64,000 nt of DNA from an uncultured Balneola sp. GTDB lineage: Bacteria > Bacteroidota > Rhodothermia > Balneolales > Balneolaceae. The position numbers and the translations under genes are program-made. The notes beneath the pieces are model-generated. The model was not told the DNA's origin and searched no databases. It saw only the letters and a program-made list of their open reading frames with translations. Below, piece after piece: positions 1 to 64,000 of the stretch. The stretch's first letter is position 1; each line of letters begins with the position of its first letter. The stretch covers positions 1 through 64,000 of the forward strand of contig CABZVB010000003.1 in the NCBI GenBank assembly GCA_902529115.1, in the 5' to 3' direction.

Positions 1-82
1 ATTAACTCGATACCATTTCTAACACATACTAAGCCTAGATTGTAGAAATTTAATAGCTTGTAAAATACGAAGATTCCGGCTA

Positions 83-1579
83 CTAAAGGGGAAGATTGTC
101 ATGTTTTTTTCTAGGCACCCTATCTACCTTGTTCTCACTCATTTTGAATGCGTGAATTAACCTATCTCTAGTTTCCGAAGGCAGTATTACATCATCAATA
201 AATCCCCTTCCAGCAGCTTTGTATGGGTGGGCAAACTCCTGAGCATATTGCTGCTCTAATTGGGCTTGTTTGGCTATTGGATCATCGGAGGCAGCAATTT
301 CTTGCCGGAATATAATTTCTACGGCCCCTTTGGTACCCATAACCGCGATTTCAGCAGTAGGCCAGGCTACGTTGTAATCGGCTCGTATATGCTTTGAATT
401 CATTACATCATATGCCCCACCATAGGCTTTACGGGTTATAACCGTACATTTTGGCACCGTTGCCTCACATAATGCATATAGTAGCTTTGCCCCATGCTTG
501 ATAATACCTCCCCATTCCTGATCGGTTCCAGGTAAAAATCCAGGGACATCTACTAAGACCAATAGAGGAATATTAAATGCATCACAGAATCGGACAAATC
601 GTGCGGCTTTCAATGATGAATCAATACATAATACTCCGGCCATGGCCAATGGTTGATTTGCTACTATCCCTATGCTAGCCCCATCCAATCGCGCAAACCC
701 CGTCACCATATTCTCAGCATAATCGGGCTGAACTTCATAAAAACTCTCCGCATCTACCAGGCCTTCAATGATTTCCTTAATGTCATATGGTTTGTTGGGA
801 TTTTCTGGAACCACGGTATCTAAGGTAGCTGCTTTTTTAGCGTTCGGAGCAATAGAATTAATACGTGCTGGTTTTTCCTCACAATTGGAAGGTAAGTAGT
901 CCATTAACCTGCGAATTTCACTAAGACAGACCGCATCATTAGGTGTGGCAAAATGGGCTACCCCCGATTTCTGGGTATGAATAGAAGCCCCTCCTAAGTT
1001 TTCTGAAGTTACCTCCTCATGAGTAACTGTTTTAACAACATTTGGTCCGGTAACAAACATATAACTACTGTCCTGGACCATGAAGATAAAATCGGTTAGC
1101 GCCGGAGAATAAACAGCACCACCTGCGCAAGGGCCCATAATGGCAGAAATCTGAGGAATTACACCAGATGCCATACTATTTCGCCAAAAAACTTCTGCAT
1201 AGCCGCCCAATGCGGAAACCCCCTCTTGAATGCGTGCTCCACCCGAATCATTCAACCCAATCACAGGATGACCATTTTTAAGGGCTAAATCCATGATTTT
1301 GCATATTTTTTCGGCATGAGTTTCCGATAGTGAACCTCCAAATACCGTAAAATCTTGACTATAGACATAGACCGGTCGGCTGTTTATGGTTCCTGAACCC
1401 GTTACTACCCCGTCTCCCAACACTTTTTGGTCTTCCAACCCAAAAGCAGACGAACGGTGGGTTACAAAAGCGTCAATTTCATGAAACGAATTCGGGTCTA
1501 ATAGTAGACTAAGTCGCTCCCTAGCTGTCAATTTCCCTTTATCATGTTGGCGCTGAATTCTTTTTTCACCTCCCCCCAT
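83..1579 (-). CDS. Acyl-CoA (propionyl-CoA type) carboxylase, carboxyltransferase beta subunit; N-terminus frame-broken
   Basis: Carboxyltransferase subunit of a biotin-dependent acyl-CoA carboxylase (PccB/MmdA type), which moves CO2 from carboxybiotin to propionyl- or another acyl-CoA in the cytoplasm. The family start [20 protein letters not shown] is visible, followed by the two crotonase-like halves with glycine-rich oxyanion-hole loops ([37 protein letters not shown]). The 498 residues cover almost the whole family length, but the usual N-terminal helix lies in another frame just upstream (separate entry). The start at 1579 has no obvious ribosome site of its own. It lies downstream of the unknown gene at 1672..3081, probably in one operon. 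The biotin carboxylase/biotin carrier partner is not in the window. Substrate specificity (propionyl versus methylcrotonyl) is inferred only from overall resemblance. Confidence 0.9.
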
Positions 1580-1661
1580 ATGTGCTTACCACCCGCATAT
1601 CCTGCAAGCGCTGTATGTTATCGGCTTTCATCTTAGGTTGCTTGGCATCATTTGCATTCAT
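1572..1661 (-). other. Out-of-frame N-terminal segment of the carboxyltransferase (frame break at a G6 run)
   Basis: Reading minus from ATG at 1661, ten bases after the stop of the upstream gene, gives about 31 codons (MNANDAKQPKMKADNIQRLQ, then [11 protein letters not shown]) and then TGA. This has the character of the N-terminal helix of PccB-family proteins, which ends in a GGGE motif. Removing one G from the G6 run at 1572-1577 joins it exactly to the main frame (...[16 protein letters not shown]). The break is therefore either a one-base insertion (real or an assembly error) or, less likely, a recoding site: a +1 shift at AGG-UGA would also restore the frame. Confidence 0.75.
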
Positions 1662-1671
1662 AATTCAGCGT

Positions 1672-3081
1672 TTAATCGTTAAAATATTTCTCTAACTCAT
1701 CAGTAAACTGGACCATCGTTTTTGTGGTCATATCAATGTCATAGTTTGGAATGATCTCTTTTTGCAAACAACTTACCACCTTGGGCCAAATATACTTAGA
1801 CTCCAGTGTTTCTAGTACATCCAAATAATCTTCTCTGGATCCCTTAAAAAGCTTTTTAATGTATTTCCTTCGATTTTTTTTTAGCGCCTGCGCCAATCGA
1901 TTCTCCGACTCCTCATCCTCTTTTTCCTGGGTTGATGTGTTCAGCGGCTCGGTTTCGCTTTCTACCTGCAACAGCATTTGAGCATTCTCCTCGTTTATTC
2001 CCGAAGAAATGCTGCTATCCCCAAGAGATGCACTGCTTAGATGCATATTGTCGGATTCTTCTGTATTGTCCTTTTTAATTGGATAATTGAAAAGACTTTC
2101 ATCATCACCCAGGTTAGCTTCATCAATCGTTAAATCAACCGTCTGGGAGGAATGTGATTCCCCTTTCATGTATAAGGAAGCAAGAGAATTTGGATGGAGA
2201 CTATCTTCATCCTCATTTATTTCCTCGGCTACCAATACAATGGATTTTGTCTCTTCTTCTGTTTGTTTATCCTCTATTAAATCCCCTATTTTTGTATCCG
2301 GTGGCTTTAACAAATCAAGAAGTTGATTCACTGTTAAGTTGACTGATGGTAACTGTTGTGACCATTCTCTTAGCCCACGATCATCAAAATAGGTCATTAG
2401 CCAATCTGATGGAATATCTGACCTACAACATACTTGATAAAAGGTTTCTAATTCTTGTCCCCACCGGTCCCAATCGAACTTTTCAAACAATTTAGTGTGC
2501 AATTGCTGAATAATTTGAGAGGCTCTAACTTTTGACAATACATGTAAATCTTTTCGATGAAGGTAACGGGGTATAAGATTCTTAAGTTCGGGAAAAAAAA
2601 GAAGTTCCTCGCATCTTGCCTCAATTTGTTTGACTTGCATTTCTACTTTATCACCATAAAACCAGTGAACCAAATACTTACTTGGCTCAACCAAAATTGG
2701 CACCCAGGTATGAACAAAGTCTTGACCTAGTTTGATGACATCTTCTCGTGGAACTTGGATTCTTCGCGCGGCTACCTCTAAAAAATCTTCCCACTTTTTC
2801 CTTAGCTGCGCGTGTTCCCATTGAATCCAGTGTTCATATGCAGGTCTCATTGACGCTTTAAAATGCTTTTGCACTCGAAGCCAAATATGCTCGCGCAAAT
2901 AGACCGGTAAGAGTTCAAAATGCTTAAATTGCGCCTCATTTACAGAGATAGGCAAAGATTTCCATTCCTCAGATAATTGTTGAGCGACACTTTCGGATAT
3001 TTTTATCATCACGTTTGCGTGGGATTTTTGGTATACTTTAAAAATAATGTCTCTTAAGTGGTGAAACAACTCGTGCTTCAT
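1672..3081 (-). CDS. Unknown acidic, helix-rich protein
   Basis: I do not recognise a family. The ATG at 3081 is preferred over an in-frame TTG at 3093 and gives 469 residues. The first ~260 residues are rich in aromatic and charged amino acids and look all-alpha. Residues ~265-395 are acidic, low-complexity and Ser/Glu-rich and look disordered. The last ~75 residues form a compact basic-then-aromatic segment (KKNRRKYIKKLFKG, later IWPKVV and ELEKYF) that may be a separate domain. There is no signal peptide or membrane segment, so it is probably cytoplasmic. Its ATG overlaps the start codon of the divergent ABC ATPase (CATG), and its stop lies ten bases before the upstream ATG of the carboxyltransferase. 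Function cannot be assigned. Confidence 0.75.
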   Translation of the reverse strand: MKHELFHHLRDIIFKVYQKSHANVMIKISESVAQQLSEEWKSLPISVNEAQFKHFELLPVYLREHIWLRVQKHFKASMRPAYEHWIQWEHAQLRKKWEDFLEVAARRIQVPREDVIKLGQDFVHTWVPILVEPSKYLVHWFYGDKVEMQVKQIEARCEELLFFPELKNLIPRYLHRKDLHVLSKVRASQIIQQLHTKLFEKFDWDRWGQELETFYQVCCRSDIPSDWLMTYFDDRGLREWSQQLPSVNLTVNQLLDLLKPPDTKIGDLIEDKQTEEETKSIVLVAEEINEDEDSLHPNSLASLYMKGESHSSQTVDLTIDEANLGDDESLFNYPIKKDNTEESDNMHLSSASLGDSSISSGINEENAQMLLQVESETEPLNTSTQEKEDEESENRLAQALKKNRRKYIKKLFKGSREDYLDVLETLESKYIWPKVVSCLQKEIIPNYDIDMTTKTMVQFTDELEKYFND

Positions 3082-3712
3082 GATTGAACTCAAAGCAGTC
3101 CAACTACGAAAACAATATACCCATCGCCGGCTTTTTTCCGAATTAAGCTTTGAACATCGTTCAGGCTTACTTGGAGTTGCCGGTGCTAACGGCAGTGGAA
3201 AATCTACCCTACTCCGATGTCTTGCTCTTTTACAAGGTATTGACGCAGGAAAAATACACTGGAGCCGAAAAGACCAAGAAATGACGAGACAGGATTTCAG
3301 GAGTTCTATAGGATTTGTTGCTCCAAATATTCAGTTCTATGACGAACTAACAGTTCAAGAAAACTTAGACTTTGTGCGAAAAATAAGCGGATTTGGTCAA
3401 CTTTCACTATCTGAAAATCAAGTTACACCTATCGATTGGTTAGCCAAGATGCAGATAAAAGATTTAGCCGAGTACCCGTATCACCGTCTATCTACTGGGC
3501 AACAACAAAGAGTCAAATTAGCTATTGCATTATCCCGTAATCCCAGTGTACTTTTCCTAGACGAACCTAGTGCCAATTTAGATGCATTGGGTAAGGAACT
3601 TATAAAATATCTTTTAGCCGATCTCAGAGTTAATGGGACACTATTATTTTTGGCCTCAAATGACCCGAAGGAACTTGATCTATGTGATCGCATATTATAT
3701 TTAGATGACTAA
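3080..3712 (+). CDS. ABC transporter ATP-binding protein (CcmA-like size), orphan
   Basis: A compact 210-residue ABC ATPase. It has Walker A GANGSGKST near residue 35, Q-loop region GFVAPNIQFYDELTV near 80, signature LSTGQQQR near 137, Walker B VLFLDEPS near 155 and the H-loop region at LLFLASND, where Asn stands in place of the usual His. The size and sequence resemble CcmA-type haem exporter ATPases, but no CcmB or other permease is next to it: the following gene is a peptidase. It starts at ATG 3080, overlapping the start codon of the divergent gene by two bases. Its promoter must therefore lie inside that gene. The substrate is unknown. Confidence 0.85.
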   Translation: MIELKAVQLRKQYTHRRLFSELSFEHRSGLLGVAGANGSGKSTLLRCLALLQGIDAGKIHWSRKDQEMTRQDFRSSIGFVAPNIQFYDELTVQENLDFVRKISGFGQLSLSENQVTPIDWLAKMQIKDLAEYPYHRLSTGQQQRVKLAIALSRNPSVLFLDEPSANLDALGKELIKYLLADLRVNGTLLFLASNDPKELDLCDRILYLDD

Positions 3713-3756
3713 GTTCGAATAAAAAAATGCACTTTTAATAATAATCTCTTTATCCT

Positions 3757-4845
3757 GTGATATCAACCTACGACTACCAACTCGCCGATTTAATTTTAGA
3801 CCATAGTACCGAAGTACGTGTCAACGATCATGTAATGGTGCAGCTAATTGGCTTAAGTGGGATTAATCTTCTTCGAGCACTTGTTGAAGGGTTGCGAAAG
3901 CGAGGTGCACATCCTTTTATCCAAATTATAGATACTGAAATACAAAGAGAGTTGGTTGAGCAAGGAAATGATGATTTTTGGAAAATTCAGGCCAAGGTTG
4001 ACCAGCTTCCGTTGATGAAACAAATGGATGTATTTATTGGTGTTAGAGCATCTGAAAATATTTACGAGCATTCTAAAGCCACTAAAAATGCCAACAAAGC
4101 CTATTCAGAACATTTTTTAAAACCTATACATTTTGATGAGCGGGTAAATAATACGCGCTGGTGTATTTTGCGATATCCATCCCCAGCATTTGCAATGAAT
4201 GCGAAATTACCAACCAATGAATTTACTCAATTCTTTTATGATGCTTGCCTAGTCGATTATGGTCAGCTTAAAAAAGCTATGGAACCATTGGAGAAACGAC
4301 TAAGAGCAGCAGATCAGGTTCACTTAAAAGGAGAAGGAACGGACATCGTATTGTCTGTAAAAGGGCAGAATTGGATACCATGTTTTGGTAGACATAACAT
4401 CCCAGATGGAGAGATATTTAGCTCCCCTATCATTGATTCAGTGCAGGGTTTGATTTCCTATGCTCCAAGCGTCTACCAAGGTAAACCATTTGAATTCGTA
4501 ACTCTAGAAGTCAAGGATGGGGTAGTGATTGATTTTGATTCCTCTAATAATGATGCTATGCGTGATATTTTAGACACTGACGAAGGATCTAGACGTTTTG
4601 GTGAATTCAGTTTTGGTACGAATCCAGTGATATCTTCACCCATGTATGATATCTTATTTGATGAAAAAATCTACGGTTCAAACCACCTCACCTTAGGTAA
4701 AGACTATGAGGTAGCACCCAATGGCAATAGCAGTACCATTCATTGGGATTTGGTGTGTATAGGTGCTGATGTTTACCTAGATGGTGAGCTTATCCGGAAA
4801 GGCCGAGAATATATAGTGAAAGATCTAAAAGGACTCAATCCGTAG
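3757..4845 (+). CDS. M29-family aminopeptidase (AmpS/AmpT-like)
   Basis: Cytoplasmic metallo-aminopeptidase of family M29, removing N-terminal residues from peptides. The family hallmarks are present: GTDIVLSVKGQNW near residue 190, NIPDGEIFSSP near 215 (family N-x-P-x-GE-x-F), FGTNPVISSPMYDILFDEKI near 290 and IHWDLVCIGADVYLDGE near 332. These supply the Glu, His and Asp ligands of the two-metal centre. The length of 362 aa is close to the family norm. The start is a GTG at 3757; no ATG upstream in frame fits. It lies 44 bases after the ABC ATPase on the same strand and may be co-transcribed with it. It ends 12 bases before the convergent aldehyde dehydrogenase. Confidence 0.93.
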   Translation: MISTYDYQLADLILDHSTEVRVNDHVMVQLIGLSGINLLRALVEGLRKRGAHPFIQIIDTEIQRELVEQGNDDFWKIQAKVDQLPLMKQMDVFIGVRASENIYEHSKATKNANKAYSEHFLKPIHFDERVNNTRWCILRYPSPAFAMNAKLPTNEFTQFFYDACLVDYGQLKKAMEPLEKRLRAADQVHLKGEGTDIVLSVKGQNWIPCFGRHNIPDGEIFSSPIIDSVQGLISYAPSVYQGKPFEFVTLEVKDGVVIDFDSSNNDAMRDILDTDEGSRRFGEFSFGTNPVISSPMYDILFDEKIYGSNHLTLGKDYEVAPNGNSSTIHWDLVCIGADVYLDGELIRKGREYIVKDLKGLNP

Positions 4846-4857
4846 CCATTTAGTAAA

Positions 4858-6369
4858 CTAATCTACGTCAAAAGATATGCCTTGTGCCAGGGGCAGTGTA
4901 TCTCCCCAATTAATGGTGTTAGTTTGACGCCGCATATAAGCCTTCCAAGCGTCACTACCGGATTCACGACCTCCGCCTGTTTCTTTCTCTCCACCAAAAG
5001 CCCCCCCAATCTCAGCACCACTTGTACCTATGTTGATGTTTGCAATACCACAATCTGAGCCAGTGACACTTAAAAAACGTTCGGCTTCACGCAGGTTCAA
5101 GGTGAACATAGCTGAACTCAAGCCTTGCTTAACCCCATTATGCATGGCTATAGCTTCTTCTTGTGAGTTGTATTTTAAAAGATATAAAATAGGTGCAAAT
5201 GTTTCTTCCTGGACTATTTCATAATCATTTTCAGCTTCAATAATTGCTGGTGTTACGTAGTTACCCTCTCTTTCTATCAATTGCCCGCCATAAATAAGTG
5301 TCCCACCCTCGTTTTGTGCCTTTTCGAGGGCATTTTGCATAGCATCTACCGCAGCTTGATCAATCATAGGTCCTACAAGAGTACCCGGTTCTAATGGATC
5401 TCCAATTGTGATTCTTTGATAAATGCTAACCAAGCGATCTTTTACTTTATCGTAAACCTCTTGATGGACGATGAGACGCCGTGTACTTGTACATCGCTGA
5501 CCACAAGTTCCCACCGCCCCAAATACCGTTGCTCTAATGGCCATTTCTAAATCCGCATCTTTGCTAATTATTATAGCATTATTGCCACCTAACTCTAAAA
5601 TGCTTTTACCCAATCTACTGCCCACTACTTTTGCCACTTCCTTTCCCATACGTATAGATCCAGTAGCAGATACTAGTGGAATTCGTGAATCGCCAGTCAT
5701 CCATTCACCTAACTCACGATCACCTGTAACCAAGTTGAATATCCCTTCAGGAAGGTTATTTTCTTTAAGCACTTTTGCCACAATTTTTTGGATAGCAACT
5801 CCACAAAGTGGTGTTTTTTCCGAGCCTTTCCATACCATTACATTTCCACAAACTGCTGCAATCATCGCATTCCAACTCCACACCGCAACAGGGAAATTAA
5901 AAGCAGATATGATGCCTACAATACCCAACGGATGCCACTGCTCATACATGCGATGTTCAGGACGTTCGCTATGCATAGTTAAGCCATGAAGCTGACGACT
6001 CAGTCCGGTTGCAAAATCACAAATATCGATCATTTCTTGAACCTCCCCCAGGCCTTCCTGGTGGATTTTACCCATCTCATAAGTAACTAATTTACCGAGT
6101 GGCTCCTTCAGTTCACGCAAATTATCACCAATTTGTCGCACAATTTCGCCTCTCTGTGGGGCAGGTATTTCTCGCCAAACAAGATGCGCGCTTTGCGCGG
6201 TGGCGATTACCCGCTCGTATTGCTCTTTCGATGTTAGAGTGACATTAGCAATCTTTTTTCCATTAACAGGCGTATAGCTACCTATAAGGGATTTACTTTC
6301 TGTGTGTTTGGTCCCTGTACTAGTTCCTGCGTTTACCCCCTTAATACCTAATTTGCGTAAAAAATCCAT
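4858..6369 (-). CDS. ALDH7-family aldehyde dehydrogenase (alpha-aminoadipic semialdehyde dehydrogenase type)
   Basis: NAD(P)-dependent aldehyde dehydrogenase of 503 residues. The sequence follows the ALDH7/antiquitin group: GNVMVWKGSEKTPLCG in the cofactor site, LELGGNNAIII with the general-base Glu, catalytic Cys in GTCGQRCTSTRRL, and EETFAPILYLLKY near the C-terminus. ALDH7 enzymes oxidise alpha-aminoadipic semialdehyde (or its cyclic form P6C) in lysine breakdown and can also act on betaine aldehyde. The exact substrate here is inferred. No other lysine catabolism gene is adjacent. It is a single gene on the minus strand, starting at ATG 6369, with ~155 bases to the divergent RNA methyltransferase. 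Confidence 0.92.
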   Translation of the reverse strand: MDFLRKLGIKGVNAGTSTGTKHTESKSLIGSYTPVNGKKIANVTLTSKEQYERVIATAQSAHLVWREIPAPQRGEIVRQIGDNLRELKEPLGKLVTYEMGKIHQEGLGEVQEMIDICDFATGLSRQLHGLTMHSERPEHRMYEQWHPLGIVGIISAFNFPVAVWSWNAMIAAVCGNVMVWKGSEKTPLCGVAIQKIVAKVLKENNLPEGIFNLVTGDRELGEWMTGDSRIPLVSATGSIRMGKEVAKVVGSRLGKSILELGGNNAIIISKDADLEMAIRATVFGAVGTCGQRCTSTRRLIVHQEVYDKVKDRLVSIYQRITIGDPLEPGTLVGPMIDQAAVDAMQNALEKAQNEGGTLIYGGQLIEREGNYVTPAIIEAENDYEIVQEETFAPILYLLKYNSQEEAIAMHNGVKQGLSSAMFTLNLREAERFLSVTGSDCGIANINIGTSGAEIGGAFGGEKETGGGRESGSDAWKAYMRRQTNTINWGDTLPLAQGISFDVD

Positions 6370-6524
6370 ATAAATAGTTTGTGCATAAATTACGTGTTAA
6401 GATACATACTTAAGCATTAAATCACAGACCATTAGCCACAAATCTTCTTCTAAACCATTGCTTTATTCTACCTATTTTAAGACTGAACTAACTACCTTTT
6501 CATTTTTCTCACCAACTCTAAGCT

Positions 6525-7367
6525 ATGAATACAGCCAGCCAGAAACATTTAACTCTACTTCGCAAGCTTAAACAAAAAAAGCATCGTGAAAAATTAAGTG
6601 TTTTTTTGGCCGAAGGCTATCATACTATACAACAAATTGTATCTAACAAAAAACTTATAATTGACAAGTTATTCATCGATTTCGAGCATAAAGAGTGTGA
6701 GCAGTTAGATTCTCTACTCGCATCCGGATTGCGTGCGGACCGGATATATACAACGAATAAGAACACTATGAAAGAACTTTCGGATACCGAAAATACTTCG
6801 GGTTGGGTGGCTATTGTACAAATTCCAAAGTCCAATTCATTAGACAATTTACTAGATGCTGCTTCTTCGGCTTTTGAACGAAAATCTAAAACTTATTCAA
6901 CACTGGAAAACGATTCAGTCTTAATTGCTTTAGATCAAATTCAAGACCCAGGAAATATGGGGACTATTATCAGAACTGCTGTTTGGTTCGGTGTAAAAGG
7001 TATATTACTTGGAGAAGGTTGCGTTGATATTTGGAATCCTAAAGTAGTTAGAAGTACTGTTGGAGCATCCGGAATGGTGGCCCATACCGCTGCTAAATTA
7101 GAAGAGGCCTTAATGGAATACCACCAAAAAGGATGGAATATCTTACTCTTGGATGACTCAGAAGATGCGATTAAACTCTCATCTGAGCTACCTAATGGGC
7201 CTAAAGTTTGGGTGCTTGGAAATGAATCTCAAGGCTTATCGGCCCGTTTAAAAGAAATTCCTGAATTTATTCACTACCGAATACAGCAGGAGGGTACAGG
7301 AGCTGAAAGCTTGAATGCTGCAATCGCAATGGGCATAGCACTTTACCGGAGTGTTAACTTTAGCTAA
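6525..7367 (+). CDS. SpoU/TrmH-family RNA 2'-O-ribose methyltransferase
   Basis: SPOUT-class methyltransferase that uses S-adenosylmethionine to methylate a ribose in rRNA or tRNA. The N-terminal ~100 residues form the L30e-like RNA-binding domain found in RlmB/TsnR-type enzymes (KHREKLSVFLAEG). The catalytic domain shows the three SpoU motifs: LDQIQDPGNMGTIIRTA near 145, VWVLGNESQGLS near 230 and ESLNAAIAMGIALYR at the C-terminus, which build the trefoil knot. Length (280 aa) is normal. The precise target nucleotide cannot be read from the sequence. It stands alone; the following ~430 bases hold only a decayed gene. Confidence 0.93.
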   Translation: MNTASQKHLTLLRKLKQKKHREKLSVFLAEGYHTIQQIVSNKKLIIDKLFIDFEHKECEQLDSLLASGLRADRIYTTNKNTMKELSDTENTSGWVAIVQIPKSNSLDNLLDAASSAFERKSKTYSTLENDSVLIALDQIQDPGNMGTIIRTAVWFGVKGILLGEGCVDIWNPKVVRSTVGASGMVAHTAAKLEEALMEYHQKGWNILLLDDSEDAIKLSSELPNGPKVWVLGNESQGLSARLKEIPEFIHYRIQQEGTGAESLNAAIAMGIALYRSVNFS

Positions 7368-7448
7368 GTCATTGCATATGGCAGGGTCATTCCATTTATT
7401 AATGTGGACCAAGAACGGATTCATCTACATTTACATACGCTTATACCC

Positions 7449-7711
7449 AAGAAGAAAATGACGAATATTTTCGTATTGTATACATCGGTATTATTACGAT
7501 TATAAGGCGGTAAAAAATCTTTGAAGACAATGACGTAGCCATTCCAATTACCGTTTTAGAAGAATTATATAGGTTTAAAAGATAATTCTGTCACCAATTT
7601 ACATGCTCGGGAGTTTATACGATATCTGGACAGCATGTCCGATACCAATACATTCTAAAAGTCACTACAGATAGGAGGACAAAAAAAGAAAACGCTCAGA
7701 CTAAGCAAATA
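7449..7711 (+). pseudogene. Decayed N-terminal (PIN) part of a PhoH-family ATPase gene
   Basis: The ~430-base gap between the RNA methyltransferase and the S9 peptidase holds no intact gene, but on the plus strand three frames together spell the N-terminal PIN domain of PIN-PhoH proteins. From ATG 7458: NIFVLYTSVLL (family FVLDTSVLL). After a shift near 7497: DYKAVKN. After another near 7520: DVAIPITVLEELYRFK. After a third in an A run at 7577-7580: DNSVTNLHAREFIRYLDS. Each change has the same sense, equivalent to a one-base insertion. A weak continuation (SLQIGGQKKKTLRLSK) runs to ~7711. The C-terminal PhoH ATPase is absent. This is a relic rather than a working gene; the family call rests on the memorable PIN-PhoH sequence. 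Confidence 0.75.
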
Positions 7712-7797
7712 ACGCTAGCCAACTACTTTAGAAGCCTGACAAAATCCACTGCCGACTACCTTTTTAGTTAATTAGCTGGCAATAAATGAAATGTGAA

Positions 7798-10134
7798 TTA
7801 ATTTGACCAGTTGTATTTGTCTAAGAACTTTTCACCATGCTCTGGTTTGAGTCGCTCCGTCAAATAGCGCATACGAATTTTATTGTAGTGTGCACCATGC
7901 ACGCCACGAATGCCATGTCGATTATCTGGATAAAACATTACATCAAATATTTTATCGGATCGCACTAAAGCGTCAATAAGCATAATGCTGTTTTGTGGAT
8001 GTACATTGTTATCGGTTGTCCCATGAATAATGAGCAAATCTCCTTTCAATTGATCGGCATAAGTCATAGCCGATCCATTATCATAGCCTTCTTTATTAGC
8101 TTTTGGGGTATTCATATAGCGTTCAGTATAGATAGTATCGTAGCTTCTCCAATCCGTTACAGGAGCACCTGAAACTCCTACATGAAATAGATTAGGATAA
8201 CGCAACAGCAACATAGCAGTGGCATAGCCACCATAGGAATGTCCGTATACACCTACTCTAGATCCATCGGCATACGAACGTTCGGAAATATGGGCAACAA
8301 ATGCCGCATAGTCATCTATTTCAAGGGTACCTAGCTTACCATAGTGTAATGTAGCAAAAGCTTTACCTCTATTACCAGAACCTCTATAATTAGCACGTAT
8401 TACAATGTATCCAAGCTGAGCTAATCGCTGATAGCTATTGGCATTTTTATACCCATTGGTTACATCCTGATAGGCGGGACCACCATACAAAGGGAGTAAA
8501 ATAGGATAGCTTTTTGTTGGATCAAAATTCGTAGGTTTATATACTAAGCCTACCAAATCTGTCTGCCCATCTGCCGCCTTGAAAATCACTTGTTCTGGTG
8601 CTTGAAGCCCTTGCTTAACCACTCGATCTACATTTAATTTCTGTAAGTTACGTACTAATGAACCATCGGATTTGTGTAAACTTGCGGAATAGGGACGCTC
8701 AAAAGAAGACGATCTTGATATATAGTATTCTGCTGCAGCATTCATTGATATACTGTGACGACCATCGAGTTCAGTAAGTTGAGTTGATTCCCCATCATAA
8801 CTTACCACATGAAAGTACTCGTCTAAACCCATATTGTGATATGCGGTATAATAGACGAGTCTATTTTTTTGATCTACACGAACTATTGATCCCAAAGGGT
8901 TTTCCCCATCGGTTAGTTGGCGGACCAAGCTGCCATCAAAATTAAACAAATATAATTGGTTAAATCCGGTTTGCTCAGAGGTCCAAAGAAAATGCTCACC
9001 ATCATTTAACTGATAAAAATTATCATGTAAATTTATGTAGGTGTTCTCTTGCTCAGTAAATATAGTACGGACTTCTTGGGAGTCTAGTGAGTAGGACAAA
9101 AACTCCAAATAATCCTGCTTTCTATTAAGTCGCCGAAAGGTTAATTCTTCAGAATTATCCCTCCAAATAGGGCGCACTATATAGGTATTAGGGCCGCTAT
9201 TGGTTGGGATCTGCTGCAACTCTCCGCTCTCTATATCTACAATAAAAAGGTTCACGGTAGGATTTGCTTCTCCTGCCTTAGGGTACCGTTCAAGCTCTAG
9301 TCCTGTTTCAAACTCCAATTCATGAATAATTGGATATTGATAGACATCAGTCTCTTTGTATTGTAAATAGGCAATTTTTTTATTGTCAGGTGAAAACCAA
9401 TATGCATCACGCTGACCAAACTCTTCTGGATACACCCAACTTGGCCTGCCATTCATTTGCTCTTCGCTACCATAGGTCAAACGTTTTTGCTGCTTGGTTT
9501 CAGTGTTTACCAAATAAATGTCATATCCTTTTACATAAGCAAACCATCGATAATCGTGCGAGTATGTTCCATTCCAAAGCTGACTTGTTTCCATGCGCCG
9601 CATGAGTTCGTCGGTATAAGGTGCTCGCTCTACCTCTGGCTTATAGAGTACACGTAAAGTTACATCTTCTAAATGAAATAGGTGGTCTTGCTCGTTGTAC
9701 ACAAAAAAGATAGCTTGATTTTGCATCACATAATCAAAACTTAAAAAAGGCAAAGCATCTAATTCTACGCCATACTTCTCTTCCAATGCTCTGGTTAGCA
9801 TACGAACTTGCTGATTAGAGAATAAAGGGCTCCTTTTCTGAGTCTCAGGATCTACGGCGAAGAATTCCGCGCCTCCGTCAACTTCTTCGACTTCCAAATA
9901 TCCTAGATCGCTAGGCAGCCACTGAATATTTACGCTCCCTTCATACTGCACGAAACCAGGGGTACCCATCTCTTGATATAACTCAAACCCTCTTAATTGA
10001 TCTTGTGCATATACTAACTCAGCTGCAGAAAATATGTGAATTTGTAGGGAGATATAAAGCGACAAAAATGCAAATAAGTAGTTTCTCACATACATTTTAA
10101 ATATGGTTTTTTTGCAATGAATATTTTGAATCAT
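7798..10134 (-). CDS. Secreted S9-family dipeptidyl peptidase (DPP-IV type)
   Basis: Prolyl-specific serine exopeptidase of family S9B that cuts X-Pro or X-Ala dipeptides from peptide N-termini, probably in the periplasm or at the surface. The N-terminus has a signal sequence ending near LVYAQ; the ATG at 10095 (MYVRNYLFAFLSLYISLQ) may be the true start. Residues ~80-500 form the DPP-IV beta-propeller and ~540-778 the alpha/beta hydrolase. The catalytic triad is visible: Ser633 in GHSYGGYAT, Asp708 in HGTTDNNVHP and His740 in DNRHGIRG. The nucleophile elbow is GHSYGG where DPP-IV usually has GWSYGG. Length (778 aa) is normal for bacterial DPP-IV. Glutamate racemase lies ~100 bases upstream on the same strand. 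Confidence 0.95.
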   Translation of the reverse strand: MIQNIHCKKTIFKMYVRNYLFAFLSLYISLQIHIFSAAELVYAQDQLRGFELYQEMGTPGFVQYEGSVNIQWLPSDLGYLEVEEVDGGAEFFAVDPETQKRSPLFSNQQVRMLTRALEEKYGVELDALPFLSFDYVMQNQAIFFVYNEQDHLFHLEDVTLRVLYKPEVERAPYTDELMRRMETSQLWNGTYSHDYRWFAYVKGYDIYLVNTETKQQKRLTYGSEEQMNGRPSWVYPEEFGQRDAYWFSPDNKKIAYLQYKETDVYQYPIIHELEFETGLELERYPKAGEANPTVNLFIVDIESGELQQIPTNSGPNTYIVRPIWRDNSEELTFRRLNRKQDYLEFLSYSLDSQEVRTIFTEQENTYINLHDNFYQLNDGEHFLWTSEQTGFNQLYLFNFDGSLVRQLTDGENPLGSIVRVDQKNRLVYYTAYHNMGLDEYFHVVSYDGESTQLTELDGRHSISMNAAAEYYISRSSSFERPYSASLHKSDGSLVRNLQKLNVDRVVKQGLQAPEQVIFKAADGQTDLVGLVYKPTNFDPTKSYPILLPLYGGPAYQDVTNGYKNANSYQRLAQLGYIVIRANYRGSGNRGKAFATLHYGKLGTLEIDDYAAFVAHISERSYADGSRVGVYGHSYGGYATAMLLLRYPNLFHVGVSGAPVTDWRSYDTIYTERYMNTPKANKEGYDNGSAMTYADQLKGDLLIIHGTTDNNVHPQNSIMLIDALVRSDKIFDVMFYPDNRHGIRGVHGAHYNKIRMRYLTERLKPEHGEKFLDKYNWSN

Positions 10135-10237
10135 AATTAATTCTGTATCAAGTTATGTTTGTACCTTAGGTTTGATTTTAACGGTTATCCTAAATACTGG
10201 CTTAACCGATAAGACCAAACTTGTTACCTTATTATTA

Positions 10238-11077
10238 TCATGTATGATTGTCAAGGTCTCTGACTACTTCAATTTTGGTTATTTGTTGCCCTAAAAAACG
10301 TTCTGCTAGTTCCTGAAATCGCTTTGGTCGGTCACTTACAAAACAGTTAAATGAACTTCCCTTAGTATTGCAACCTCCTTGTCTTTCCAAATATTGTTTA
10401 GCCGATGTCGCAATTGATTTAGCAGAATCTATAATTTGCGTTTGCTTGAAGGGTAACACATCTGCAATTAAATTAGTAAATAAAGGGTAATGAGTACAAC
10501 CCAAGATTAAGGCATCAAGCTGGTAGTCATTAAATGCATGTACATACTCTTTTACGGTTAGTCGTGCAACCTCATGCTCAATCCATCCCTCTTCAGCTAA
10601 AGGAACCAACAGAGGACATGCTTGCTGAATTACATTCACTGAGCCAAGCTGCTGAATTAAAGCTTCCTCATAGGCTTTGGACTGAACCGTTGCAATGGTT
10701 CCAATTACTCCTACTGTAGGTGTAACCCCTAATCCAGATTCGGAAGCAGCTTGGGCACCAGCGCTAATTACATCTATAACAGGAATAGTTCCGGCCCTAT
10801 GTATAATATCTTCCTTTGCTGACGCAGAAACAGTATTGCAGGCAATCAATATCATCTTAACTCCCTTATCCATCAAAAACTTTGTTATTTCAAGGGCATA
10901 AGCACGTACGGTTTCCTCAGATTTCACTCCATAGGGTACTCGAGCAGTGTCCCCAAAATATAATATGTCCTCATTTGGTAGCACTGCTTTAACCGCTTTT
11001 GCTACCGTTAGCCCACCAATACCCGAATCAAAAATTCCGATAGGCCTGTGTCGATTATGTTGTATATACTTGATCAA
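10238..11077 (-). CDS. murI: Glutamate racemase
   Basis: Cofactor-independent racemase that makes D-glutamate for peptidoglycan in the cytoplasm. The two catalytic cysteines sit in their motifs: ACNTVSASA near residue 80 and LGCTHYPLF near 190. The substrate-binding GIFDSGIGGLTVAKA opens the protein. The start is TTG at 11077; there is no in-frame ATG before the conserved motif. Length (279 aa) is typical. It is divergent from the TonB receptor, with under 70 bases between them if the receptor starts at 11146, so the two promoters share a small region. Confidence 0.96.
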   Translation of the reverse strand: MIKYIQHNRHRPIGIFDSGIGGLTVAKAVKAVLPNEDILYFGDTARVPYGVKSEETVRAYALEITKFLMDKGVKMILIACNTVSASAKEDIIHRAGTIPVIDVISAGAQAASESGLGVTPTVGVIGTIATVQSKAYEEALIQQLGSVNVIQQACPLLVPLAEEGWIEHEVARLTVKEYVHAFNDYQLDALILGCTHYPLFTNLIADVLPFKQTQIIDSAKSIATSAKQYLERQGGCNTKGSSFNCFVSDRPKRFQELAERFLGQQITKIEVVRDLDNHT

Positions 11078-11145
11078 ATGATTGAATGATTATTTGCTAT
11101 CAATTGTATGTAATGTATGGTTTTATTTACGCTATATTCAATTAT

Positions 11146-13365
11146 ATGATGCTAAGATTTGATTTTATTAGAACTAGTTGGATTTTTTCAGTACTGCTAG
11201 TAGTTACATTAAGCTCTATTACGTACGCGCATTCTACCTCACAAACGTCATCTAAAACTGTTTATTTAGATACGGTTATTCAAGCTATTGATTTCGAAGA
11301 AATCTTTGTAATTGGATTCATACACAATCAACGACTCTTAGATACCCCAGGTGCCATTCAAATACTAGACCCCGCAGATTTTAGCGCTCAAGATCTACAT
11401 TCTCTGCGAGGCGCTCTTGAGAAAGTCTCGGGACTTCGTTTTGAAGAACGAGCACCTGCCAGTTATCGAATCGCCCTACGAGGAAGTTCACTTAGGGCCC
11501 CTTTTGGTATTCGCAACGTTAAAATATATTGGAATGATTTCCCTATTACCGAGCCCACTGGGTCAACTTTTTTAAATCTACTAGATCCCATTCAGTTTCG
11601 CGAAGCGGAGGTATTAAAGGGGCCATCTGGGAGTTTATATGGCGCAGGAAATGGAGGAGTCTTACTTTTTAGGAGTTTTCCATTATTATCAGAGACTACA
11701 TCACATAAGCCCAACATATCCACTCAAGAAACCACTTCAGAGTCCTCTACATTGGAAACAAAATGGAGCCGTGTTACTATCCAAAATCAAACCGAAGTTG
11801 GCGCCTTTGGTAGGCAAATTTTAGGCAGTCGTATTTTACAAGAAGATCAACATTCTCAAATCGGACTTCAGTGGGCGCAATCACAACTAGACGGCTATAG
11901 AAAGCAATCTGCAATGAACAGATCTATTTTAGAATTCAACGGCCGATTCAGAGTCTTGGAAACTGCTCAAACGCTCTCTGCTCACGTAGTACATAGTGAT
12001 CTGGTCTATGAAATTCCAGGTGGTTTAAATGCTACTCAATTCCAGGATGACCCTCGACAAGCTCGACCTGGGAACCGTTTTGTTTTAGGAAGTGAGGACG
12101 CTCAAGCCGGAATAAATCATGAAGCTATCTTAGCGGGAGTTCATTGGGACTGGGCCCTTACGAAAAAATGGGACCAAAAAATATCTTTATTTGGAAGCTC
12201 ATCCAGCTTTGAAAACCCTTTTAATTTAGATTATAAAGTAGACAATCGAATAAGTGGTGGTTTTCGGGGGCTTTGGTCATGGAAGTCAAAATCTTCTAAA
12301 CTCTCAGAATCACGCTTACGATGGGATACAGGAATTGAATTTCACCGAGCCGCTTACGATGCCAGAAACTATGGGAATAACATGGGCATTGTCGATACTT
12401 TGAATTTTGACGATCGTATAGCTTTAAACCAATTACTTGTGTTCAGTTCTGTTCAATGGCAAATTAACCCTTCACTCCGCATTCATTTTGCACAAAGTGT
12501 GAACGACCTGCAATATTCTATTGATCGTCTTTTTGCTGCCTATGGGTATGGAAATACGGGGACCATTGATCGCACATTTAACTTACAATGGATTCCTAGA
12601 ATTGGTTTAAACTATCGACTTAACACCGAGCTCACCACTCATCTTAGCCTTGCTCGTGGTTTTTCACCCCCTACACTCGAAGAAATCCGCACCAATGAAG
12701 GTACTGTTAACACGGGTCTAGAGGCTGAAATTGGCACCAATGTTGAATGGGGTGTTCGTGCCTACCTATTTAATAAGCGATGGTTTATTGATGGTAGCCT
12801 ATTTTACTTCTGGTTGAAAGACGCTATTGTTCAACAGCAAACCCAAAGGGGAACCTTGATTTTCTTAAATGCGGGCGAGACAACTCAACCCGGTGCGGAA
12901 CTACGAATAGAAGGTAGTATTTGGGAACTTGATTATATCTTTGCGGGTAGTTATTACCCTTTTGAGTTCAAGAGCTATCAAAACAATCGAGGTGTATTTG
13001 ACGGTAATGCGATAACAGGAGTCCCAAAAACGCAACTTTTACATCAGCTAAGTGCAGAGCTTCCCGTAGGTATTGAACTGCAACTATCTCATCAATACCA
13101 GTCTGAATTACCCTTGGATGATGCTAATACGGTATTTGCGGATGCACATCATCTTCTACGAGCTCAAATGAGTTGGGAGTATCAATGGAGCGCTTCCCTA
13201 CTTTCTCGAATATACCTAGCAATAGACAACCTGACTAACAGTTCCTACAGTTTAGGATATGATACCAACGCATTTGGAGGAAGGTACTATCAACCAGCTG
13301 CAATGAGGCATGGGTACGCTGGGATTCAACTAAAATGGTCTTTAAAAGCTATTGGGCCTGATTAA
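11146..13365 (+). CDS. TonB-dependent outer-membrane receptor
   Basis: Outer-membrane beta-barrel receptor with an N-terminal plug, taking up a metal chelate, vitamin or similar ligand with TonB energy. The ATG at 11146 or 11149 (MLRFDFIRTSWIFSVLLVV) gives a good signal peptide ending near TYAHS; a more upstream in-frame start at 11086 would add an implausible leader. The plug contains the usual LRGSSLRAPFGIRNVKIYWN and LKGPSGSLYGAGNGGVLLFR stretches, and the C-terminus ends in barrel strands (YGNTGTIDRTFNLQWIPR; GGRYYQPAAMRHGYAGIQLK). At roughly 740 residues it is of the FecA/BtuB size, not the ~1000-residue SusC size, and no SusD-like partner is adjacent. The ligand is unknown. Its 3' end overlaps the convergent lipoprotein gene by 17 bases. 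Confidence 0.92.
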   Translation: MMLRFDFIRTSWIFSVLLVVTLSSITYAHSTSQTSSKTVYLDTVIQAIDFEEIFVIGFIHNQRLLDTPGAIQILDPADFSAQDLHSLRGALEKVSGLRFEERAPASYRIALRGSSLRAPFGIRNVKIYWNDFPITEPTGSTFLNLLDPIQFREAEVLKGPSGSLYGAGNGGVLLFRSFPLLSETTSHKPNISTQETTSESSTLETKWSRVTIQNQTEVGAFGRQILGSRILQEDQHSQIGLQWAQSQLDGYRKQSAMNRSILEFNGRFRVLETAQTLSAHVVHSDLVYEIPGGLNATQFQDDPRQARPGNRFVLGSEDAQAGINHEAILAGVHWDWALTKKWDQKISLFGSSSSFENPFNLDYKVDNRISGGFRGLWSWKSKSSKLSESRLRWDTGIEFHRAAYDARNYGNNMGIVDTLNFDDRIALNQLLVFSSVQWQINPSLRIHFAQSVNDLQYSIDRLFAAYGYGNTGTIDRTFNLQWIPRIGLNYRLNTELTTHLSLARGFSPPTLEEIRTNEGTVNTGLEAEIGTNVEWGVRAYLFNKRWFIDGSLFYFWLKDAIVQQQTQRGTLIFLNAGETTQPGAELRIEGSIWELDYIFAGSYYPFEFKSYQNNRGVFDGNAITGVPKTQLLHQLSAELPVGIELQLSHQYQSELPLDDANTVFADAHHLLRAQMSWEYQWSASLLSRIYLAIDNLTNSSYSLGYDTNAFGGRYYQPAAMRHGYAGIQLKWSLKAIGPD

Positions 13366-16042
13366 CGGTCCAGCATCGCAGTCCATCTCTAGTTAACGCC
13401 ACCAACTCCTGCTGGCCATCTCCATTCAAATCTACGAATATTGGATAGCGTATAGATGCTGTTGGTAGGTCAAACAATCGCTCTTGAGTGATAATCGTCC
13501 AAGCAAATAACCGGCCAAAGTTACCTGCCAATCCAATATCCAAGTTATTGTCTCCATCCATATCTATAATATGTAGATTGCTATGAGAGGTAGCAGATTG
13601 TCCCATAGCAAAATTGGCTATTAAGTTAGCTTCATCAGTATATAGGAAGACCGATCCGCTCTCACTAACCATCGCATATATATCTTTCCTAAAAAAACCT
13701 ATACTGTCCCTAAGCAATACGGAAGGGTAATGGCTTAGCGATAATAATGGCGCCGTACTTACAGGAATCCCCTGAATTTTTAGAGAGTCTTGTTGAAGTT
13801 GTAAAATCTGACGACTGCTATCGGACCAAATTGGTTTAGTATCGAAGCCATAAAAGACTCCATCGGCCCCAGTCCCTCTCCATTGATCGTCATATACAAA
13901 AGGGTCGGATAATAACGGAGCTGGAAAAAATAAGGGATACCCTTCTTTAATCTCTCCCTCACTATTCCAACTGTGAACTGAGTTTTCTGCGTGGGCGACC
14001 AACGCCCAATCACCATCCCACTGGGTATGTAAAATAGTGCTGCGAACAGACGCATTAACTTTCTGCGGCCAGCCCCGTACATTTTGCCCTCGACCATCCA
14101 ACACATGCACCGATCGGGCAGCCGTTCCAATAACCAATTCGGGAATTCCGTTACGTAGTACATCAGTGACCAACAAGGGGGTGGTTATTTCCTCACCTAC
14201 ATCAATCGGAAATTGAGGCAGTAGCAATCCATTCGTATTCCACGCATAGATCTTAGTACCCGCTGCTTGCATTATAATTTTTTGGCCATTTCCATACCAA
14301 TCATACACCAACGGACTTCCAACGGGTATGTCCATTCCAGTTTGCACACGGAAAACCTCCGTCCCGTCAAAAGCCACCGCGATGACTGTACCATTGACAG
14401 TAGTTGCCAACACCTCCTGAGTCGAACTCCCCACCACATCCACTGCAATAGGAGTTGAAACCAATGAATCTGCACTTAGCGGCCATACCCACAGTTCTTC
14501 ATATGGCTGTTCTTGTCCTTCCAGAGTAAAAGTATTCAGCACAAATCGAGTACGATTCGATTGTGGTATTCGCTGCATCTGCATCATAGCGCCATCAAAG
14601 CCCTGAAGCAAGGCCTCTAATGGAGCATCAGGCATTAGCATTGGGGCCAAGAATTGGTTAAAATCTTTTGAAGAAAACCATATAATCGCAGATCGATTCT
14701 CCCATCCGTTATCCAACAATTCTCGGTAATGATTTTCATAATACATAACTCGCCGACGTCTACGATCGGCTTCTACCGTTTCCACTAAACCCTTACGACT
14801 AGCCAAAATAATTGCATCCCCAGAAAAATTCACATAAAAATTATCAAAAGTAGACAAGCCTCCGCCAAATAATTCTGCTATCAAATCACTTTGCACATAG
14901 TAACTCTGATCTACTTTTCGCACCATTCCTTGTTCAGCCCACTGTTCAAACTGCTGCTGAACAATTTCAGGGGTCTGTAATAAACGCATAAATAAAAACT
15001 CCCCAGTAGCTGCCACCCCCGATTCTGCATAACTCACCACTCCAAATTCTTCATCCGTACTCAGCGCCAAGCCTCTATAGAGTTCAGGTTCTGAGAGCAA
15101 TAATGAGTCCAACGAGGATGAAGCCACATCTTTTGTATTGAGCGACAATCTGAGTGGATAATGCATAATTGCAAAACCGGCTGCATTAGAGGCAATATAG
15201 CGATCAAGCTCAATAGAATGATTGCTATGGGTTAGTGATCGCACCAAAGTAGATGTCGCTGAATCGCTCTGGCTAAGCTGTGCTCTAAGCTCGAAGCCGT
15301 CCCCGTTTTCATTTAAAACCCCTTGAATTTTTACCGCCGATAATCCGTTAGTCGCACCCTGAATACTTGGACGATAGCGAATTTGAAATAATTGTTCTAC
15401 CCATTCATCCAAATTTTGGAGCATCACCCATTGTTCTGCTGGCTTTATACGGTCCGCTGAAATCAGTGGTGCATCCATACTAGCTCGCCCACTATTTTTA
15501 CCCTGCTCTTCCAAGCCAGAATCACTGAAATTCGAAGATACATAGTCATTGCCCATATATGCCGCCAAAGAGCGTTCAACAACCCCAGAATAGGCTGAAA
15601 TAATCCAATAATCGTGTAAATTGGCTGCGTATAAAGAACCATATGGCGTTAACAAGCGATGTATTACAACTTTACCAAAACGATAATTGTTTTGAGTGAG
15701 TGGCTCATAAAATAAGGGTGCCCATTCCCTTAATGCCTCATTGGTTTCAAATATCCATAGAGTGGTATTTTGGGTCGATGTAGACCGTACCATTGCAACT
15801 GCTTTTAGAACTAAATTATTAGATATTTTTTTTTGAATAAAATCCAAAGCGATTAATGGTACACTGGATACAGGATTTAGTAGTCTCATATAAGATTCCT
15901 GACTTAGTTGCTGAAGGCTTGTACCTTGACTGGGTGTAATTACCCATCGAGCATCTTCAGGTAGTGAAAAAGTCCAATGTTGCTGCTTTATCTCAGAGCA
16001 ACTCATGATCACAAGTAATACTAAACCAATCCAACTACGCAT
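13349..16042 (-). CDS. Large lipoprotein with DUF3352-like N-terminal half and FG-GAP/beta-propeller repeats
   Basis: 897 residues beginning MRSWIGLVLLVIMSC, a lipoprotein signal with the acceptor Cys at 15, so it is probably anchored in the outer or inner membrane facing the periplasm. The first ~520 residues are weakly similar in character to DUF3352 proteins (a guess from memory). From ~530 the protein has propeller-like repeats with short Ca-binding-like loops: DWYGNGQKIIMQ, DVLRNGIPELVIG, IIDMDGDNNLDIGLAG near 850 and VDLNGDGQQELVALT near 875. Such repeats commonly mediate surface binding. No catalytic motif is evident. The gene is alone, and its end overlaps the TonB receptor tail to tail, so transcription of the two may interfere. 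Confidence 0.8.
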   Translation of the reverse strand: MRSWIGLVLLVIMSCSEIKQQHWTFSLPEDARWVITPSQGTSLQQLSQESYMRLLNPVSSVPLIALDFIQKKISNNLVLKAVAMVRSTSTQNTTLWIFETNEALREWAPLFYEPLTQNNYRFGKVVIHRLLTPYGSLYAANLHDYWIISAYSGVVERSLAAYMGNDYVSSNFSDSGLEEQGKNSGRASMDAPLISADRIKPAEQWVMLQNLDEWVEQLFQIRYRPSIQGATNGLSAVKIQGVLNENGDGFELRAQLSQSDSATSTLVRSLTHSNHSIELDRYIASNAAGFAIMHYPLRLSLNTKDVASSSLDSLLLSEPELYRGLALSTDEEFGVVSYAESGVAATGEFLFMRLLQTPEIVQQQFEQWAEQGMVRKVDQSYYVQSDLIAELFGGGLSTFDNFYVNFSGDAIILASRKGLVETVEADRRRRRVMYYENHYRELLDNGWENRSAIIWFSSKDFNQFLAPMLMPDAPLEALLQGFDGAMMQMQRIPQSNRTRFVLNTFTLEGQEQPYEELWVWPLSADSLVSTPIAVDVVGSSTQEVLATTVNGTVIAVAFDGTEVFRVQTGMDIPVGSPLVYDWYGNGQKIIMQAAGTKIYAWNTNGLLLPQFPIDVGEEITTPLLVTDVLRNGIPELVIGTAARSVHVLDGRGQNVRGWPQKVNASVRSTILHTQWDGDWALVAHAENSVHSWNSEGEIKEGYPLFFPAPLLSDPFVYDDQWRGTGADGVFYGFDTKPIWSDSSRQILQLQQDSLKIQGIPVSTAPLLSLSHYPSVLLRDSIGFFRKDIYAMVSESGSVFLYTDEANLIANFAMGQSATSHSNLHIIDMDGDNNLDIGLAGNFGRLFAWTIITQERLFDLPTASIRYPIFVDLNGDGQQELVALTRDGLRCWTVNQAQ

Positions 16043-16160
16043 AAGCTAAATCTACCTATTTTTGTTATTCTGTGATATCAAACAATCCTTTTCATTATTT
16101 TCTTTTAAATATAAGGGCTTCCATTAATCTCTTATAGAAACATAAGGTATTTTAATGTAA

Positions 16161-18308
16161 ATGAGTTTTTTGAACCCATTTTTTTTGTTGGCGCTTTTAG
16201 CTGTAGGCTTACCACTACTGCTGCATCTATTAAAATTAAGAAAGGTCAAAAAACTATCTTTTTCTACACTACAATTTTTCAAAGCTCTAGAACAGACTAC
16301 CCTGCGTCGTGTTGAAATAAAACGCTGGCTATTATTGATACTCAGAATGCTGGCTTTGGCTTGTTTAGCCGTCGTTTTGGCTCGACCTTTTTTACCCCCA
16401 AATAATTTTGGAATAGCTAATCAAAATGCATCGGTAGTTCATGCTATAATTATCGATAATTCTCCTTCAATGAGCCGAATAGGTCCTCAAGGTCCACTCC
16501 TAGAACAAGCAAAGACATTGGCCTTAGAGATGATTGATAACGGACAAGACAGAGATCGATTTGTACTCCAAAGCACTTCTGGCCCCGCATTGTTCAATCA
16601 TCTATCTGAAACAGCTACTGCTCGAGCACGAGCGCAAGAAATAAGCATCCAAAAAGGAGGTGATTACCTCATCAAAAGATATGCTGAACTAGTCAAACTT
16701 ATTCAAAATACCCCTTTTGCTCAAAAAAATATCTATTTCATAACGGATGGTCAATCAAACAGCGTCGCTCCATTGGTGGAGTATTTAAGTCAATTGAATG
16801 AAAGTAGTGAGGTCAAGCAGGCCATACGCCCAACTATACCTACCACAATTATTGCTCTCGCAGACCCAAGAATCCAAAACACTTATGTATCCAAGGTTAA
16901 TCTTTCGTCAAACTTGGTGGGTATTAACACTCCATTGGAACTGTTTGTAGAGGTACACAATGCTAGCTCCATTCCCATTGCTAATCAATTCTTGACCCTT
17001 GAATTTAATGACCAACAAGTGGGGCAATATAGCTTAAGCTTAGCGGCTAATGAGTCAAAAACACTTAGTTTCAAAATAGTTCCTAGTTCCACTGGATCAA
17101 ACATAGGGCTACTAAAATTGGAGGGAGATGAATTTGGTCTAGATAATAAAAGAACTATATCATTGTTTATTCCCGATAAACGAAATATCCTTTGGCTAGA
17201 AGAAGCTGACATACCTTTAGGTCCGCAATCCCCTCTAGAATTATTCATTCAAACTTTATCTAATCCTCAAAATCCAAGTTCTAGTAATTTTAATATTATC
17301 AAAAGGACAATTGATAGTTGGGATGAACAGGAACTCAAGGAGTTCGATGCTGTACTTATTCAGGGACTCACCCAAATTCCAGATGAACTGGTGAACAGTC
17401 TTTTACCCTGGGTTCAAAATGGTCATGGTCTGTGGGTCATTCCTAGTTCAACCAGTCAATTAACCAGTTATAACCGATTATTATCGTCGTTTAATGCTGG
17501 GCAATTTGTTGGGCAGATTGGCAACTATGGTAGCTATGAAGTGCAAACAAAGGCCGATGAACTCATTGAAAATCATCAGTTATTTGACGGCCTTTTTGAA
17601 AGAGAAGAACGCGAGGAATTAGAGATAGATCCTATTTCAATTTATTATCAATTCCAGCATAATACATCGGGAACACATGGTGGTTATAATTTAATCCAAA
17701 ACAGTTTTGGAGACCCTTTGCTATTCAGCAAAACCTTTGGTAACGGGCAGTTATTAGTCTCAAGTATAGGCTATGACTCAGGATTCTCCAATATTCAACT
17801 AAAAGCCATATTTCCACCACTACTATACCGAGCACTTGTTTTCATGAGTTCAAGTCAACAGGGTGGCTTAGATGAACATGAACTTGGTAGCATCCTAGAA
17901 ATCGAAGATGAGCGGCATTTGACGGGCGCCATATTCGTACAAGGTAATAAAACTTGGACCGCGCGTGAGCAACAAAGTAACATTGGAATTCGTTTTAGTG
18001 GTGATGATCAAGAGTGGGAACCCGGTTGGATTCAATTGAAAAACGATACATACCAACGAAATATAGCACTATTATCACCTATAGGTGAGTCTATTTTTTC
18101 TACCTATGATAAGCAAACTTGGGAAACAAGAATTTCAGATAGTCCTTATCTCAGTCTAGAAGAGTTTGGTAGTGAGCAGCTGAGAACCGAAATACAGGCT
18201 ATTAGTTTTGGACGGGAAATTTGGACTTGGTTTTTATTGGCTGGCCTTTTATTTCTTATATTGGAAACTATAGTTAGTGTATATTATACTCCTCAACAAT
18301 ATGAATGA
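16161..18308 (+). CDS. BatA-like membrane protein with VWA domain
   Basis: 715-residue inner-membrane protein with the N-terminal BatA/aerotolerance domain (MSFLNPFFLLALLAVGLPLL, then LHLLKLRKVKKLSFSTLQFF), a second helix near 55-75 and a von Willebrand A-type domain starting at ~95 with the metal-site motif DNSPSMS. It has a CARDB-like middle, a glutamine-amidotransferase-like domain (about 340-560) and a last helix at ~690 (EIWTWFLLAGLLFLILETIV). Such proteins occur in Bacteroidota near moxR-bat clusters, but no moxR, batB or DUF58 gene lies here. The start at ATG 16161 puts the hydrophobic anchor first. The 3' end overlaps the next gene by eight bases, suggesting translational coupling. 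Confidence 0.88.
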   Translation: MSFLNPFFLLALLAVGLPLLLHLLKLRKVKKLSFSTLQFFKALEQTTLRRVEIKRWLLLILRMLALACLAVVLARPFLPPNNFGIANQNASVVHAIIIDNSPSMSRIGPQGPLLEQAKTLALEMIDNGQDRDRFVLQSTSGPALFNHLSETATARARAQEISIQKGGDYLIKRYAELVKLIQNTPFAQKNIYFITDGQSNSVAPLVEYLSQLNESSEVKQAIRPTIPTTIIALADPRIQNTYVSKVNLSSNLVGINTPLELFVEVHNASSIPIANQFLTLEFNDQQVGQYSLSLAANESKTLSFKIVPSSTGSNIGLLKLEGDEFGLDNKRTISLFIPDKRNILWLEEADIPLGPQSPLELFIQTLSNPQNPSSSNFNIIKRTIDSWDEQELKEFDAVLIQGLTQIPDELVNSLLPWVQNGHGLWVIPSSTSQLTSYNRLLSSFNAGQFVGQIGNYGSYEVQTKADELIENHQLFDGLFEREEREELEIDPISIYYQFQHNTSGTHGGYNLIQNSFGDPLLFSKTFGNGQLLVSSIGYDSGFSNIQLKAIFPPLLYRALVFMSSSQQGGLDEHELGSILEIEDERHLTGAIFVQGNKTWTAREQQSNIGIRFSGDDQEWEPGWIQLKNDTYQRNIALLSPIGESIFSTYDKQTWETRISDSPYLSLEEFGSEQLRTEIQAISFGREIWTWFLLAGLLFLILETIVSVYYTPQQYE

Positions 18309-18885
18309 GTTTTTAGCCCATTTTTTTTCTGGTTTATTGGTGGTGTTTTCATTCGCTTCGACTTTAATGGCAGTGTATTCACTCAGTAATAAATTTAGGT
18401 TACGAGGGGTGCGTCTAGACTGGCAAGCAGGCAAACTTATGGGATACCCACTTTTTGCCACAGTTTTTTTATTACTCATAAGTCTACTCTCGATTACCTC
18501 AGTATTTATTCTTCAGGATAGCCTACACTCCCCTATTTTTTTTGGCTATATTTGGATGGGTACCATGTGGTTTATCTCCAGCTACCTCAGTTCTAAGCAT
18601 TATATCACCGACCACGGAATAGTAAAAAACATTAACGATCCAGCTCAGACAATCCCTTGGTATCATATAGTTGATTATGTAGAACATCCTACTGACAAAG
18701 GCATTCTATATATGTTCTCTTATTCGCAACCTAATTCGCATGAACAAGAATATTTTAATCAACTGCGCATTGAAGTTCCTCACTCATATACCTCGAAATT
18801 TAATAGAATTATTTCCCTTAAGTTGCACATGAAGGTGGACGAAAAAGTAGTGCCAAAAATTAATTGGAAGAATCTTCAATCCTAA
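18301..18885 (+). CDS. Small multi-pass membrane protein, unknown function
   Basis: 194 residues from ATG 18301, which lies in the last bases of the BatA-like gene (ATGAATGA overlap); an upstream in-frame ATG at 18277 is less likely. The N-terminal half has three or four hydrophobic helices (FSGLLVVFSFASTLMAVYSL; LFATVFLLLISLLSITSVFI; FFGYIWMGTMWFISSYL). The C-terminal half is soluble and resembles a PH-like fold (ITDHGIVKNINDPAQTIPWY). I do not recognise a named family. The overlap with the BatA-like gene suggests a shared role at the inner membrane. Followed 47 bases later by hflX. Confidence 0.75.
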   Translation: MNEFLAHFFSGLLVVFSFASTLMAVYSLSNKFRLRGVRLDWQAGKLMGYPLFATVFLLLISLLSITSVFILQDSLHSPIFFGYIWMGTMWFISSYLSSKHYITDHGIVKNINDPAQTIPWYHIVDYVEHPTDKGILYMFSYSQPNSHEQEYFNQLRIEVPHSYTSKFNRIISLKLHMKVDEKVVPKINWKNLQS

Positions 18886-18931
18886 ATTCTTCTATTGGTC
18901 TTAATATTCATATTAGCTCGTAAGGAATCAA

Positions 18932-20221
18932 TTGCTAGACGAAGTTAAAAACTCTGATATTGAAAAAGAAAAAGTACTCTTAGTTGGTATTTATAGTCTT
19001 AGTTCGGAAAAATTTCAGGCGCAGGAACACCTCGAGGAATTAGCATTACTCACTTACAGTGCCGGTGGCATACCTGTAGCCAAGATACTCCAACAGCGTA
19101 ACAGACCGGACGTTAACAGCTATGTTGGGAAAGGTAAACTGAATGAAATAAATGGGCAAATAAATGCTATTGGGGTTAAAACAATTATATTTGATGATGA
19201 TTTAAGCCCAACTCAGATTAGGAATGTAGAAAAAGTTACCAATGCAAAAGTATTAGATCGAAGTGCTCTCATTTTGGATATTTTTGCATCAAGAGCGCAA
19301 ACAGCCGCTGCTAAGACACAAGTAGAGTTAGCCCAATTACAATATCTATTACCTCGACTGACTCGTTACTGGACTCACCTCTCACGTCAAAGTGGAGGCA
19401 TCGGAACCAAAGGACCCGGTGAAACCCAGATAGAAACCGATCGTCGAATTATTAGCCAGCGAATTGGGGTGCTAAAATTGAAATTAGAAAAACTCGATAA
19501 GCAGCGTACCACTCAGCGAAAAAGTAGAGATCAAATGACTCGAGTATCCCTGGTGGGCTATACCAATGCTGGTAAATCTACGCTTATGAATGCCTTGACA
19601 AATAGCTGCGTTTTTGCTGAAAACCAACTCTTTGCCACCCTTGATTCCACAGTTCGAAGACACCAGCTAAAAAGTCAAGAAATTCTTCTTTCCGACACTG
19701 TAGGGTTCATTAGAAAGCTTCCTCACCATCTTGTTCAAAGCTTCAAATCTACTTTAGATGAAGTACGAGAAGCCGATCTTCTTATTCACCTGGTAGATGG
19801 TAGCTCGAAAATGGTTCATGAATATATAGAAGTAGTACAACAAACTCTTAAAGAGTTAAAATCGAATAAAAAACAGACTCTCTTAGTATTTAACAAAGTA
19901 GATCGTATTGATGATGAACAACACGAAATGCTCCGTGCTGAGTATCCAAGTGCCTTGTATATATCTTCAGTTCGAGGGATAGGACTTAGCCAGCTTGAAG
20001 AAGCTATTGAACAAAAAATTGAATCTAAGTACAGACAGGTGGATCTCGATATTCCAATTCAAGCCTATAGAGCTGTGGCATTCATACATCAACGAGCCAA
20101 TGTAAAAAACGAAAAATACACTGGTGAATATGTACACATATCATGTAGAATTGACGAAAAAGATTTCAAGCAATTATCCAAGATGTTGAATACTATAGAG
20201 TACGGCATTGAAACAAGATAA
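18932..20221 (+). CDS. hflX: Ribosome-associated GTPase HflX
   Basis: GTPase that binds the 50S subunit and splits stalled or heat-damaged ribosomes. The N-terminal HflX domain (residues ~1-190) includes YVGKGKLNEI and SRQSGGIGTKGPGETQIETD, the glycine-rich stretch typical of the family. The G domain follows with P-loop GYTNAGKSTLMNAL near 210, switch II DTVGFIRKLPHHLVQSF near 255 and NKVD near 328. Length (429 aa) is normal. The start is TTG at 18932, five bases after an AAGGA ribosome-binding sequence (18922-18926). A TTG start can limit expression. Confidence 0.96.
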   Translation: MLDEVKNSDIEKEKVLLVGIYSLSSEKFQAQEHLEELALLTYSAGGIPVAKILQQRNRPDVNSYVGKGKLNEINGQINAIGVKTIIFDDDLSPTQIRNVEKVTNAKVLDRSALILDIFASRAQTAAAKTQVELAQLQYLLPRLTRYWTHLSRQSGGIGTKGPGETQIETDRRIISQRIGVLKLKLEKLDKQRTTQRKSRDQMTRVSLVGYTNAGKSTLMNALTNSCVFAENQLFATLDSTVRRHQLKSQEILLSDTVGFIRKLPHHLVQSFKSTLDEVREADLLIHLVDGSSKMVHEYIEVVQQTLKELKSNKKQTLLVFNKVDRIDDEQHEMLRAEYPSALYISSVRGIGLSQLEEAIEQKIESKYRQVDLDIPIQAYRAVAFIHQRANVKNEKYTGEYVHISCRIDEKDFKQLSKMLNTIEYGIETR

Positions 20222-20266
20222 TAACTTATGTAAATCAATTAGTTCAGTTGCATTAATTATTATAAA

Positions 20267-20947
20267 ATGACCATTTTATTAGAAGAATATATTTCTGGAT
20301 TAGAGTTAAACGCAAGTTTAGCTGAAGCTAAAGCTTGGGTAGAGCGCACTCAACTTGACTCCCTCATTATCACAGACAAAGGGCGGTTAATTGGTATGTT
20401 AGATGCACAGTTTTTAAAGGATGAAGATTTTGATCAGGAGTTAAATTGTCTAGAAGATTACATCAATGCCTATCCTGAAGATGTTCAACAAGGAGCATAC
20501 ATATGTATGCAAGATCATATTTTCAATGCAGCTGAAGCCTTTAGCAATGTGTTAAATGACCACCTCGCTGTAGTGGATCATGACCATAATTATATTGGCA
20601 TACGCACACGAAACGATGTACTAGAGGAATTGAGCGAGTTTTTAAACGTGAGCCAAAAAGGAACGGTAATAGACGTGCATATTCCCTCCAAGGAACCCAT
20701 GATTAGTGAAATTATCCGATTGGTAGAAACCGAAGGTGTTCATGTCAAAACCATAACAGTGCAACAACCCAACATGGAAGAGGAACATTGTAGGTTAACT
20801 ATCAAATTTGAAAATGAAGAGGTATCTAATGCCATCTCCACTTTAGAACGATTTGGATATACGGTATACATTCCTGATAGAGATTTGCAGCGAGATATAG
20901 ATTATCATGAACGAGCCAATGAACTCATTCGACTTTTGGAACTTTAA
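20267..20947 (+). CDS. CBS-domain protein (AcuB-like)
   Basis: 226 residues with a CBS pair in the first ~130 (LEEYISGLELNASLAEAKAW; SLIITDKGRLIGMLDAQ; LAVVDHDHNYIGIRTRNDVL) and a C-terminal ACT-like fold (ISEIIRLVETEGVHVKTITV; LTIKFENEEVSNAISTLERF). CBS domains bind adenosyl ligands such as AMP or ATP and act as sensors, so a regulatory role is inferred. It is cytoplasmic. Bacteroidota often carry a CBS protein of this size near NAD kinase, but no NAD kinase is adjacent. The next gene starts 41 bases inside this one. Confidence 0.85.
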   Translation: MTILLEEYISGLELNASLAEAKAWVERTQLDSLIITDKGRLIGMLDAQFLKDEDFDQELNCLEDYINAYPEDVQQGAYICMQDHIFNAAEAFSNVLNDHLAVVDHDHNYIGIRTRNDVLEELSEFLNVSQKGTVIDVHIPSKEPMISEIIRLVETEGVHVKTITVQQPNMEEEHCRLTIKFENEEVSNAISTLERFGYTVYIPDRDLQRDIDYHERANELIRLLEL

Positions 20948-23900
20948 GCTATTTAGCCAAAAGCTATTAGTACCTTCAACAAAGCGAAAGGTAGTTAATG
21001 CTAAACCAACCGTTTTTAATACGACTGATTGGGTCATCTATTCCTTAACCAATCTGGCATTTTGGTTATTTACCACTTCTCTGAGTTCCAGCTTAGCTCA
21101 AACACAGAACCTTCTTACTCCAGAGACTCAAAAATTCTATACGGCTATAGAAGCTTATAAACAAGGGCGGTTTGAAAAGGCATCCGAAGAACTTCAAAGC
21201 CTTGTAGAGTCATCTTCCACGTCGTCCACATTGGAAATAAAAATAAAATATTATTGGACGCGAAGTCAAATCGCCCTAGATTCAACCAACATAGAACCAC
21301 ATTTCGAGGACTTCATATTAAAGTACCCGGGAAGTACTGAGTCGGGCACCCTTCTCATCGAACTGGGCCACCACAAGATACGCTTGGAAAAGTACTCAGA
21401 AGCAGTTCGGCATTACCAAGACGCTCTGGACTCTGGTTTAGATTCCAATATGGCAGCCCAAGTTCACTATTGGAAAGCTGAAACCTTGGCTGAAGCAGGT
21501 GATTATGATGGTTCTCGCAAAGAATTTCTGTTATTGGCAGATAGCTATCCCTCATCAGAATGGTCTGCTAAAGCCCTATATGCCCGCGGACGTTTATTTT
21601 TATCAGAAGATAAATATGATTCTACTTCAACTGCCTTTGAATTACTAAAAGAACGCTATCCCAATGATCCCGTTACCCGTGGGGTAGGTACCGCCTTGGG
21701 TGAGTCATACTACCAGCAGGGCCGTTATGAGGACGCGATTAAAGCACTAGATGCTCAAATGATATTTCTAGATGATATATCCATCACAAAGGCATTATTT
21801 TTAATGGCTGAGGCACATAACTATTTAGGGAATTATGATGAAGCTATTAAGGATTATTTACGCTACTTAAACCTCACCAAAGGAACCGAGAGGGAAGCCC
21901 CTGCCCATTATGGATTGGGATGGCTGTATCACCATCAAGGAATTTATCATTGGGCAGCTCAATCATTCGAAAGAGCTATAATTGGCGATGACCTGCAATC
22001 CCGGAAAGCCTTGTATTACGAGGCAGTGAACCATAAACTATCTGGAAATTTCCAACGAGCTATGAATACCTTCAAAGAGTTTGGTAATCGCTATAAAGAA
22101 GGGATGTGGGTAGAGCAAGCCTACTATGAGTGGGGAATCTCAGCATTTGAGGCCGGTAATTATGATGGGGCTATTACCATTTTACTCAATCTCATACGCC
22201 AACAAGACAGTCTGAGCAATAGTGCTCAGATATATACCCTTCTTGGTGAAATATTTTATGCCAATAACGAATATACTTCGGCTGTTACTGCTTTTGAACA
22301 AGCAGAAACTATGGGTAATGTAGATCCCAGCTTACGAAGGCAGGCACAATTTCAAAAAGCTTGGGTGTTACACCGTAATCAAGCTTTCGAACAAGCTCAA
22401 CCACTCTTTGAAAGTGTGTATGCAGAAGCTCCGAGAGCTAAATTAGGTGCTGAAGCATTATTTTGGAGCGCCGATAGTTATTATAAATTGGATCAATTTG
22501 ATGAGGCATCTAATCGATTTAAAACCTTTACAGAATATTTCCCCACCCATGAAATGATGGGAGCTGCTCTATACTCTTTAGGATGGTGCTATTTTAAATT
22601 AGGAAATTTTGAAGCTGCCGTAGAACCTTTGGAAACTTTTTTAGAAAAGTATGAAGCCCCCCCGATCGCACTCTTTCCTTATGATACCGACACTCAACTT
22701 CGCATAGGTGATGCTTATTATGCTCTAGGACAGTATCGTAAATCCATTGAATTTTATAACAAAGCGATAGGCGCTGAACCAGGTGGAGACTATGCTATGT
22801 TTCAGGTAGCAAACTCTTATTACAGAGCCAATCGAACCTTTGAGGCGGTGAGCACCTTTCGCCGCTTACTACGTATCTATCCATTTAGTAGACTACGTGA
22901 ACAAGCACAGTATAATATAGCATATATTTATATGACTACAGGGAATAACCAACAAGCCATAGAAGAGTTTGAAACGGTCATTAACCGCTACCCAGGGACA
23001 GAATGGGCTGCACGAGCTCAATATAATATTGGAGATGCACATTACAATACAGGTAAATATGAGTTGGCAGTTGAGGCTTATCAACAGGTGCTCAATCGAT
23101 ATCCACGCAGTTCGTATATTATACAGGCAATCAATGGTATTCAATATGCTCAACTATCATCGGGCAAAATGGATAGTTCATCAGTTATTTTAGAAGAATT
23201 CCTAAGCGATAATCCCCAGAGTAACACAGCTGATCGTCTACGATTCCGCCAGGCTGAAAATACATTTCAGAGTGGTGACTACCCAACAGCTATTAGAGAA
23301 TTTAGACAGTATCTTCGCGTGACAAATTCCGATCAATTAATACCCCAAGTCTATGCTAATTTGGGAGAATCGTATAAACAAATAGGCGAAGAAGATGAAG
23401 CTATTGAGGCTTATGAACTGATTCTAAGTGACTTCCCCCAGTCTAACCAAGCACCTGGTGCTCTAACCTCTCTTGGCTTATTATATTTTGAAAAAGCTGA
23501 GTATGAGGCCTCCAATAGATACTTTAATCGCCTTCTAACCATAAGCAACCGTTTCCAGCAAGAAGCTTATGTGGGAATGGGAAATGCCAAGTTGGGGCAG
23601 TCTAATTTTGTCGAGGCCAAAGACCAATTTGAAGCTGCCCTTCAAATAAATCCTAACAATGCAAATGCTCAACTAGGACTTGCAAAAGTTACTTTTGGAC
23701 AGTCTAATTATACCGAAGCACATGATCTACTCTTTACTATAGCGGATCGCAACACCACCGAATTAGGCGCTGAATCGCAGTATTTACTTGGGATCATTAG
23801 AAAAATAGAAGGAAATAATACGCTAGCATTGGAAGAATTTGCAAAAGTTAAGGTTTTATTTGAAGCCTTTGATGATTGGGTATCCGCTGCGTTGTATGAT

Positions 23901-24032
23901 GCAGCCCAAATCCATCTTAATTTGGGTAATACAGGGGAAGCCTTTAGTATGCTCAATGAAATCATCGAACGTTATCCTGACTCACCTGTTGGTCAGGCTG
24001 CAAAAACACTCATTGAACAACAAAATCTTTAG
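20907..24032 (+). CDS. Large tetratricopeptide-repeat protein, exported
   Basis: 1041 residues made almost entirely of TPR units (roughly 20 or more, e.g. YKQGRFEKASEELQSLV, AQYNIGDAHYNTGKYELAVE, AYQQVLNRYPRSSYI). The N-terminus has a ~40-residue basic leader and a hydrophobic segment (SLTNLAFWLFTTSLSSSLAQ), which fits a long signal peptide cut after SLAQ. It is therefore probably periplasmic or outer-membrane associated. TPR arrays of this size act as scaffolds, for example in envelope assembly; no enzymatic motif is present. The ATG at 20907 overlaps the CBS gene by 41 bases; ATG 20919 is an alternative. AroA follows after 14 bases, so a co-transcribed run is likely. Confidence 0.9.
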   Translation: MNEPMNSFDFWNFKLFSQKLLVPSTKRKVVNAKPTVFNTTDWVIYSLTNLAFWLFTTSLSSSLAQTQNLLTPETQKFYTAIEAYKQGRFEKASEELQSLVESSSTSSTLEIKIKYYWTRSQIALDSTNIEPHFEDFILKYPGSTESGTLLIELGHHKIRLEKYSEAVRHYQDALDSGLDSNMAAQVHYWKAETLAEAGDYDGSRKEFLLLADSYPSSEWSAKALYARGRLFLSEDKYDSTSTAFELLKERYPNDPVTRGVGTALGESYYQQGRYEDAIKALDAQMIFLDDISITKALFLMAEAHNYLGNYDEAIKDYLRYLNLTKGTEREAPAHYGLGWLYHHQGIYHWAAQSFERAIIGDDLQSRKALYYEAVNHKLSGNFQRAMNTFKEFGNRYKEGMWVEQAYYEWGISAFEAGNYDGAITILLNLIRQQDSLSNSAQIYTLLGEIFYANNEYTSAVTAFEQAETMGNVDPSLRRQAQFQKAWVLHRNQAFEQAQPLFESVYAEAPRAKLGAEALFWSADSYYKLDQFDEASNRFKTFTEYFPTHEMMGAALYSLGWCYFKLGNFEAAVEPLETFLEKYEAPPIALFPYDTDTQLRIGDAYYALGQYRKSIEFYNKAIGAEPGGDYAMFQVANSYYRANRTFEAVSTFRRLLRIYPFSRLREQAQYNIAYIYMTTGNNQQAIEEFETVINRYPGTEWAARAQYNIGDAHYNTGKYELAVEAYQQVLNRYPRSSYIIQAINGIQYAQLSSGKMDSSSVILEEFLSDNPQSNTADRLRFRQAENTFQSGDYPTAIREFRQYLRVTNSDQLIPQVYANLGESYKQIGEEDEAIEAYELILSDFPQSNQAPGALTSLGLLYFEKAEYEASNRYFNRLLTISNRFQQEAYVGMGNAKLGQSNFVEAKDQFEAALQINPNNANAQLGLAKVTFGQSNYTEAHDLLFTIADRNTTELGAESQYLLGIIRKIEGNNTLALEEFAKVKVLFEAFDDWVSAALYDAAQIHLNLGNTGEAFSMLNEIIERYPDSPVGQAAKTLIEQQNL

Positions 24033-24046
24033 CCACTTTAGCTTTT

Positions 24047-25339
24047 ATGTCTTCGAAATCGGTTCCCCCCGCCAGATCCTTGTCTGGGACCATAGTACTT
24101 ACACCAGATAAATCAATTGCACAACGTGCTGCTATTTTTTCATTACTGCACAAAGGTCCCTCCACTATCTACAACTACTCACAGGCAAAAGATCCCCAAA
24201 CAACCCTACAATGTGTGCAAAATCTAGGTGCAAAGGTTGAAATAGAGGCCGATAAAATCAGCATCTATGGCGTGGGACGTGAAGGGATATCCGCACTGAC
24301 AGATGAACTGGATTGTGGGAACTCAGGAACGGCCATGCGACTCCTTTCAGGTCTTTTAACAGGTGCGGGTTTATCTATAAAGCTTATTGGGGACCATAGT
24401 CTTAGCAGGCGAACAATGACTCGAATTATTTCCCCATTAGAAAAGATGGGGGCACATATATTAGCAAGAAATGGAGTATTTGCACCCTTATACATTAGCA
24501 GAGAAAACCCTTTAAAAGCCTTGGAATTCACCCTGCCTATTCCAAGTGCTCAATTGAAATCCTGTATTTTATTGGCTGGTCTTTTTGGAGAGGAAGAGAG
24601 TTGCGTAATCGAGACTATTCCAAGCCGAGACCATACTGAACGGTTACTACAACTCCGAGTGGAAACAAACGCCCTAGGAACACGTCGTATTTACTCCTCT
24701 AAATCAGATGAAATACCTGCACAGAATTATCGAATTCCAGGTGATTACTCTGCCGCAGCGTTTTGGTTGGTAGCAGGTTCTATTGTCCCCAATTCGGCCA
24801 TAACACTCCCGAATGTTGGTTTAAATCCAACTCGCATAGCATCGCTGCAAATACTAAAAGAAATGGGGGCCCAAATCGGTATTATCGAAGATAATTCAGA
24901 ATTTGACGAGCCAGTTGCAGAGCTCACAGTACAAACCACAGAACTTACTGGGATAGATATTCCTCAGGAATGGATACCCAATGCTATTGATGAGCTTCCC
25001 ATACTAGCAGTAGCTATGGCGTTTGCAAACGGAGACTCTCATATTCGTGGTGCCGCTGAACTTCGCCACAAAGAAACCGATCGCATCATGGCTATCACTA
25101 AATTACTGGATGCCATTGGCTCATCCTATGTCGAATATGACGATGGGCTTAGTATCCAAGGTAACCCCAATTTGGACTTTGACTGCGCGCAATTTGAAAG
25201 TTTTCATGATCATCGTATTGCTATGGCATCGGCTATAGCAGCCCTACAAGGGAATAAGTTGTCATCTATCAAAGATGCCGAAGCCACAGCCGTCTCCTAC
25301 CCAGAGTTTTGGAATCACTTGAACCTACTAAGGCATTAA
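24047..25339 (+). CDS. aroA: 3-phosphoshikimate 1-carboxyvinyltransferase (EPSP synthase)
   Basis: Sixth step of the shikimate pathway: joins phosphoenolpyruvate to shikimate-3-phosphate to give EPSP for aromatic amino acids. Key motifs: LTPDKSIAQRAAIFSLL at residue ~20 (Lys-Ser-substrate site), DCGNSGTAMRLLSG near 88, SRRTMTRIISPLEKMGA near 125, IPGDYSAAAFWLVAGS near 230 and LRHKETDRI near 343. Length (430 aa) is normal. The GNSGTAMR loop with DPQTTL upstream resembles the class I enzyme. It lies 14 bases after the TPR gene on the same strand. The 230 bases after it hold no gene; only a weak CCAC/GTGG hairpin near 25360 is visible. Confidence 0.96.
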   Translation: MSSKSVPPARSLSGTIVLTPDKSIAQRAAIFSLLHKGPSTIYNYSQAKDPQTTLQCVQNLGAKVEIEADKISIYGVGREGISALTDELDCGNSGTAMRLLSGLLTGAGLSIKLIGDHSLSRRTMTRIISPLEKMGAHILARNGVFAPLYISRENPLKALEFTLPIPSAQLKSCILLAGLFGEEESCVIETIPSRDHTERLLQLRVETNALGTRRIYSSKSDEIPAQNYRIPGDYSAAAFWLVAGSIVPNSAITLPNVGLNPTRIASLQILKEMGAQIGIIEDNSEFDEPVAELTVQTTELTGIDIPQEWIPNAIDELPILAVAMAFANGDSHIRGAAELRHKETDRIMAITKLLDAIGSSYVEYDDGLSIQGNPNLDFDCAQFESFHDHRIAMASAIAALQGNKLSSIKDAEATAVSYPEFWNHLNLLRH

Positions 25340-25571
25340 TGATTTTAAAAGTAGCCACTAAAAAATTACTCAAATTTGTGGTATTTTTAAGTCTTTTATT
25401 GCCTTCACCCTCCATTTACTTTACTGCATTTTAATTGTCTAAAGGCGGTATTAGCTTAACTTTTCATGTAATATCTGACATTTCGTCGGTCAATTAGGCA
25501 GATTCCCATTTCTATAACGCATTTGGTACGGTCATTGCTCTTAATTAATTTAACTATATAATTTATTTATT

Positions 25572-26015
25572 ATGAAAAGAACATCTGATCTTTATGAATT
25601 AGGAGAAGAAATAGAAAAGAAGGTTCACAAATTTGGGCAAGAATTCCACGATTTTGTTGAAAGAGTAGTACCTACTTCCTCAAAGGCTAAAGATTTTCGC
25701 CCAGAAGCTGACCTAATTACTTCGGACAAAAACTTTTGCATTATTATGGATTTACCTGGGCTCACTAAAAAAGAGATTGCGATTACTCGCAAGCAGGATG
25801 TACTTATCGTGCAAGGAGAGAAAGAGATAGAATTAGCGGATAATGAACATTATAAGCGAAGTGAAAGGAAATCAGGTGCCTTCATACGTTCTTTTGCTAT
25901 ACCAGAAGGGGCCAATGGTACTAATATCACTGCCAGCTTTCGAAATGGAGTGTTAACAATTCAGCTTCCAATTGGTAGTACCGATGAAGAAGTCACTCAC
26001 ATACCTGTGCAATAG
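25572..26015 (+). CDS. Small heat-shock protein (Hsp20/alpha-crystallin family)
   Basis: ATP-independent holdase chaperone of 147 residues. The alpha-crystallin domain (residues ~45-140) shows FRPEADLITSDKNFCIIMDL, PGLTKKEIAI and the C-terminal FRNGVLTIQLP (family GVL). It ends in a short tail with HIPVQ, an I-x-V-type oligomerisation motif. It is placed 73 bases before dnaK on the same strand, consistent with a heat-shock unit in which the holdase passes clients to DnaK. The 230 bases upstream are AT-rich; I could not identify a heat-shock promoter by eye. Confidence 0.95.
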   Translation: MKRTSDLYELGEEIEKKVHKFGQEFHDFVERVVPTSSKAKDFRPEADLITSDKNFCIIMDLPGLTKKEIAITRKQDVLIVQGEKEIELADNEHYKRSERKSGAFIRSFAIPEGANGTNITASFRNGVLTIQLPIGSTDEEVTHIPVQ

Positions 26016-26088
26016 AGGCAGGTATATTGTGCATATCACCGCTTTTATAACAAATTTAATGACAACGAACGAGTAAACAGTTACAGAA

Positions 26089-28029
26089 ATGGGAAAAATA
26101 ATTGGAATAGATTTAGGAACGACTAACTCTTGTGTTTCAGTAATGGAAGGCAATGAACCGGTTGTTATTCAAAACGCAGAAGGCGGACGAACTACCCCGT
26201 CAGTAGTGGCTTTTGCAAAAAATGGCGAGCGTATGGTAGGAGCTCCTGCTAAACGTCAGGCCATCACCAATCCGGATAAAACGATTGCCTCTGTAAAGAG
26301 GTTCATGGGGCGCATGTTCAACGAAGTATCTGGTGAAACCAAGCAAGTTGCCTACAAAGTGGTTAAAGGAGAAGACAAAACGGCACGCGTAGAGATAGAT
26401 GATCGTAAATATGCACCTCAGGAAATCTCGGCAATGGTGCTCCAAAAAATGAAACAAACTGCTGAAGAGTATTTAGGTGAGAAAGTTACCGAAGCAGTAA
26501 TTACCGTACCAGCATATTTTAATGATGCTCAACGTAAAGCTACCCAAGAGGCTGGTAAAGTAGCTGGATTAGAAGTAAAACGAATTATCAACGAACCTAC
26601 AGCAGCAGCATTGGCTTATGGTTTAGACAAGAAAGATTCTGACCAGACTATCGTGGTGTATGACTTAGGTGGAGGTACTTTTGATGTTTCTATACTTGAT
26701 TTAGGTGATGGAGTTTTTGAGGTTAAGTCGACGAATGGTGATACTCATTTGGGTGGTGATGACTTTGACCAACGTATTATTGACTTCTTAGCCGATGAAT
26801 TTAAAAATACCGATGGCATTGATTTGAGAACCGATGCAATGGCAATGCAACGATTGAAAGATGCTGCAGAAAAAGCCAAAATCGAATTATCCAGTTCACA
26901 GAAAACAACCATTAACCTTCCGTTTATCACAGCCACCCAAGAAGGACCAAAACATATAAACGTCGATCTAAGTCGCTCAAAATTTGAACAACTTGTGGAC
27001 GATCTGGTTAAGCGTTCAATTAAGCCTTGTGAACAAGCTCTAAAAGATGCTGGCTTAAAGAAAAGCGACATCGATCAAGTAATCTTAGTTGGTGGTTCAA
27101 CTCGAATTCCTTGTATTCAAGAAGCTGTAAAAGGATTCTTTGGAAAAGATCCGAGTAAAGGGGTAAACCCTGACGAAGTTGTGGCTGTAGGAGCTGCTAT
27201 TCAAGGTGGAGTTCTAACTGGCGAAGTAGATGATGTTGTCTTATTAGATGTAACTCCTCTTACATTAGGGATTGAGACCCTTGGAGGTGTGATGACTCCA
27301 CTTATTGAATCAAACAGCACGATTCCAACTTCAAAGTCTCAAGTATTTTCAACCGCAGCAGATAACCAAAGTAGTGTAGAGATTCATGTTCTTCAAGGCG
27401 AGCGTGCCCAAGCTGCGGCCAACCGGACTTTAGGTCGTTTTCATTTAGATGGTATCCCGCCTGCGCCGCGAGGTATGCCACAAATTGAAGTGACGTTTGA
27501 CTTAGATGCTAATGGAGTACTCAATATAGTTGCCAAAGATAAAGGTACGGGTAAAGAGCAAACAATTCGTATTGAATCTTCTTCTGGATTATCTGACGAG
27601 GAAATTGAAAAAATGAAACAGGCTGCCAAAGAACATGAAGAAGAGGATAAAAAACTTCGCGAAAAAGTAGAAAAGATGAATCAAGCAGATGGGTTAATCT
27701 TTTCGACAAAGAAACAGCTTGAAGAGTATTCAGATAAAATTTCAGAGGACAATAAGAAGGCCATAGAAGACGCAATTGCCAAACTTGAAGAAGTGCACAA
27801 AGCCGAGGATTTAGACGCGCTCGAAGCTGCCATGGAAGCAGTAAATACCGCTTGGGCAGGAGCTTCCCAAGAAATTTATGCAGCATCGCAAGCTGAGGCG
27901 GAAGCTGCTGCCGGTGGCGGAGAAACCGAAGATGATGCTACGGATGGGGGTGAAAGCACTGCTTCTAACGATAATGATGCCATTGACGCTGATTTTGAAG
28001 TAGTCGACGAAGACGACAAGGATAAGTAA
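26089..28029 (+). CDS. dnaK: Molecular chaperone DnaK (Hsp70)
   Basis: ATP-dependent Hsp70 of 646 residues. The actin-like ATPase domain begins [18 protein letters not shown], followed by [15 protein letters not shown] near 170, [18 protein letters not shown] near 195 and [15 protein letters not shown] near 340. The linker is [18 protein letters not shown]. The substrate-binding beta domain and helical lid follow, ending in an acidic tail ([14 protein letters not shown]). dnaJ and grpE are not adjacent. It probably forms a unit with hsp20 upstream and, seven bases downstream, tsaD. Confidence 0.98.
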
Positions 28030-28036
28030 ACTTGTC

Positions 28037-29050
28037 TTGAATATTCTTGGCATCGAATCTTCTTGTGACGACACTGCCGCTTCAGTTTTAAATGAAACTG
28101 GAGTGTTATCTAATATCATTGCCTCTCAATCTATTCATATTCAATTCGGCGGAATAGTTCCTGAACTCGCTTCTAGAGCCCATCACCGTACTATTAGTCA
28201 AACAGTCAAACAAGCATTATCAGAAGCTAAACTCAGTATACAAGACATTGACTTAATTGCCGCTACACAAGGCCCTGGCCTCATGGGTTCATTGTTAGTT
28301 GGCTTAAGTTTTGCCAAAGGATTATCTCTAGCTCACCAAATTCCTTTGATGGGTATAAATCATATGGATGCACATATTTTTGCCAACACCATTGAGCATA
28401 ACCTTGAATTTCCATTGATAGCCTTAACTGTGTCTGGAGGTCACACCCAGTTGAGCAAGCTTAGTGACCCATATATCCCAGAAATTATTAGTCAAACAAG
28501 AGACGATGCCGCTGGCGAAGCCTTTGATAAAATTGGTAAACTCTTAGGTCTAAACTATCCCGCAGGTCCTAAAATAGATGTATTATCTCGGGAAGGAAAT
28601 CCCTATTTCCATGAATTTCCAAAGGGTCTTATGCGAGAAGGACTAGAATTTAGTTTTTCTGGTCTTAAAACCAGTGTTTTATACTATCTCCAAAGTAAAA
28701 ATGACGCATTTATAACACAAAACCTTAACAATATTTGCGCAAGCGTAAGCCATGCTATTACCGAGGTGCTGATTACAAAACTAGAGCGTTCTATGCAGAC
28801 ACATTCCATCCCTCGAGCAGTGTTGGCCGGTGGGGTCTCAGCAAATTCAATGCTGAGAGAAAAAGTAGCTGCAATGGCGGAAAAAAATAACTTTACCATA
28901 TATAAACCCTCTTTATCCTACTGCACTGATAATGCCGCAATGATAGCTGCTACAGCAAGGGTGATGCTGCAGAAAGAGCCTAGTGTTAGTCGTCAGCAAC
29001 AATTAGAGGAAGGTTTTGGAATTCATCCATATTCTGTTCAACCTATTTAA
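28037..29050 (+). CDS. tsaD: tRNA N6-adenosine threonylcarbamoyltransferase TsaD
   Basis: Catalytic subunit for the t6A37 modification of ANN-decoding tRNAs, working with TsaB, TsaC and TsaE (none in this window). ASKHA-fold motifs: ILGIESSCDDTAASVL at the start, ELASRAHHRTI with the metal-binding His pair near 50, GINHMDAHIFAN near 113 and LTVSGGHTQL near 135. It ends at the AVLAGGVSANSMLREKV and YCTDNAAMIA segments. Length (337 aa) is normal. The start is TTG at 28037, seven bases after the dnaK stop. Confidence 0.97.
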   Translation: MNILGIESSCDDTAASVLNETGVLSNIIASQSIHIQFGGIVPELASRAHHRTISQTVKQALSEAKLSIQDIDLIAATQGPGLMGSLLVGLSFAKGLSLAHQIPLMGINHMDAHIFANTIEHNLEFPLIALTVSGGHTQLSKLSDPYIPEIISQTRDDAAGEAFDKIGKLLGLNYPAGPKIDVLSREGNPYFHEFPKGLMREGLEFSFSGLKTSVLYYLQSKNDAFITQNLNNICASVSHAITEVLITKLERSMQTHSIPRAVLAGGVSANSMLREKVAAMAEKNNFTIYKPSLSYCTDNAAMIAATARVMLQKEPSVSRQQQLEEGFGIHPYSVQPI

Positions 29051-29157
29051 GGCTTCGTGAAATTATCATTTAGTTGCTCTAGTAATTGTCCCGTTTGTAC
29101 CAATGAGAAATGTTTTGCATTTATGCAGCTTAGCTAGTAATTCAGTACTTTTCCTCG

Positions 29158-30084
29158 ATGAACGAAACAATAGATGCTCTTCAACTGAACATTGGTGGTG
29201 GCGGACTTATGGTTATGAATATATCTTTGGCCGTAATCATGTTTGGGGTAGCTTTAGAACTAAAAATCTCCCATTTTAAAGCCATAGCAAAACAGCCTAA
29301 TGGAGTTATTACGGGTTTTATTTCGCAATTTTTATTTCTACCAGCTATTACCTTAGTCCTTATTTGGCTGTTGGAACCTTATCCTAGTTTTGCTTTGGGA
29401 ATGATGATAGTTGCGGCTTGTCCAGGAGGAAATATTTCAAATTTTTTCTCTCAGTTAGCAGGAGGTAATACAGCTCTTTCTATCAGCCTTACAGCCATTT
29501 CCACCTTGCTAGCTGTCCTCGCCACACCTTTAAATTTTACATTTTGGGCTAGTTTATATCCTCCAACAGCTGATATACTTCGAGAAATTCAGGTCGACAT
29601 AGTTCAAGTATTTCAAATTGTTGGGTTAATTTTAGGTATCCCACTAATATTGGGAATGCTTGCGAGTCATTATGCAGAAAACTATGCGCTGCAGTGGACC
29701 AGTTGGATTAAACGATTTGGAATAGTTTTTTTTGGGAGTTTTGTAGTAGTCGCTTTTAGTATGAATTTTGAACATTTCTTGGGTTATGTTCATTTAGTTA
29801 TTGGCTTAGTTTTTTTGCATAATCTCCTAGCATTACTTGGAGGTTATAGCTTAGGGAAACTATCGAATCTACCTGCACCCGATTGTAAATCTATAGCTAT
29901 AGAAACAGGTATACAGAATTCCGGACTTGGACTTTTACTTATCTTTAGTTTTTTTGGTTCATTAGGTGGTATGGCATTAATTGCGGCTTGGTGGGGAATT
30001 TGGCATATAATAGTAGGTTTCATAATGAGCTGGTATTGGTCCACAGGTAAAACTAGTATAAAAAAATTATTTTCAAATGCGTAA
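29158..30084 (+). CDS. Bile acid:sodium symporter-family (SBF) transporter
   Basis: 308 residues with about nine or ten predicted membrane helices (GLMVMNISLAVIMFGVALEL; VITGFISQFLFLPAITLVLI; LSISLTAISTLLAVLATPL). The conserved CPGGNISNFFSQLAGGNTALS and ETGIQNSGLGLLLIF segments are typical of SBF/ASBT-fold sodium-coupled carriers. The substrate cannot be named; bacterial members carry organic anions. The gene overlaps the next one by eight bases. This region, together with the next two genes, is visibly more AT-rich than its neighbours. Confidence 0.9.
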   Translation: MNETIDALQLNIGGGGLMVMNISLAVIMFGVALELKISHFKAIAKQPNGVITGFISQFLFLPAITLVLIWLLEPYPSFALGMMIVAACPGGNISNFFSQLAGGNTALSISLTAISTLLAVLATPLNFTFWASLYPPTADILREIQVDIVQVFQIVGLILGIPLILGMLASHYAENYALQWTSWIKRFGIVFFGSFVVVAFSMNFEHFLGYVHLVIGLVFLHNLLALLGGYSLGKLSNLPAPDCKSIAIETGIQNSGLGLLLIFSFFGSLGGMALIAAWWGIWHIIVGFIMSWYWSTGKTSIKKLFSNA

Positions 30085-31351
30085 AAACTATCTATGGTAT
30101 AATTTTTGGCGATATATTGTTGTTAAAACTGGACTCTTACTTTTTTACAAAAATATAAAAATTATTGGCAAAGAGAATCTGCCAAAAGGAAAACCGATTC
30201 TAATAACACCCAACCATCAAAATGCACTGATAGATGCATTATTAATCGAAAGTTATGTACCAGGCACCCTATTTGCTCTTACAAGATCTGATGCATTTTC
30301 AACAAAATTCATAAGCTGGTTTCTTCGCAGTTTAAACATGTTACCAGTGTATAGAGTAAGAGATGGACTTAGTTCTGTTACCAAGAATAATGCTATTTTT
30401 GAACTTTGTATTAAATATTTAAAAGATAAACATTCAGTGTTGATTTTTCCTGAAGCGAGTCATGACTTGAGAAGAAGAATTCGACCCCTTAATAAAGGGT
30501 TTACGAGAATCGCTTTTGATGCCGAGTTAAAATATAATTGGGAGTTAGATCTTCAAATCTTACCAATGGGTATAAATTACACTGAACATCGAAGATCGAG
30601 AAATGATGTTCGAATTGTATATGGTAAGCCTATCCCAGTAAAAAAATATAAAGGAATCTATGAAACAGACAAAAGAAAAGCTGCTAATCAGTTAAGAAGT
30701 GACGTTTCTGATCAAATGAAAAAAACTGTGATGCATATTTCTAATATGGACCAATATCCAGCAATGCAAGTCATACTTACAGATTTAGAGAATGACGAAA
30801 AAAAATACTTAGATCCAACAAAAATCAATGAAAAAGTTAAAGAATTAAGTAATCAATTAACCCCTGAATTAATTGAATTGGGAAAAAAAGTAGTTCAGAT
30901 AAGTAATACTCATGATATCTCAATTAAAACCATACATGGCAGAAAAAGACCCTATGTATTTTGGTTATCATTATTCCCATTTTATTTATTTAGTTGGATA
31001 AACAACATTATTCCATATCAACCCATCAAAAAAATTCTTCAAAATAAAATTAAAGATCCCACTTTTGATGCTACTGCTAAATACATGCTTGGGCTACTAA
31101 TCTTTCCAATTTGGTGGCTAATGATTTCACTTACACTTTGGGTCTCTAGTATATCGGCCATATATATATTGGCTTATGCAATATTAAGTATTTTTACATC
31201 AGTTTATTTCAAAAATGCCAATAGTCTTTTTGTAGAATCATCTACCAATAATAAACTAAACATACTTAGATTAGAGCATCCAGAGGCTTATCAAACCTTT
31301 ATTAATGGAATAGAATCTTTGAACGAATTTCGTCAAAAGGTACTTTTGTAA
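30077..31351 (+). CDS. PlsC-domain acyltransferase (glycerol-phosphate acyltransferase-like)
   Basis: 424 residues. The N-terminal ~230 form a PlsC acyltransferase: block I NHQNALIDALL (here H-x5-D, a spacing also found in Gpt2-like members), block III FPEASHDLRRRIRPLNKGF and a positively charged groove around NYTEHRRSRNDV. The C-terminal ~150 residues contain two or three membrane helices (FWLSLFPFYLFSWINNII; LLIFPIWWLMISLTLWV; AIYILAYAILSIFTSV). The likely role is acyl transfer to a glycerol phosphate or lysolipid in the inner membrane. It overlaps the SBF gene by eight bases, so the two are probably co-transcribed. One sampled 60-base line here has ~33% G+C. Confidence 0.88.
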   Translation: MRKNYLWYNFWRYIVVKTGLLLFYKNIKIIGKENLPKGKPILITPNHQNALIDALLIESYVPGTLFALTRSDAFSTKFISWFLRSLNMLPVYRVRDGLSSVTKNNAIFELCIKYLKDKHSVLIFPEASHDLRRRIRPLNKGFTRIAFDAELKYNWELDLQILPMGINYTEHRRSRNDVRIVYGKPIPVKKYKGIYETDKRKAANQLRSDVSDQMKKTVMHISNMDQYPAMQVILTDLENDEKKYLDPTKINEKVKELSNQLTPELIELGKKVVQISNTHDISIKTIHGRKRPYVFWLSLFPFYLFSWINNIIPYQPIKKILQNKIKDPTFDATAKYMLGLLIFPIWWLMISLTLWVSSISAIYILAYAILSIFTSVYFKNANSLFVESSTNNKLNILRLEHPEAYQTFINGIESLNEFRQKVLL

Positions 31352-31374
31352 TTAAAAATAACATCATCAAAACA

Positions 31375-31905
31375 ATGAAATATATATTAATAACATTTGC
31401 TCTAGTTATAATTACAACTAATTGTACAAATGTAGATAAAGTTCAAGATGAAGGAAATACTCCTTCATTTTATAAAGCAATTGCTGTCATAAATCCCATA
31501 AATGACAGTAACGTTTCAGGAATTGCTTATTTTCAACAAACTGAAAATGGGGTACATGTTAAAGCAGAAGTATATGGACTCACCGGAGAGAAGCATGGTT
31601 TTCACATCCATACATTCGGAGATTGTACTGCGAATGACGGAACGTCAACTGGAGGGCATTTAAATCCCTATGGGTTTGAGCATGGTTCTCCAAAATCTTT
31701 AAAACGCCATATGGGAGCGATGGGTAATTTGGAAGTAAATGAAAATGGAATTGGCCTTAGAGATTACATAGATGAAGTAATAGTTATGGATGAAATAATT
31801 GGTCGTGGGATAATAGTTCATGGTGGGGAAGACGATCTAGAATCACAGCCTTCAGGAGCATCTGGCCCACGAGTTGGTTGTGGTGTTATAGGAATCCAAA
31901 AATAA
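31375..31905 (+). CDS. Cu/Zn superoxide dismutase, lipoprotein-like, with a missing zinc-ligand Asp
   Basis: Periplasmic superoxide dismutase of 176 residues with a hydrophobic export signal (MKYILITFALVIITTNC); Cys17 could carry lipid, though Asn at -1 is unusual. Copper ligands His77 and His79 (HGFHIHTFGDC), bridging His95 (GGHLNP) and the fourth His in IIVHGGEDD are present, as are Cys84 and the C-terminal Cys for the disulfide and the active-site Arg in GPRVGCG. Zinc ligands His103 and His112 are present, but the family Asp (RHxGDLGN) is Ala115 (RHMGAMGN). The zinc site is therefore probably weakened. It lies 23 bases after the acyltransferase. Confidence 0.93.
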   Translation: MKYILITFALVIITTNCTNVDKVQDEGNTPSFYKAIAVINPINDSNVSGIAYFQQTENGVHVKAEVYGLTGEKHGFHIHTFGDCTANDGTSTGGHLNPYGFEHGSPKSLKRHMGAMGNLEVNENGIGLRDYIDEVIVMDEIIGRGIIVHGGEDDLESQPSGASGPRVGCGVIGIQK

Positions 31906-31927
31906 AGAGTATATTTTTTTTCGTTAC

Positions 31928-31962
31928 TTCAATCTAGTTATGTTGAGTAAAAACAGATTGAA
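31928..31962. repeat. Inverted repeat between convergent genes, possible terminator
   Basis: TTCAATCT at 31928-31935 and its complement AGATTGAA at 31955-31962 surround a 19-base spacer, midway between the convergent SOD and glyS genes. It is not followed by a long U-tract, so its role as terminator is uncertain. Confidence 0.35.
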
Positions 31963-31990
31963 ACCTATACTTTATAAAAAAATATAAGGA

Positions 31991-33442
31991 TTAAATCGGC
32001 CTCCAATCCATCATTCCCTCTTTGATGGCAGATGCTATTTTATTTACTGGAATACGTTTTTGGCTCATATCATCGCGATAACGAATGGTAACCTTATCAT
32101 CTGTTTCAATAGTGTCGAAATCAACCGTAATACAGAAAGGGGTGCCAGCTTCATCTAATCTGCGATAACGCTTACCAATTGAACCCGTTTCATCATAACG
32201 CACAGAGTAATCTTCAATCAATTCTGCTTCAATTTTTCGGGCAACTTCCTGAAGACCAGGTTTTTTTACCAACGGAAACACTCCTACATGAATAGGTGCT
32301 AATTTTGGATGCATCTTGAGAACTGTACGCTTTTCACCATTAACTTTTTCTTCTCGATATGCATCACAAAGAACCATCAATGTACAACGATCAAGCCCAA
32401 TCGAGGTTTCGATTACATAAGGGACGTATCGTTTGTTACTCTTCTGGTCAAAGTAATCCAGTTTTTTACCGGAAAACTTTTGATGTTGGGTTAGATCAAA
32501 ATCAGATCTGTTGTGGATACCTTCAACTTCTTGCCAACCAATAGGAAATTTATACTGAACATCAACGGCGGCTAGCGCATAATGGGCTAATTTATCTTCA
32601 GGATGATCTGAAAATCGTAAATTTTCTTCTCGAATACCTATACTTTTATGCCAGCTAAGTCTCTTTTTTTTCCATAATCCATAAGCTTTTGAATCGGTTC
32701 CAGGTTCAACAAAGTATTGCATTTCCATTTGTTCAAATTCCCGCATTCGGAACACGAATTGACGAGCTACTACTTCGTTCCTAAAGGCCTTTCCTATCTG
32801 TGCAATACCAAAAGGTACCGAAACTCGACATGTATCGAGTATATTCTTGTAATTGACAAAGATTCCCTGTGCTGTTTCCGGGCGTAGATACACTCCATCA
32901 TCTTCTGATGAAGTTGCTCCAAAGGCAGTTTTAAACATTAAATTAAATTGCCGAACTTCAGTCCAATCAAATGCACCAGAGTCCGGAGCTTTGATCTCAT
33001 TTTCAATAATTATATCATATAAATCTTCTGTCAAGTTTTTTCGAGTTCCAGACGTGTCCAATAATTCTTGAATCTCAGCAGCTTTTTCTTTCTTTCCATC
33101 TTTTTCCAGTTTTAAAATACAATCCTCGATCAACATATCTGCACGATATCGTTTTTTAGACTGCTTGTCATCGATCATGGGATCATTAAATCCCCCTACA
33201 TGGCCAGAAGCCTCCCATACTTTTGGATGCATGAAGACAGCTGCATCTACCCCAACAATATTTTCATGGCATTGCGTCATATCTTTCCACCAAGTATTTT
33301 GGATATTTCGCTTTAGTTCAACGCCTAAAGGTCCATAATCGTAAACCGCACTTAAGCCACCATATATCTCCGAGGATTGAAAAATAAAGCCTCGCGCTTT
33401 GGCCAAGGACACGATGGTATCTAAACTATCTACATTCGACAT
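31991..33442 (-). CDS. glyS: Glycyl-tRNA synthetase (single-chain, alpha2 type)
   Basis: Charges tRNA-Gly. This 483-residue class II enzyme is the homodimeric type, not the GlyQ/GlyS tetramer. Motifs: SLAKARGFIFQSSEIYGGLS at the N-terminus (glycine-specific), motif 2 FRNEVVARQFVFRMREFEQME near 240 and motif 3 ETSIGLDRCTL near 360. The C-terminal anticodon-binding domain starts with KLAPIHVGVFPLVKK near 390 and ends with a DD--TIRYRDD segment. The start is ATG at 33442. It is alone on the minus strand; ~185 bases separate it from the divergent asd gene. Confidence 0.97.
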   Translation of the reverse strand: MSNVDSLDTIVSLAKARGFIFQSSEIYGGLSAVYDYGPLGVELKRNIQNTWWKDMTQCHENIVGVDAAVFMHPKVWEASGHVGGFNDPMIDDKQSKKRYRADMLIEDCILKLEKDGKKEKAAEIQELLDTSGTRKNLTEDLYDIIIENEIKAPDSGAFDWTEVRQFNLMFKTAFGATSSEDDGVYLRPETAQGIFVNYKNILDTCRVSVPFGIAQIGKAFRNEVVARQFVFRMREFEQMEMQYFVEPGTDSKAYGLWKKKRLSWHKSIGIREENLRFSDHPEDKLAHYALAAVDVQYKFPIGWQEVEGIHNRSDFDLTQHQKFSGKKLDYFDQKSNKRYVPYVIETSIGLDRCTLMVLCDAYREEKVNGEKRTVLKMHPKLAPIHVGVFPLVKKPGLQEVARKIEAELIEDYSVRYDETGSIGKRYRRLDEAGTPFCITVDFDTIETDDKVTIRYRDDMSQKRIPVNKIASAIKEGMMDWRPI

Positions 33443-33626
33443 CGTACTAGTTTTGTTATTAATAATTGAACCTAAGGAAAGATACCAATTCTATTCGGCT
33501 ATTTAAGAACCCTTTTTTAATTAAAAATATTATTTTACCTATTAAGTAAGTAAATATGTATTGAATAAGTTAAATAACTAAGTCCATATACTAAATACTC
33601 TTATCTTTCACTCACTCTAAAAACAT

Positions 33627-34676
33627 ATGAACGTAGGAATATTAGGCGCTACAGGCGCTGTCGGGCAAAAATTTATTCGCCTATTGACTAAGCACCCATG
33701 GTTTACCATCACTGCTTTGGGAGCTTCTCATCGCTCTGCTGGCAAACCATATGCAGAAGCGGTTAATTGGATTGAAGATGTTCCCATATCCGATAAAGTA
33801 GCTCATTTAACAGTTAAAGAGTGTACACCTGAGGCACTTGGCTCTGTTGATTTTGTATTTTCTGGGCTGGACTCGAATGTAGCAAGTGATATTGAGTCCT
33901 GCTTTGCCAAAGCCAGTATACCTGTAATTTCTAATGCAAAAAACTACCGACAAGATCCCACAGTGCCTTTACTAATTCCAGAGGTCAATCCAGACCATAT
34001 CTCACTAATTTCAAGTCAAGGCTTTAGTCAGGACGGATCCGGATGGATTGTAACGAATCCAAACTGTGTTGCAGTACCCCTCTCGCTCGCACTGAAGCCG
34101 CTACATGACCGTTTTGGTCTTAAGAATCTTTCCTTGACCACTTTGCAGGCTTTATCTGGCGCTGGTTATCCAGGTGTATCAAGTTTAGATATTCTAGCTA
34201 ATGTCATTCCATTCATATCAGCGGAGGAGCCAAAAATTGCTCCAGAAACACAAAAAATATTAGGATTATTAAACTCAACACTCATTGAACGCCCATCATT
34301 TACAGTGGATGCAACTTGTACTCGTGTTCATACACTTAATGGGCATATGGCAGCGTTAAGTTGTAGATTTTCCACTAAACCTTCTTCGGTGGAAGAAGTA
34401 ATTCAAACCCTCAAAGAGTATCCAAACCCCATTGCAAATCTGAACTTACCTACCTCGCCTGCTCAATTGTATTATCTGTACGAGCAACAGAACTATCCTC
34501 AACCAAGACTTCATGCCGATTGTGATAAAGGGATGAGTTTACATATCGGGCGAATACGAGAAGGTGATTTCTTTCACATTAACTTCGTTTGCATGGCTCA
34601 CAATACAATTCGAGGTGCGGCAGGTGGGGCTATTTTAAATGCAGAATTACTTCATAAAAAAGGCTATCTAAAATAG
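33627..34676 (+). CDS. asd: Aspartate-semialdehyde dehydrogenase, archaeal/fungal-type
   Basis: Reduces aspartyl-4-phosphate to aspartate semialdehyde in the lysine/threonine/methionine pathway. The sequence follows the archaeal/fungal branch (TIGR00978-like): NVGILGATGAVGQKFIRLL with the NADP loop, HPWFTITALGASHRSAGK, catalytic Cys in VTNPNCVAVPLSLALKPL near 150 and TLQALSGAGYPGVSSLDILA near 185. The last part has the DATCTRVHTLNGHMAALS stretch with the catalytic His region. Length (349 aa) is typical of that branch. It stands alone and ends 30 bases before the next convergent gene. Confidence 0.93.
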   Translation: MNVGILGATGAVGQKFIRLLTKHPWFTITALGASHRSAGKPYAEAVNWIEDVPISDKVAHLTVKECTPEALGSVDFVFSGLDSNVASDIESCFAKASIPVISNAKNYRQDPTVPLLIPEVNPDHISLISSQGFSQDGSGWIVTNPNCVAVPLSLALKPLHDRFGLKNLSLTTLQALSGAGYPGVSSLDILANVIPFISAEEPKIAPETQKILGLLNSTLIERPSFTVDATCTRVHTLNGHMAALSCRFSTKPSSVEEVIQTLKEYPNPIANLNLPTSPAQLYYLYEQQNYPQPRLHADCDKGMSLHIGRIREGDFFHINFVCMAHNTIRGAAGGAILNAELLHKKGYLK

Positions 34677-34706
34677 ATATAGGGCTAGATCGTCTTTTAC
34701 TTTAGT

Positions 34707-35099
34707 TTATGATGTCCGGTACTTTTGGTCAAGTTCTTTTAGCTTTAGTTCCGAAAGTGCTAAATTGAGCTGAGAAACCATATTAGCTAATGCAAGCCTA
34801 TGCGCTCGTTTAAAAGAAAAAACACGTTGGGTTAGATCGCTGCCAGGAATAGCCTCAAGTATTTTCCCACTCTGAACATGAATCCATAATCGGGTGCGGA
34901 ACCATCCTACCTTAGTTTCTATAGCATCGATATCCTCTAATGAAAAGAAATGGGTTTTAATCGGCGATTTATATGCTTTTATCACTGCGTCTTTTATTTG
35001 GAACTCTAAATATAATCCGTTCTTTTCTAGGCGTATGATGCCCTCAACCCGCATAAAACCACCGTTTACACCGTCTATATAAAATGGGATGTTTTTCAT
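34707..35099 (-). CDS. Small cytoplasmic protein, possible PH-like fold, unknown
   Basis: 130 residues with no signal or membrane segment. The pattern of beta strands (GFMRVEGIIRLEKNGLYLEF; FFSLEDIDAIETKVGWFRTR; LWIHVQSGKILEAIPGSD) followed by a C-terminal helix (KRAHRLALANMVSQLNLALS) looks like a PH-type barrel. I do not recognise a family. Starts with ATG at 35099. A separate gene by itself, between the asd gene and the epimerase. Confidence 0.7.
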   Translation of the reverse strand: MKNIPFYIDGVNGGFMRVEGIIRLEKNGLYLEFQIKDAVIKAYKSPIKTHFFSLEDIDAIETKVGWFRTRLWIHVQSGKILEAIPGSDLTQRVFSFKRAHRLALANMVSQLNLALSELKLKELDQKYRTS

Positions 35100-35202
35100 A
35101 ATTCAAATATACTCTAAATAAAAAACAAGTTTTCTTGTTAGTAATTCCTCTTTACATACTTTTTTAGAATTGATACTACTTAGGCTTAAAACAAAGATTC
35201 TT

Positions 35203-36102
35203 CTACACTAAATCGAAAAGTGCCTCTTCTAAATCTTCGTATATATACTTGAATCCAATGACCTCCAGAACTCCCGCCTTCATTCTAATACTGTCTAAAA
35301 TTGGTTGGGCGCCCTCACCAAAAATAAGTTTTAGGGCAAAGCTTGGAACAGTAAATAGGTTGAGACTATGCATTGTTTCAGCCAAAATCTGCGTAAATAC
35401 ATCCATTGTCACAGGCTCAGGAGCACACATATTTACGGGCCCCTCAATATGGTCATCTTCTAAAAAATGTATGATAGCACGGGCTAAATCCCGTAGATGA
35501 ATCCAGCTCATGAATTGAGATCCAGGTCCAATAGACCCACCTAAACCTAGTCGAAAAGGAATAAGCATACTCTTTAGTGCCCCACCATTGTGACCTAAAA
35601 CTATTCCAATACGAGGATTAACTACTCGTACTCCTAACTCCTTGGCTACCTTCGCCTCTTTTTCCCAGTCGACGCATAGCTTTGCCAAGAAATCTTCTCC
35701 AGGTGAATCTTCCTCTCTGCACCAATTTATTCCAGCATTTCCATAATAACCTGCTGCAGAGGCAGATATGAATACTTTAGGTCTATTTTTTGACGAATTC
35801 ATTGCTTTGACTAGCTTCCTCGTTGATTGTATGCGAGAATTGTAGATTTTTTTCTTTACACTATCAGTCCATCGTCCACCAATTAACGGTTCACCGGCCA
35901 AATGAATGACAGCATCAGCTTCATCCATAATTGCATGTAACGAATCATCCCAAGATACATAACGTAAGTTCTTAGCCTTATCCGCTTCATACTTATATGG
36001 ATTTCTGGTAACAATTATGAGCTCATAATTTTTTTGTAAAAGCTCTATACATATATCTGAACCTATAAATCCAGTACCACCACTCACTACTATTTTTATC
36101 AT
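35203..36102 (-). CDS. TIGR01777-family NAD(P)-dependent epimerase (YfcH-like)
   Basis: Extended short-chain dehydrogenase of 299 residues. Rossmann motif VSGGTGFIGSDICIELL at the N-terminus, AVIHLAGEPLIGGRW near 65 (hallmark of the TIGR01777 group), ISASAAGYYGNAG near 110 with the active-site Tyr, LRDLARAIIHFLEDD near 205 and the C-terminal DUF1731-like ending (FGEGAQPILDSIRMKAGVLE). The physiological substrate is unknown. ATG start at 36102, with ~210 bases to the divergent MauE/DoxX gene. Confidence 0.93.
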   Translation of the reverse strand: MIKIVVSGGTGFIGSDICIELLQKNYELIIVTRNPYKYEADKAKNLRYVSWDDSLHAIMDEADAVIHLAGEPLIGGRWTDSVKKKIYNSRIQSTRKLVKAMNSSKNRPKVFISASAAGYYGNAGINWCREEDSPGEDFLAKLCVDWEKEAKVAKELGVRVVNPRIGIVLGHNGGALKSMLIPFRLGLGGSIGPGSQFMSWIHLRDLARAIIHFLEDDHIEGPVNMCAPEPVTMDVFTQILAETMHSLNLFTVPSFALKLIFGEGAQPILDSIRMKAGVLEVIGFKYIYEDLEEALFDLV

Positions 36103-36269
36103 CCTATCCCCTTATACTTTTCGTAGTTTATTTAATGAACAAGGTAGATTATCAAGCTAATGAATTATTGCTTTAGCTTAGCTATTTTTGGTTACTAATA
36201 TTATCACCTAACTAGATTCGACTACACAACATAAACCAGATAAAATCAAACACATTATCATAAACATAC

Positions 36270-36277
36270 TATATTTG
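36270..36277 (+). promoter_or_regulatory. Possible Bacteroidota-type -7 promoter element
   Basis: TATATTTG fits the Bacteroidota -7 consensus TAnnTTTG exactly and lies ~38 bases before the GTG start of the MauE/DoxX-like gene. No clear -33 TTTG is present at the expected distance, so the call is tentative. Confidence 0.35.
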
Positions 36278-36314
36278 TTTTCACAAACTAAAAATTCTTC
36301 AATACCATTCTGCT

Positions 36315-36782
36315 GTGAATCTAACATTTTCATTACATACAGGCGTGCGAATCTTTGTGGGAGCCATATTTATACTATCCAGTATCGGCAAATTCATTGA
36401 CAGCAGTGATGCTCAATATTTAGTTGAGTTACTAAGCATGAATATTTATTGGCTCATTGAGTATAAAAGAATCATTGTTCTTAGCATAACCATCCTTGAG
36501 TTAGCCCTTGGTATTCTATTGGTATTGAACCGTTACGCTTTTTGGTCCTATCTCACATCTGCACTCTTAATTTTATCGCTATCCTCTGTTCTCTTATTTT
36601 TTAAATTCCAGGGAACTCAGGTAGCAGCTTGTGGATGTTTTGGTGCATTTGATTTACTTTCTGGCCCTAATGCTACCCTTGCAAAAAATGGAGTTTTGAT
36701 GATTTTGATCATTTATAGCATATATGGAAACACCAAACTAGCAAAAACCCAATTAGTCGATCAAAATATAAATCGAATGTAA
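36315..36782 (+). CDS. MauE/DoxX-like four-helix membrane protein
   Basis: 155 residues with four hydrophobic helices (GVRIFVGAIFILSSIGKFID; IIVLSITILELALGILLVLN; LTSALLILSLSSVLLFFKFQ; NGVLMILIIYSIYG). The loop CGCFGAFD carries the CxCFG motif found in the MauE-like branch of the DoxX superfamily. MauE helps make disulfides in methylamine dehydrogenase, so a thiol/disulfide link is a reasonable guess. The start is GTG at 36315. Its 3' end overlaps cdsA tail to tail by 22 bases. Confidence 0.82.
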   Translation: MNLTFSLHTGVRIFVGAIFILSSIGKFIDSSDAQYLVELLSMNIYWLIEYKRIIVLSITILELALGILLVLNRYAFWSYLTSALLILSLSSVLLFFKFQGTQVAACGCFGAFDLLSGPNATLAKNGVLMILIIYSIYGNTKLAKTQLVDQNINRM

Positions 36783-37561
36783 ACATACGCTGCAGGAGCA
36801 GCCAGTAATAAAGCATCAAACCGATCAAAAAATCCTCCATGCCCAGGAATTAGAGCCGAGGAATCTTTTGCATTAGCTTTTCTTTTGATTTTGCTTTCTA
36901 GTAAATCTCCAATGGGACCGAAGGTAGCTGCCAATATTGCCATTGGAAGTAATTCAAGTAGGGATAAAGGCTTATCAAAAGGCATTATAAAATAGACTAA
37001 TAGCATTCCTATCACACTACCTAGATACCCAAATGCTAAGCCCTCCCAAGTTTTATTAGGACTTATAGTGGGAGCTAATGGACGTTTGCCAAAAACTTTG
37101 CCTCCAAAATAAGCCAAACTATCTGCTCCCCAAACCATGAATACCAACATAATGGTTAGTATAAACCCGTCTATTTTTGTCCCAAAATTATCAATCAATA
37201 TAAGACTAAGCATACCGAGTGGTGCATAGAGGCCAGCAAAAAAGGTTGAACTCAGCTTTGGGATACTAGCGGAAGAGGTACTAAATGTTTGCCTTGAAAC
37301 AAACAGTAAAAAAAGAAGTAAGCCTATTTCAAAGACGTAAGGAAGTCCCGGTGATAATAAAACCAATAACCCAAATGAATAAGGAAAAATTGAGTCGCTA
37401 GGGGTTAATGCTCCATCTAATAGCCTGATTAACTCAAATTGAATGAGTAGTGTAATTCCTATAATCATAGTTTTAAAATACCACCCTCCCATCCATGCCA
37501 TCCATACAAATAAAATGGCAGCAGGTAATGCTACTAGAATTCGCTTGAGTGAATTACTCAT
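36761..37561 (-). CDS. cdsA: Phosphatidate cytidylyltransferase
   Basis: Makes CDP-diacylglycerol from CTP and phosphatidate, the branch point of phospholipid synthesis, in the inner membrane. 266 residues, about seven helices. The catalytic C-terminal signature is clear: WGADSLAYFGGKVFGKRPLA followed by ISPNKTWEGLAFG, then GPIGDLLESKIKRKANAKDS and PGHGGFFDRFDALL, with the metal-binding Asp residues. It is the last gene of a likely operon CPBP protease - DUF2007 - cdsA (gaps of 15 and 1 bases). The ATG is at 37561. Confidence 0.96.
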   Translation of the reverse strand: MSNSLKRILVALPAAILFVWMAWMGGWYFKTMIIGITLLIQFELIRLLDGALTPSDSIFPYSFGLLVLLSPGLPYVFEIGLLLFLLFVSRQTFSTSSASIPKLSSTFFAGLYAPLGMLSLILIDNFGTKIDGFILTIMLVFMVWGADSLAYFGGKVFGKRPLAPTISPNKTWEGLAFGYLGSVIGMLLVYFIMPFDKPLSLLELLPMAILAATFGPIGDLLESKIKRKANAKDSSALIPGHGGFFDRFDALLLAAPAAYVYIRFIF

Positions 37562-37562
37562 C

Positions 37563-37907
37563 CTATTCGATTTCTAGATCTGTCTGCTTAGATTGTTCAT
37601 CCGCTTTTTGCGTAGAAACATTCTCAGGATTTAATGACTCTTCAGTAAGTACATCATCCAGATTCACTTCTGGAATACTATCTAATAAATTAATTGCCTG
37701 TTGGGAATACTCGTTGGGCACATATAAATACATAAGCGCCATTTCACCAACCACTAAGCTATACGCTGTATCACGTTTTGATAGAATTTGTGAGGGAATA
37801 TCATAATCCTTCAAAAAATTATGAGATAGGTTCACTTCAAATTCATGCGTGCTTTCTAAAATACACGTCCAATCTTTTATCTCGTTGGGTTTGGGGCTGG
37901 TAAACAT
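37563..37907 (-). CDS. DUF2007-family protein (putative signal-transducing)
   Basis: 114 residues. The core (IKDWTCILESTHEFEVNLSH, later ALMYLYVPNEYSQQAINLLD) fits the small PII-like DUF2007 domain, in which a beta-alpha-beta fold ends with a VP-x-E-x-x-x-A-x-x-L helix. It ends in an acidic Ser/Glu/Gln-rich tail that may be disordered. It is cytoplasmic and lies between the CPBP protease and cdsA with very short spacers, a common neighbourhood in Bacteroidota. Biochemical function unknown. Confidence 0.85.
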   Translation of the reverse strand: MFTSPKPNEIKDWTCILESTHEFEVNLSHNFLKDYDIPSQILSKRDTAYSLVVGEMALMYLYVPNEYSQQAINLLDSIPEVNLDDVLTEESLNPENVSTQKADEQSKQTDLEIE

Positions 37908-37922
37908 GGAATACTCCGCTAG

Positions 37923-38873
37923 TTAGTCGGTGGTGTTTGGCGATGAGGTGGGTACACTTGCCAAATATCGTTTGTGTAAGATACTTAATAGCGTAATCAG
38001 TAACACAACTCCAAACAAAATCCATACCCATGGTAAATCGGTATCAGTACTAAGTTCTTGATCAAGTATTTCTGGGTAGATAGTACTCAAAATAACCTGA
38101 CCTCCATTGTTCGCTAAATGAGCTGCCATAGCAGGAATAAGGCTATTAGACACATAGGTTATGTAAGCGAATAAAATCCCAAGCGCAGCAAGGGGCAAGA
38201 TTCGGGTGATTTGCAGATGATATGCTCCAAAGATGAGACCCGATAGTATTATAGCGGTCCATATACCCCAAGACTTTTCAAGTGAGCGCTGAACATAGCC
38301 ACGATACATTATCTCTTCACAAATAGAGGGGACCAGTCCAATATGAAAAAGGCCCATCCACAAGATATTTTCAGAGCCTAACAATTTAGCGATCATTTCA
38401 TCCATGCTTTGTTGCATTTCAGCCATCCACTCTGGTACCGGTAAGAATGCATTTAGCCATCCCAGAAAAACAACTGTTGGTTGAGAAAGTATCGTAAGAA
38501 AAATGGCCAAAAGAACATACTTATAAGTATCTGAGTCAATTTGCAACCGCAAAAAGTGCCTCCTACTGCCCGAATCAGCCGCCAAGCGAGTAACCAATAA
38601 AGATCCCAATGCAAATACAGTTATTTGCCCAGTGGTGTTTATCCAAAAAAAGACCGTTGTTTGTTCCGTAAGCACTTGCATGAGTGCCTCGATATTAGCA
38701 GTATCGTCCACCAAAAATACTGCTGCAATTACTCCTACTATTCCACCCACCAGATTAAAAGCAATAAAGGCAAGAAAAACCCAAATAATTGCCATTACGC
38801 CAAGGTTAAATCCATTGCGCTCATACCAAGACCCATTGGTAGTGTCCGAGATGGCGGTATAATAAACTGACAT
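37923..38873 (-). CDS. CPBP-family intramembrane metalloprotease
   Basis: 316 residues, about eight helices, Abi/CAAX-protease-like. The three metal and catalytic motifs are visible: EEIMYRGYVQRSLEK near 190 (EExxxR), FGAYHLQ near 220 (FxxxH) and HLANNGGQ near 255 (HxxxN). CPBP enzymes cleave within membranes or process prenylated or bacteriocin peptides; the substrate here is unknown. It heads the cdsA operon. ATG at 38873. Confidence 0.92.
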   Translation of the reverse strand: MSVYYTAISDTTNGSWYERNGFNLGVMAIIWVFLAFIAFNLVGGIVGVIAAVFLVDDTANIEALMQVLTEQTTVFFWINTTGQITVFALGSLLVTRLAADSGSRRHFLRLQIDSDTYKYVLLAIFLTILSQPTVVFLGWLNAFLPVPEWMAEMQQSMDEMIAKLLGSENILWMGLFHIGLVPSICEEIMYRGYVQRSLEKSWGIWTAIILSGLIFGAYHLQITRILPLAALGILFAYITYVSNSLIPAMAAHLANNGGQVILSTIYPEILDQELSTDTDLPWVWILFGVVLLITLLSILHKRYLASVPTSSPNTTD

Positions 38874-38886
38874 GAGTAAGAAATAT

Positions 38887-38923
38887 AAATTAAAAGTAAA
38901 GAGCCAACTCTATGAGTCAGCTC
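38887..38923 (-). terminator. Rho-independent terminator after the DUF4199 gene
   Basis: On the minus strand a ten-base-pair stem with two G-U pairs (GAGCTGACTC-ATA-GAGTTGGCTC, 38901-38923) is followed by TTTACTTTT, just downstream of the DUF4199 gene stop and upstream of the CPBP gene. Confidence 0.6.
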
Positions 38924-38952
38924 CTAAATATGAATAAATTATAAACGGTAGA

Positions 38953-39492
38953 TTATTCTTCTTCTTTGGCAAATATTTTTGCACTAATAATACCAGATAT
39001 GAGATTTATAAAAATATACATTGCTAATGCTGAAGCAAAACTTATAATTAGACCTACTAATGAATTAGGGTCAGGAATAAATGATTGAGCCATATCTATT
39101 TCTTCTTGTGTGAGTCCTTGATCTTCAAGACTTTTTATGGTTGCCTCAATAATTGCTTCATTCATCCCAGTATCAATAAATTTAGTCCAGAATAATGATA
39201 GACAAAAGGTGACTATACTTGTAATGATACCAGAAAAAACACCTAATAGAGCACCTTTACCAATTGGATATGTCAAATTATAACCTTTAGCATACATCCA
39301 ATTAGAAATGATACCTGCAATTGATGCAATCAAACATCCGATAATAGTCATACCAGTTACGCTTGAACCAGCAATAGTCATATAACTTGTTATCAATTGA
39401 ATTACTGTCAAAACTGTTCCTGTAATTAATCCTGCTGTTGTTACAGCATTCCAATAACTAGGCATGCCATGATGAGTTATTTCTTTAGCCAT
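38953..39492 (-). CDS. DUF4199-family membrane protein
   Basis: 179 residues with four helices (AGLITGTVLTVIQLITSYM; GMTIIGCLIASIAGIISNWM; GVFSGIITSIVTFCLSLFW; VGLIISFASALAMYIFINL) and an acidic loop between helices three and four (LEDQGLTQEEIDMAQSFI). The arrangement is that of DUF4199, a Bacteroidota inner-membrane family of unknown function. It is a single-gene unit with its own terminator and has low G+C. ATG at 39492. Confidence 0.85.
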   Translation of the reverse strand: MAKEITHHGMPSYWNAVTTAGLITGTVLTVIQLITSYMTIAGSSVTGMTIIGCLIASIAGIISNWMYAKGYNLTYPIGKGALLGVFSGIITSIVTFCLSLFWTKFIDTGMNEAIIEATIKSLEDQGLTQEEIDMAQSFIPDPNSLVGLIISFASALAMYIFINLISGIISAKIFAKEEE

Positions 39493-39636
39493 TAAATTGA
39501 TCTTAATTGTTAGTGTGTTTAATTAATTTGCATATTTATTTCATTTTCAAAAAAGATAGACACCCGTAGGTCTCTAATTAAGTATTCTATAAACAGGTAT
39601 AAAATAATGCATTAAAACTTAATATTTTACCCAAAG

Positions 39637-40116
39637 TTATAACATAGGCGAAAAACTATCCTTAGAGGTAATGAATATAGACGCCATTAGCCCAAAACCA
39701 ATTCCTAATAATAACCGAGAATAGTGAGTATTTGTCCAAATATCCAAGGCATTTATTAATACATCGAATCCATTTAAACCAGCAAATAAAAATAAAAAGC
39801 CCAAAGCTAGATCTTTATGAGGCCAAATTTCAAATCTTGCTGTAATAGCTTTTAACCAAAAACCAAGAGCAAAAGCACTATATATTCCAATGCAACGCGA
39901 GCAAACGCCCATTTGAACTCCCATGAAATCAAATGATCGAGATGGATCTTGATGACATACCCAAGAATAAAATAAATAATGCCAATGAAAAGGGGCTAAT
40001 ACATCATCGGCATACCAACCAGGGCCCAAAGCAAGTACCGCTAGCAGACTACTACCCGTTAACAGTACAAAATTAGCTCTACTAGAAATTTCGGACTTTA
40101 CGGAGATTTGTTTCAT
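39637..40116 (-). CDS. DUF2085-family membrane protein
   Basis: 159 residues with about four helices. The DUF2085 hallmark is present: WVCHQDPSRSFDFMG followed by MGVCSRCIGIYSAFALG, with conserved Cys and His residues that could bind a metal. Function unknown. It is the last gene of a likely operon accA - thioesterase - DUF2085, one base after the thioesterase stop. ATG at 40116. Confidence 0.88.
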   Translation of the reverse strand: MKQISVKSEISSRANFVLLTGSSLLAVLALGPGWYADDVLAPFHWHYLFYSWVCHQDPSRSFDFMGVQMGVCSRCIGIYSAFALGFWLKAITARFEIWPHKDLALGFLFLFAGLNGFDVLINALDIWTNTHYSRLLLGIGFGLMASIFITSKDSFSPML

Positions 40117-40117
40117 T

Positions 40118-40540
40118 TCATAAGGCGTCTAGTAAATATTTGGGCGCCCGGCATGGTTTTCTAGTAACCGAATTCATGAATACCAAACTCACTTCACCTA
40201 ACGCACAAAGCTGATCTCGTTCTTGGGCTACCACCTCATAATAGGTAACCAACTTAACGGAGGGCACCGCATATACATGTACCTTAATGAGGATCTCTTC
40301 ATCGTAGTAAAGCGGATGCTTATAATCAATTTCGGAATGTATCACAGGCAACATAATTCCATCCTTTTCCATGGTGCTATAATGGACACCCATGCTTCGA
40401 ATCATTTCGGTACGGGCTTGCTCAAAGTATTCTAGGTAACGCCCATAATACACATAGCCCATCTTATCCGTTTCACTATACCTACTTCGTAATCGATGTT
40501 CAAAGCTATGAATGGGTATGCCGTCTGGGAATAGGACCAT
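40118..40540 (-). CDS. Hotdog-fold acyl-CoA thioesterase (YbgC/4-HBT type)
   Basis: 140 residues. RYSETDKMGYVYYGRYLEYF carries the catalytic Asp region of the 4-hydroxybenzoyl-CoA thioesterase family (YxDTDxxGxVYxxxYLxxFE), here with Glu-Thr-Asp. This is followed by ARTEMIRSMG and the beta strands of the hotdog fold (YKHPLYYDEEILIKVHVYA). It hydrolyses acyl-CoA thioesters in the cytoplasm; chain length is unknown. It starts six bases after accA, consistent with a lipid role. Confidence 0.92.
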   Translation of the reverse strand: MVLFPDGIPIHSFEHRLRSRYSETDKMGYVYYGRYLEYFEQARTEMIRSMGVHYSTMEKDGIMLPVIHSEIDYKHPLYYDEEILIKVHVYAVPSVKLVTYYEVVAQERDQLCALGEVSLVFMNSVTRKPCRAPKYLLDAL

Positions 40541-40546
40541 AGTCGT

Positions 40547-41494
40547 TTATTTATAACATCCCATCGCCGAATATTTGGCTATCCTTTGATCAATCAGTTT
40601 TTCCGGACTTTGTTTCGAAAGAGTTTTTAGACTATTAATAAGTTGTTTCTTCACAGCGATAGCTGCCGCATCATAATCTCGATGCGCCCCCGCTAAAGGT
40701 TCTTTTATTACGCCGTCAATAATACCCATTTCCAACAAATCAGGGGCCGTCAACTTTAAAGCAGAAGCAGCTTGTTCCTTGTAATCCCAGGTTTTCCAAA
40801 GAATTGAAGAACAGGATTCCGGTGAAATAACGGAATACCAAGTATTTTCCATCATATAGACCTCATTCCCCATACCTATACCAATAGCACCACCACTCGC
40901 ACCTTCTCCTATAATAATAGTCACTATTGGTACTTTTAGCATAGCCATCCTTTTGAGGTTTCGGGCAATTGCCTCAGCCTGTCCACGCTCTTCTGCTTCA
41001 AGTCCTGGAAAGGCTCCAGGCGTATCAACCAGTGTCACAACAGGTATACCAAATTTTTCTGCCATATCCATTAGCCTGTATGCTTTGCGGTAGCCTTCAG
41101 GATTTGCCATACCAAAATTGCGATACGTACGACTAGCGGTATCCCTTCCCTTTTGGTGCCCAATTATACAGACTGTTTGGCCATTCACCTCGCCAAGTCC
41201 ACCCACAATCGCCTTATCGTCTGCATGAAATCGATCACCATGTAATTCAATAAAACGATCACAAATACGATCAATATAATCTAGAGTGTAAGGGCGCTCT
41301 GGATGTCGTGCTAACTGAACCCGTTGCCATCGAGTTAAATTCTCGAAAATATTTTTTTGAAGGCTTTCCACTTTAATCTTCAAGCTCTCCACTTCCTTGC
41401 TTAGAACTCCTTCACTACTCGAAGATAGCTGTTCTAACTCTTGGATTTTTTTTTCCAAATCAGCAATGGGTTGTTCAAATTCTAAATACTGCAT
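40547..41494 (-). CDS. accA: Acetyl-CoA carboxylase, carboxyltransferase subunit alpha
   Basis: Alpha half of the carboxyltransferase that makes malonyl-CoA in fatty acid synthesis, working with AccD (not in the window). The N-terminal coiled segment ([20 protein letters not shown]) is followed by [20 protein letters not shown], the CoA-binding crotonase core ([20 protein letters not shown]), [20 protein letters not shown] and [20 protein letters not shown]. The 315 residues from ATG 41494 match the family; a TTG two codons upstream is less likely. It heads an operon with a thioesterase and a DUF2085 gene. Confidence 0.97.
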
Positions 41495-41516
41495 GTACAA
41501 TCAAATTTAATTTTTC

Positions 41517-41544
41517 GAAATATAGCAAATCCTCGCATCTAAAA
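41517..41544 (-). promoter_or_regulatory. Possible accA promoter
   Basis: On the minus strand TATATTTC (41517-41524), one base from the Bacteroidota -7 consensus TAnnTTTG, is preceded at the usual distance by a TTTT element (41541-41544). It would start transcription ~16 bases before the accA ATG. Confidence 0.35.
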
Positions 41545-41616
41545 GTGGATTTCTATAGTTGGTCTGTTTCAGGTTTTTCTTTTGAGAATGTAAATGTTGG
41601 CAGCGACAATAGTCCC

Positions 41617-42345
41617 TTACAAGCGACCAAATAGACTCCGAATTTTAAGGGCCCAGACCCTCCAAATAGCTTCTCTAACAATACCTTTGGACATTTTAGA
41701 CACTCCTTCTTCTCGTTCCCTAAATATTATAGACACCTCCTGCAATCTAAAGCCAGCTTTCCAAGCTCTAAAATGAAGTTCTATCTGAAATGCGTATCCA
41801 TTGGATTTAATTCGGTCCAAAGAAATAGACTCTATAACCCTACGATGGATACATTTAAAGCCTGCGGTGGTATCTTTTACTGGTAAGCCTGTTATCCATC
41901 TTGCATAAATATTGGCACCATACGATAAGATAAGACGGCTTAGGGGCCAATTTACTATGCTTATTCCGTTGGCATAGCGTGAACCTATAGCAATATCAGT
42001 TTCTCCGCTTTGAACGGCTTCTATAAGTTTAGAAACATCTTCTGGTGGATGTGAGAAATCCGCATCCATTTCACAAACTAGTTGATAGTCATGTTCCAAA
42101 GCATATTCAAAACCTCGGACATAAGCCGTCCCTAAACCTAATTTACCCTCTCGCTCAATTAAATGTATACGGTCTGGATTGGCTTGCTGCTGCTCTTTAA
42201 TTCTTTCCGCCGTACCATCTGGTGATCCATCATCCACAAAGAGTATGTCCACCTTCATATCCAAAGCCATAAGCGTATGAATCATACGTATGACATTGGT
42301 CGCTTCATTGTAGGTTGGGATAATGATTAAAGGGTGTTTCTGCAT
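41617..42345 (-). CDS. GT2 polyprenyl-phosphate mannosyltransferase (DPM1-like)
   Basis: 242-residue GT-A glycosyltransferase of the dolichol-phosphate mannose synthase type, moving a sugar from GDP-mannose (or a similar donor) to polyprenyl phosphate. Motifs: IIPTYNEATNVIRMIHTL at the start, VDDGSPDGTAERIKE near 38, CEMDADFSHPPEDV near 90 (the DAD metal site), GSRYANGISIVNWPLSRLIL near 120 and DTTAGFKCIHRRVIESI near 155. There is no membrane segment in the C-terminus, so it is the short soluble type. It lies 14 bases after the sugar transferase, same strand. Confidence 0.92.
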   Translation of the reverse strand: MQKHPLIIIPTYNEATNVIRMIHTLMALDMKVDILFVDDGSPDGTAERIKEQQQANPDRIHLIEREGKLGLGTAYVRGFEYALEHDYQLVCEMDADFSHPPEDVSKLIEAVQSGETDIAIGSRYANGISIVNWPLSRLILSYGANIYARWITGLPVKDTTAGFKCIHRRVIESISLDRIKSNGYAFQIELHFRAWKAGFRLQEVSIIFREREEGVSKMSKGIVREAIWRVWALKIRSLFGRL

Positions 42346-42359
42346 GGAATTATTTTGGC

Positions 42360-43769
42360 TTACTGACCTTTACCTTTAATCATTGTAATTATTGTGTTAA
42401 TAATAATTTTTATATCCATACGTAACGAAATATTTTCAACATAATACAAATCATATTTGGTTTTTTCTTTAACATCATCCAGTGAGGTATCATACTTCCA
42501 TTTAACCTGAGCCCAACCTGTAATCCCTGGGCGAACTCGTAATCGTCGCATATACAATGGGATTTGATTTTTAAACTGCTCTACAAAATGTTCACGTTCG
42601 GGTCTAGGTCCTACTAAACTCATTTCGCCTCGAATCACATTGTAGAGTTGAGGAAGCTCATCAATACGTAATTTGCGCAACCAATATCCGATTTTTGTAA
42701 TTCTTGGGTCGTTTTTTTTTGCCCACATAGGTCCAGTTTTTCGTTCAGCATCCTGTACCATAGTGCGAAATTTGTTGATAATAAAAGGTTTACCATTTCG
42801 TCCAACTCGTTCTTGACGAAAAATAACAGGCCCAGGAGACCCTAAACGAATAAATAGGGCTACTATTAGCAAGAAGGGAGCTAATACAATCAATACAACC
42901 ACCGAAATAATCACATCCATCAATCGCTTGACAGCTTTCTCCCAAAGCGGCATAGGTTCTGGAGAAATTTCAATAATAGGCATACCAAAAATCTGATTCG
43001 TTTTGGTTAGACCACTCACAATTTGATAAAAATCAGGTAACAGCTTTAAACGAACATCTGGATTATCCAGTTTAGAAATAATTGGAACCAAATCTTCTCG
43101 ACCATTTGCTTCTACTGCCACCAAGACATCTTGGACTTTATACTCGGCAATAATTCGATCAATGTCAGAAAGTTGCCCAATCACATCCTCAGGATAAATT
43201 CCCGATTCAGCATCGGGATCATTTCCATTGACTTGGATGTACCCAATTACTTCCATGCCCAAAATTTTGTTACGCATAAGATCATCGAAGGCCATTTTAG
43301 CATTTGACCCGGTTCCAACAATTAATGTTCTATGCAGCCCCCTACCTCGTTGGGCATACAAACGTTGGGTAGTTCTAATAACAAAACGATTGGTAATGGT
43401 AGCCGCCAAAATAATTACCCAATAAGAAAAAATTAGTCCTTGATGGGTACTGCCCTCAGTAAACAACCAATGATCCCAAATAACATACAATACCAGCCCT
43501 CCCAATACCACAGCCTTTACTACCTGGGTAAATTCATCGAGCCTGGAAATTAAATATAAACTCTTGTACAATCCTGATAAGATAAAAACTACAAGCCAAT
43601 AACCGCTAAATATTACTCCTGCACTAATCACAGCTAAGTCAAAATCAGCCAATCGAGGATCTAAATAAGCCGAGAATAAAAAATGAAAGACGAACCAACT
43701 TGCTAATAAAAACAAGTAATCAAGGGCACTCGTCAATATAACTTCGCGATATCTTTGCACAGAAAGCAA
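42360..43769 (-). CDS. Polyprenyl-phosphate sugar-1-phosphate transferase (WbaP/WcaJ-like)
   Basis: Integral-membrane initiating enzyme of surface polysaccharide synthesis: moves a sugar phosphate from a UDP-sugar to undecaprenyl phosphate. 469 residues: about four N-terminal helices, a Rossmann-like CoA-binding domain (~130-260) and the bacterial sugar transferase domain (~275-469). The catalytic core is intact: FRQERVGRNGKPFIINKFRT, LRKLRIDELPQLYNVIRGE with the Asp-Glu pair, MSLVGPRPEREHFVEQF and RVRPGITGWAQVKWKYD. The start is TTG at 43769. It forms a two-gene unit with the DPM1-like enzyme and lies next to the PorZ/glycosyltransferase operon. Confidence 0.94.
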   Translation of the reverse strand: MLSVQRYREVILTSALDYLFLLASWFVFHFLFSAYLDPRLADFDLAVISAGVIFSGYWLVVFILSGLYKSLYLISRLDEFTQVVKAVVLGGLVLYVIWDHWLFTEGSTHQGLIFSYWVIILAATITNRFVIRTTQRLYAQRGRGLHRTLIVGTGSNAKMAFDDLMRNKILGMEVIGYIQVNGNDPDAESGIYPEDVIGQLSDIDRIIAEYKVQDVLVAVEANGREDLVPIISKLDNPDVRLKLLPDFYQIVSGLTKTNQIFGMPIIEISPEPMPLWEKAVKRLMDVIISVVVLIVLAPFLLIVALFIRLGSPGPVIFRQERVGRNGKPFIINKFRTMVQDAERKTGPMWAKKNDPRITKIGYWLRKLRIDELPQLYNVIRGEMSLVGPRPEREHFVEQFKNQIPLYMRRLRVRPGITGWAQVKWKYDTSLDDVKEKTKYDLYYVENISLRMDIKIIINTIITMIKGKGQ

Positions 43770-43856
43770 ATGGATGGTTAGATTCGTAATTTAAATCCTT
43801 AAAAAGTACGGATTTTTAATCTGTATATATAACTGAAACCACTTTATGCCTTTATT

Positions 43857-44984
43857 TTGTTTCAACTACACAATACATGTTCCACAAGCAAAGCGCGCCT
43901 AGGTAGCTTAACTACTGACCATGGGGTCATAGAAACACCCATATTCATGCCCGTTGGCACTCTTGGAACAGTGAAAGGTGTATCACAAGACCGTTTAAAA
44001 GACCCTATTCGAGCCCAAATTATTTTGGGCAACACCTACCATTTGTATTTAAGACCTGGCACCGAAAACATACAGGCTTCCAACGGATTACATGGTTTTA
44101 TAAATTGGGACCGCCCCATATTAACTGACTCTGGAGGGTATCAAATTTTTTCCCTTTCAGATATACGAACCTTAGACGAGGAAGGTGCTCATTTTAAAAG
44201 TCATTTAGACGGTTCTGAACACTTATTTACCCCAGAGAATGTGGTAGATATTCAGAGGATTTTGGGTTCAGATATCATGATGACTTTGGACGAGTGTCCA
44301 CCTTATCCTAGTGACTATGAATATGTGAAAAATTCTATGGAGCTGACCCATCGATGGGCTAAAAGAGGTCGGAAACAATTCTTAGAAACGCAAGCTCTTT
44401 ACGAGCATCAACAATTTCAATTTGGAATTGTACAGGGTGGAACGTACAAAGATCTTAGGATTGCCTCCGCTGAATTTATGGCAGAACAAGATTTTGATGG
44501 TATAGCAATTGGTGGACTCAGCGTGGGAGAACCTATCTCACTGTTATATGAAATGACTGATGTAAACACCGATGTGTTACCTAAAAAAAAGGTACGATAT
44601 CTAATGGGAGTAGGTACACCTGCTAATTTACTAGAATCCATCGCTCGCGGTGTAGATATGTTTGATTGTGTCATGCCTACTAGAAATGCCCGAAATGGCA
44701 CTATATTTACACAACATGGGAAAGTCAATCTCAGAAATTCTAAATGGAAGAACCATCATAGACCCTTAGAAGAAGATTTCCCAAGTGATTTATGTCAAAA
44801 GTATCATATGTCTTATGTTCATCACTTATTCAAAAGTAATGAACTCTTTGGAATGACCTTAGCATCGGAACATAATCTTCAGTTTTATTTATTACTCATG
44901 AAAGAAGTAAGAGAACATATCAAAAAAGGTACTTATGCTGCTTGGTATCCAAATATGGTTACGCAATTAGAGTCAAAGATTTAA
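43857..44984 (+). CDS. tgt: tRNA-guanine transglycosylase
   Basis: Exchanges G34 of His/Asn/Asp/Tyr tRNAs for preQ1 (or queuine) in queuosine synthesis. The catalytic Asp residues and pocket are seen in LTDSGGYQIFSLSDIR, IVQGGTYKDLR, GGLSVGEP and MPTRNARNGTIFTQHG. 375 residues. The zinc site usually made by three Cys and one His is mostly gone: CDCYTC is replaced by PSDLCQ, leaving one Cys and the later His (SEHNLQFY). From memory other Bacteroidota Tgt proteins also lack these Cys. The start is TTG at 43857. The queuosine-precursor transporter is at 50389, suggesting salvage. Confidence 0.96.
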   Translation: MFQLHNTCSTSKARLGSLTTDHGVIETPIFMPVGTLGTVKGVSQDRLKDPIRAQIILGNTYHLYLRPGTENIQASNGLHGFINWDRPILTDSGGYQIFSLSDIRTLDEEGAHFKSHLDGSEHLFTPENVVDIQRILGSDIMMTLDECPPYPSDYEYVKNSMELTHRWAKRGRKQFLETQALYEHQQFQFGIVQGGTYKDLRIASAEFMAEQDFDGIAIGGLSVGEPISLLYEMTDVNTDVLPKKKVRYLMGVGTPANLLESIARGVDMFDCVMPTRNARNGTIFTQHGKVNLRNSKWKNHHRPLEEDFPSDLCQKYHMSYVHHLFKSNELFGMTLASEHNLQFYLLLMKEVREHIKKGTYAAWYPNMVTQLESKI

Positions 44985-45005
44985 ATTTTTATCTTCTAGA
45001 GATAC

Positions 45006-47102
45006 CTATTCCCAATTAGTACCCGGTTGAAATATAGACTTCAATAATATGTCCATATCCATACCTAAAGAATAATTTTGCATATAATATAACTGATAAT
45101 GCTCTGTATCTTGACCCTCTTGAAGCTTCCCCTTATTTAACTGAACCAAGCCAGTAAGACCCGGTTTTAGCACCCCTTTTTGATCGTTATAATGTTTAGA
45201 ATGACTATTCTGAACTGGAAGAATTGAGCCTACCCATGAATAATGTCCATGCAGCACACCAAGTAAGAATAAACTTCGATTATGCCACTTATACTTAGCT
45301 AGTGGCTTTAAAAAATGTTGACCTTTTGGTCGTTTAATCTCTGCTAGAAGAGCTAATGGCCAGAGTAGCGCAATACTAGGTAGAGCCAAAGCCAAATCAA
45401 AACTTCGCTTGACAAGGCGGTTTATGGGCTTATTTAATGAAAGTTCTATCTCAACCAGAGGTAAACTCTCGAGATAATCTACTTTTGATTTACCTAAAAT
45501 AAAGTCCATACTATCAGGTATGAGCTTACACTGAACTGATAGACCTTGCAACCTTGAAGTAGCTCGAAGCATCTCTTTATAGGATAGAGTACTCAACGAG
45601 AATAGTACCTGATCTGCATGATATGCTCTGACCATATCTTCTAACTGAGTTAATGACCCAAGAGGGTTTAGTATTGTTTTCTGGTTCGGTATATCCTGTT
45701 GTATTTCAAGACCCACGTCGTCGTCGTCAGTATTTATCTGGACCCAACCTAGTACCTCAACATTCCAATCTGGTCTAGCATGTATTTTAGGTATAAGTTC
45801 ACGGGCATCTAAATGAGTGCCAATAAGAAGTATTTTCGATTTCTTTATTTGCCCTTTGGCATATATTTGATTCCGTTTAGCATTTATCTGAAGTAGCTTC
45901 AAACCTATCATAAGCGTCACTGAAACCCCAAAACCAATTAATAAAGACAGACGGGAAAAGGCTAGATTTCGTGCAAAAAATGTAATAGCGGCTACTCCTA
46001 AATACGAAAATAAAAGAGCCTTTAGGGGAGTGGAAATAGAGTCAGTTTTATGCTGATATAAACCAAAAAGTGCCCAAATAAATAGATAAATTCCAGAGGC
46101 TAAAAGATTGATCCAAAGAAACTGAAAAGACTGTAGATCACTAAATATTTCAACACTGAATTGAAACCGAATTAAGAAACCTAAAATAATGGAGATATTT
46201 AACAGAACTAAATCGGCTGCAATCTGTGAAATTGCTCGTAAACGAGTGAATATGAATGAAAAAATGGTCTTTAACCAAATAGCAGAAAAAATTACTGCTC
46301 TAAATAGAGTGCTATATCTAAAGGAGTGATGCTTGTTAAAGAACAAATACATGGCCTTGTTGAAAATTTGAATATAGCGTAAATCCCCCTTTTTTGTACT
46401 CTCTCCTTTATAGTGAATAATGGAAGTAAATGGAACATAATCAATATGGTAACTAGTCTCTTGTATACGGTAACAGAGATCAATATCCTCTCCGTACATA
46501 AAGAAACGTTCATCAAAGCCCCCCATTTGTTGCAACAGCTCTGTTCTCCAGAACATAAACGAGCCAGATAAAACATTGATTTCCGCCTGTTGATTTTCCG
46601 AAAGCCAAGTAAGATAATACTGGCCAAATAAACGCGATTTCGGAAATATTGAATGCAAACCCAATAACTTAGTCAATGCCGCCCAAATAGTAGGGACCGA
46701 ACGTTTAGATTCTGGCGCAAAGCTGCCATCAGGATTAAGAATTTTACAGCCAGCAGCGCCACATTCCGGATTTTGTTTCATATGCTCAATAAGTACAGTA
46801 AACGTATCCTCACTGACCAGGGTATCTGGGTTAATAATCAGAGTAAACTCTCCTTTAGCTTCTTTAATCGCCTGATTATTAGCCTTACCAAACCCAAAAT
46901 TATCCTCGTTTGCAATATAAATTACGCCTGGATGCCGCTGTCGTAAATAAGCTACTGAATCATCCCCAGAGTCATTATCTACCACAAATATCTGTACCTT
47001 ATATTGACGTGCTGCCTTGTAAATAGAGCTGAGTAAGTTCGAGACATATTCCTTAACTCTATAATTTACAATTACGATGCTTATATCAATTTTTTTAGCC
47101 AT
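45006..47102 (-). CDS. Fusion: GT2 glycosyltransferase + membrane domain + degenerate sugar-phosphate transferase
   Basis: 698 residues. Residues ~1-265 form a GT2 rhamnosyltransferase-like domain (IVIVNYRVKEYVSNLLSSIY, FVVDNDSGDDSVAYLRQ, LIINPDTLV, MYGEDIDLCYRIQ). Residues ~265-415 contain several helices (LLNISIILGFLIRFQF; LLASGIYLFIWALFGLYQ), ~420-550 a Rossmann-like domain and ~560-698 a relic of the sugar transferase domain (VKRSFDLALALPSIALLW; LKPGLTGLVQLNKG; YYMQNYSLGMDMDILLKSIF). The catalytic centre is lost: no FRQERVG segment, and LRIDELPQL-NVIRGEMSLVGPRPE is reduced to SLFLLGVLHGHYSWVGSILP. It can therefore hardly transfer sugar phosphate and may bind the lipid carrier or position the GT2 half. 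It overlaps the preceding GT2 gene in a TAATG junction. Confidence 0.85.
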   Translation of the reverse strand: MAKKIDISIVIVNYRVKEYVSNLLSSIYKAARQYKVQIFVVDNDSGDDSVAYLRQRHPGVIYIANEDNFGFGKANNQAIKEAKGEFTLIINPDTLVSEDTFTVLIEHMKQNPECGAAGCKILNPDGSFAPESKRSVPTIWAALTKLLGLHSIFPKSRLFGQYYLTWLSENQQAEINVLSGSFMFWRTELLQQMGGFDERFFMYGEDIDLCYRIQETSYHIDYVPFTSIIHYKGESTKKGDLRYIQIFNKAMYLFFNKHHSFRYSTLFRAVIFSAIWLKTIFSFIFTRLRAISQIAADLVLLNISIILGFLIRFQFSVEIFSDLQSFQFLWINLLASGIYLFIWALFGLYQHKTDSISTPLKALLFSYLGVAAITFFARNLAFSRLSLLIGFGVSVTLMIGLKLLQINAKRNQIYAKGQIKKSKILLIGTHLDARELIPKIHARPDWNVEVLGWVQINTDDDDVGLEIQQDIPNQKTILNPLGSLTQLEDMVRAYHADQVLFSLSTLSYKEMLRATSRLQGLSVQCKLIPDSMDFILGKSKVDYLESLPLVEIELSLNKPINRLVKRSFDLALALPSIALLWPLALLAEIKRPKGQHFLKPLAKYKWHNRSLFLLGVLHGHYSWVGSILPVQNSHSKHYNDQKGVLKPGLTGLVQLNKGKLQEGQDTEHYQLYYMQNYSLGMDMDILLKSIFQPGTNWE

Positions 47103-47833
47103 TAGACCCCAATCTTATTGAGTAGGTACTCTAGCTTTGCCCGCCAACCTAAGCCATATCCAGTCTTTCTGGCAGTCCCGCGCCAGAGATGGTCAATGCT
47201 GTTATTCATCGGATAATCTACTAACCGAAATCCATTTAACCAGGCTTCTCTGAAATTTTGAAGAGTAGGTTGCCCATGATGTACAAAAGGAGAGAACCGG
47301 AGATATAATGCCCTATTTATTACCATGTAAGGTGTTTGTAAAATAATTTGACCTGTTGATTTTTTAGTGCTAAATCCTCGTTTATTCACCCTATTAAACA
47401 TTCCTACAGCATAATTTTTCTCATCGGATTCCAAAAGCTCTACTACACTTTCTAAAAATCCCCCTTCTTTTGTTACTGTGTCACTATCTAAAAAAAAGAC
47501 ATACTTCGATTTTACTATCTTTCGTGCTGCAAAGTCCATAGCTGGCCCGTGATATATATTATTCGGTAGAGGAATCCATTGGGTGTTCAATTGTGTGCCA
47601 ATCCACTCCTGGACTTGATTTACAATGTCCGAGTCTGACCCATTATCCACTACATATAAAGGGGTTACGGGGTAAAAATGGTTAAATGATTCAACTGCCT
47701 TTTTGAGCAATTCTGGGGTCTGGTAATGGATAATTACAACACTTAAATCCAACTGCTTAGATGCATTTTCCCATATTAATGCATCCGCTGATTCTTTTAA
47801 ACTTGAGATATCTGTCGGCGATTCTTGTTTCAT
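47102..47833 (-). CDS. GT2-family glycosyltransferase
   Basis: 243 residues from ATG 47833, one base after the stop of the PorZ gene; an in-frame ATG at 47872 would overlap PorZ by 38 bases. GT-A motifs: DLSVVIIHYQTPELLKKAVE near 45, YVVDNGSDSDIVNQVQE near 75 and FLDSDTVTKEGGFLES near 125 (the DSD metal site). The acceptor side has HGQPTLQNFREAWLNG, with a HLWRGTARKTGYG ending. Sugar donor unknown. The stop codon overlaps the ATG of the fusion GT in TAATG, showing tight coupling. Middle gene of the PorZ - GT2 - GT2 fusion operon. Confidence 0.88.
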   Translation of the reverse strand: MKQESPTDISSLKESADALIWENASKQLDLSVVIIHYQTPELLKKAVESFNHFYPVTPLYVVDNGSDSDIVNQVQEWIGTQLNTQWIPLPNNIYHGPAMDFAARKIVKSKYVFFLDSDTVTKEGGFLESVVELLESDEKNYAVGMFNRVNKRGFSTKKSTGQIILQTPYMVINRALYLRFSPFVHHGQPTLQNFREAWLNGFRLVDYPMNNSIDHLWRGTARKTGYGLGWRAKLEYLLNKIGV

Positions 47834-47834
47834 A

Positions 47835-50243
47835 TCATCGTATAATAACAACTTTACCAATGCCGCGTTCACCTTCGCTCACATCCCAGGCCACTAAGAA
47901 GTAAACCCCACTACTAAACTTTTGACCATTTGAATTATACCCGTCCCATTGCGCACGACCACCACTAGCTTGCAATTCATGCACTACATTCCCACCCGAA
48001 TTAAGTACTCGTATCCGTGTAGATTGGCTTAAATTTTCAATTATGATTCGCTCATGTTGATCATACAAAAAGGGATTAGGATAGACCTTTAATGATCCCA
48101 TTTTAGCTTTTGGAGATTGTGCTATATCAATAAAACTTACTAATCCCCTATCGGTTGCTACAAATACTTCGCCTGATTCTTCATTTATAGCAATGGACAA
48201 AATATTATTTGAAATTAATGGACTATTCTCTTCAGTATAACGCTCAAGAATAGTAGTCCCTTCCTCATTTAATAACCATAATCCTTGATTAATACTACCA
48301 ATCCATTTCTGATTAGCGCCATTGACTGCCATAGCACTAACATTAATATCACGTAATAAATACCTCGAGAAAGCCGAGGTATCTTCATTTAATAACCACT
48401 GAGATTGACGTTCAGATGACCGTTGACTGTCTATAATAAACCGAGGGAATAGAAAGCGAGCAATCCCCCTAGCCGTGCCAATCCACACTTCCCCATTCTT
48501 GTCTTCCAAAAAGGCATTAACTTTATTATGCGGTAAATTACCATTACTTGCAGATGTAGTCAGTTTAACTCCTTGGTCGTCTTGAAGATCAATTGGATCA
48601 TTGGTATCAAGTATTAATAGACCCGTTCCATCACCAGTTGAACTTTGAAGGGAAATCCACTTATAATCATTTGAGTCGATGAATAAATTAACATATTCAT
48701 CAAGTGTATTCACTGCGTAATTTTTTGCATGAGCTAACCAAGTATCTTGATTTGGTTCATAAACATATAACGGTTCGGATCCATACCGGCTAACCAGCCA
48801 AACCTGATCTTTACTATCTGCAGATAAACCAGAAATTACCGTATACTCCGGATTATCAGCTTCCCAACCCCGGATAGTACTGTTATATGCATTATATATT
48901 TGTATCGCATTGGTTGTTTTGTTGTGCTTAACTACTCCACTTCCCCAAGATCCAACAAAATAATGAGAACTATTTTGAGCTGTTGTAAAGGCTTGTTTGA
49001 AGTTCTCTTGATCTAACAATTCAGTATTTTGAGCGTTAAAGCTTATCCAGGAACTATCCTGAAAAAAAGAATAACCTTTTGATCGGTCAATGATTCTGTT
49101 ACCTGTAACATTATTAGAGGTCGCAGAAAATAAGCGCCCATCAGACCAATCTAACCCAGTAAAAAAATTAGTATAGGGCCCAATGGGTATAAATTGATCC
49201 CAATCTGATGGGCTAGTAAATACCAATAAACCCAAATCAGTCGTCCCCATCAGCAATTGATCATATAGTATAGTACTAGTACGAATACCCCGAACATTTT
49301 CGACCCTATATATCTTGGTAGATGTATATGTTGATCGACGCATTATTCTGTTATTAAAAATCAACATAAGATCTTGGCCGTCTCGCTGGTGTACGACATC
49401 TAATGATTGAAGATAGTTTACTCCTTCTTCTTTTAACCAAACAACACCATTGAAGTAATATAGTGACTCCTGTACAACAGCATATGCCCCACTATTAAAA
49501 AAACAAACATCTTGTATAAAATTTGAAGGTAGACCGTCGACTGTAGTAAATACGATCCAAGATTCACTAAGTAGCAAATTATCGTTCAAATTAGCCCTGA
49601 CGACTCCTTGCGATGTAGCAGCTATTAACTCGTCATCAAAAATATCTAAAGCATAAATTGGTGTACCACGAGCAAGATTACCTAGTCCTATATAACTTTG
49701 CTGCACGTATAAGTCATCTATATTAAACTCAATAATACCAAAATCTGTAGCTACAAATAGAATATCATTATGAATAACAAAATCACGAACAAATTTTGAT
49801 GGGTACTGATCAACTCTAAGTAAGTCCGTAATGGTTTTTATAGATGAATATTCTATGTTATACACATCAATTGCGCCATCCATATACCCTAAAAATAATT
49901 GCTTTGATGGCGAATGATAGGCTAGCTTTTGAATATCCAGACGATGAAGACCGTCCATAGTTGTTAATGTGCTACTGATTCCTACTGAATTTGTAATAAC
50001 CAGTCCCCCCTGAGTTGCAACGAATCTATAATTTTGATCAGTCACAATAATATCATTGACAGTGGAAAAGGAGGAATAAACCCGCCACTCATCAATTACT
50101 TGTGCATTTGTGGATTTCAAACTCAATGATAAAACCCAACAAAATATTACACATACAATAGGTAGATGAGTGAGATTCAATATTCTCTGAATTAAATATT
50201 TACCTGATGGTATTTCCTTTCTTTGATTTATTTGAACAAACAT
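47835..50243 (-). CDS. porZ: PorZ-like beta-propeller protein of the type IX secretion system
   Basis: Exported protein of ~800 residues. The ATG at 50243 gives a signal peptide (hydrophobic VCVIFCWVLSLSLKSTNAQ); the in-frame ATG at 50282 is less likely. The N-terminus (EWRVYSSFSTVNDIIVTDQN, YRFVATQGGLVI, LFLGYMDGAIDVYN) matches the PorZ N-terminal propeller. Further two-component-regulator-type propeller repeats follow (KNGEVWIGTARGIARF, GEVFVATDRGLVSF). The C-terminus is a FlgD/T9SS-type Ig domain (GSLKVYPNPFLYDQHERIII, QWDGYNSNGQKFSSGVYFL). In Porphyromonas, PorZ is part of the PorU-PorV-PorQ-PorZ attachment complex and binds the anionic LPS to which cargo is joined. Followed one base later by a GT2 gene. 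The symbol rests on resemblance and domain order. Confidence 0.82.
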   Translation of the reverse strand: MFVQINQRKEIPSGKYLIQRILNLTHLPIVCVIFCWVLSLSLKSTNAQVIDEWRVYSSFSTVNDIIVTDQNYRFVATQGGLVITNSVGISSTLTTMDGLHRLDIQKLAYHSPSKQLFLGYMDGAIDVYNIEYSSIKTITDLLRVDQYPSKFVRDFVIHNDILFVATDFGIIEFNIDDLYVQQSYIGLGNLARGTPIYALDIFDDELIAATSQGVVRANLNDNLLLSESWIVFTTVDGLPSNFIQDVCFFNSGAYAVVQESLYYFNGVVWLKEEGVNYLQSLDVVHQRDGQDLMLIFNNRIMRRSTYTSTKIYRVENVRGIRTSTILYDQLLMGTTDLGLLVFTSPSDWDQFIPIGPYTNFFTGLDWSDGRLFSATSNNVTGNRIIDRSKGYSFFQDSSWISFNAQNTELLDQENFKQAFTTAQNSSHYFVGSWGSGVVKHNKTTNAIQIYNAYNSTIRGWEADNPEYTVISGLSADSKDQVWLVSRYGSEPLYVYEPNQDTWLAHAKNYAVNTLDEYVNLFIDSNDYKWISLQSSTGDGTGLLILDTNDPIDLQDDQGVKLTTSASNGNLPHNKVNAFLEDKNGEVWIGTARGIARFLFPRFIIDSQRSSERQSQWLLNEDTSAFSRYLLRDINVSAMAVNGANQKWIGSINQGLWLLNEEGTTILERYTEENSPLISNNILSIAINEESGEVFVATDRGLVSFIDIAQSPKAKMGSLKVYPNPFLYDQHERIIIENLSQSTRIRVLNSGGNVVHELQASGGRAQWDGYNSNGQKFSSGVYFLVAWDVSEGERGIGKVVIIR

Positions 50244-50388
50244 AATTAAATGTACGGATTCAGTTGGGCTTCTACCATACAATTTCTATGATGAATATCG
50301 TAAAAGAAGTAGAGTACTATGCCAAATTTATTTCCAGTTTTTTTCTGAAAAATACTTGGCATGTAAAGAATAGTAAGTTCATTCTTGA

Positions 50389-51123
50389 CTATTCAATTCT
50401 ATCTTCATCATAATTCTTTAGCAAACGTACACCTAAATACATAAATGGAGTATCAAATAAAGCAAAAAAGAACTTAAATAAGTATGAATTGAGGATAAGT
50501 ATAATGACAGCACCCGCATCATCAATAGCATCATCTAGATTGCCCGCTATGTATAAAATGGTAATGATAGCTGTTGAATCTACTAGCTGACTAACCGTTG
50601 TTGAAGCATTATTCCTAAGCCAAAGATGTTTACCTTTTGTTAAACGCTTCCAAAAATGGTACAATCGGACATCTACACTTTGGGCAATTAAATAAGCAAT
50701 CATGGAAGCTATGGTATTACCGACCATGAATTGATATACTCCTTCAAATAAATCTAGCCCTCCACTTACTCCGACAGAATTGGGTAGCCAGTGATTTATA
50801 CTCATGAGTAACAGCATAAAGACGTTCATTCCAAAACCGACCCAAACCAACATTTGAGCTCGTTTACGTCCAAAAAGTTCACTGATTAAATCAGTTGCAA
50901 GAAAAGTAAATGGATAAGCAACTACCCCTGCCGGCACACTCATAGTGTAGATACTACCGTTCCTAATAAGGTCAGGTGTTAAAGCTTCCAACCAGGAAGG
51001 TAATTCTAGGCTAAAAATTGTTACGAATTTGGTAGTTCCAATGACATTACCTAATACAAGAGAGGTCAAAAAGATCCCTGATAGAGTCAAAAATAAGGCG
51101 TCACGTCGATGATCTTTTTTCAT
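50389..51123 (-). CDS. Queuosine-precursor transporter (YhhQ/VUT family)
   Basis: 244-residue inner-membrane protein with about six helices. Conserved segments: LVLGNVIGTTKFV, PAGVVAYPFTFLATDLISEL followed by FGRKRAQMLVWVGF, and LRNNASTTVSQLVDSTAIIT with the charged residues typical of YhhQ. It takes up preQ0/preQ1 or queuine for Tgt; tgt lies ~5.4 kb away. The vitamin-uptake family name VUT covers the same group. ATG at 51123. It is upstream of PorZ on the same strand but ~145 bases apart, so co-transcription is uncertain. Confidence 0.93.
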   Translation of the reverse strand: MKKDHRRDALFLTLSGIFLTSLVLGNVIGTTKFVTIFSLELPSWLEALTPDLIRNGSIYTMSVPAGVVAYPFTFLATDLISELFGRKRAQMLVWVGFGMNVFMLLLMSINHWLPNSVGVSGGLDLFEGVYQFMVGNTIASMIAYLIAQSVDVRLYHFWKRLTKGKHLWLRNNASTTVSQLVDSTAIITILYIAGNLDDAIDDAGAVIILILNSYLFKFFFALFDTPFMYLGVRLLKNYDEDRIE

Positions 51124-51320
51124 AAATCAGTGAACTCATTGAATGGTTAGATTTTTCTTGAAATTTAATCAAATGCTTGAACGAAGCGAACATTGCAACT
51201 GTTTGGTAATTTTATATAAAAAGTAAACGAAAATTGAGTACATCTTAACTAAAGAACTCAGATAATCATTCACGCTGGCAGTTATACACCTGTTCAAAAA
51301 AAAATTCACTTAGAGCGGAT

Positions 51321-51980
51321 ATGGGAAAAAAAAATATGGATCAAATTACATCCAAAATTGAGTTAAGTTTATTGGCCGCTGAGTTATACCAGAAAAAAGG
51401 TAGACTAAGTATGCGCGATCTGATTAACTCCAGTGAAATGAGTGCATCACAGATATTTGAACTTTTCCCAGCTAAAGATGCTCTGCTCGCCTATGCATAT
51501 CCATCGATGGTTTTTCAATATTGGGCAATGATCGACGAAATTGATGACTTTCATCGGCTAGTGATTAGTGAAAAATTAGGAAACTTCATTTATACCATGC
51601 TAGAGATGTTTACAGACCACAAGCTTTTTGTTAAAGATACATTCACTCGTTTAGTGGCATGCAAGGGAGTAAAAAGTGATTTTGCTGATGAAGTTTCTGC
51701 GGTTTATAAAGACTTTTTAACTCGCGACGGTAATTTATCTATCACGGCGGGTTTGGTCACTCGTCCACTGCTTTACCGTTGGATGACCACACAATTTATT
51801 GCACTGATAGAATTTTGGATACGTGATACATCAGCCAGTAAAGAACGAACAATTGGATTGGTTGATAAAGCCTGTAGTCTGTTTGAAGACGTTTTATATA
51901 GTGAATTAATCGATAAAGGCCTTGACTTCAGTAAATACTTATATTCGACCTTAAACATTACTTTTAGGCATAAGTCATGA
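51321..51980 (+). CDS. TetR-family regulator
   Basis: 219 residues. The N-terminal ~65 carry the TetR helix-turn-helix (ELSLLAAELYQKKGRLSMRD, LINSSEMSASQIFELFPAKD, ALLAYAY), followed by an all-helical ligand-binding region. It overlaps the following UbiB-like kinase by ATGA (stop/start), so the pair is translationally coupled and the regulator probably controls its own operon. The effector is unknown. The ATG at 51321 follows a short AT-rich region with no clear ribosome site. Confidence 0.88.
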   Translation: MGKKNMDQITSKIELSLLAAELYQKKGRLSMRDLINSSEMSASQIFELFPAKDALLAYAYPSMVFQYWAMIDEIDDFHRLVISEKLGNFIYTMLEMFTDHKLFVKDTFTRLVACKGVKSDFADEVSAVYKDFLTRDGNLSITAGLVTRPLLYRWMTTQFIALIEFWIRDTSASKERTIGLVDKACSLFEDVLYSELIDKGLDFSKYLYSTLNITFRHKS

Positions 51981-53314
51981 GCGATTTTCCATCATCCAAA
52001 TTTCAACGTGGTCGAATTATAGCTAAAACCGGGCTGAAAGTAGGCACGAATTACGCTCAGCGCTATCTCAAAAAGAGAATAACGGGGAAAGAAAAGAGTG
52101 CAAAAGAGTTCCATTCTGAAAATGCTCGTGAGGTATTTAAAGAGTTTACCAAACTAAGAGGTACAGCACTCAAAATTGCTCAAGGGATGAGCATGGATCA
52201 AGGCTTTTTGCCTGAAGAATTTGCAGAGGTGATGACCCAAGCTCAATATAGTGTTCCCCCCATTAACAAGGCGTTAGTGCGAGCCATTATAAAACGAGAA
52301 TTGGGTGAGTATCCAGAGCAGATTTTTGCACATTTTGAAGCGGATGCCTTTGCTGCCGCCTCTATCGGACAAGTGCATAAAGCCGTGCTCAAAGACGGCA
52401 GAAAAGTAGCCATCAAAATTCAATATCCAAATGTTCGAGAAACCATTGATTCGGATATGGTCGTTGCAAAATCTTTAGCTCGCAGAATTATCAAAAAAGG
52501 TCAGGTTATTGACCCTTATTTTGATGAGATTCGTTCAACTCTTCTTATTGAAACCGATTACCTACATGAGGGAGCACAAATCAAGGCCTTCAAAGAGCGT
52601 TTTGGGAATGAGCATTTTCTTATACCTGATTGGATACAGAAGTACTCAACAGAACGAATTTTGTGTATGAGTTTTCTTGAAGGGCGTCATTTGGGTGATT
52701 TTTTAAAGGAAGAACCTTCTCAAGATGAGCGTAACCATTTCGGACAACTAATTTGGGAATTCTTTCATGAAGAATTACGGATTGGAGGATACGTTCATGC
52801 CGATACCCATCCTGGAAACTTTTTATTTACCTATGACGGTAAGTTGGGAATTATTGATTTCGGGTGTGTTAAGTTGTTTCCTGACGAATTCTTCACAAAT
52901 TACCTTAAACTCTTGCCTTGTCACCTGGGTGATGATGAAGAGGCCATTCGAGAGTTATACAAGAAACTAGAAGTCATTAACCCAAATGCGAGAGTTCAAT
53001 CGAAAGAAGATGAGTATTATAATTTCGCTCGAAACTATGGGATTATGTTTTCAAAACCCTATCGATATGATTTTTTTGATTTCAGCAACCCTGACTTTGA
53101 TAATGAAATAAGGCATTTTACAAAAGAAGCGCCGTTGTCAAATGAAGTTAGGGGTTCTAAACACTTTCTATATACTAGCCGAGTTCACACTGGTCTGTAT
53201 AGCATTCTTATTAAACTTGGCGCCGTCATCTCTACAAAAAACTCTAAATTGATACTAAGTGAATTATTAGATATGTCATTTGACCCATATAGAGAATCCG
53301 TGAGTGTCGGCTAA
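51977..53314 (+). CDS. ABC1/UbiB-family atypical kinase
   Basis: 445 residues. Family motifs: LRGTALKIAQGMSMDQGFLP near 65, where the usual KxGQ is KIAQ (Gly to Ala), the Ala-rich ATP loop AAASIGQVHKAVLKDGRKVA near 130, catalytic HADTHPGNFLF near 270 and IIDFGCVKLF with the metal Asp. UbiB/Coq8 proteins support quinone or lipid transport and lipid-soluble cofactor synthesis, acting as small ATPases rather than kinases. The role here is not defined. It overlaps the TetR gene by four bases and ends in a strong terminator. Confidence 0.92.
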   Translation: MSDFPSSKFQRGRIIAKTGLKVGTNYAQRYLKKRITGKEKSAKEFHSENAREVFKEFTKLRGTALKIAQGMSMDQGFLPEEFAEVMTQAQYSVPPINKALVRAIIKRELGEYPEQIFAHFEADAFAAASIGQVHKAVLKDGRKVAIKIQYPNVRETIDSDMVVAKSLARRIIKKGQVIDPYFDEIRSTLLIETDYLHEGAQIKAFKERFGNEHFLIPDWIQKYSTERILCMSFLEGRHLGDFLKEEPSQDERNHFGQLIWEFFHEELRIGGYVHADTHPGNFLFTYDGKLGIIDFGCVKLFPDEFFTNYLKLLPCHLGDDEEAIRELYKKLEVINPNARVQSKEDEYYNFARNYGIMFSKPYRYDFFDFSNPDFDNEIRHFTKEAPLSNEVRGSKHFLYTSRVHTGLYSILIKLGAVISTKNSKLILSELLDMSFDPYRESVSVG

Positions 53315-53356
53315 CTTCTACTAGCCCACGCTCAGCAGGCTAGAATATCAAAAATT

Positions 53357-53392
53357 AAAAAGGCACACATCAGTTAAGATGGCGCCTTTTTT
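53357..53392 (+). terminator. Rho-independent terminator after the UbiB gene
   Basis: AAAAAGGC (53357-53364) pairs with GCCTTTTT (53384-53391) around a loop of 19 bases, ending in a T6 run. It lies between the convergent UbiB and hflC genes. The A/T-flanked stem could act in both directions. Confidence 0.75.
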
Positions 53393-53446
53393 GATTGTAT
53401 TAAGTTTAATGAGACTGATCCTCGCCTAACAAACCATAGTAAACTA

Positions 53447-54394
53447 CTACTGATCTATAGTATTTAGAAACTTATAAAACTCGCTGTCCGTGGATATAAT
53501 AAGAGAGGTTTCCTTATCAATAGTGCTAATATAAGCTTCCATAGTCTTGGTAAAATCATAAAGCTCTCTTGCCGAGCGTGAACGATTGTACGACTGATTG
53601 TAAATTGCTGCTGCTTCTGCATCTGCTTTACCTCGAATTGTCTCTGCTTCCCTGAAGGCTTCAGATTGAATACGTAACAATTCTCGCTCCTTTTCACCAT
53701 TTATTCTAGAGGACTCACCCTGACCTTCTGATCTAAATTTGTCGGCTATTCGATTTCTTTCCGATATCATACGATCATAGACAGTTCGGCGAACCTCCTC
53801 CACGTAATTGATTCGTTTAAATCTAAAATCCAACACTGCAATTCCGAGATCTGAAGCGCGTTCATTCGCTAATTCTTGGATTTGTTCTTGAATCACGTCT
53901 CGGCCCGTCTGGATAACCTCTAATGAATCAGTTACTATATCGGCAATGATACCTTCTGATATAGGCTCTCGATTTGTAGATCTAATTAATTCAACAAGAT
54001 TGTGGGCGGCGATAGCATTTCGAGTTTCACCGTCTAAAATATCATCCAGACGTGATTGAGCACCACGCTCATCCCCTAATCGCTGAAAATATTGCAGAGG
54101 GTCAGTAATTTGCCAACGCGCATAGGTATCCACAAATATGAATTTTTTGTCTTTGGTTGGCACTTGATTTCGATCACCATCCCATTCCAGATATCTCTTT
54201 TCAAAATAGTTCGCAGTTTGAATAAAAGGTACTTTAAAATTAAGACCTGGTTCTGTTACAGACTCACCAACTGGATTACCAAACTGTGTTATCACAACTT
54301 GTTCGGTTTCATCTACAATATAAAAACCATTATTTATAACAATCACTACTAAGAATGCAAGGATAGTCGTAGCTATTTTTGAGAAATTTTTCAT
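53447..54394 (-). CDS. hflC: FtsH-protease modulator HflC
   Basis: SPFH/band-7 protein of 315 residues that forms a periplasmic cage with HflK around the FtsH protease and restrains it. One N-terminal helix (IATTILAFLVVIVINNGFYI) followed by DETEQVVITQFGNPVG, typical of HflC. The long coiled-coil part includes RNRIADKFRSEGQGESSRIN and a long Glu/Ala-rich helix. It ends with the conserved DSEFYKFLNTI-type motif. Eleven bases after hflK on the same strand: a classic hflKC operon. FtsH itself is not in the window. Confidence 0.94.
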   Translation of the reverse strand: MKNFSKIATTILAFLVVIVINNGFYIVDETEQVVITQFGNPVGESVTEPGLNFKVPFIQTANYFEKRYLEWDGDRNQVPTKDKKFIFVDTYARWQITDPLQYFQRLGDERGAQSRLDDILDGETRNAIAAHNLVELIRSTNREPISEGIIADIVTDSLEVIQTGRDVIQEQIQELANERASDLGIAVLDFRFKRINYVEEVRRTVYDRMISERNRIADKFRSEGQGESSRINGEKERELLRIQSEAFREAETIRGKADAEAAAIYNQSYNRSRSARELYDFTKTMEAYISTIDKETSLIISTDSEFYKFLNTIDQ

Positions 54395-54404
54395 GTCGGT
54401 CCTC

Positions 54405-55406
54405 TTAGTTATTATTGTTGTTATTCTTTTGACGTGCTCCGTCCATCTGTAATTGCAGTAACGGAATTACTGAATTACCCTCATCGTCAGTAATTATTTT
54501 CTGCCCCATGTTTGGGATAACATCCTGCATAGTTTCTAAGAAAATTCGCCGTTTTGTTACCTCTGGAGCTTTGATGTATTCTTGATATAAATCGTTGAAT
54601 CGAGATACTTCCCCTTGCGCCCTGTTTACTCTGTCTAGAGCATATCCTTCTGCCTTTTGAATAGTTTCCTGAGCCTCACCAGCTGCTCGTGGAATTACCC
54701 GATTATAATCTGCACGAGCTTGGTTAATTAATGTTTCACGTTGCTGCTGAGCCTCATTAACACCATTGAAAGAGGGTTTTACAGGATCTGGTGGATTTAT
54801 ATCCTGAAGCACCACTTGCTCAATAGTAAGGCCGATTTCATATTCATTACAAAGCTTCTGAATTATTGCTTCTGCTTGTGAGGCAACGTCAGCACGCCCT
54901 ACGGTTAGTACTTCGTTTACAGTACGGTCACCAACAATTTGGCGCATCGCAGCCTCTGAGATATCTCTTAGTGTCTCATCGGCATTTCGAACTTTAAATA
55001 AATAACTGAAAGGGTCATTTACTCGGTATTGTACAACCCATTCTACATCGGCTAAATTCAAATCCCCAGTAAGCATCAAGGATTCTCCCTCATAGCCTAC
55101 TTTTCTGTAGGTGGAATTAACACCAGCAGATGCAGTACGATAGCCAAATTCTTGCTTTAATTGCCGCTGCACGGGAACATATATACGCTGCTCCATTATA
55201 GGAACTTTAAAGTTTATGCCTGGAGCAGCTTCTCTCTGATACTCACCAAATCGAGTAATAACTCCAACTTCTTCCGGCTGAACCGTAAAGATTGAAGAAC
55301 TTCCTAATAATAGGCCAATAAAGATAATAATTATCCACTTTATGTTTTTTGTTATAGATTCAAACTGCGGAGGCAAATTGAATTCCAAATTGTTTTCTTC
55401 TGCCAT
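54405..55406 (-). CDS. hflK: FtsH-protease modulator HflK
   Basis: SPFH protein of 333 residues, partner of HflC. It has a short cytosolic N-terminus, one helix (NIKWIIIIFIGLLLGSSSIF), then VQPEEVGVITRFGEYQREAA. The SPFH domain contains GDLNLADVEWVVQYRVNDPF, and QDINPPDPVKPSFNGVNEAQ is the typical HflK stretch. The C-terminal asparagine-rich tail (KNNNNNN) follows. The region just upstream is the decayed phosphatase gene, so the promoter must lie within that relic. Confidence 0.94.
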   Translation of the reverse strand: MAEENNLEFNLPPQFESITKNIKWIIIIFIGLLLGSSSIFTVQPEEVGVITRFGEYQREAAPGINFKVPIMEQRIYVPVQRQLKQEFGYRTASAGVNSTYRKVGYEGESLMLTGDLNLADVEWVVQYRVNDPFSYLFKVRNADETLRDISEAAMRQIVGDRTVNEVLTVGRADVASQAEAIIQKLCNEYEIGLTIEQVVLQDINPPDPVKPSFNGVNEAQQQRETLINQARADYNRVIPRAAGEAQETIQKAEGYALDRVNRAQGEVSRFNDLYQEYIKAPEVTKRRIFLETMQDVIPNMGQKIITDDEGNSVIPLLQLQMDGARQKNNNNNN

Positions 55407-55414
55407 AATTGTTC

Positions 55415-55900
55415 TATGATATTTTTAAACAGATTAAGGTTGTGTCGTCAAAAAATTGATAGTTATTGTACTTTAGTACAAATCACTTAAAATGTAGTGC
55501 TATTTTTTTAGCACTAAGCTGCTGTGTATCGAGTTCTTCCAACATTTTTGGAATAGTTTCAAAACCTAGGCGCTCTCCATTTTGATTGACTGCTTCTGGT
55601 AGACCATTTGAATATAATAAAAAGACATCACCCTTTTTTACTTTTACAACAGAAGACTGATAAGCCACCTTTTCCATTACTCCAAGTGGATATCTTGGGG
55701 CAGGAGTTTCTTGGAACTGAGCTTTCCCATCCTGAAGTAGAATAGGCTTACAGTGTCCAGCATTTGCCATTACAAGCTCATTTTTAGTTTGGTTATAACC
55801 GGTAATAGTCTAGGTGATAAATGTACGTTTATCCATGCGTTCATAAATTGGTCAGGCCACATCGCTCAATATCTTTTGTGGGTGATTTTCACGAATCCGT
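55415..55900 (-). pseudogene. Decayed PP2C/SpoIIE-type serine phosphatase gene with in-frame stops
   Basis: Minus-strand remains of the C-terminal half of a PP2C-like (SpoIIE/RsbU) phosphatase. One frame reads without any frameshift but is cut by three stops: TGA at 55852-55854, TAG at 55810-55812 and TGA at 55483-55485. Around them the family sequence is plain: IRENHPQKILSDVA, stop, PIYERMDKRTFIT, stop, TITGYNQTKNELVMANAGHC, then GDVFLLYSNGLPEAVNQNGE and, past the last stop, FFDDTTLICLKIS (family DDMTLVVLK). The longest uninterrupted part (55483..55770) is 95 codons. The N-terminal metal-binding half and sensor domains are missing or unrecognisable; the upstream boundary is uncertain. Confidence 0.8.
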
Positions 55901-56029
55901 GATATTAATAAACCACTAAGGATGAGTCTTTTATGAAACCATCCACAAGTTCATTGGTAGAACTGAAGGCTTATTTCTATATTATAAGTTGTTTGATAGC
56001 CTTCAATTACGCCTCTAAAGTATATTTTT

Positions 56030-57826
56030 ATGTTATCTTTTTTCTTGTTTGCTTATCCATATGAGAATTCGAGTATAGTCTGCCAAAAAACTCCATCCAT
56101 CAGAAAGAAAAAAAATAAAAAAAGAAGATTTAATGGATTTTTTATTATCCTGATGACCTTTTTTATACTCGTAGTAAATAGTAAATACAGCCTAGCACAA
56201 TCAATCTCAGCAGATTCAACCACTCAGATAAATAACTTTGTTTCGAGTCCACAAAAGAGCGTACATACTTTTGTTCATTGGCAACAAAAAGGGCATGTTG
56301 TATTGGAGCGATATATTCAACCTTTTGCACTTTTTAATGGTGAACTGGCAGATAAAGAGCAACTAGCACAACAATTACTTAAAGTACTAGATGCCCGAGG
56401 ACTGTTGGTTGTGTATTCTGAGATACCCGATACCCCTAATTATATTGATTCCCTATCTGGATTACCACAATACATTCTATTCAACGATCTTCCTGAAGTG
56501 TACCTCCGTAAAGTTGGCTCAGAATGGTTGTTCTCCGAATCGACTATTGAACAAATACCTGTCCTCTACAGAGCTACATTTTCTAGCACCTTAGAAGCAT
56601 TTATTGATCGCTTACCCCCCGTAGCTAAAACGGAATGGATGGGATTATATGTTTGGCAGGTTATTGGTCTTTTTGTGTGGATTTTATTGGCACTCGTTAT
56701 ACGAAATCTTTTCGAACGTATTCTCACTCAGTATTTGACTGGTTGGACTAAAAAAACGAGAATAGAATGGGATGACTTGTTATTAGAATCGGTTCAAAAA
56801 CCACTTGGTTTAGTCGTGTTGATTAGTTTCCTACTCCTTAGCTATACTAACCTCCAATTTAGTGTTAGTATTAATCTATACCTTTCCAAAATTCTTAGCA
56901 TTTCACTATCTATTGCTAGTTTTTGGGTTATATACAATTTAATTGACGTTTTTGCAGAATACCTTACACACGTGACAGGTAGAACTGAGAATTCTTTGGA
57001 TGATCAATTAGTGCCACTCGTACGCAAAACACTGCGTGTTTTTATCGTGGTTTTAGGTGTTATTGTCATTCTTCAAAACAATGGGTACAACGTGGCCTCG
57101 CTCATTGCAGGACTTGGTATTGGTGGTTTGGCTGTTGCTCTAGCAGCTAAGGATACGCTAGCTAATTTTTTTGGATCCATAACTATTTTTGTAGATCGTC
57201 CTTTTCGAATGGGAGATTGGATAAAAACAAGTGCTGCAGAAGGTACGGTTGAGGAAGTAGGGTTTCGTTCGACGCGAATTAGAACTTTTTATAATTCAGT
57301 TGTTTCTGTACCTAATTCAAGCCTAGCTAACTCCGAAATTGATAACCTGGGTATGCGTGAATTTAGGCGGTTAAAAACTATACTTAATCTAACCTACGAT
57401 ACCTCTCCTGAACAAATGGAAGCATTTGTTGAAGGTATAAAGGCCATAGTTAAAGCAAACCCAAATTTTCGACAAGATTATTATGAAATTCACTTTCACG
57501 CTTTTGGGGCGCACTCTTTAGACGTTTTAGTATATGTATTTTTCTCTGTCCCAGACTGGAGTACTGAGCTACAAAAACGCCATAATTTTCTGCTAGAAAT
57601 TCTTCGTTTAGCTAAAGCTCTTAAAGTAGAATTTGCCTTTCCCACCCAAACCCTTCATATCGACTCTCACATTCAAGGTAAATTGGCAGAAAGACCTTCC
57701 CCTTCGACTGACTCACTTATACATCAGATTAAATCTTTTGGTCCAAATGGTGAGAATGCAAAACCGGAAGGCTTTAAGCTTTATGAGAAAGGATCGGAAG
57801 TCAATTACGGCCCTAAAAAACCTTGA
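56030..57826 (+). CDS. MscS-family mechanosensitive channel
   Basis: 598-residue member of the small-conductance mechanosensitive channel family, opening when turgor rises. An N-terminal hydrophobic segment with an SLAQ end (~35-58) looks like a signal peptide, followed by a ~140-residue periplasmic domain. About four to five helices follow and the pore helix at GLGIGGLAVALAAKDTLANF (near 360), then FGSITIFVDRPFRMGDWIKT and VEEVGFRSTRIRTFYNSVVS, the MscS beta-domain. The C-terminal alpha/beta part ends with QTLHIDSH. It is a multi-domain (MscM-like) form rather than a short MscS. Transcribed alone. Confidence 0.92.
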   Translation: MLSFFLFAYPYENSSIVCQKTPSIRKKKNKKRRFNGFFIILMTFFILVVNSKYSLAQSISADSTTQINNFVSSPQKSVHTFVHWQQKGHVVLERYIQPFALFNGELADKEQLAQQLLKVLDARGLLVVYSEIPDTPNYIDSLSGLPQYILFNDLPEVYLRKVGSEWLFSESTIEQIPVLYRATFSSTLEAFIDRLPPVAKTEWMGLYVWQVIGLFVWILLALVIRNLFERILTQYLTGWTKKTRIEWDDLLLESVQKPLGLVVLISFLLLSYTNLQFSVSINLYLSKILSISLSIASFWVIYNLIDVFAEYLTHVTGRTENSLDDQLVPLVRKTLRVFIVVLGVIVILQNNGYNVASLIAGLGIGGLAVALAAKDTLANFFGSITIFVDRPFRMGDWIKTSAAEGTVEEVGFRSTRIRTFYNSVVSVPNSSLANSEIDNLGMREFRRLKTILNLTYDTSPEQMEAFVEGIKAIVKANPNFRQDYYEIHFHAFGAHSLDVLVYVFFSVPDWSTELQKRHNFLLEILRLAKALKVEFAFPTQTLHIDSHIQGKLAERPSPSTDSLIHQIKSFGPNGENAKPEGFKLYEKGSEVNYGPKKP

Positions 57827-57902
57827 TACGAGACTAGAAATTTTGGCTTGAGTGAGTAATCTTAACACAAAAAAACTCATCAAAAACTATTCTGTATCCG
57901 CT

Positions 57903-58349
57903 TTATTTCTGTTCAGCGGGCTTTGCAAAAGCTTCAAAAACCATTTTTAGATCTTCCGCCACATCTTGACTCGTACGTCCTTCAATGCGATGTCGAGGAA
58001 TCATTGCCTTAATTTCCCCATCAACAAAGTAAGCAAAAGAGGGTGATGAAGGCGGAAATTCACTAAAATAGGCCCTTGCGTAGGCAGTCACTTCTTTATC
58101 TTGACCTGCAAATACGGTAACCAAATGATCGGGTCTAGCTTCCGACTGCTCCAAAGCGATCCCTAAGCCTGGGCGCGCGTTTCCGGCAGCACACCCACAA
58201 ACCGAATTAATAGCTAAAAGCATTGTTCCTTTATATTCTTTCATAGCTCGGTCTACATCATCCTTGGTGATCAATTCTTCAACACCTAACTGTGTTAATT
58301 CTTCTCTCATCCATGAGGTATCAGGCCCCATTCCAAATCCAAATTGCAT
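57903..58349 (-). CDS. Bacilliredoxin (BrxA/BrxB, YphP-like)
   Basis: 148 residues, thioredoxin fold. The CGC motif SVCGCAAGNARPG near 50 is the signature of bacilliredoxins, which reduce bacillithiol mixed disulfides in low-G+C and Bacteroidota organisms. Length is typical. It lies just downstream of sodA on the same strand (~70 bases), a shared oxidative-stress context. ATG at 58349. Confidence 0.93.
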   Translation of the reverse strand: MQFGFGMGPDTSWMREELTQLGVEELITKDDVDRAMKEYKGTMLLAINSVCGCAAGNARPGLGIALEQSEARPDHLVTVFAGQDKEVTAYARAYFSEFPPSSPSFAYFVDGEIKAMIPRHRIEGRTSQDVAEDLKMVFEAFAKPAEQK

Positions 58350-58418
58350 AATCGTAGTACTTAAAGTTAAGAAAAACCCTACCCGAATATGGTAAGGTGT
58401 CTCAATGATGATCTTTAG

Positions 58419-59027
58419 TTATTTTGCAGCATCGTAATTCGCTTGAACTTGATCCCAATTAATTACGCTCCAAAAAGCAGAAATATAATCAGGTCTGCGA
58501 TTTTGATAATGTAAATAATAGGCATGTTCCCAAACATCTAATCCTAAAATAGGTGTATGCCCATCCATGATTGGACTATCCTGATTAGCGGTTGAATGCA
58601 CCAGTAACTTGCCAGAACCATCTACGGACAACCATGCCCAACCAGATCCAAATCGAGTGGTCGCGGCATTGGCAAATGTCTCTTTGAACACGTCAAAACC
58701 ACCTAATTCTGCGTCTATAGCCGTAGCTAAACTACCTGAGGGATTACCACCACCATTTGGCGAAAGAATAGACCAAAATAAACTGTGATTAGCAAAACCA
58801 CCGCCATTGTTAATGACAGCTTGTTGTTTATCTGCTGGGAGACTTGAAATATTTGCTAACACATCTTCAATGGAGGATTCTGCATGTGCAGTACCTTCTA
58901 AAGCTGAATTCACTTTTGTAGTATATCCTTGATGATGTTTTGTGTGATGTATTTCCATAGTACGAGCATCAAAATGAGGTTCAAGTGCATCGTACGCGTA
59001 ATGAAGTTCAGGTAATGTATACGCCAT
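58419..59027 (-). CDS. Superoxide dismutase, Mn/Fe type
   Basis: Cytoplasmic superoxide dismutase of 202 residues. Metal ligands in their contexts: His in [19 protein letters not shown] (near 27), His in [17 protein letters not shown], and Asp-His in [20 protein letters not shown]. The [11 protein letters not shown] segment and the [10 protein letters not shown] motif are common to Mn and cambialistic forms, so the metal cannot be fixed. This is the second SOD in the window; the other is a periplasmic Cu/Zn enzyme. ATG at 59027. Confidence 0.96.
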
Positions 59028-59164
59028 TTTCCTGTATTTTTAGAGGTTTTGGTTATGATAAGTGGATCTTAGACTACAGAGCACTTTAGACCCACATTTA
59101 GATACTTAGGTAAAATAAGCAATGACTGGGAAAAAAACGTTCCGTTAAATCGAGCTATTTTAGA

Positions 59165-59872
59165 TTACACGTAATGGATCGCCATAGGCAAACCAACTCC
59201 ATCTAAGGGCGGTATCTCAGGAATAGTTTTTAACCCACTCTCAATGGACTTTTTGGCTGAAAGGGCTAACACCATGGCGTCAACAATATCATCTTCCTTC
59301 ACCTCTGAACGCCTATACTCTTCCTTAATGATTCGGAAAAACTCTTCGGCCAATTCACTCTCATCGATTAACAATTCTAGACGATGCCTAATGCCTTTTT
59401 TGAGGTTTTTTTTCTGAAAAATCATGCCACCATTCAACCTATTGAATAGCCATTCCGGATGACTCTCTAGAACATGCCCTACCCATCCTTCATGTTTTGC
59501 AAGTAGCTCATCCAAGACCCTGATTTTGGGTGTTATATTCCACGATTGTAGCGTGAGTTTTTTCTGAGTATAATCATAGCTTGTCATATTTGCCTCGGCA
59601 TAGGTAGGAGCATATAAGGCAGGCCGTATGGGTGGGCTAAACACGCTCGAGGAGTATTCCGAACCTAGCCGTTTGCGCAACTCTAAATCACATTGTCTTG
59701 TATAGGATTCTTCCTCTAGACCTATAGGCATATCAATGAATACCCGGTCATAATCACTAAGTGCACTCTCTAATTCCGCCTCATCTTTTAGTATTTCATA
59801 GTGCTCTTCTCCCTTATCAAAACTGATTAGAATCCAACCATATCTACAACCATCTATACCTGCAGTTTTCAT
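59165..59872 (-). CDS. DUF429-family protein
   Basis: 235 residues. It begins AGIDGCRYGWILISFDKG and continues with FIDMPIGLEEESYTRQCDLE, SSSVFSPPIRPALY and DDIVDAMVLALSAKKS. The acidic residues (Asp of GIDGC, Asp of IDMPIG, Asp-Asp of EDDIVDA) are arranged like an RNase H-fold nuclease, which is how the family is usually predicted; activity is not established. It starts 14 bases after aspS, probably in one operon. Confidence 0.9.
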   Translation of the reverse strand: MKTAGIDGCRYGWILISFDKGEEHYEILKDEAELESALSDYDRVFIDMPIGLEEESYTRQCDLELRKRLGSEYSSSVFSPPIRPALYAPTYAEANMTSYDYTQKKLTLQSWNITPKIRVLDELLAKHEGWVGHVLESHPEWLFNRLNGGMIFQKKNLKKGIRHRLELLIDESELAEEFFRIIKEEYRRSEVKEDDIVDAMVLALSAKKSIESGLKTIPEIPPLDGVGLPMAIHYV

Positions 59873-59886
59873 AACAGCCTTTTTTG

Positions 59887-61662
59887 CTAAGATTGAATAC
59901 GTTTTAATTTTATATGCAACTCATCTAACTGCTTAACTTCTGCGAAAGCAGGAGCGTCATCCATCATACTTTGAGCTCGTTGATTTTTAGGAAATGCAAT
60001 AACATCCCTTAAACTCTTTGCCTTGGTTAATATCATAATAAGTCGATCTAATCCTAAAGCAATACCTCCATGTGGTGGTGCGCCATAGCGAAAAGCTTGT
60101 AACAAAAATCCGAACTTATCCTCCGCGTCTTCCTCACCAATTCCAAGCAGATCAAACATTCGTTGCTGCATTTTAGGCTGATGTATCCGTATAGATCCAC
60201 CTCCAATTTCGCTCCCATTCAATACCAAATCATACGCTCGAGCCCGTACTGCTCCAGGTTCAGTATCCATGAGCTCACTATCCTCTACCCTAGGTGATGT
60301 AAATGGGTGATGCATGGCATGATACCTCTGCGATTCAGTGTCCCACTTAAATAAAGGGAAATCCGTAACCCAAAGAGGTTTAAATGCATTCTTGTCAATT
60401 AACCCAAATTCTTCCCCTACCATTAACCGTAGTTGACCCAATTGCTCAAGTACCTGTGGTTTTGGCCCTGCCAATAAGAATATCAAATCGCCATTTTCTG
60501 CCTTAGAAGCAGCCACCATTTCATCAATAACAGCGTCCTTTAAAAATTTAGCAACGCTACACAAAGGACCGTCCTCCTGCATTTTAATATATATGAGTCC
60601 TCCTGCTCCAGTCTCTCTTTTAACTCGTTCGGTCCATCGATCAATGGCACCACGTCCCATCGTACCTTGCCCCGGAATTGTGAATCCAATAACGGCACCA
60701 CCCTGCGAAACCGTATCGGAAAACACTTTAAACTCTGCCTTAGCAACAATATCAGAGAAATCAATAAACTCACATCCAAACCGTAAATCAGGTTTATCGG
60801 ATCCAAAGGTATTCATTGCTTTATCATAACTAATTCGTGGAAAATGGGTTACCAGTTCTACACCTATGGTTTCTTTGAATATCCTAGAAATAAGCTCCTC
60901 GTGTATACTATATATTTGGTCCTCATCTACAAAGGACATTTCCACATCGATCTGCGTGAACTCAGGTTGGCGATCTGCCCGCAGATCCTCGTCTCTAAAA
61001 CACTTGGTAATCTGGAAGTATCTATCAAACCCAGATGTCATCAGTAGCTGTTTATAGGTTTGAGGACTCTGAGGTAGGGCAAAAAACTTGCCAGGATTAA
61101 CTCTACTTGGTACTAGATAATCTCTAGCACCTTCTGGTGTACTTTTCATAAGTACTGGCGTTTCTACTTCAACAAACTGCCGCTTATGATAAAAAGTGCG
61201 AATAATCTGATATGCTTTAGAGCGCATAAATAATTTTTGCTGAACTTCTGGTCTACGTAGGTCTAAATACCGGTGCTTTAACCGGACTTCTTCATTTGTT
61301 GTGATACCATCCTTAATTTCAAATGGAGGTGTTTGTGCTTCAGAATAAATCACTAAATCATTCACCACAATTTCCACCTCACCGGTAACCAATTTTAGAT
61401 TGATATTCTCTTCACCTCTTGCAATGACCGTACCTTTGATTCCAATGACATACTCCGCTCGTAACTCTTCTGCTCTCTTGTGTAACACGACATCAGTTTC
61501 AGTAAATACTATCTGGGTAACCCCAAAACGGTCTCTTAAATCAATAAAAATAAGTCCTCCAAGGTCCCTGCGAGGTCCAACCCAACCGTTGAGTACTACC
61601 TGCTGCCCAATGTGCTGCGCTGTCAGTTCACCGCAGCTATGACTGCGTTGTAATGTTTTCAT
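59887..61662 (-). CDS. aspS: Aspartyl-tRNA synthetase
   Basis: Class II synthetase charging tRNA-Asp, 591 residues from ATG 61662 (an in-frame TTG at 61680 is less likely). The OB-fold anticodon domain lies at the N-terminus (HIGQQVVLNGWVGPRRDLGG), followed by motif 1 around RHRYLDLRRPEVQQKLFMRS, QSPQTYKQLLMTSGFDRYFQ, motif 2 FRDEDLRADRQPEFTQIDVE, the bacterial GAD insertion (~270-420) and motif 3 GGIALGLDRLIMIL. Bacterial-type length. The minus-strand promoter lies in the ~300-base gap shared with the response regulator. Confidence 0.97.
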   Translation of the reverse strand: MKTLQRSHSCGELTAQHIGQQVVLNGWVGPRRDLGGLIFIDLRDRFGVTQIVFTETDVVLHKRAEELRAEYVIGIKGTVIARGEENINLKLVTGEVEIVVNDLVIYSEAQTPPFEIKDGITTNEEVRLKHRYLDLRRPEVQQKLFMRSKAYQIIRTFYHKRQFVEVETPVLMKSTPEGARDYLVPSRVNPGKFFALPQSPQTYKQLLMTSGFDRYFQITKCFRDEDLRADRQPEFTQIDVEMSFVDEDQIYSIHEELISRIFKETIGVELVTHFPRISYDKAMNTFGSDKPDLRFGCEFIDFSDIVAKAEFKVFSDTVSQGGAVIGFTIPGQGTMGRGAIDRWTERVKRETGAGGLIYIKMQEDGPLCSVAKFLKDAVIDEMVAASKAENGDLIFLLAGPKPQVLEQLGQLRLMVGEEFGLIDKNAFKPLWVTDFPLFKWDTESQRYHAMHHPFTSPRVEDSELMDTEPGAVRARAYDLVLNGSEIGGGSIRIHQPKMQQRMFDLLGIGEEDAEDKFGFLLQAFRYGAPPHGGIALGLDRLIMILTKAKSLRDVIAFPKNQRAQSMMDDAPAFAEVKQLDELHIKLKRIQS

Positions 61663-61680
61663 AAGTAATCTAACTACCAA

Positions 61681-61985
61681 TAAATTGAGTGAAGCAATGG
61701 ACTGCTAAATATCAGTTATTTACGAATCCAAAGCGGATGCTAGTAAAGTAAATTACACATTATGTAGACGAATATCCCACAAGAAGTTTAAATAGAAAGA
61801 ATTGCTTTATTTCAATTATTAACACTCTTCTAAGTAATGTGAATACTCTAACACTCAATAGTTTTTTGAGATTGTTCTTTTTTGGTTATTTTATGTAACA
61901 ATATATTCTGAACATCCATAAGTTACGCCAACCATTTATCATCAAGTTGGTAGTGCTCACATCCATTTAGCCTGGGGAGGTCTAC
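61681..61985. other. Intergenic gap between aspS and the response regulator
   Basis: About 305 bases, AT-rich, with no gene seen on either strand. It must hold promoters for aspS (minus) and the regulator (plus), but no convincing TAnnTTTG box was found. The last bases contain GGGGAGG (61974-61980), an unusually strong Shine-Dalgarno for this organism, five bases before the regulator ATG. Confidence 0.6.
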
Positions 61986-62633
61986 ATGGAAAAAATATCC
62001 ACCATCATTGCCGATGGTAACGAAATATTCCGCCAAGGACTTCGATCTATCTTATCGGACTATCACTTCGATATAGTCTCGGAGATCGATAATGGTGCAC
62101 TAGTCTTAAGCGCATATGAAATTGAGAAACCTCAACTATTAGTGCTCTCTTTTCAACTTCCGGAGATTTCGGGAATACATTTAACTAACAAACTGATCGA
62201 GAAATTTCCGGAGACTCGCATACTTATATTGGCTGATGACAACAAAGAAGATACACTAAATGATTTTTTAGCCTCTGGTGCTCAAGGTCTGCTAATGAAA
62301 AGTGCAGACAGGATCGAGTTGGTAGATGCAGCTACCAAAGTAGGAGAGGGAGATACCTATCTAGGAAAAATTTATTCTAAAATGATGACTCGGGAATATC
62401 GAAAACTCACCGCTTACCGAAAATCCAAAAAAATCATTACCCGTAGGGAACGCGAGATACTACACTTACTCATACATGGAAACACTAGCACAGAGATTGC
62501 ATCTATCTTGTTTATTTCTCCACGTACCGTTGACAAGCATAGAACCAATCTACTTAAAAAGCTAGACCTCAAAAATACAGCTAGCTTGGTACGATTTGCC
62601 CTAGAAAACAAAAATAATCTAGAGCACATGTAA
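61986..62633 (+). CDS. LuxR/NarL-type response regulator with a pseudo-receiver domain
   Basis: 215 residues. The receiver domain (~1-120) keeps the fold and the switch Lys105 (GLLMKSADR), but the phospho-acceptor is Ser55 (LLVLSFQLPEISG; family LLDIxMPxxxG) and the acidic pair is reduced to Asp10 (IIADGNEIFRQGL; family DDH). Residues ~145-210 form a canonical LuxR helix-turn-helix (TRREREILHLLIHGNTSTEI; ILFISPRTVDKHRTNLLKKL). Such pseudo-receivers cannot be phosphorylated in the usual way and may be constitutive or bind a ligand or partner. No sensor kinase is adjacent. A very strong ribosome site precedes the ATG. Confidence 0.9.
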   Translation: MEKISTIIADGNEIFRQGLRSILSDYHFDIVSEIDNGALVLSAYEIEKPQLLVLSFQLPEISGIHLTNKLIEKFPETRILILADDNKEDTLNDFLASGAQGLLMKSADRIELVDAATKVGEGDTYLGKIYSKMMTREYRKLTAYRKSKKIITRREREILHLLIHGNTSTEIASILFISPRTVDKHRTNLLKKLDLKNTASLVRFALENKNNLEHM

Positions 62634-62723
62634 ATGCATTTCTGCTGGGTATTCGTACGTGTGACAGATCAGAAATTAAGAGCTTTAGACAGGAAGACAA
62701 CATCTTCGTAATTGTTAGGCTTG

Positions 62724-62757
62724 TACGTATAAATACGCTTGTACGTATTTATACGTA
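62724..62757. repeat. 14-base inverted repeat with TACGTA ends
   Basis: TACGTATAAATACG (62724-62737) is followed after CTTGTA by its exact complement CGTATTTATACGTA (62744-62757). The eleven-base CTTGTACGTAT is also directly repeated with an 18-base period (62720-62730 and 62738-62748), and more TACGTA/TTACGTAA words lie nearby (62652, 62765). It lacks a T-tract, so it looks more like a set of regulator-binding sites or a cruciform than a terminator. It lies ~90 bases after the response-regulator gene. Confidence 0.7.
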
Positions 62758-62780
62758 AGTAAATTACGTAATAAACATTA

Positions 62781-62886
62781 TTGAGCAATCTATTAGCAAA
62801 TCCTATGTTTAGATTGCAAATGGGGTAATAGCCGTCTGTAGATGATATTAGCCGTCTTCCATTGAGTTGGGGACGGCTTTTTTTTG
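62781..62886 (+). ncRNA. Possible small RNA with promoter and duplicated TAGCCGTCT element
   Basis: A -33-like TTG (62781-62783), then 20 bases, then TATGTTTA (62804-62811, one mismatch from TAnnTTTG) could start a transcript near 62818 that ends at the strong terminator 62850-62886, giving ~65-70 nt. It contains two copies of TAGCCGTCT (62829-62837, 62849-62857) twenty bases apart, either of which can pair with GACGGCT of the terminator. No open frame is evident. The alternative is that this is simply the terminator of the regulator transcript. Confidence 0.35.
62850..62886 (+). terminator. Strong rho-independent terminator
   Basis: AGCCGTC (62850-62856) pairs with GACGGCT (62872-62878), followed by a T9 run (62878-62886). 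A second TAGCCGTCT upstream offers an alternative pairing partner. Confidence 0.8.
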
Positions 62887-63023
62887 CTACTATGTGTTAT
62901 CTAGTTTGTGTTTTTATTCAATATAACTTTTCACCTATATCGGTTGTATACACTTATAACAAATAAATGCACACCTACATCTGTGTTTATAAAGTTAACA
63001 AATTAGCTATTTCACCCTTCTAT

Positions 63024-63149
63024 TTATTTTTTCATTTCCTTTACACTAAACTTTATTCCTATCACAATAAGTGAACCAATTAAAAAACTCATTCCTAACT
63101 TTACAACTAAAAACCAATTAGTTGTTAACATATCACTTATGTAATCCAT
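63024..63149 (-). CDS. 41-residue single-pass membrane protein
   Basis: From ATG 63149 a 41-residue frame reads MDYISDMLTTNWFLVV, then KLGMSFLIGSLIVIGIKF and SVKEMKK. One hydrophobic helix (~12-33) with a Lys-rich C-terminal tail fits a small inner-membrane protein, N-out/C-in. It lies 48 bases after the 62-residue gene and is the last of the four-gene small-protein cluster. No family is recognised. The evidence is its position and membrane character only. Confidence 0.5.
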   Translation of the reverse strand: MDYISDMLTTNWFLVVKLGMSFLIGSLIVIGIKFSVKEMKK

Positions 63150-63197
63150 AGTTAGTGACTACAAATGGAATTGTAGATCGATAATTTTAATGTTGTT

Positions 63198-63386
63198 TTA
63201 TTTATTTTTCCTACTATTCCCAAACCTGCTAAAATCACCCATACCATCATAATCATTTGTATCTAAATGGGAATAGTATTGGGAATTTTTTTGATCACTT
63301 TTTTCTTCCTTATCAAAAATAAATAAACCAGAAATGAAAGTTATGATCACAATGATACCTATTATAAGTATTAAATTAGTGATCAT
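63198..63386 (-). CDS. 62-residue single-pass membrane protein
   Basis: 62 residues: a helix (NLILIIGIIVIITFISGLFI, residues ~4-23) followed by a charged, Asp/Ser/Tyr-rich cytoplasmic tail (DKEEKSDQKNSQYYSHLDTN, DYDGMGDFSRFGNSRKNK). The ATG (63384-63386) shares bases with the TGA of the 38-residue gene upstream (ATGA), so translation is coupled. Not a family I recognise. Confidence 0.65.
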   Translation of the reverse strand: MITNLILIIGIIVIITFISGLFIFDKEEKSDQKNSQYYSHLDTNDYDGMGDFSRFGNSRKNK

Positions 63387-63499
63387 TTTTTTGGTCCATT
63401 GTCTTTTTCATTCAGATTACGAAATTCATAAATAGTGATTCCAAAACCAAGAATGAATAAGAAAGTGACAAAAATTCCAATGACAAATACATTACTCAT
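63383..63499 (-). CDS. 38-residue single-pass membrane protein
   Basis: 38 residues from ATG 63499: one helix (VFVIGIFVTFLFILGFGITI, ~4-23) and a charged tail (YEFRNLNEKDNGPKK). It overlaps the 67-residue gene by eight bases (ATGAGTAA) and the 62-residue gene by ATGA. Coupling on both sides argues that it is a real gene in spite of its size. Its shape recalls the small helix subunits of respiratory complexes, but no sequence link can be claimed. Confidence 0.6.
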   Translation of the reverse strand: MSNVFVIGIFVTFLFILGFGITIYEFRNLNEKDNGPKK

Positions 63500-63695
63500 T
63501 ATTTTTCCTTTCTATCTTATACTGTATCACGAGATTTTTAAGATAGTTACCGAATCCAAGCAAAGATGGAACCCATAATCCAATAAATACACCTTCTTCT
63601 TTGTACCCGTTAAACCAAAAGTAGATTGAGACTGCCATAGACAATGCAGCTGATAATAGAATGAATATGTCTGAAGTCTTTATAAGCTTGTTCAT
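63492..63695 (-). CDS. 67-residue two-helix membrane protein
   Basis: 67 residues with two helices (DIFILLSAALSMAVSIYFWF; GVFIGLWVPSLLGFGNYL) separated by NGYKEE, ending in a basic tail (KNLVIQYKIERKNNE). It is the first gene of the four-gene cluster and has a good ATG at 63695. Small proteins with a GLWVPSLL-like second helix occur in other marine bacteria as far as I remember, but the function is unknown. Confidence 0.7.
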   Translation of the reverse strand: MNKLIKTSDIFILLSAALSMAVSIYFWFNGYKEEGVFIGLWVPSLLGFGNYLKNLVIQYKIERKNNE

Positions 63696-63803
63696 TATTG
63701 TATTTAATTTGAGTCGTATTTTATATTATAATTCAATACCTCCAGTTTTAGTTCCGATATGTATGAAATACTCTTTGGTATAGACTACAAGTAAATAAAC
63801 TAA

Positions 63804-63835
63804 AAAAGGCGCCCGCATGTAGTGCAGTCACCTTC
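63804..63835 (-). terminator. Terminator after the tRNA gene
   Basis: On the minus strand a nine-pair stem with one mismatch (AAGGTGACTGC and GCGGGCGCCTT arms) is followed by T6, just downstream of the tRNA. Confidence 0.7.
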
Positions 63836-63842
63836 AAAAAAG

Positions 63843-63916
63843 TAGCGTGGGACGGAATTGAACCGTCGACCTCACGATTATGAGTCGTGCGCTCTAACCA
63901 TCTGAGCTACCACGCC
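63843..63916 (-). tRNA. tRNA with CAT anticodon (Met, or Ile2 if lysidine-modified)
   Basis: Minus-strand cloverleaf: acceptor GGCGTGG pairs with CCACGCT (first pair G-U), D-arm GCTCAGATGGTTAGAGC, anticodon stem CACGA/TCGTG around CTCATAA with anticodon CAT, T-arm ACGGTTCAATTCCGT. Length 74 with discriminator A and no encoded CCA. The first pair is G-U, not the C-A mismatch of initiator tRNA, so it is elongator Met or Ile2. Confidence 0.93.
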
Positions 63917-64000
63917 AAGAATATGCTATAAAGATAAGGCTTTCCTAGCATTTACATAAAGTTTTTTCTAAAGCCTTTCCACATTCATGGCCTTAGTTTA

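Follow-up and report, generated by a model that had tools for sequence, protein, structure and literature searches.

The last kilobase of the 64-kb window analysed here (which opens a 144.5-kb contig from a draft genome of 1.97 Mb whose closest named relatives are Balneolaceae/Balneola MAGs) carries four adjacent genes, A to D, for very small membrane proteins. Comparison with relatives indicates that A and B are an ancient pair in this "four-gene operon", and C and D younger members. We propose, at a probability of about 0.42, that A-B is an accessory subunit or assembly factor of the alternative complex III (ACIII)/terminal-oxidase branch, and that C and D are later additions.

An earlier note on this DNA had described four minus-strand open reading frames of 67, 38, 62 and 41 residues between 63024 and 63695, each with one or two hydrophobic helices and the first three overlapping, and all of this was found (Table 1). 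Gene A encodes two helices; for B, C and D the translations show one each. D starts downstream of C, without overlap, after a gap of 48 bp. The AlphaFold model of A, of modest confidence (mean pLDDT 70.5, pTM 0.37), is a plain hairpin with helices H4-29 and H32-66. The distribution of charges suggests that both ends of A, and the C-terminal tails of B, C and D, are cytoplasmic. Low G+C content had also been remarked upon; the last kilobase has a G+C fraction of 0.31, and most of the window one of 0.35-0.45.

Upstream, the unit is bounded by a tRNA-Met gene and a terminator-like site and, downstream, by a converging response regulator; it therefore stands alone. Beyond the tRNA-Met gene, relatives within the genus carry a prolyl-tRNA synthetase-like gene on the opposite strand. 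Between the unit and the regulator there is an inverted repeat, a possible terminator, whose long loop explains its absence from the results of a terminator consensus scan. Relatives within the genus retain the short inverted repeat of the C-D gap, in which L034 shows one compensatory C-G to T-A double change; this repeat is a possible processing or attenuation element. An upstream motif, GGAACTAAAA-N(4-6)-GGTAT, was considered as a regulon signature and rejected, as it is conserved but occurs only once in the genome.

Table 1. Features of the four-gene unit and its surroundings (window positions).
Feature	Position	Strand	Description
Gene A	63492..63695	-	ORF, 67 aa, ATG start; two-helix hairpin; conserved S-D, W-F and G-x-W-V-P-S residues
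Gene B	63383..63499	-	ORF, 38 aa, ATG start; one helix, then charged tail containing E-F
Gene C	63198..63386	-	ORF, 62 aa, ATG start; one helix and tail with motif DYDGMGDFSRF
Gene D	63024..63149	-	ORF, 41 aa, ATG start; one helix
A/B overlap ATGAGTAA, 8 bp	63492..63499	-	Seen in sequence; -8 junction in 6/6 genus genomes
B/C overlap ATGA, 4 bp	63383..63386	-	Seen in sequence; GTGA in four relatives
Short inverted repeat CTACAA...TTGTAG, C-D gap	63159..63176	-	Weak, about -5 to -7 kcal/mol
tRNA-Met, upstream boundary of the unit	63842..63916	-	
Terminator-like site after tRNA-Met, between tRNA-Met and gene A	63827-63813	-	
Inverted repeat AGCCGTC...GACGGCT, between the unit and the converging response regulator	62850..62878	.	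Sequence and genus alignment; putative terminator
LuxR-type response regulator	61986-62633	+	Named from sequence; converges on the unit

Six genomes of the genus (that of the window and relatives L034-L038) share all four frames, their order and the junctions of -8 and -4, and synteny around the unit is conserved in the genus. The start codon of C is GTG in four of the six, giving a GTGA overlap there. Variation is dominated by third codon positions, the variable columns at first, second and third positions numbering 5/1/38 in A, 5/5/23 in B, 17/9/41 in C and 11/9/23 in D. Estimates of dN/dS (NG86-type, six genomes) are 0.023, 0.071, 0.116 and 0.152 for A, B, C and D, respectively, and for each gene the observed pN/pS was lower than in 200 of 200 column-shuffled controls. 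It is thus well supported that the four ORFs are genuine coding genes under purifying selection, as the earlier note had held; loss of the frames or overlaps and absence of coding constraint, which it had named as grounds for abandoning the idea, were looked for in relatives, and conservation and constraint were found instead. Its view that the proteins are made together is likewise supported: co-expression is very probable, and A-B-C-D would be co-transcribed as one unit. The four proteins are unrelated to one another and so, as it had said, are not duplicates. One further genome, G005, has a D-bearing fragment at a contig start; two others of the genus, with completeness of 86% and 63%, yielded no match.

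A search for A among 117 relatives gave homologues in 36, the weakest match being doubtful, and 15 residues are invariant across 16 diverse sequences. Outside the genus, B immediately follows A in every one of the 23 intact Balneolales loci, which span three families; a 24th locus, cut by a contig end, was left out of this count. The junctions between the two genes in these 23 loci are -8 in eight (nine with an alternative start), -4 in nine, +2 in three and +4 in two. The genes flanking A-B differ among Balneolales genera, so that what is conserved is the pair and not its neighbourhood. That A-B is an ancient coupled pair is well supported by these comparisons.

Variations on this arrangement were also noticed. 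Genome G018 carries A-B twice, at sites some 39 kb from each other (L015, G018:C2:455592-456097, and 416220-416535), one of them with an extra B-like frame upstream of A; this B-A-B order recalls the fusion genes described below. Two genomes of family f5, within the same order, encode a B homologue with the tail HRWPxMEGxPEEQRR and no A match nearby (L229:8024-8329 and L230:7778-7960). The window's own genome has a weak second B-like frame (L231:6564-6722, on G000:C21) just after a flagellin gene; this gene and a second flagellin gene share their first 75 residues.

Across the phylum, a profile of A matched 132 of 392 genomes; many of the weaker hits represent separate subfamilies. The A-type genes of families f39 and f53 are found within the ACIII operon, between actB and actC, where the gene order is A, a B'-A' fusion (91-100 aa) and B; the fusion is present in most of these clusters and absent at G347:C159. 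A profile of B built from Balneolales sequences only, searched against 17,641 open frames, recovered six f39/f53 B genes (E 7.8e-17 to 1.9e-6) and, in three fusions, the B' part (E 2.2e-5 to 0.0018). Because these loci had first been picked through A, B was also scanned for across whole genomes. At E <= 0.001, 30 of the 392 phylum genomes matched, 22 of them Balneolales and eight others; among the eight, the match in G432 (E 7.6e-4) contains an internal stop and was not considered credible. The seven credible genomes (E <= 2.2e-5) all belong to f39 and f53, and in all seven an ActD match is present on the same strand of the same contig, at a distance of 1.7-1.8 kb from the B match; actC separates the two, and A-type genes adjoin B. 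In clusters L106 and L114 the full order is ctaB, actA, actB, A, B'A', B, actC, actD, actE, actF, ActG-like, coxB, coxA, the genes being named from recognisable sequence; ActD was confirmed by profile in the seven genomes. G120 gave no ActD match; a haem A synthase-like gene in this genome has an A-B'A' pair two genes upstream of it. As the seven act-linked genomes come from one order, they may reflect one or two events.

The window genome has an ACIII operon of its own (contig C15), in which ActD, NrfD and the multihaem cytochrome were confirmed with Pfam. It contains neither A nor B, and an ActG-like gene of its own (129 aa) stands in the usual place after actF; in many Balneolaceae, likewise, ACIII is present without A-B. 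The A-B genomes checked all have ActD except G120, but this co-occurrence was set aside as support, since ActD is found in 298 of the 392 genomes and lineage is a confounder. A distant A-like subfamily (YYF...GLWAPTI...G.[YF]N; L113, L118, L121 and L137, from f39, f23 and f26) adjoins CrcB-like fluoride exporter and DUF190-like genes, without B; these low-scoring genes were judged to be a different subfamily.

No family had been recognised for the four proteins in the earlier note, and searches of Pfam, NCBIfam, PADLOC and PHROGs likewise gave only sub-threshold scores. The recurring score of A to the 7TMR-DISM 7TM domain (PF07695; 17.7-19.7 bits against a cut-off of 29, over the last two helices only) was treated as a match of helix composition. 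PADLOC returned only KwaA, at E 0.009, to the helix of C, and PHROGs only weak matches to families of unknown function. Searching the PDB with profiles of A, B and C returned only hits attributable to chance, among them chemokine receptor helices, and none of these profiles matched a solved ACIII chain. A tblastn search with A against plasmids found no match.

C and D have histories of their own. The C family occurs in 23 of 245 genomes of the class and, away from the genus, is encoded alone in varied neighbourhoods. Its members are one-helix orphan microproteins found order-wide (window 63198-63386; L143-L147, L155-L162), in which a variable helix and linker precede an invariant DYDGMG near the C-terminus and then a conserved arginine, the tail consensus being [TNV]DYDGMG[TDN][FY]-x-R[YF]. 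This near-invariant tail looks like a putative binding motif. Neighbouring genes (S9 peptidase-like, photolyase-like, aromatic hydroxylase-like and deacetylase-like) were considered as a guide to the function of C and rejected as too variable. D was matched solely within the genus and is probably the youngest member of the operon. No result links C or D to respiration.

Coupling of the genes, adjacency in 23 of 23 loci and the existence of a fusion gene together argue that A and B work together. The stop-start overlap would couple their translation and so yield similar amounts of the two proteins, and the hairpin of A could assemble with the single helix of B, whose charged tail is probably cytoplasmic, into a three-helix unit. 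The position of the homologues within act operons suggests ACIII as partner, at least in the f39/f53 lineage. On our preferred reading the A-B unit would act as a supernumerary subunit or assembly factor in the respiratory branch formed by ACIII and the haem-copper oxidase, and C, with its DYDGMG tail, and D would have joined the A-B transcription unit later. For Balneolaceae, where A-B is encoded apart from the ACIII operon, we infer the respiratory role. Confidence in the reading as a whole is held at 0.42 because A-B lies apart from ACIII in the window genome, the act-linked genomes come from one order, ActD is widespread and no structural match was obtained. The earlier suggestion of subunits of a membrane complex gains support for A and B from their coupling, the natural B-A fusions and the homologues in ACIII operons of distant relatives. 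A wider scenario is speculative and, on balance, rather doubtful: A-B would be an unrecognised ACIII/oxidase accessory module, old in Bacteroidota (in the GTDB sense) and lost in many lineages, which was relocated in Balneolales to a separate operon that recruited two membrane microproteins, one of them with an order-specific DYDGMG docking tail.

It is almost as probable that A-B is instead a general small membrane module, such as a transporter modulator or membrane-stress protein, for which the place in ACIII operons of one lineage is secondary and the partner in Balneolaceae is a different one. The varied neighbourhoods of A-B in Balneolales (aldo/keto reductase-like, EVE-like and NUDIX-like genes, tRNA-Met), which hold no respiratory genes, would fit such a role, as would the occurrence of B without A in f5 genomes and the lower-scoring A-like genes beside CrcB/DUF190-like genes in f26, f39 and f23 genomes. 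The CrcB-linked proteins, however, score far lower and are not accompanied by B, and the credible B matches outside Balneolales all fall within act operons. A self-contained complex of four subunits (a channel, small transporter or sensor) is improbable by comparison with either. The genes are adjacent, their order and overlaps are kept in six genomes and the unit stands alone between tRNA-Met and the converging response regulator, but A-B occurs without C and D outside the genus, C occurs elsewhere without A-B, and D is confined to the genus; this coming and going of members makes for a poor fit to an obligate four-subunit complex. No result pointed to the small transporter that the earlier note had raised.

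The same note had also thought of a toxin/immunity-like set, and small size and hydrophobicity are what the proteins have in common with a small hydrophobic toxin/immunity or phage-defence set. We regard this as very unlikely: the four proteins are unrelated to one another and under purifying selection, they occupy a fixed chromosomal place in conserved genus synteny, A-B has long been kept vertically under strong purifying selection, PADLOC and PHROGs gave no credible match and A had no plasmid match. Chance open frames in A+T-rich DNA, which low local G+C and short lengths might bring to mind, are scarcely credible given the codon-structured conservation of all four genes and the long-range homologues of A, B and C. 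For these three the explanation is refuted; for D the argument comes from the genus comparison (omega 0.152, with 0 of 200 shuffles as low).

Genes of this size are easily missed by annotation, and the locus illustrates how operons of membrane microproteins may grow by added members. The accessory membrane parts of ACIII are poorly known, and A-B, with its coupling, its fusion form and its place in act operons, is a testable candidate for one. In the R. marinus ACIII structure one density was left unassigned, and ActG, which has one predicted helix and whose gene is missing from some act clusters, was not placed (PMC5928083). Like ActG, A and B are small membrane proteins, encoded within act operons in the f39/f53 relatives; unlike it, A has two helices, the linked A-B genes lie between actB and actC, and the window genome has an ActG-like gene besides A-B.

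Small one-helix proteins are established parts of other respiratory enzymes, among them CydX, the small subunit of cytochrome bd oxidase (PMC4325964), and CcoQ and CcoS (PMC10903887), and CcmD of the haem exporter is a single helix oriented N-out, C-in (PMC10903887). None of the four proteins matched the CydX, CcoQ, CcoS or CcmD families in Pfam or NCBIfam at E up to 1. CydX resembles A-B in being a very small membrane protein with the kind of respiratory accessory role proposed for the pair, but differs from the four in that it is a one-helix protein acting with cytochrome bd. CcoQ and CcoS of the cbb3 oxidase are single-helix proteins of a size similar to that of B, C and D; no cbb3 genes were present in the neighbourhoods read. 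CcmD is similar to B in size and probable topology, but no ccm genes lie beside B in those neighbourhoods. As proposed, then, A-B takes its place among the small accessory membrane proteins, a known kind, as a member that matches no Pfam or NCBIfam model tested.
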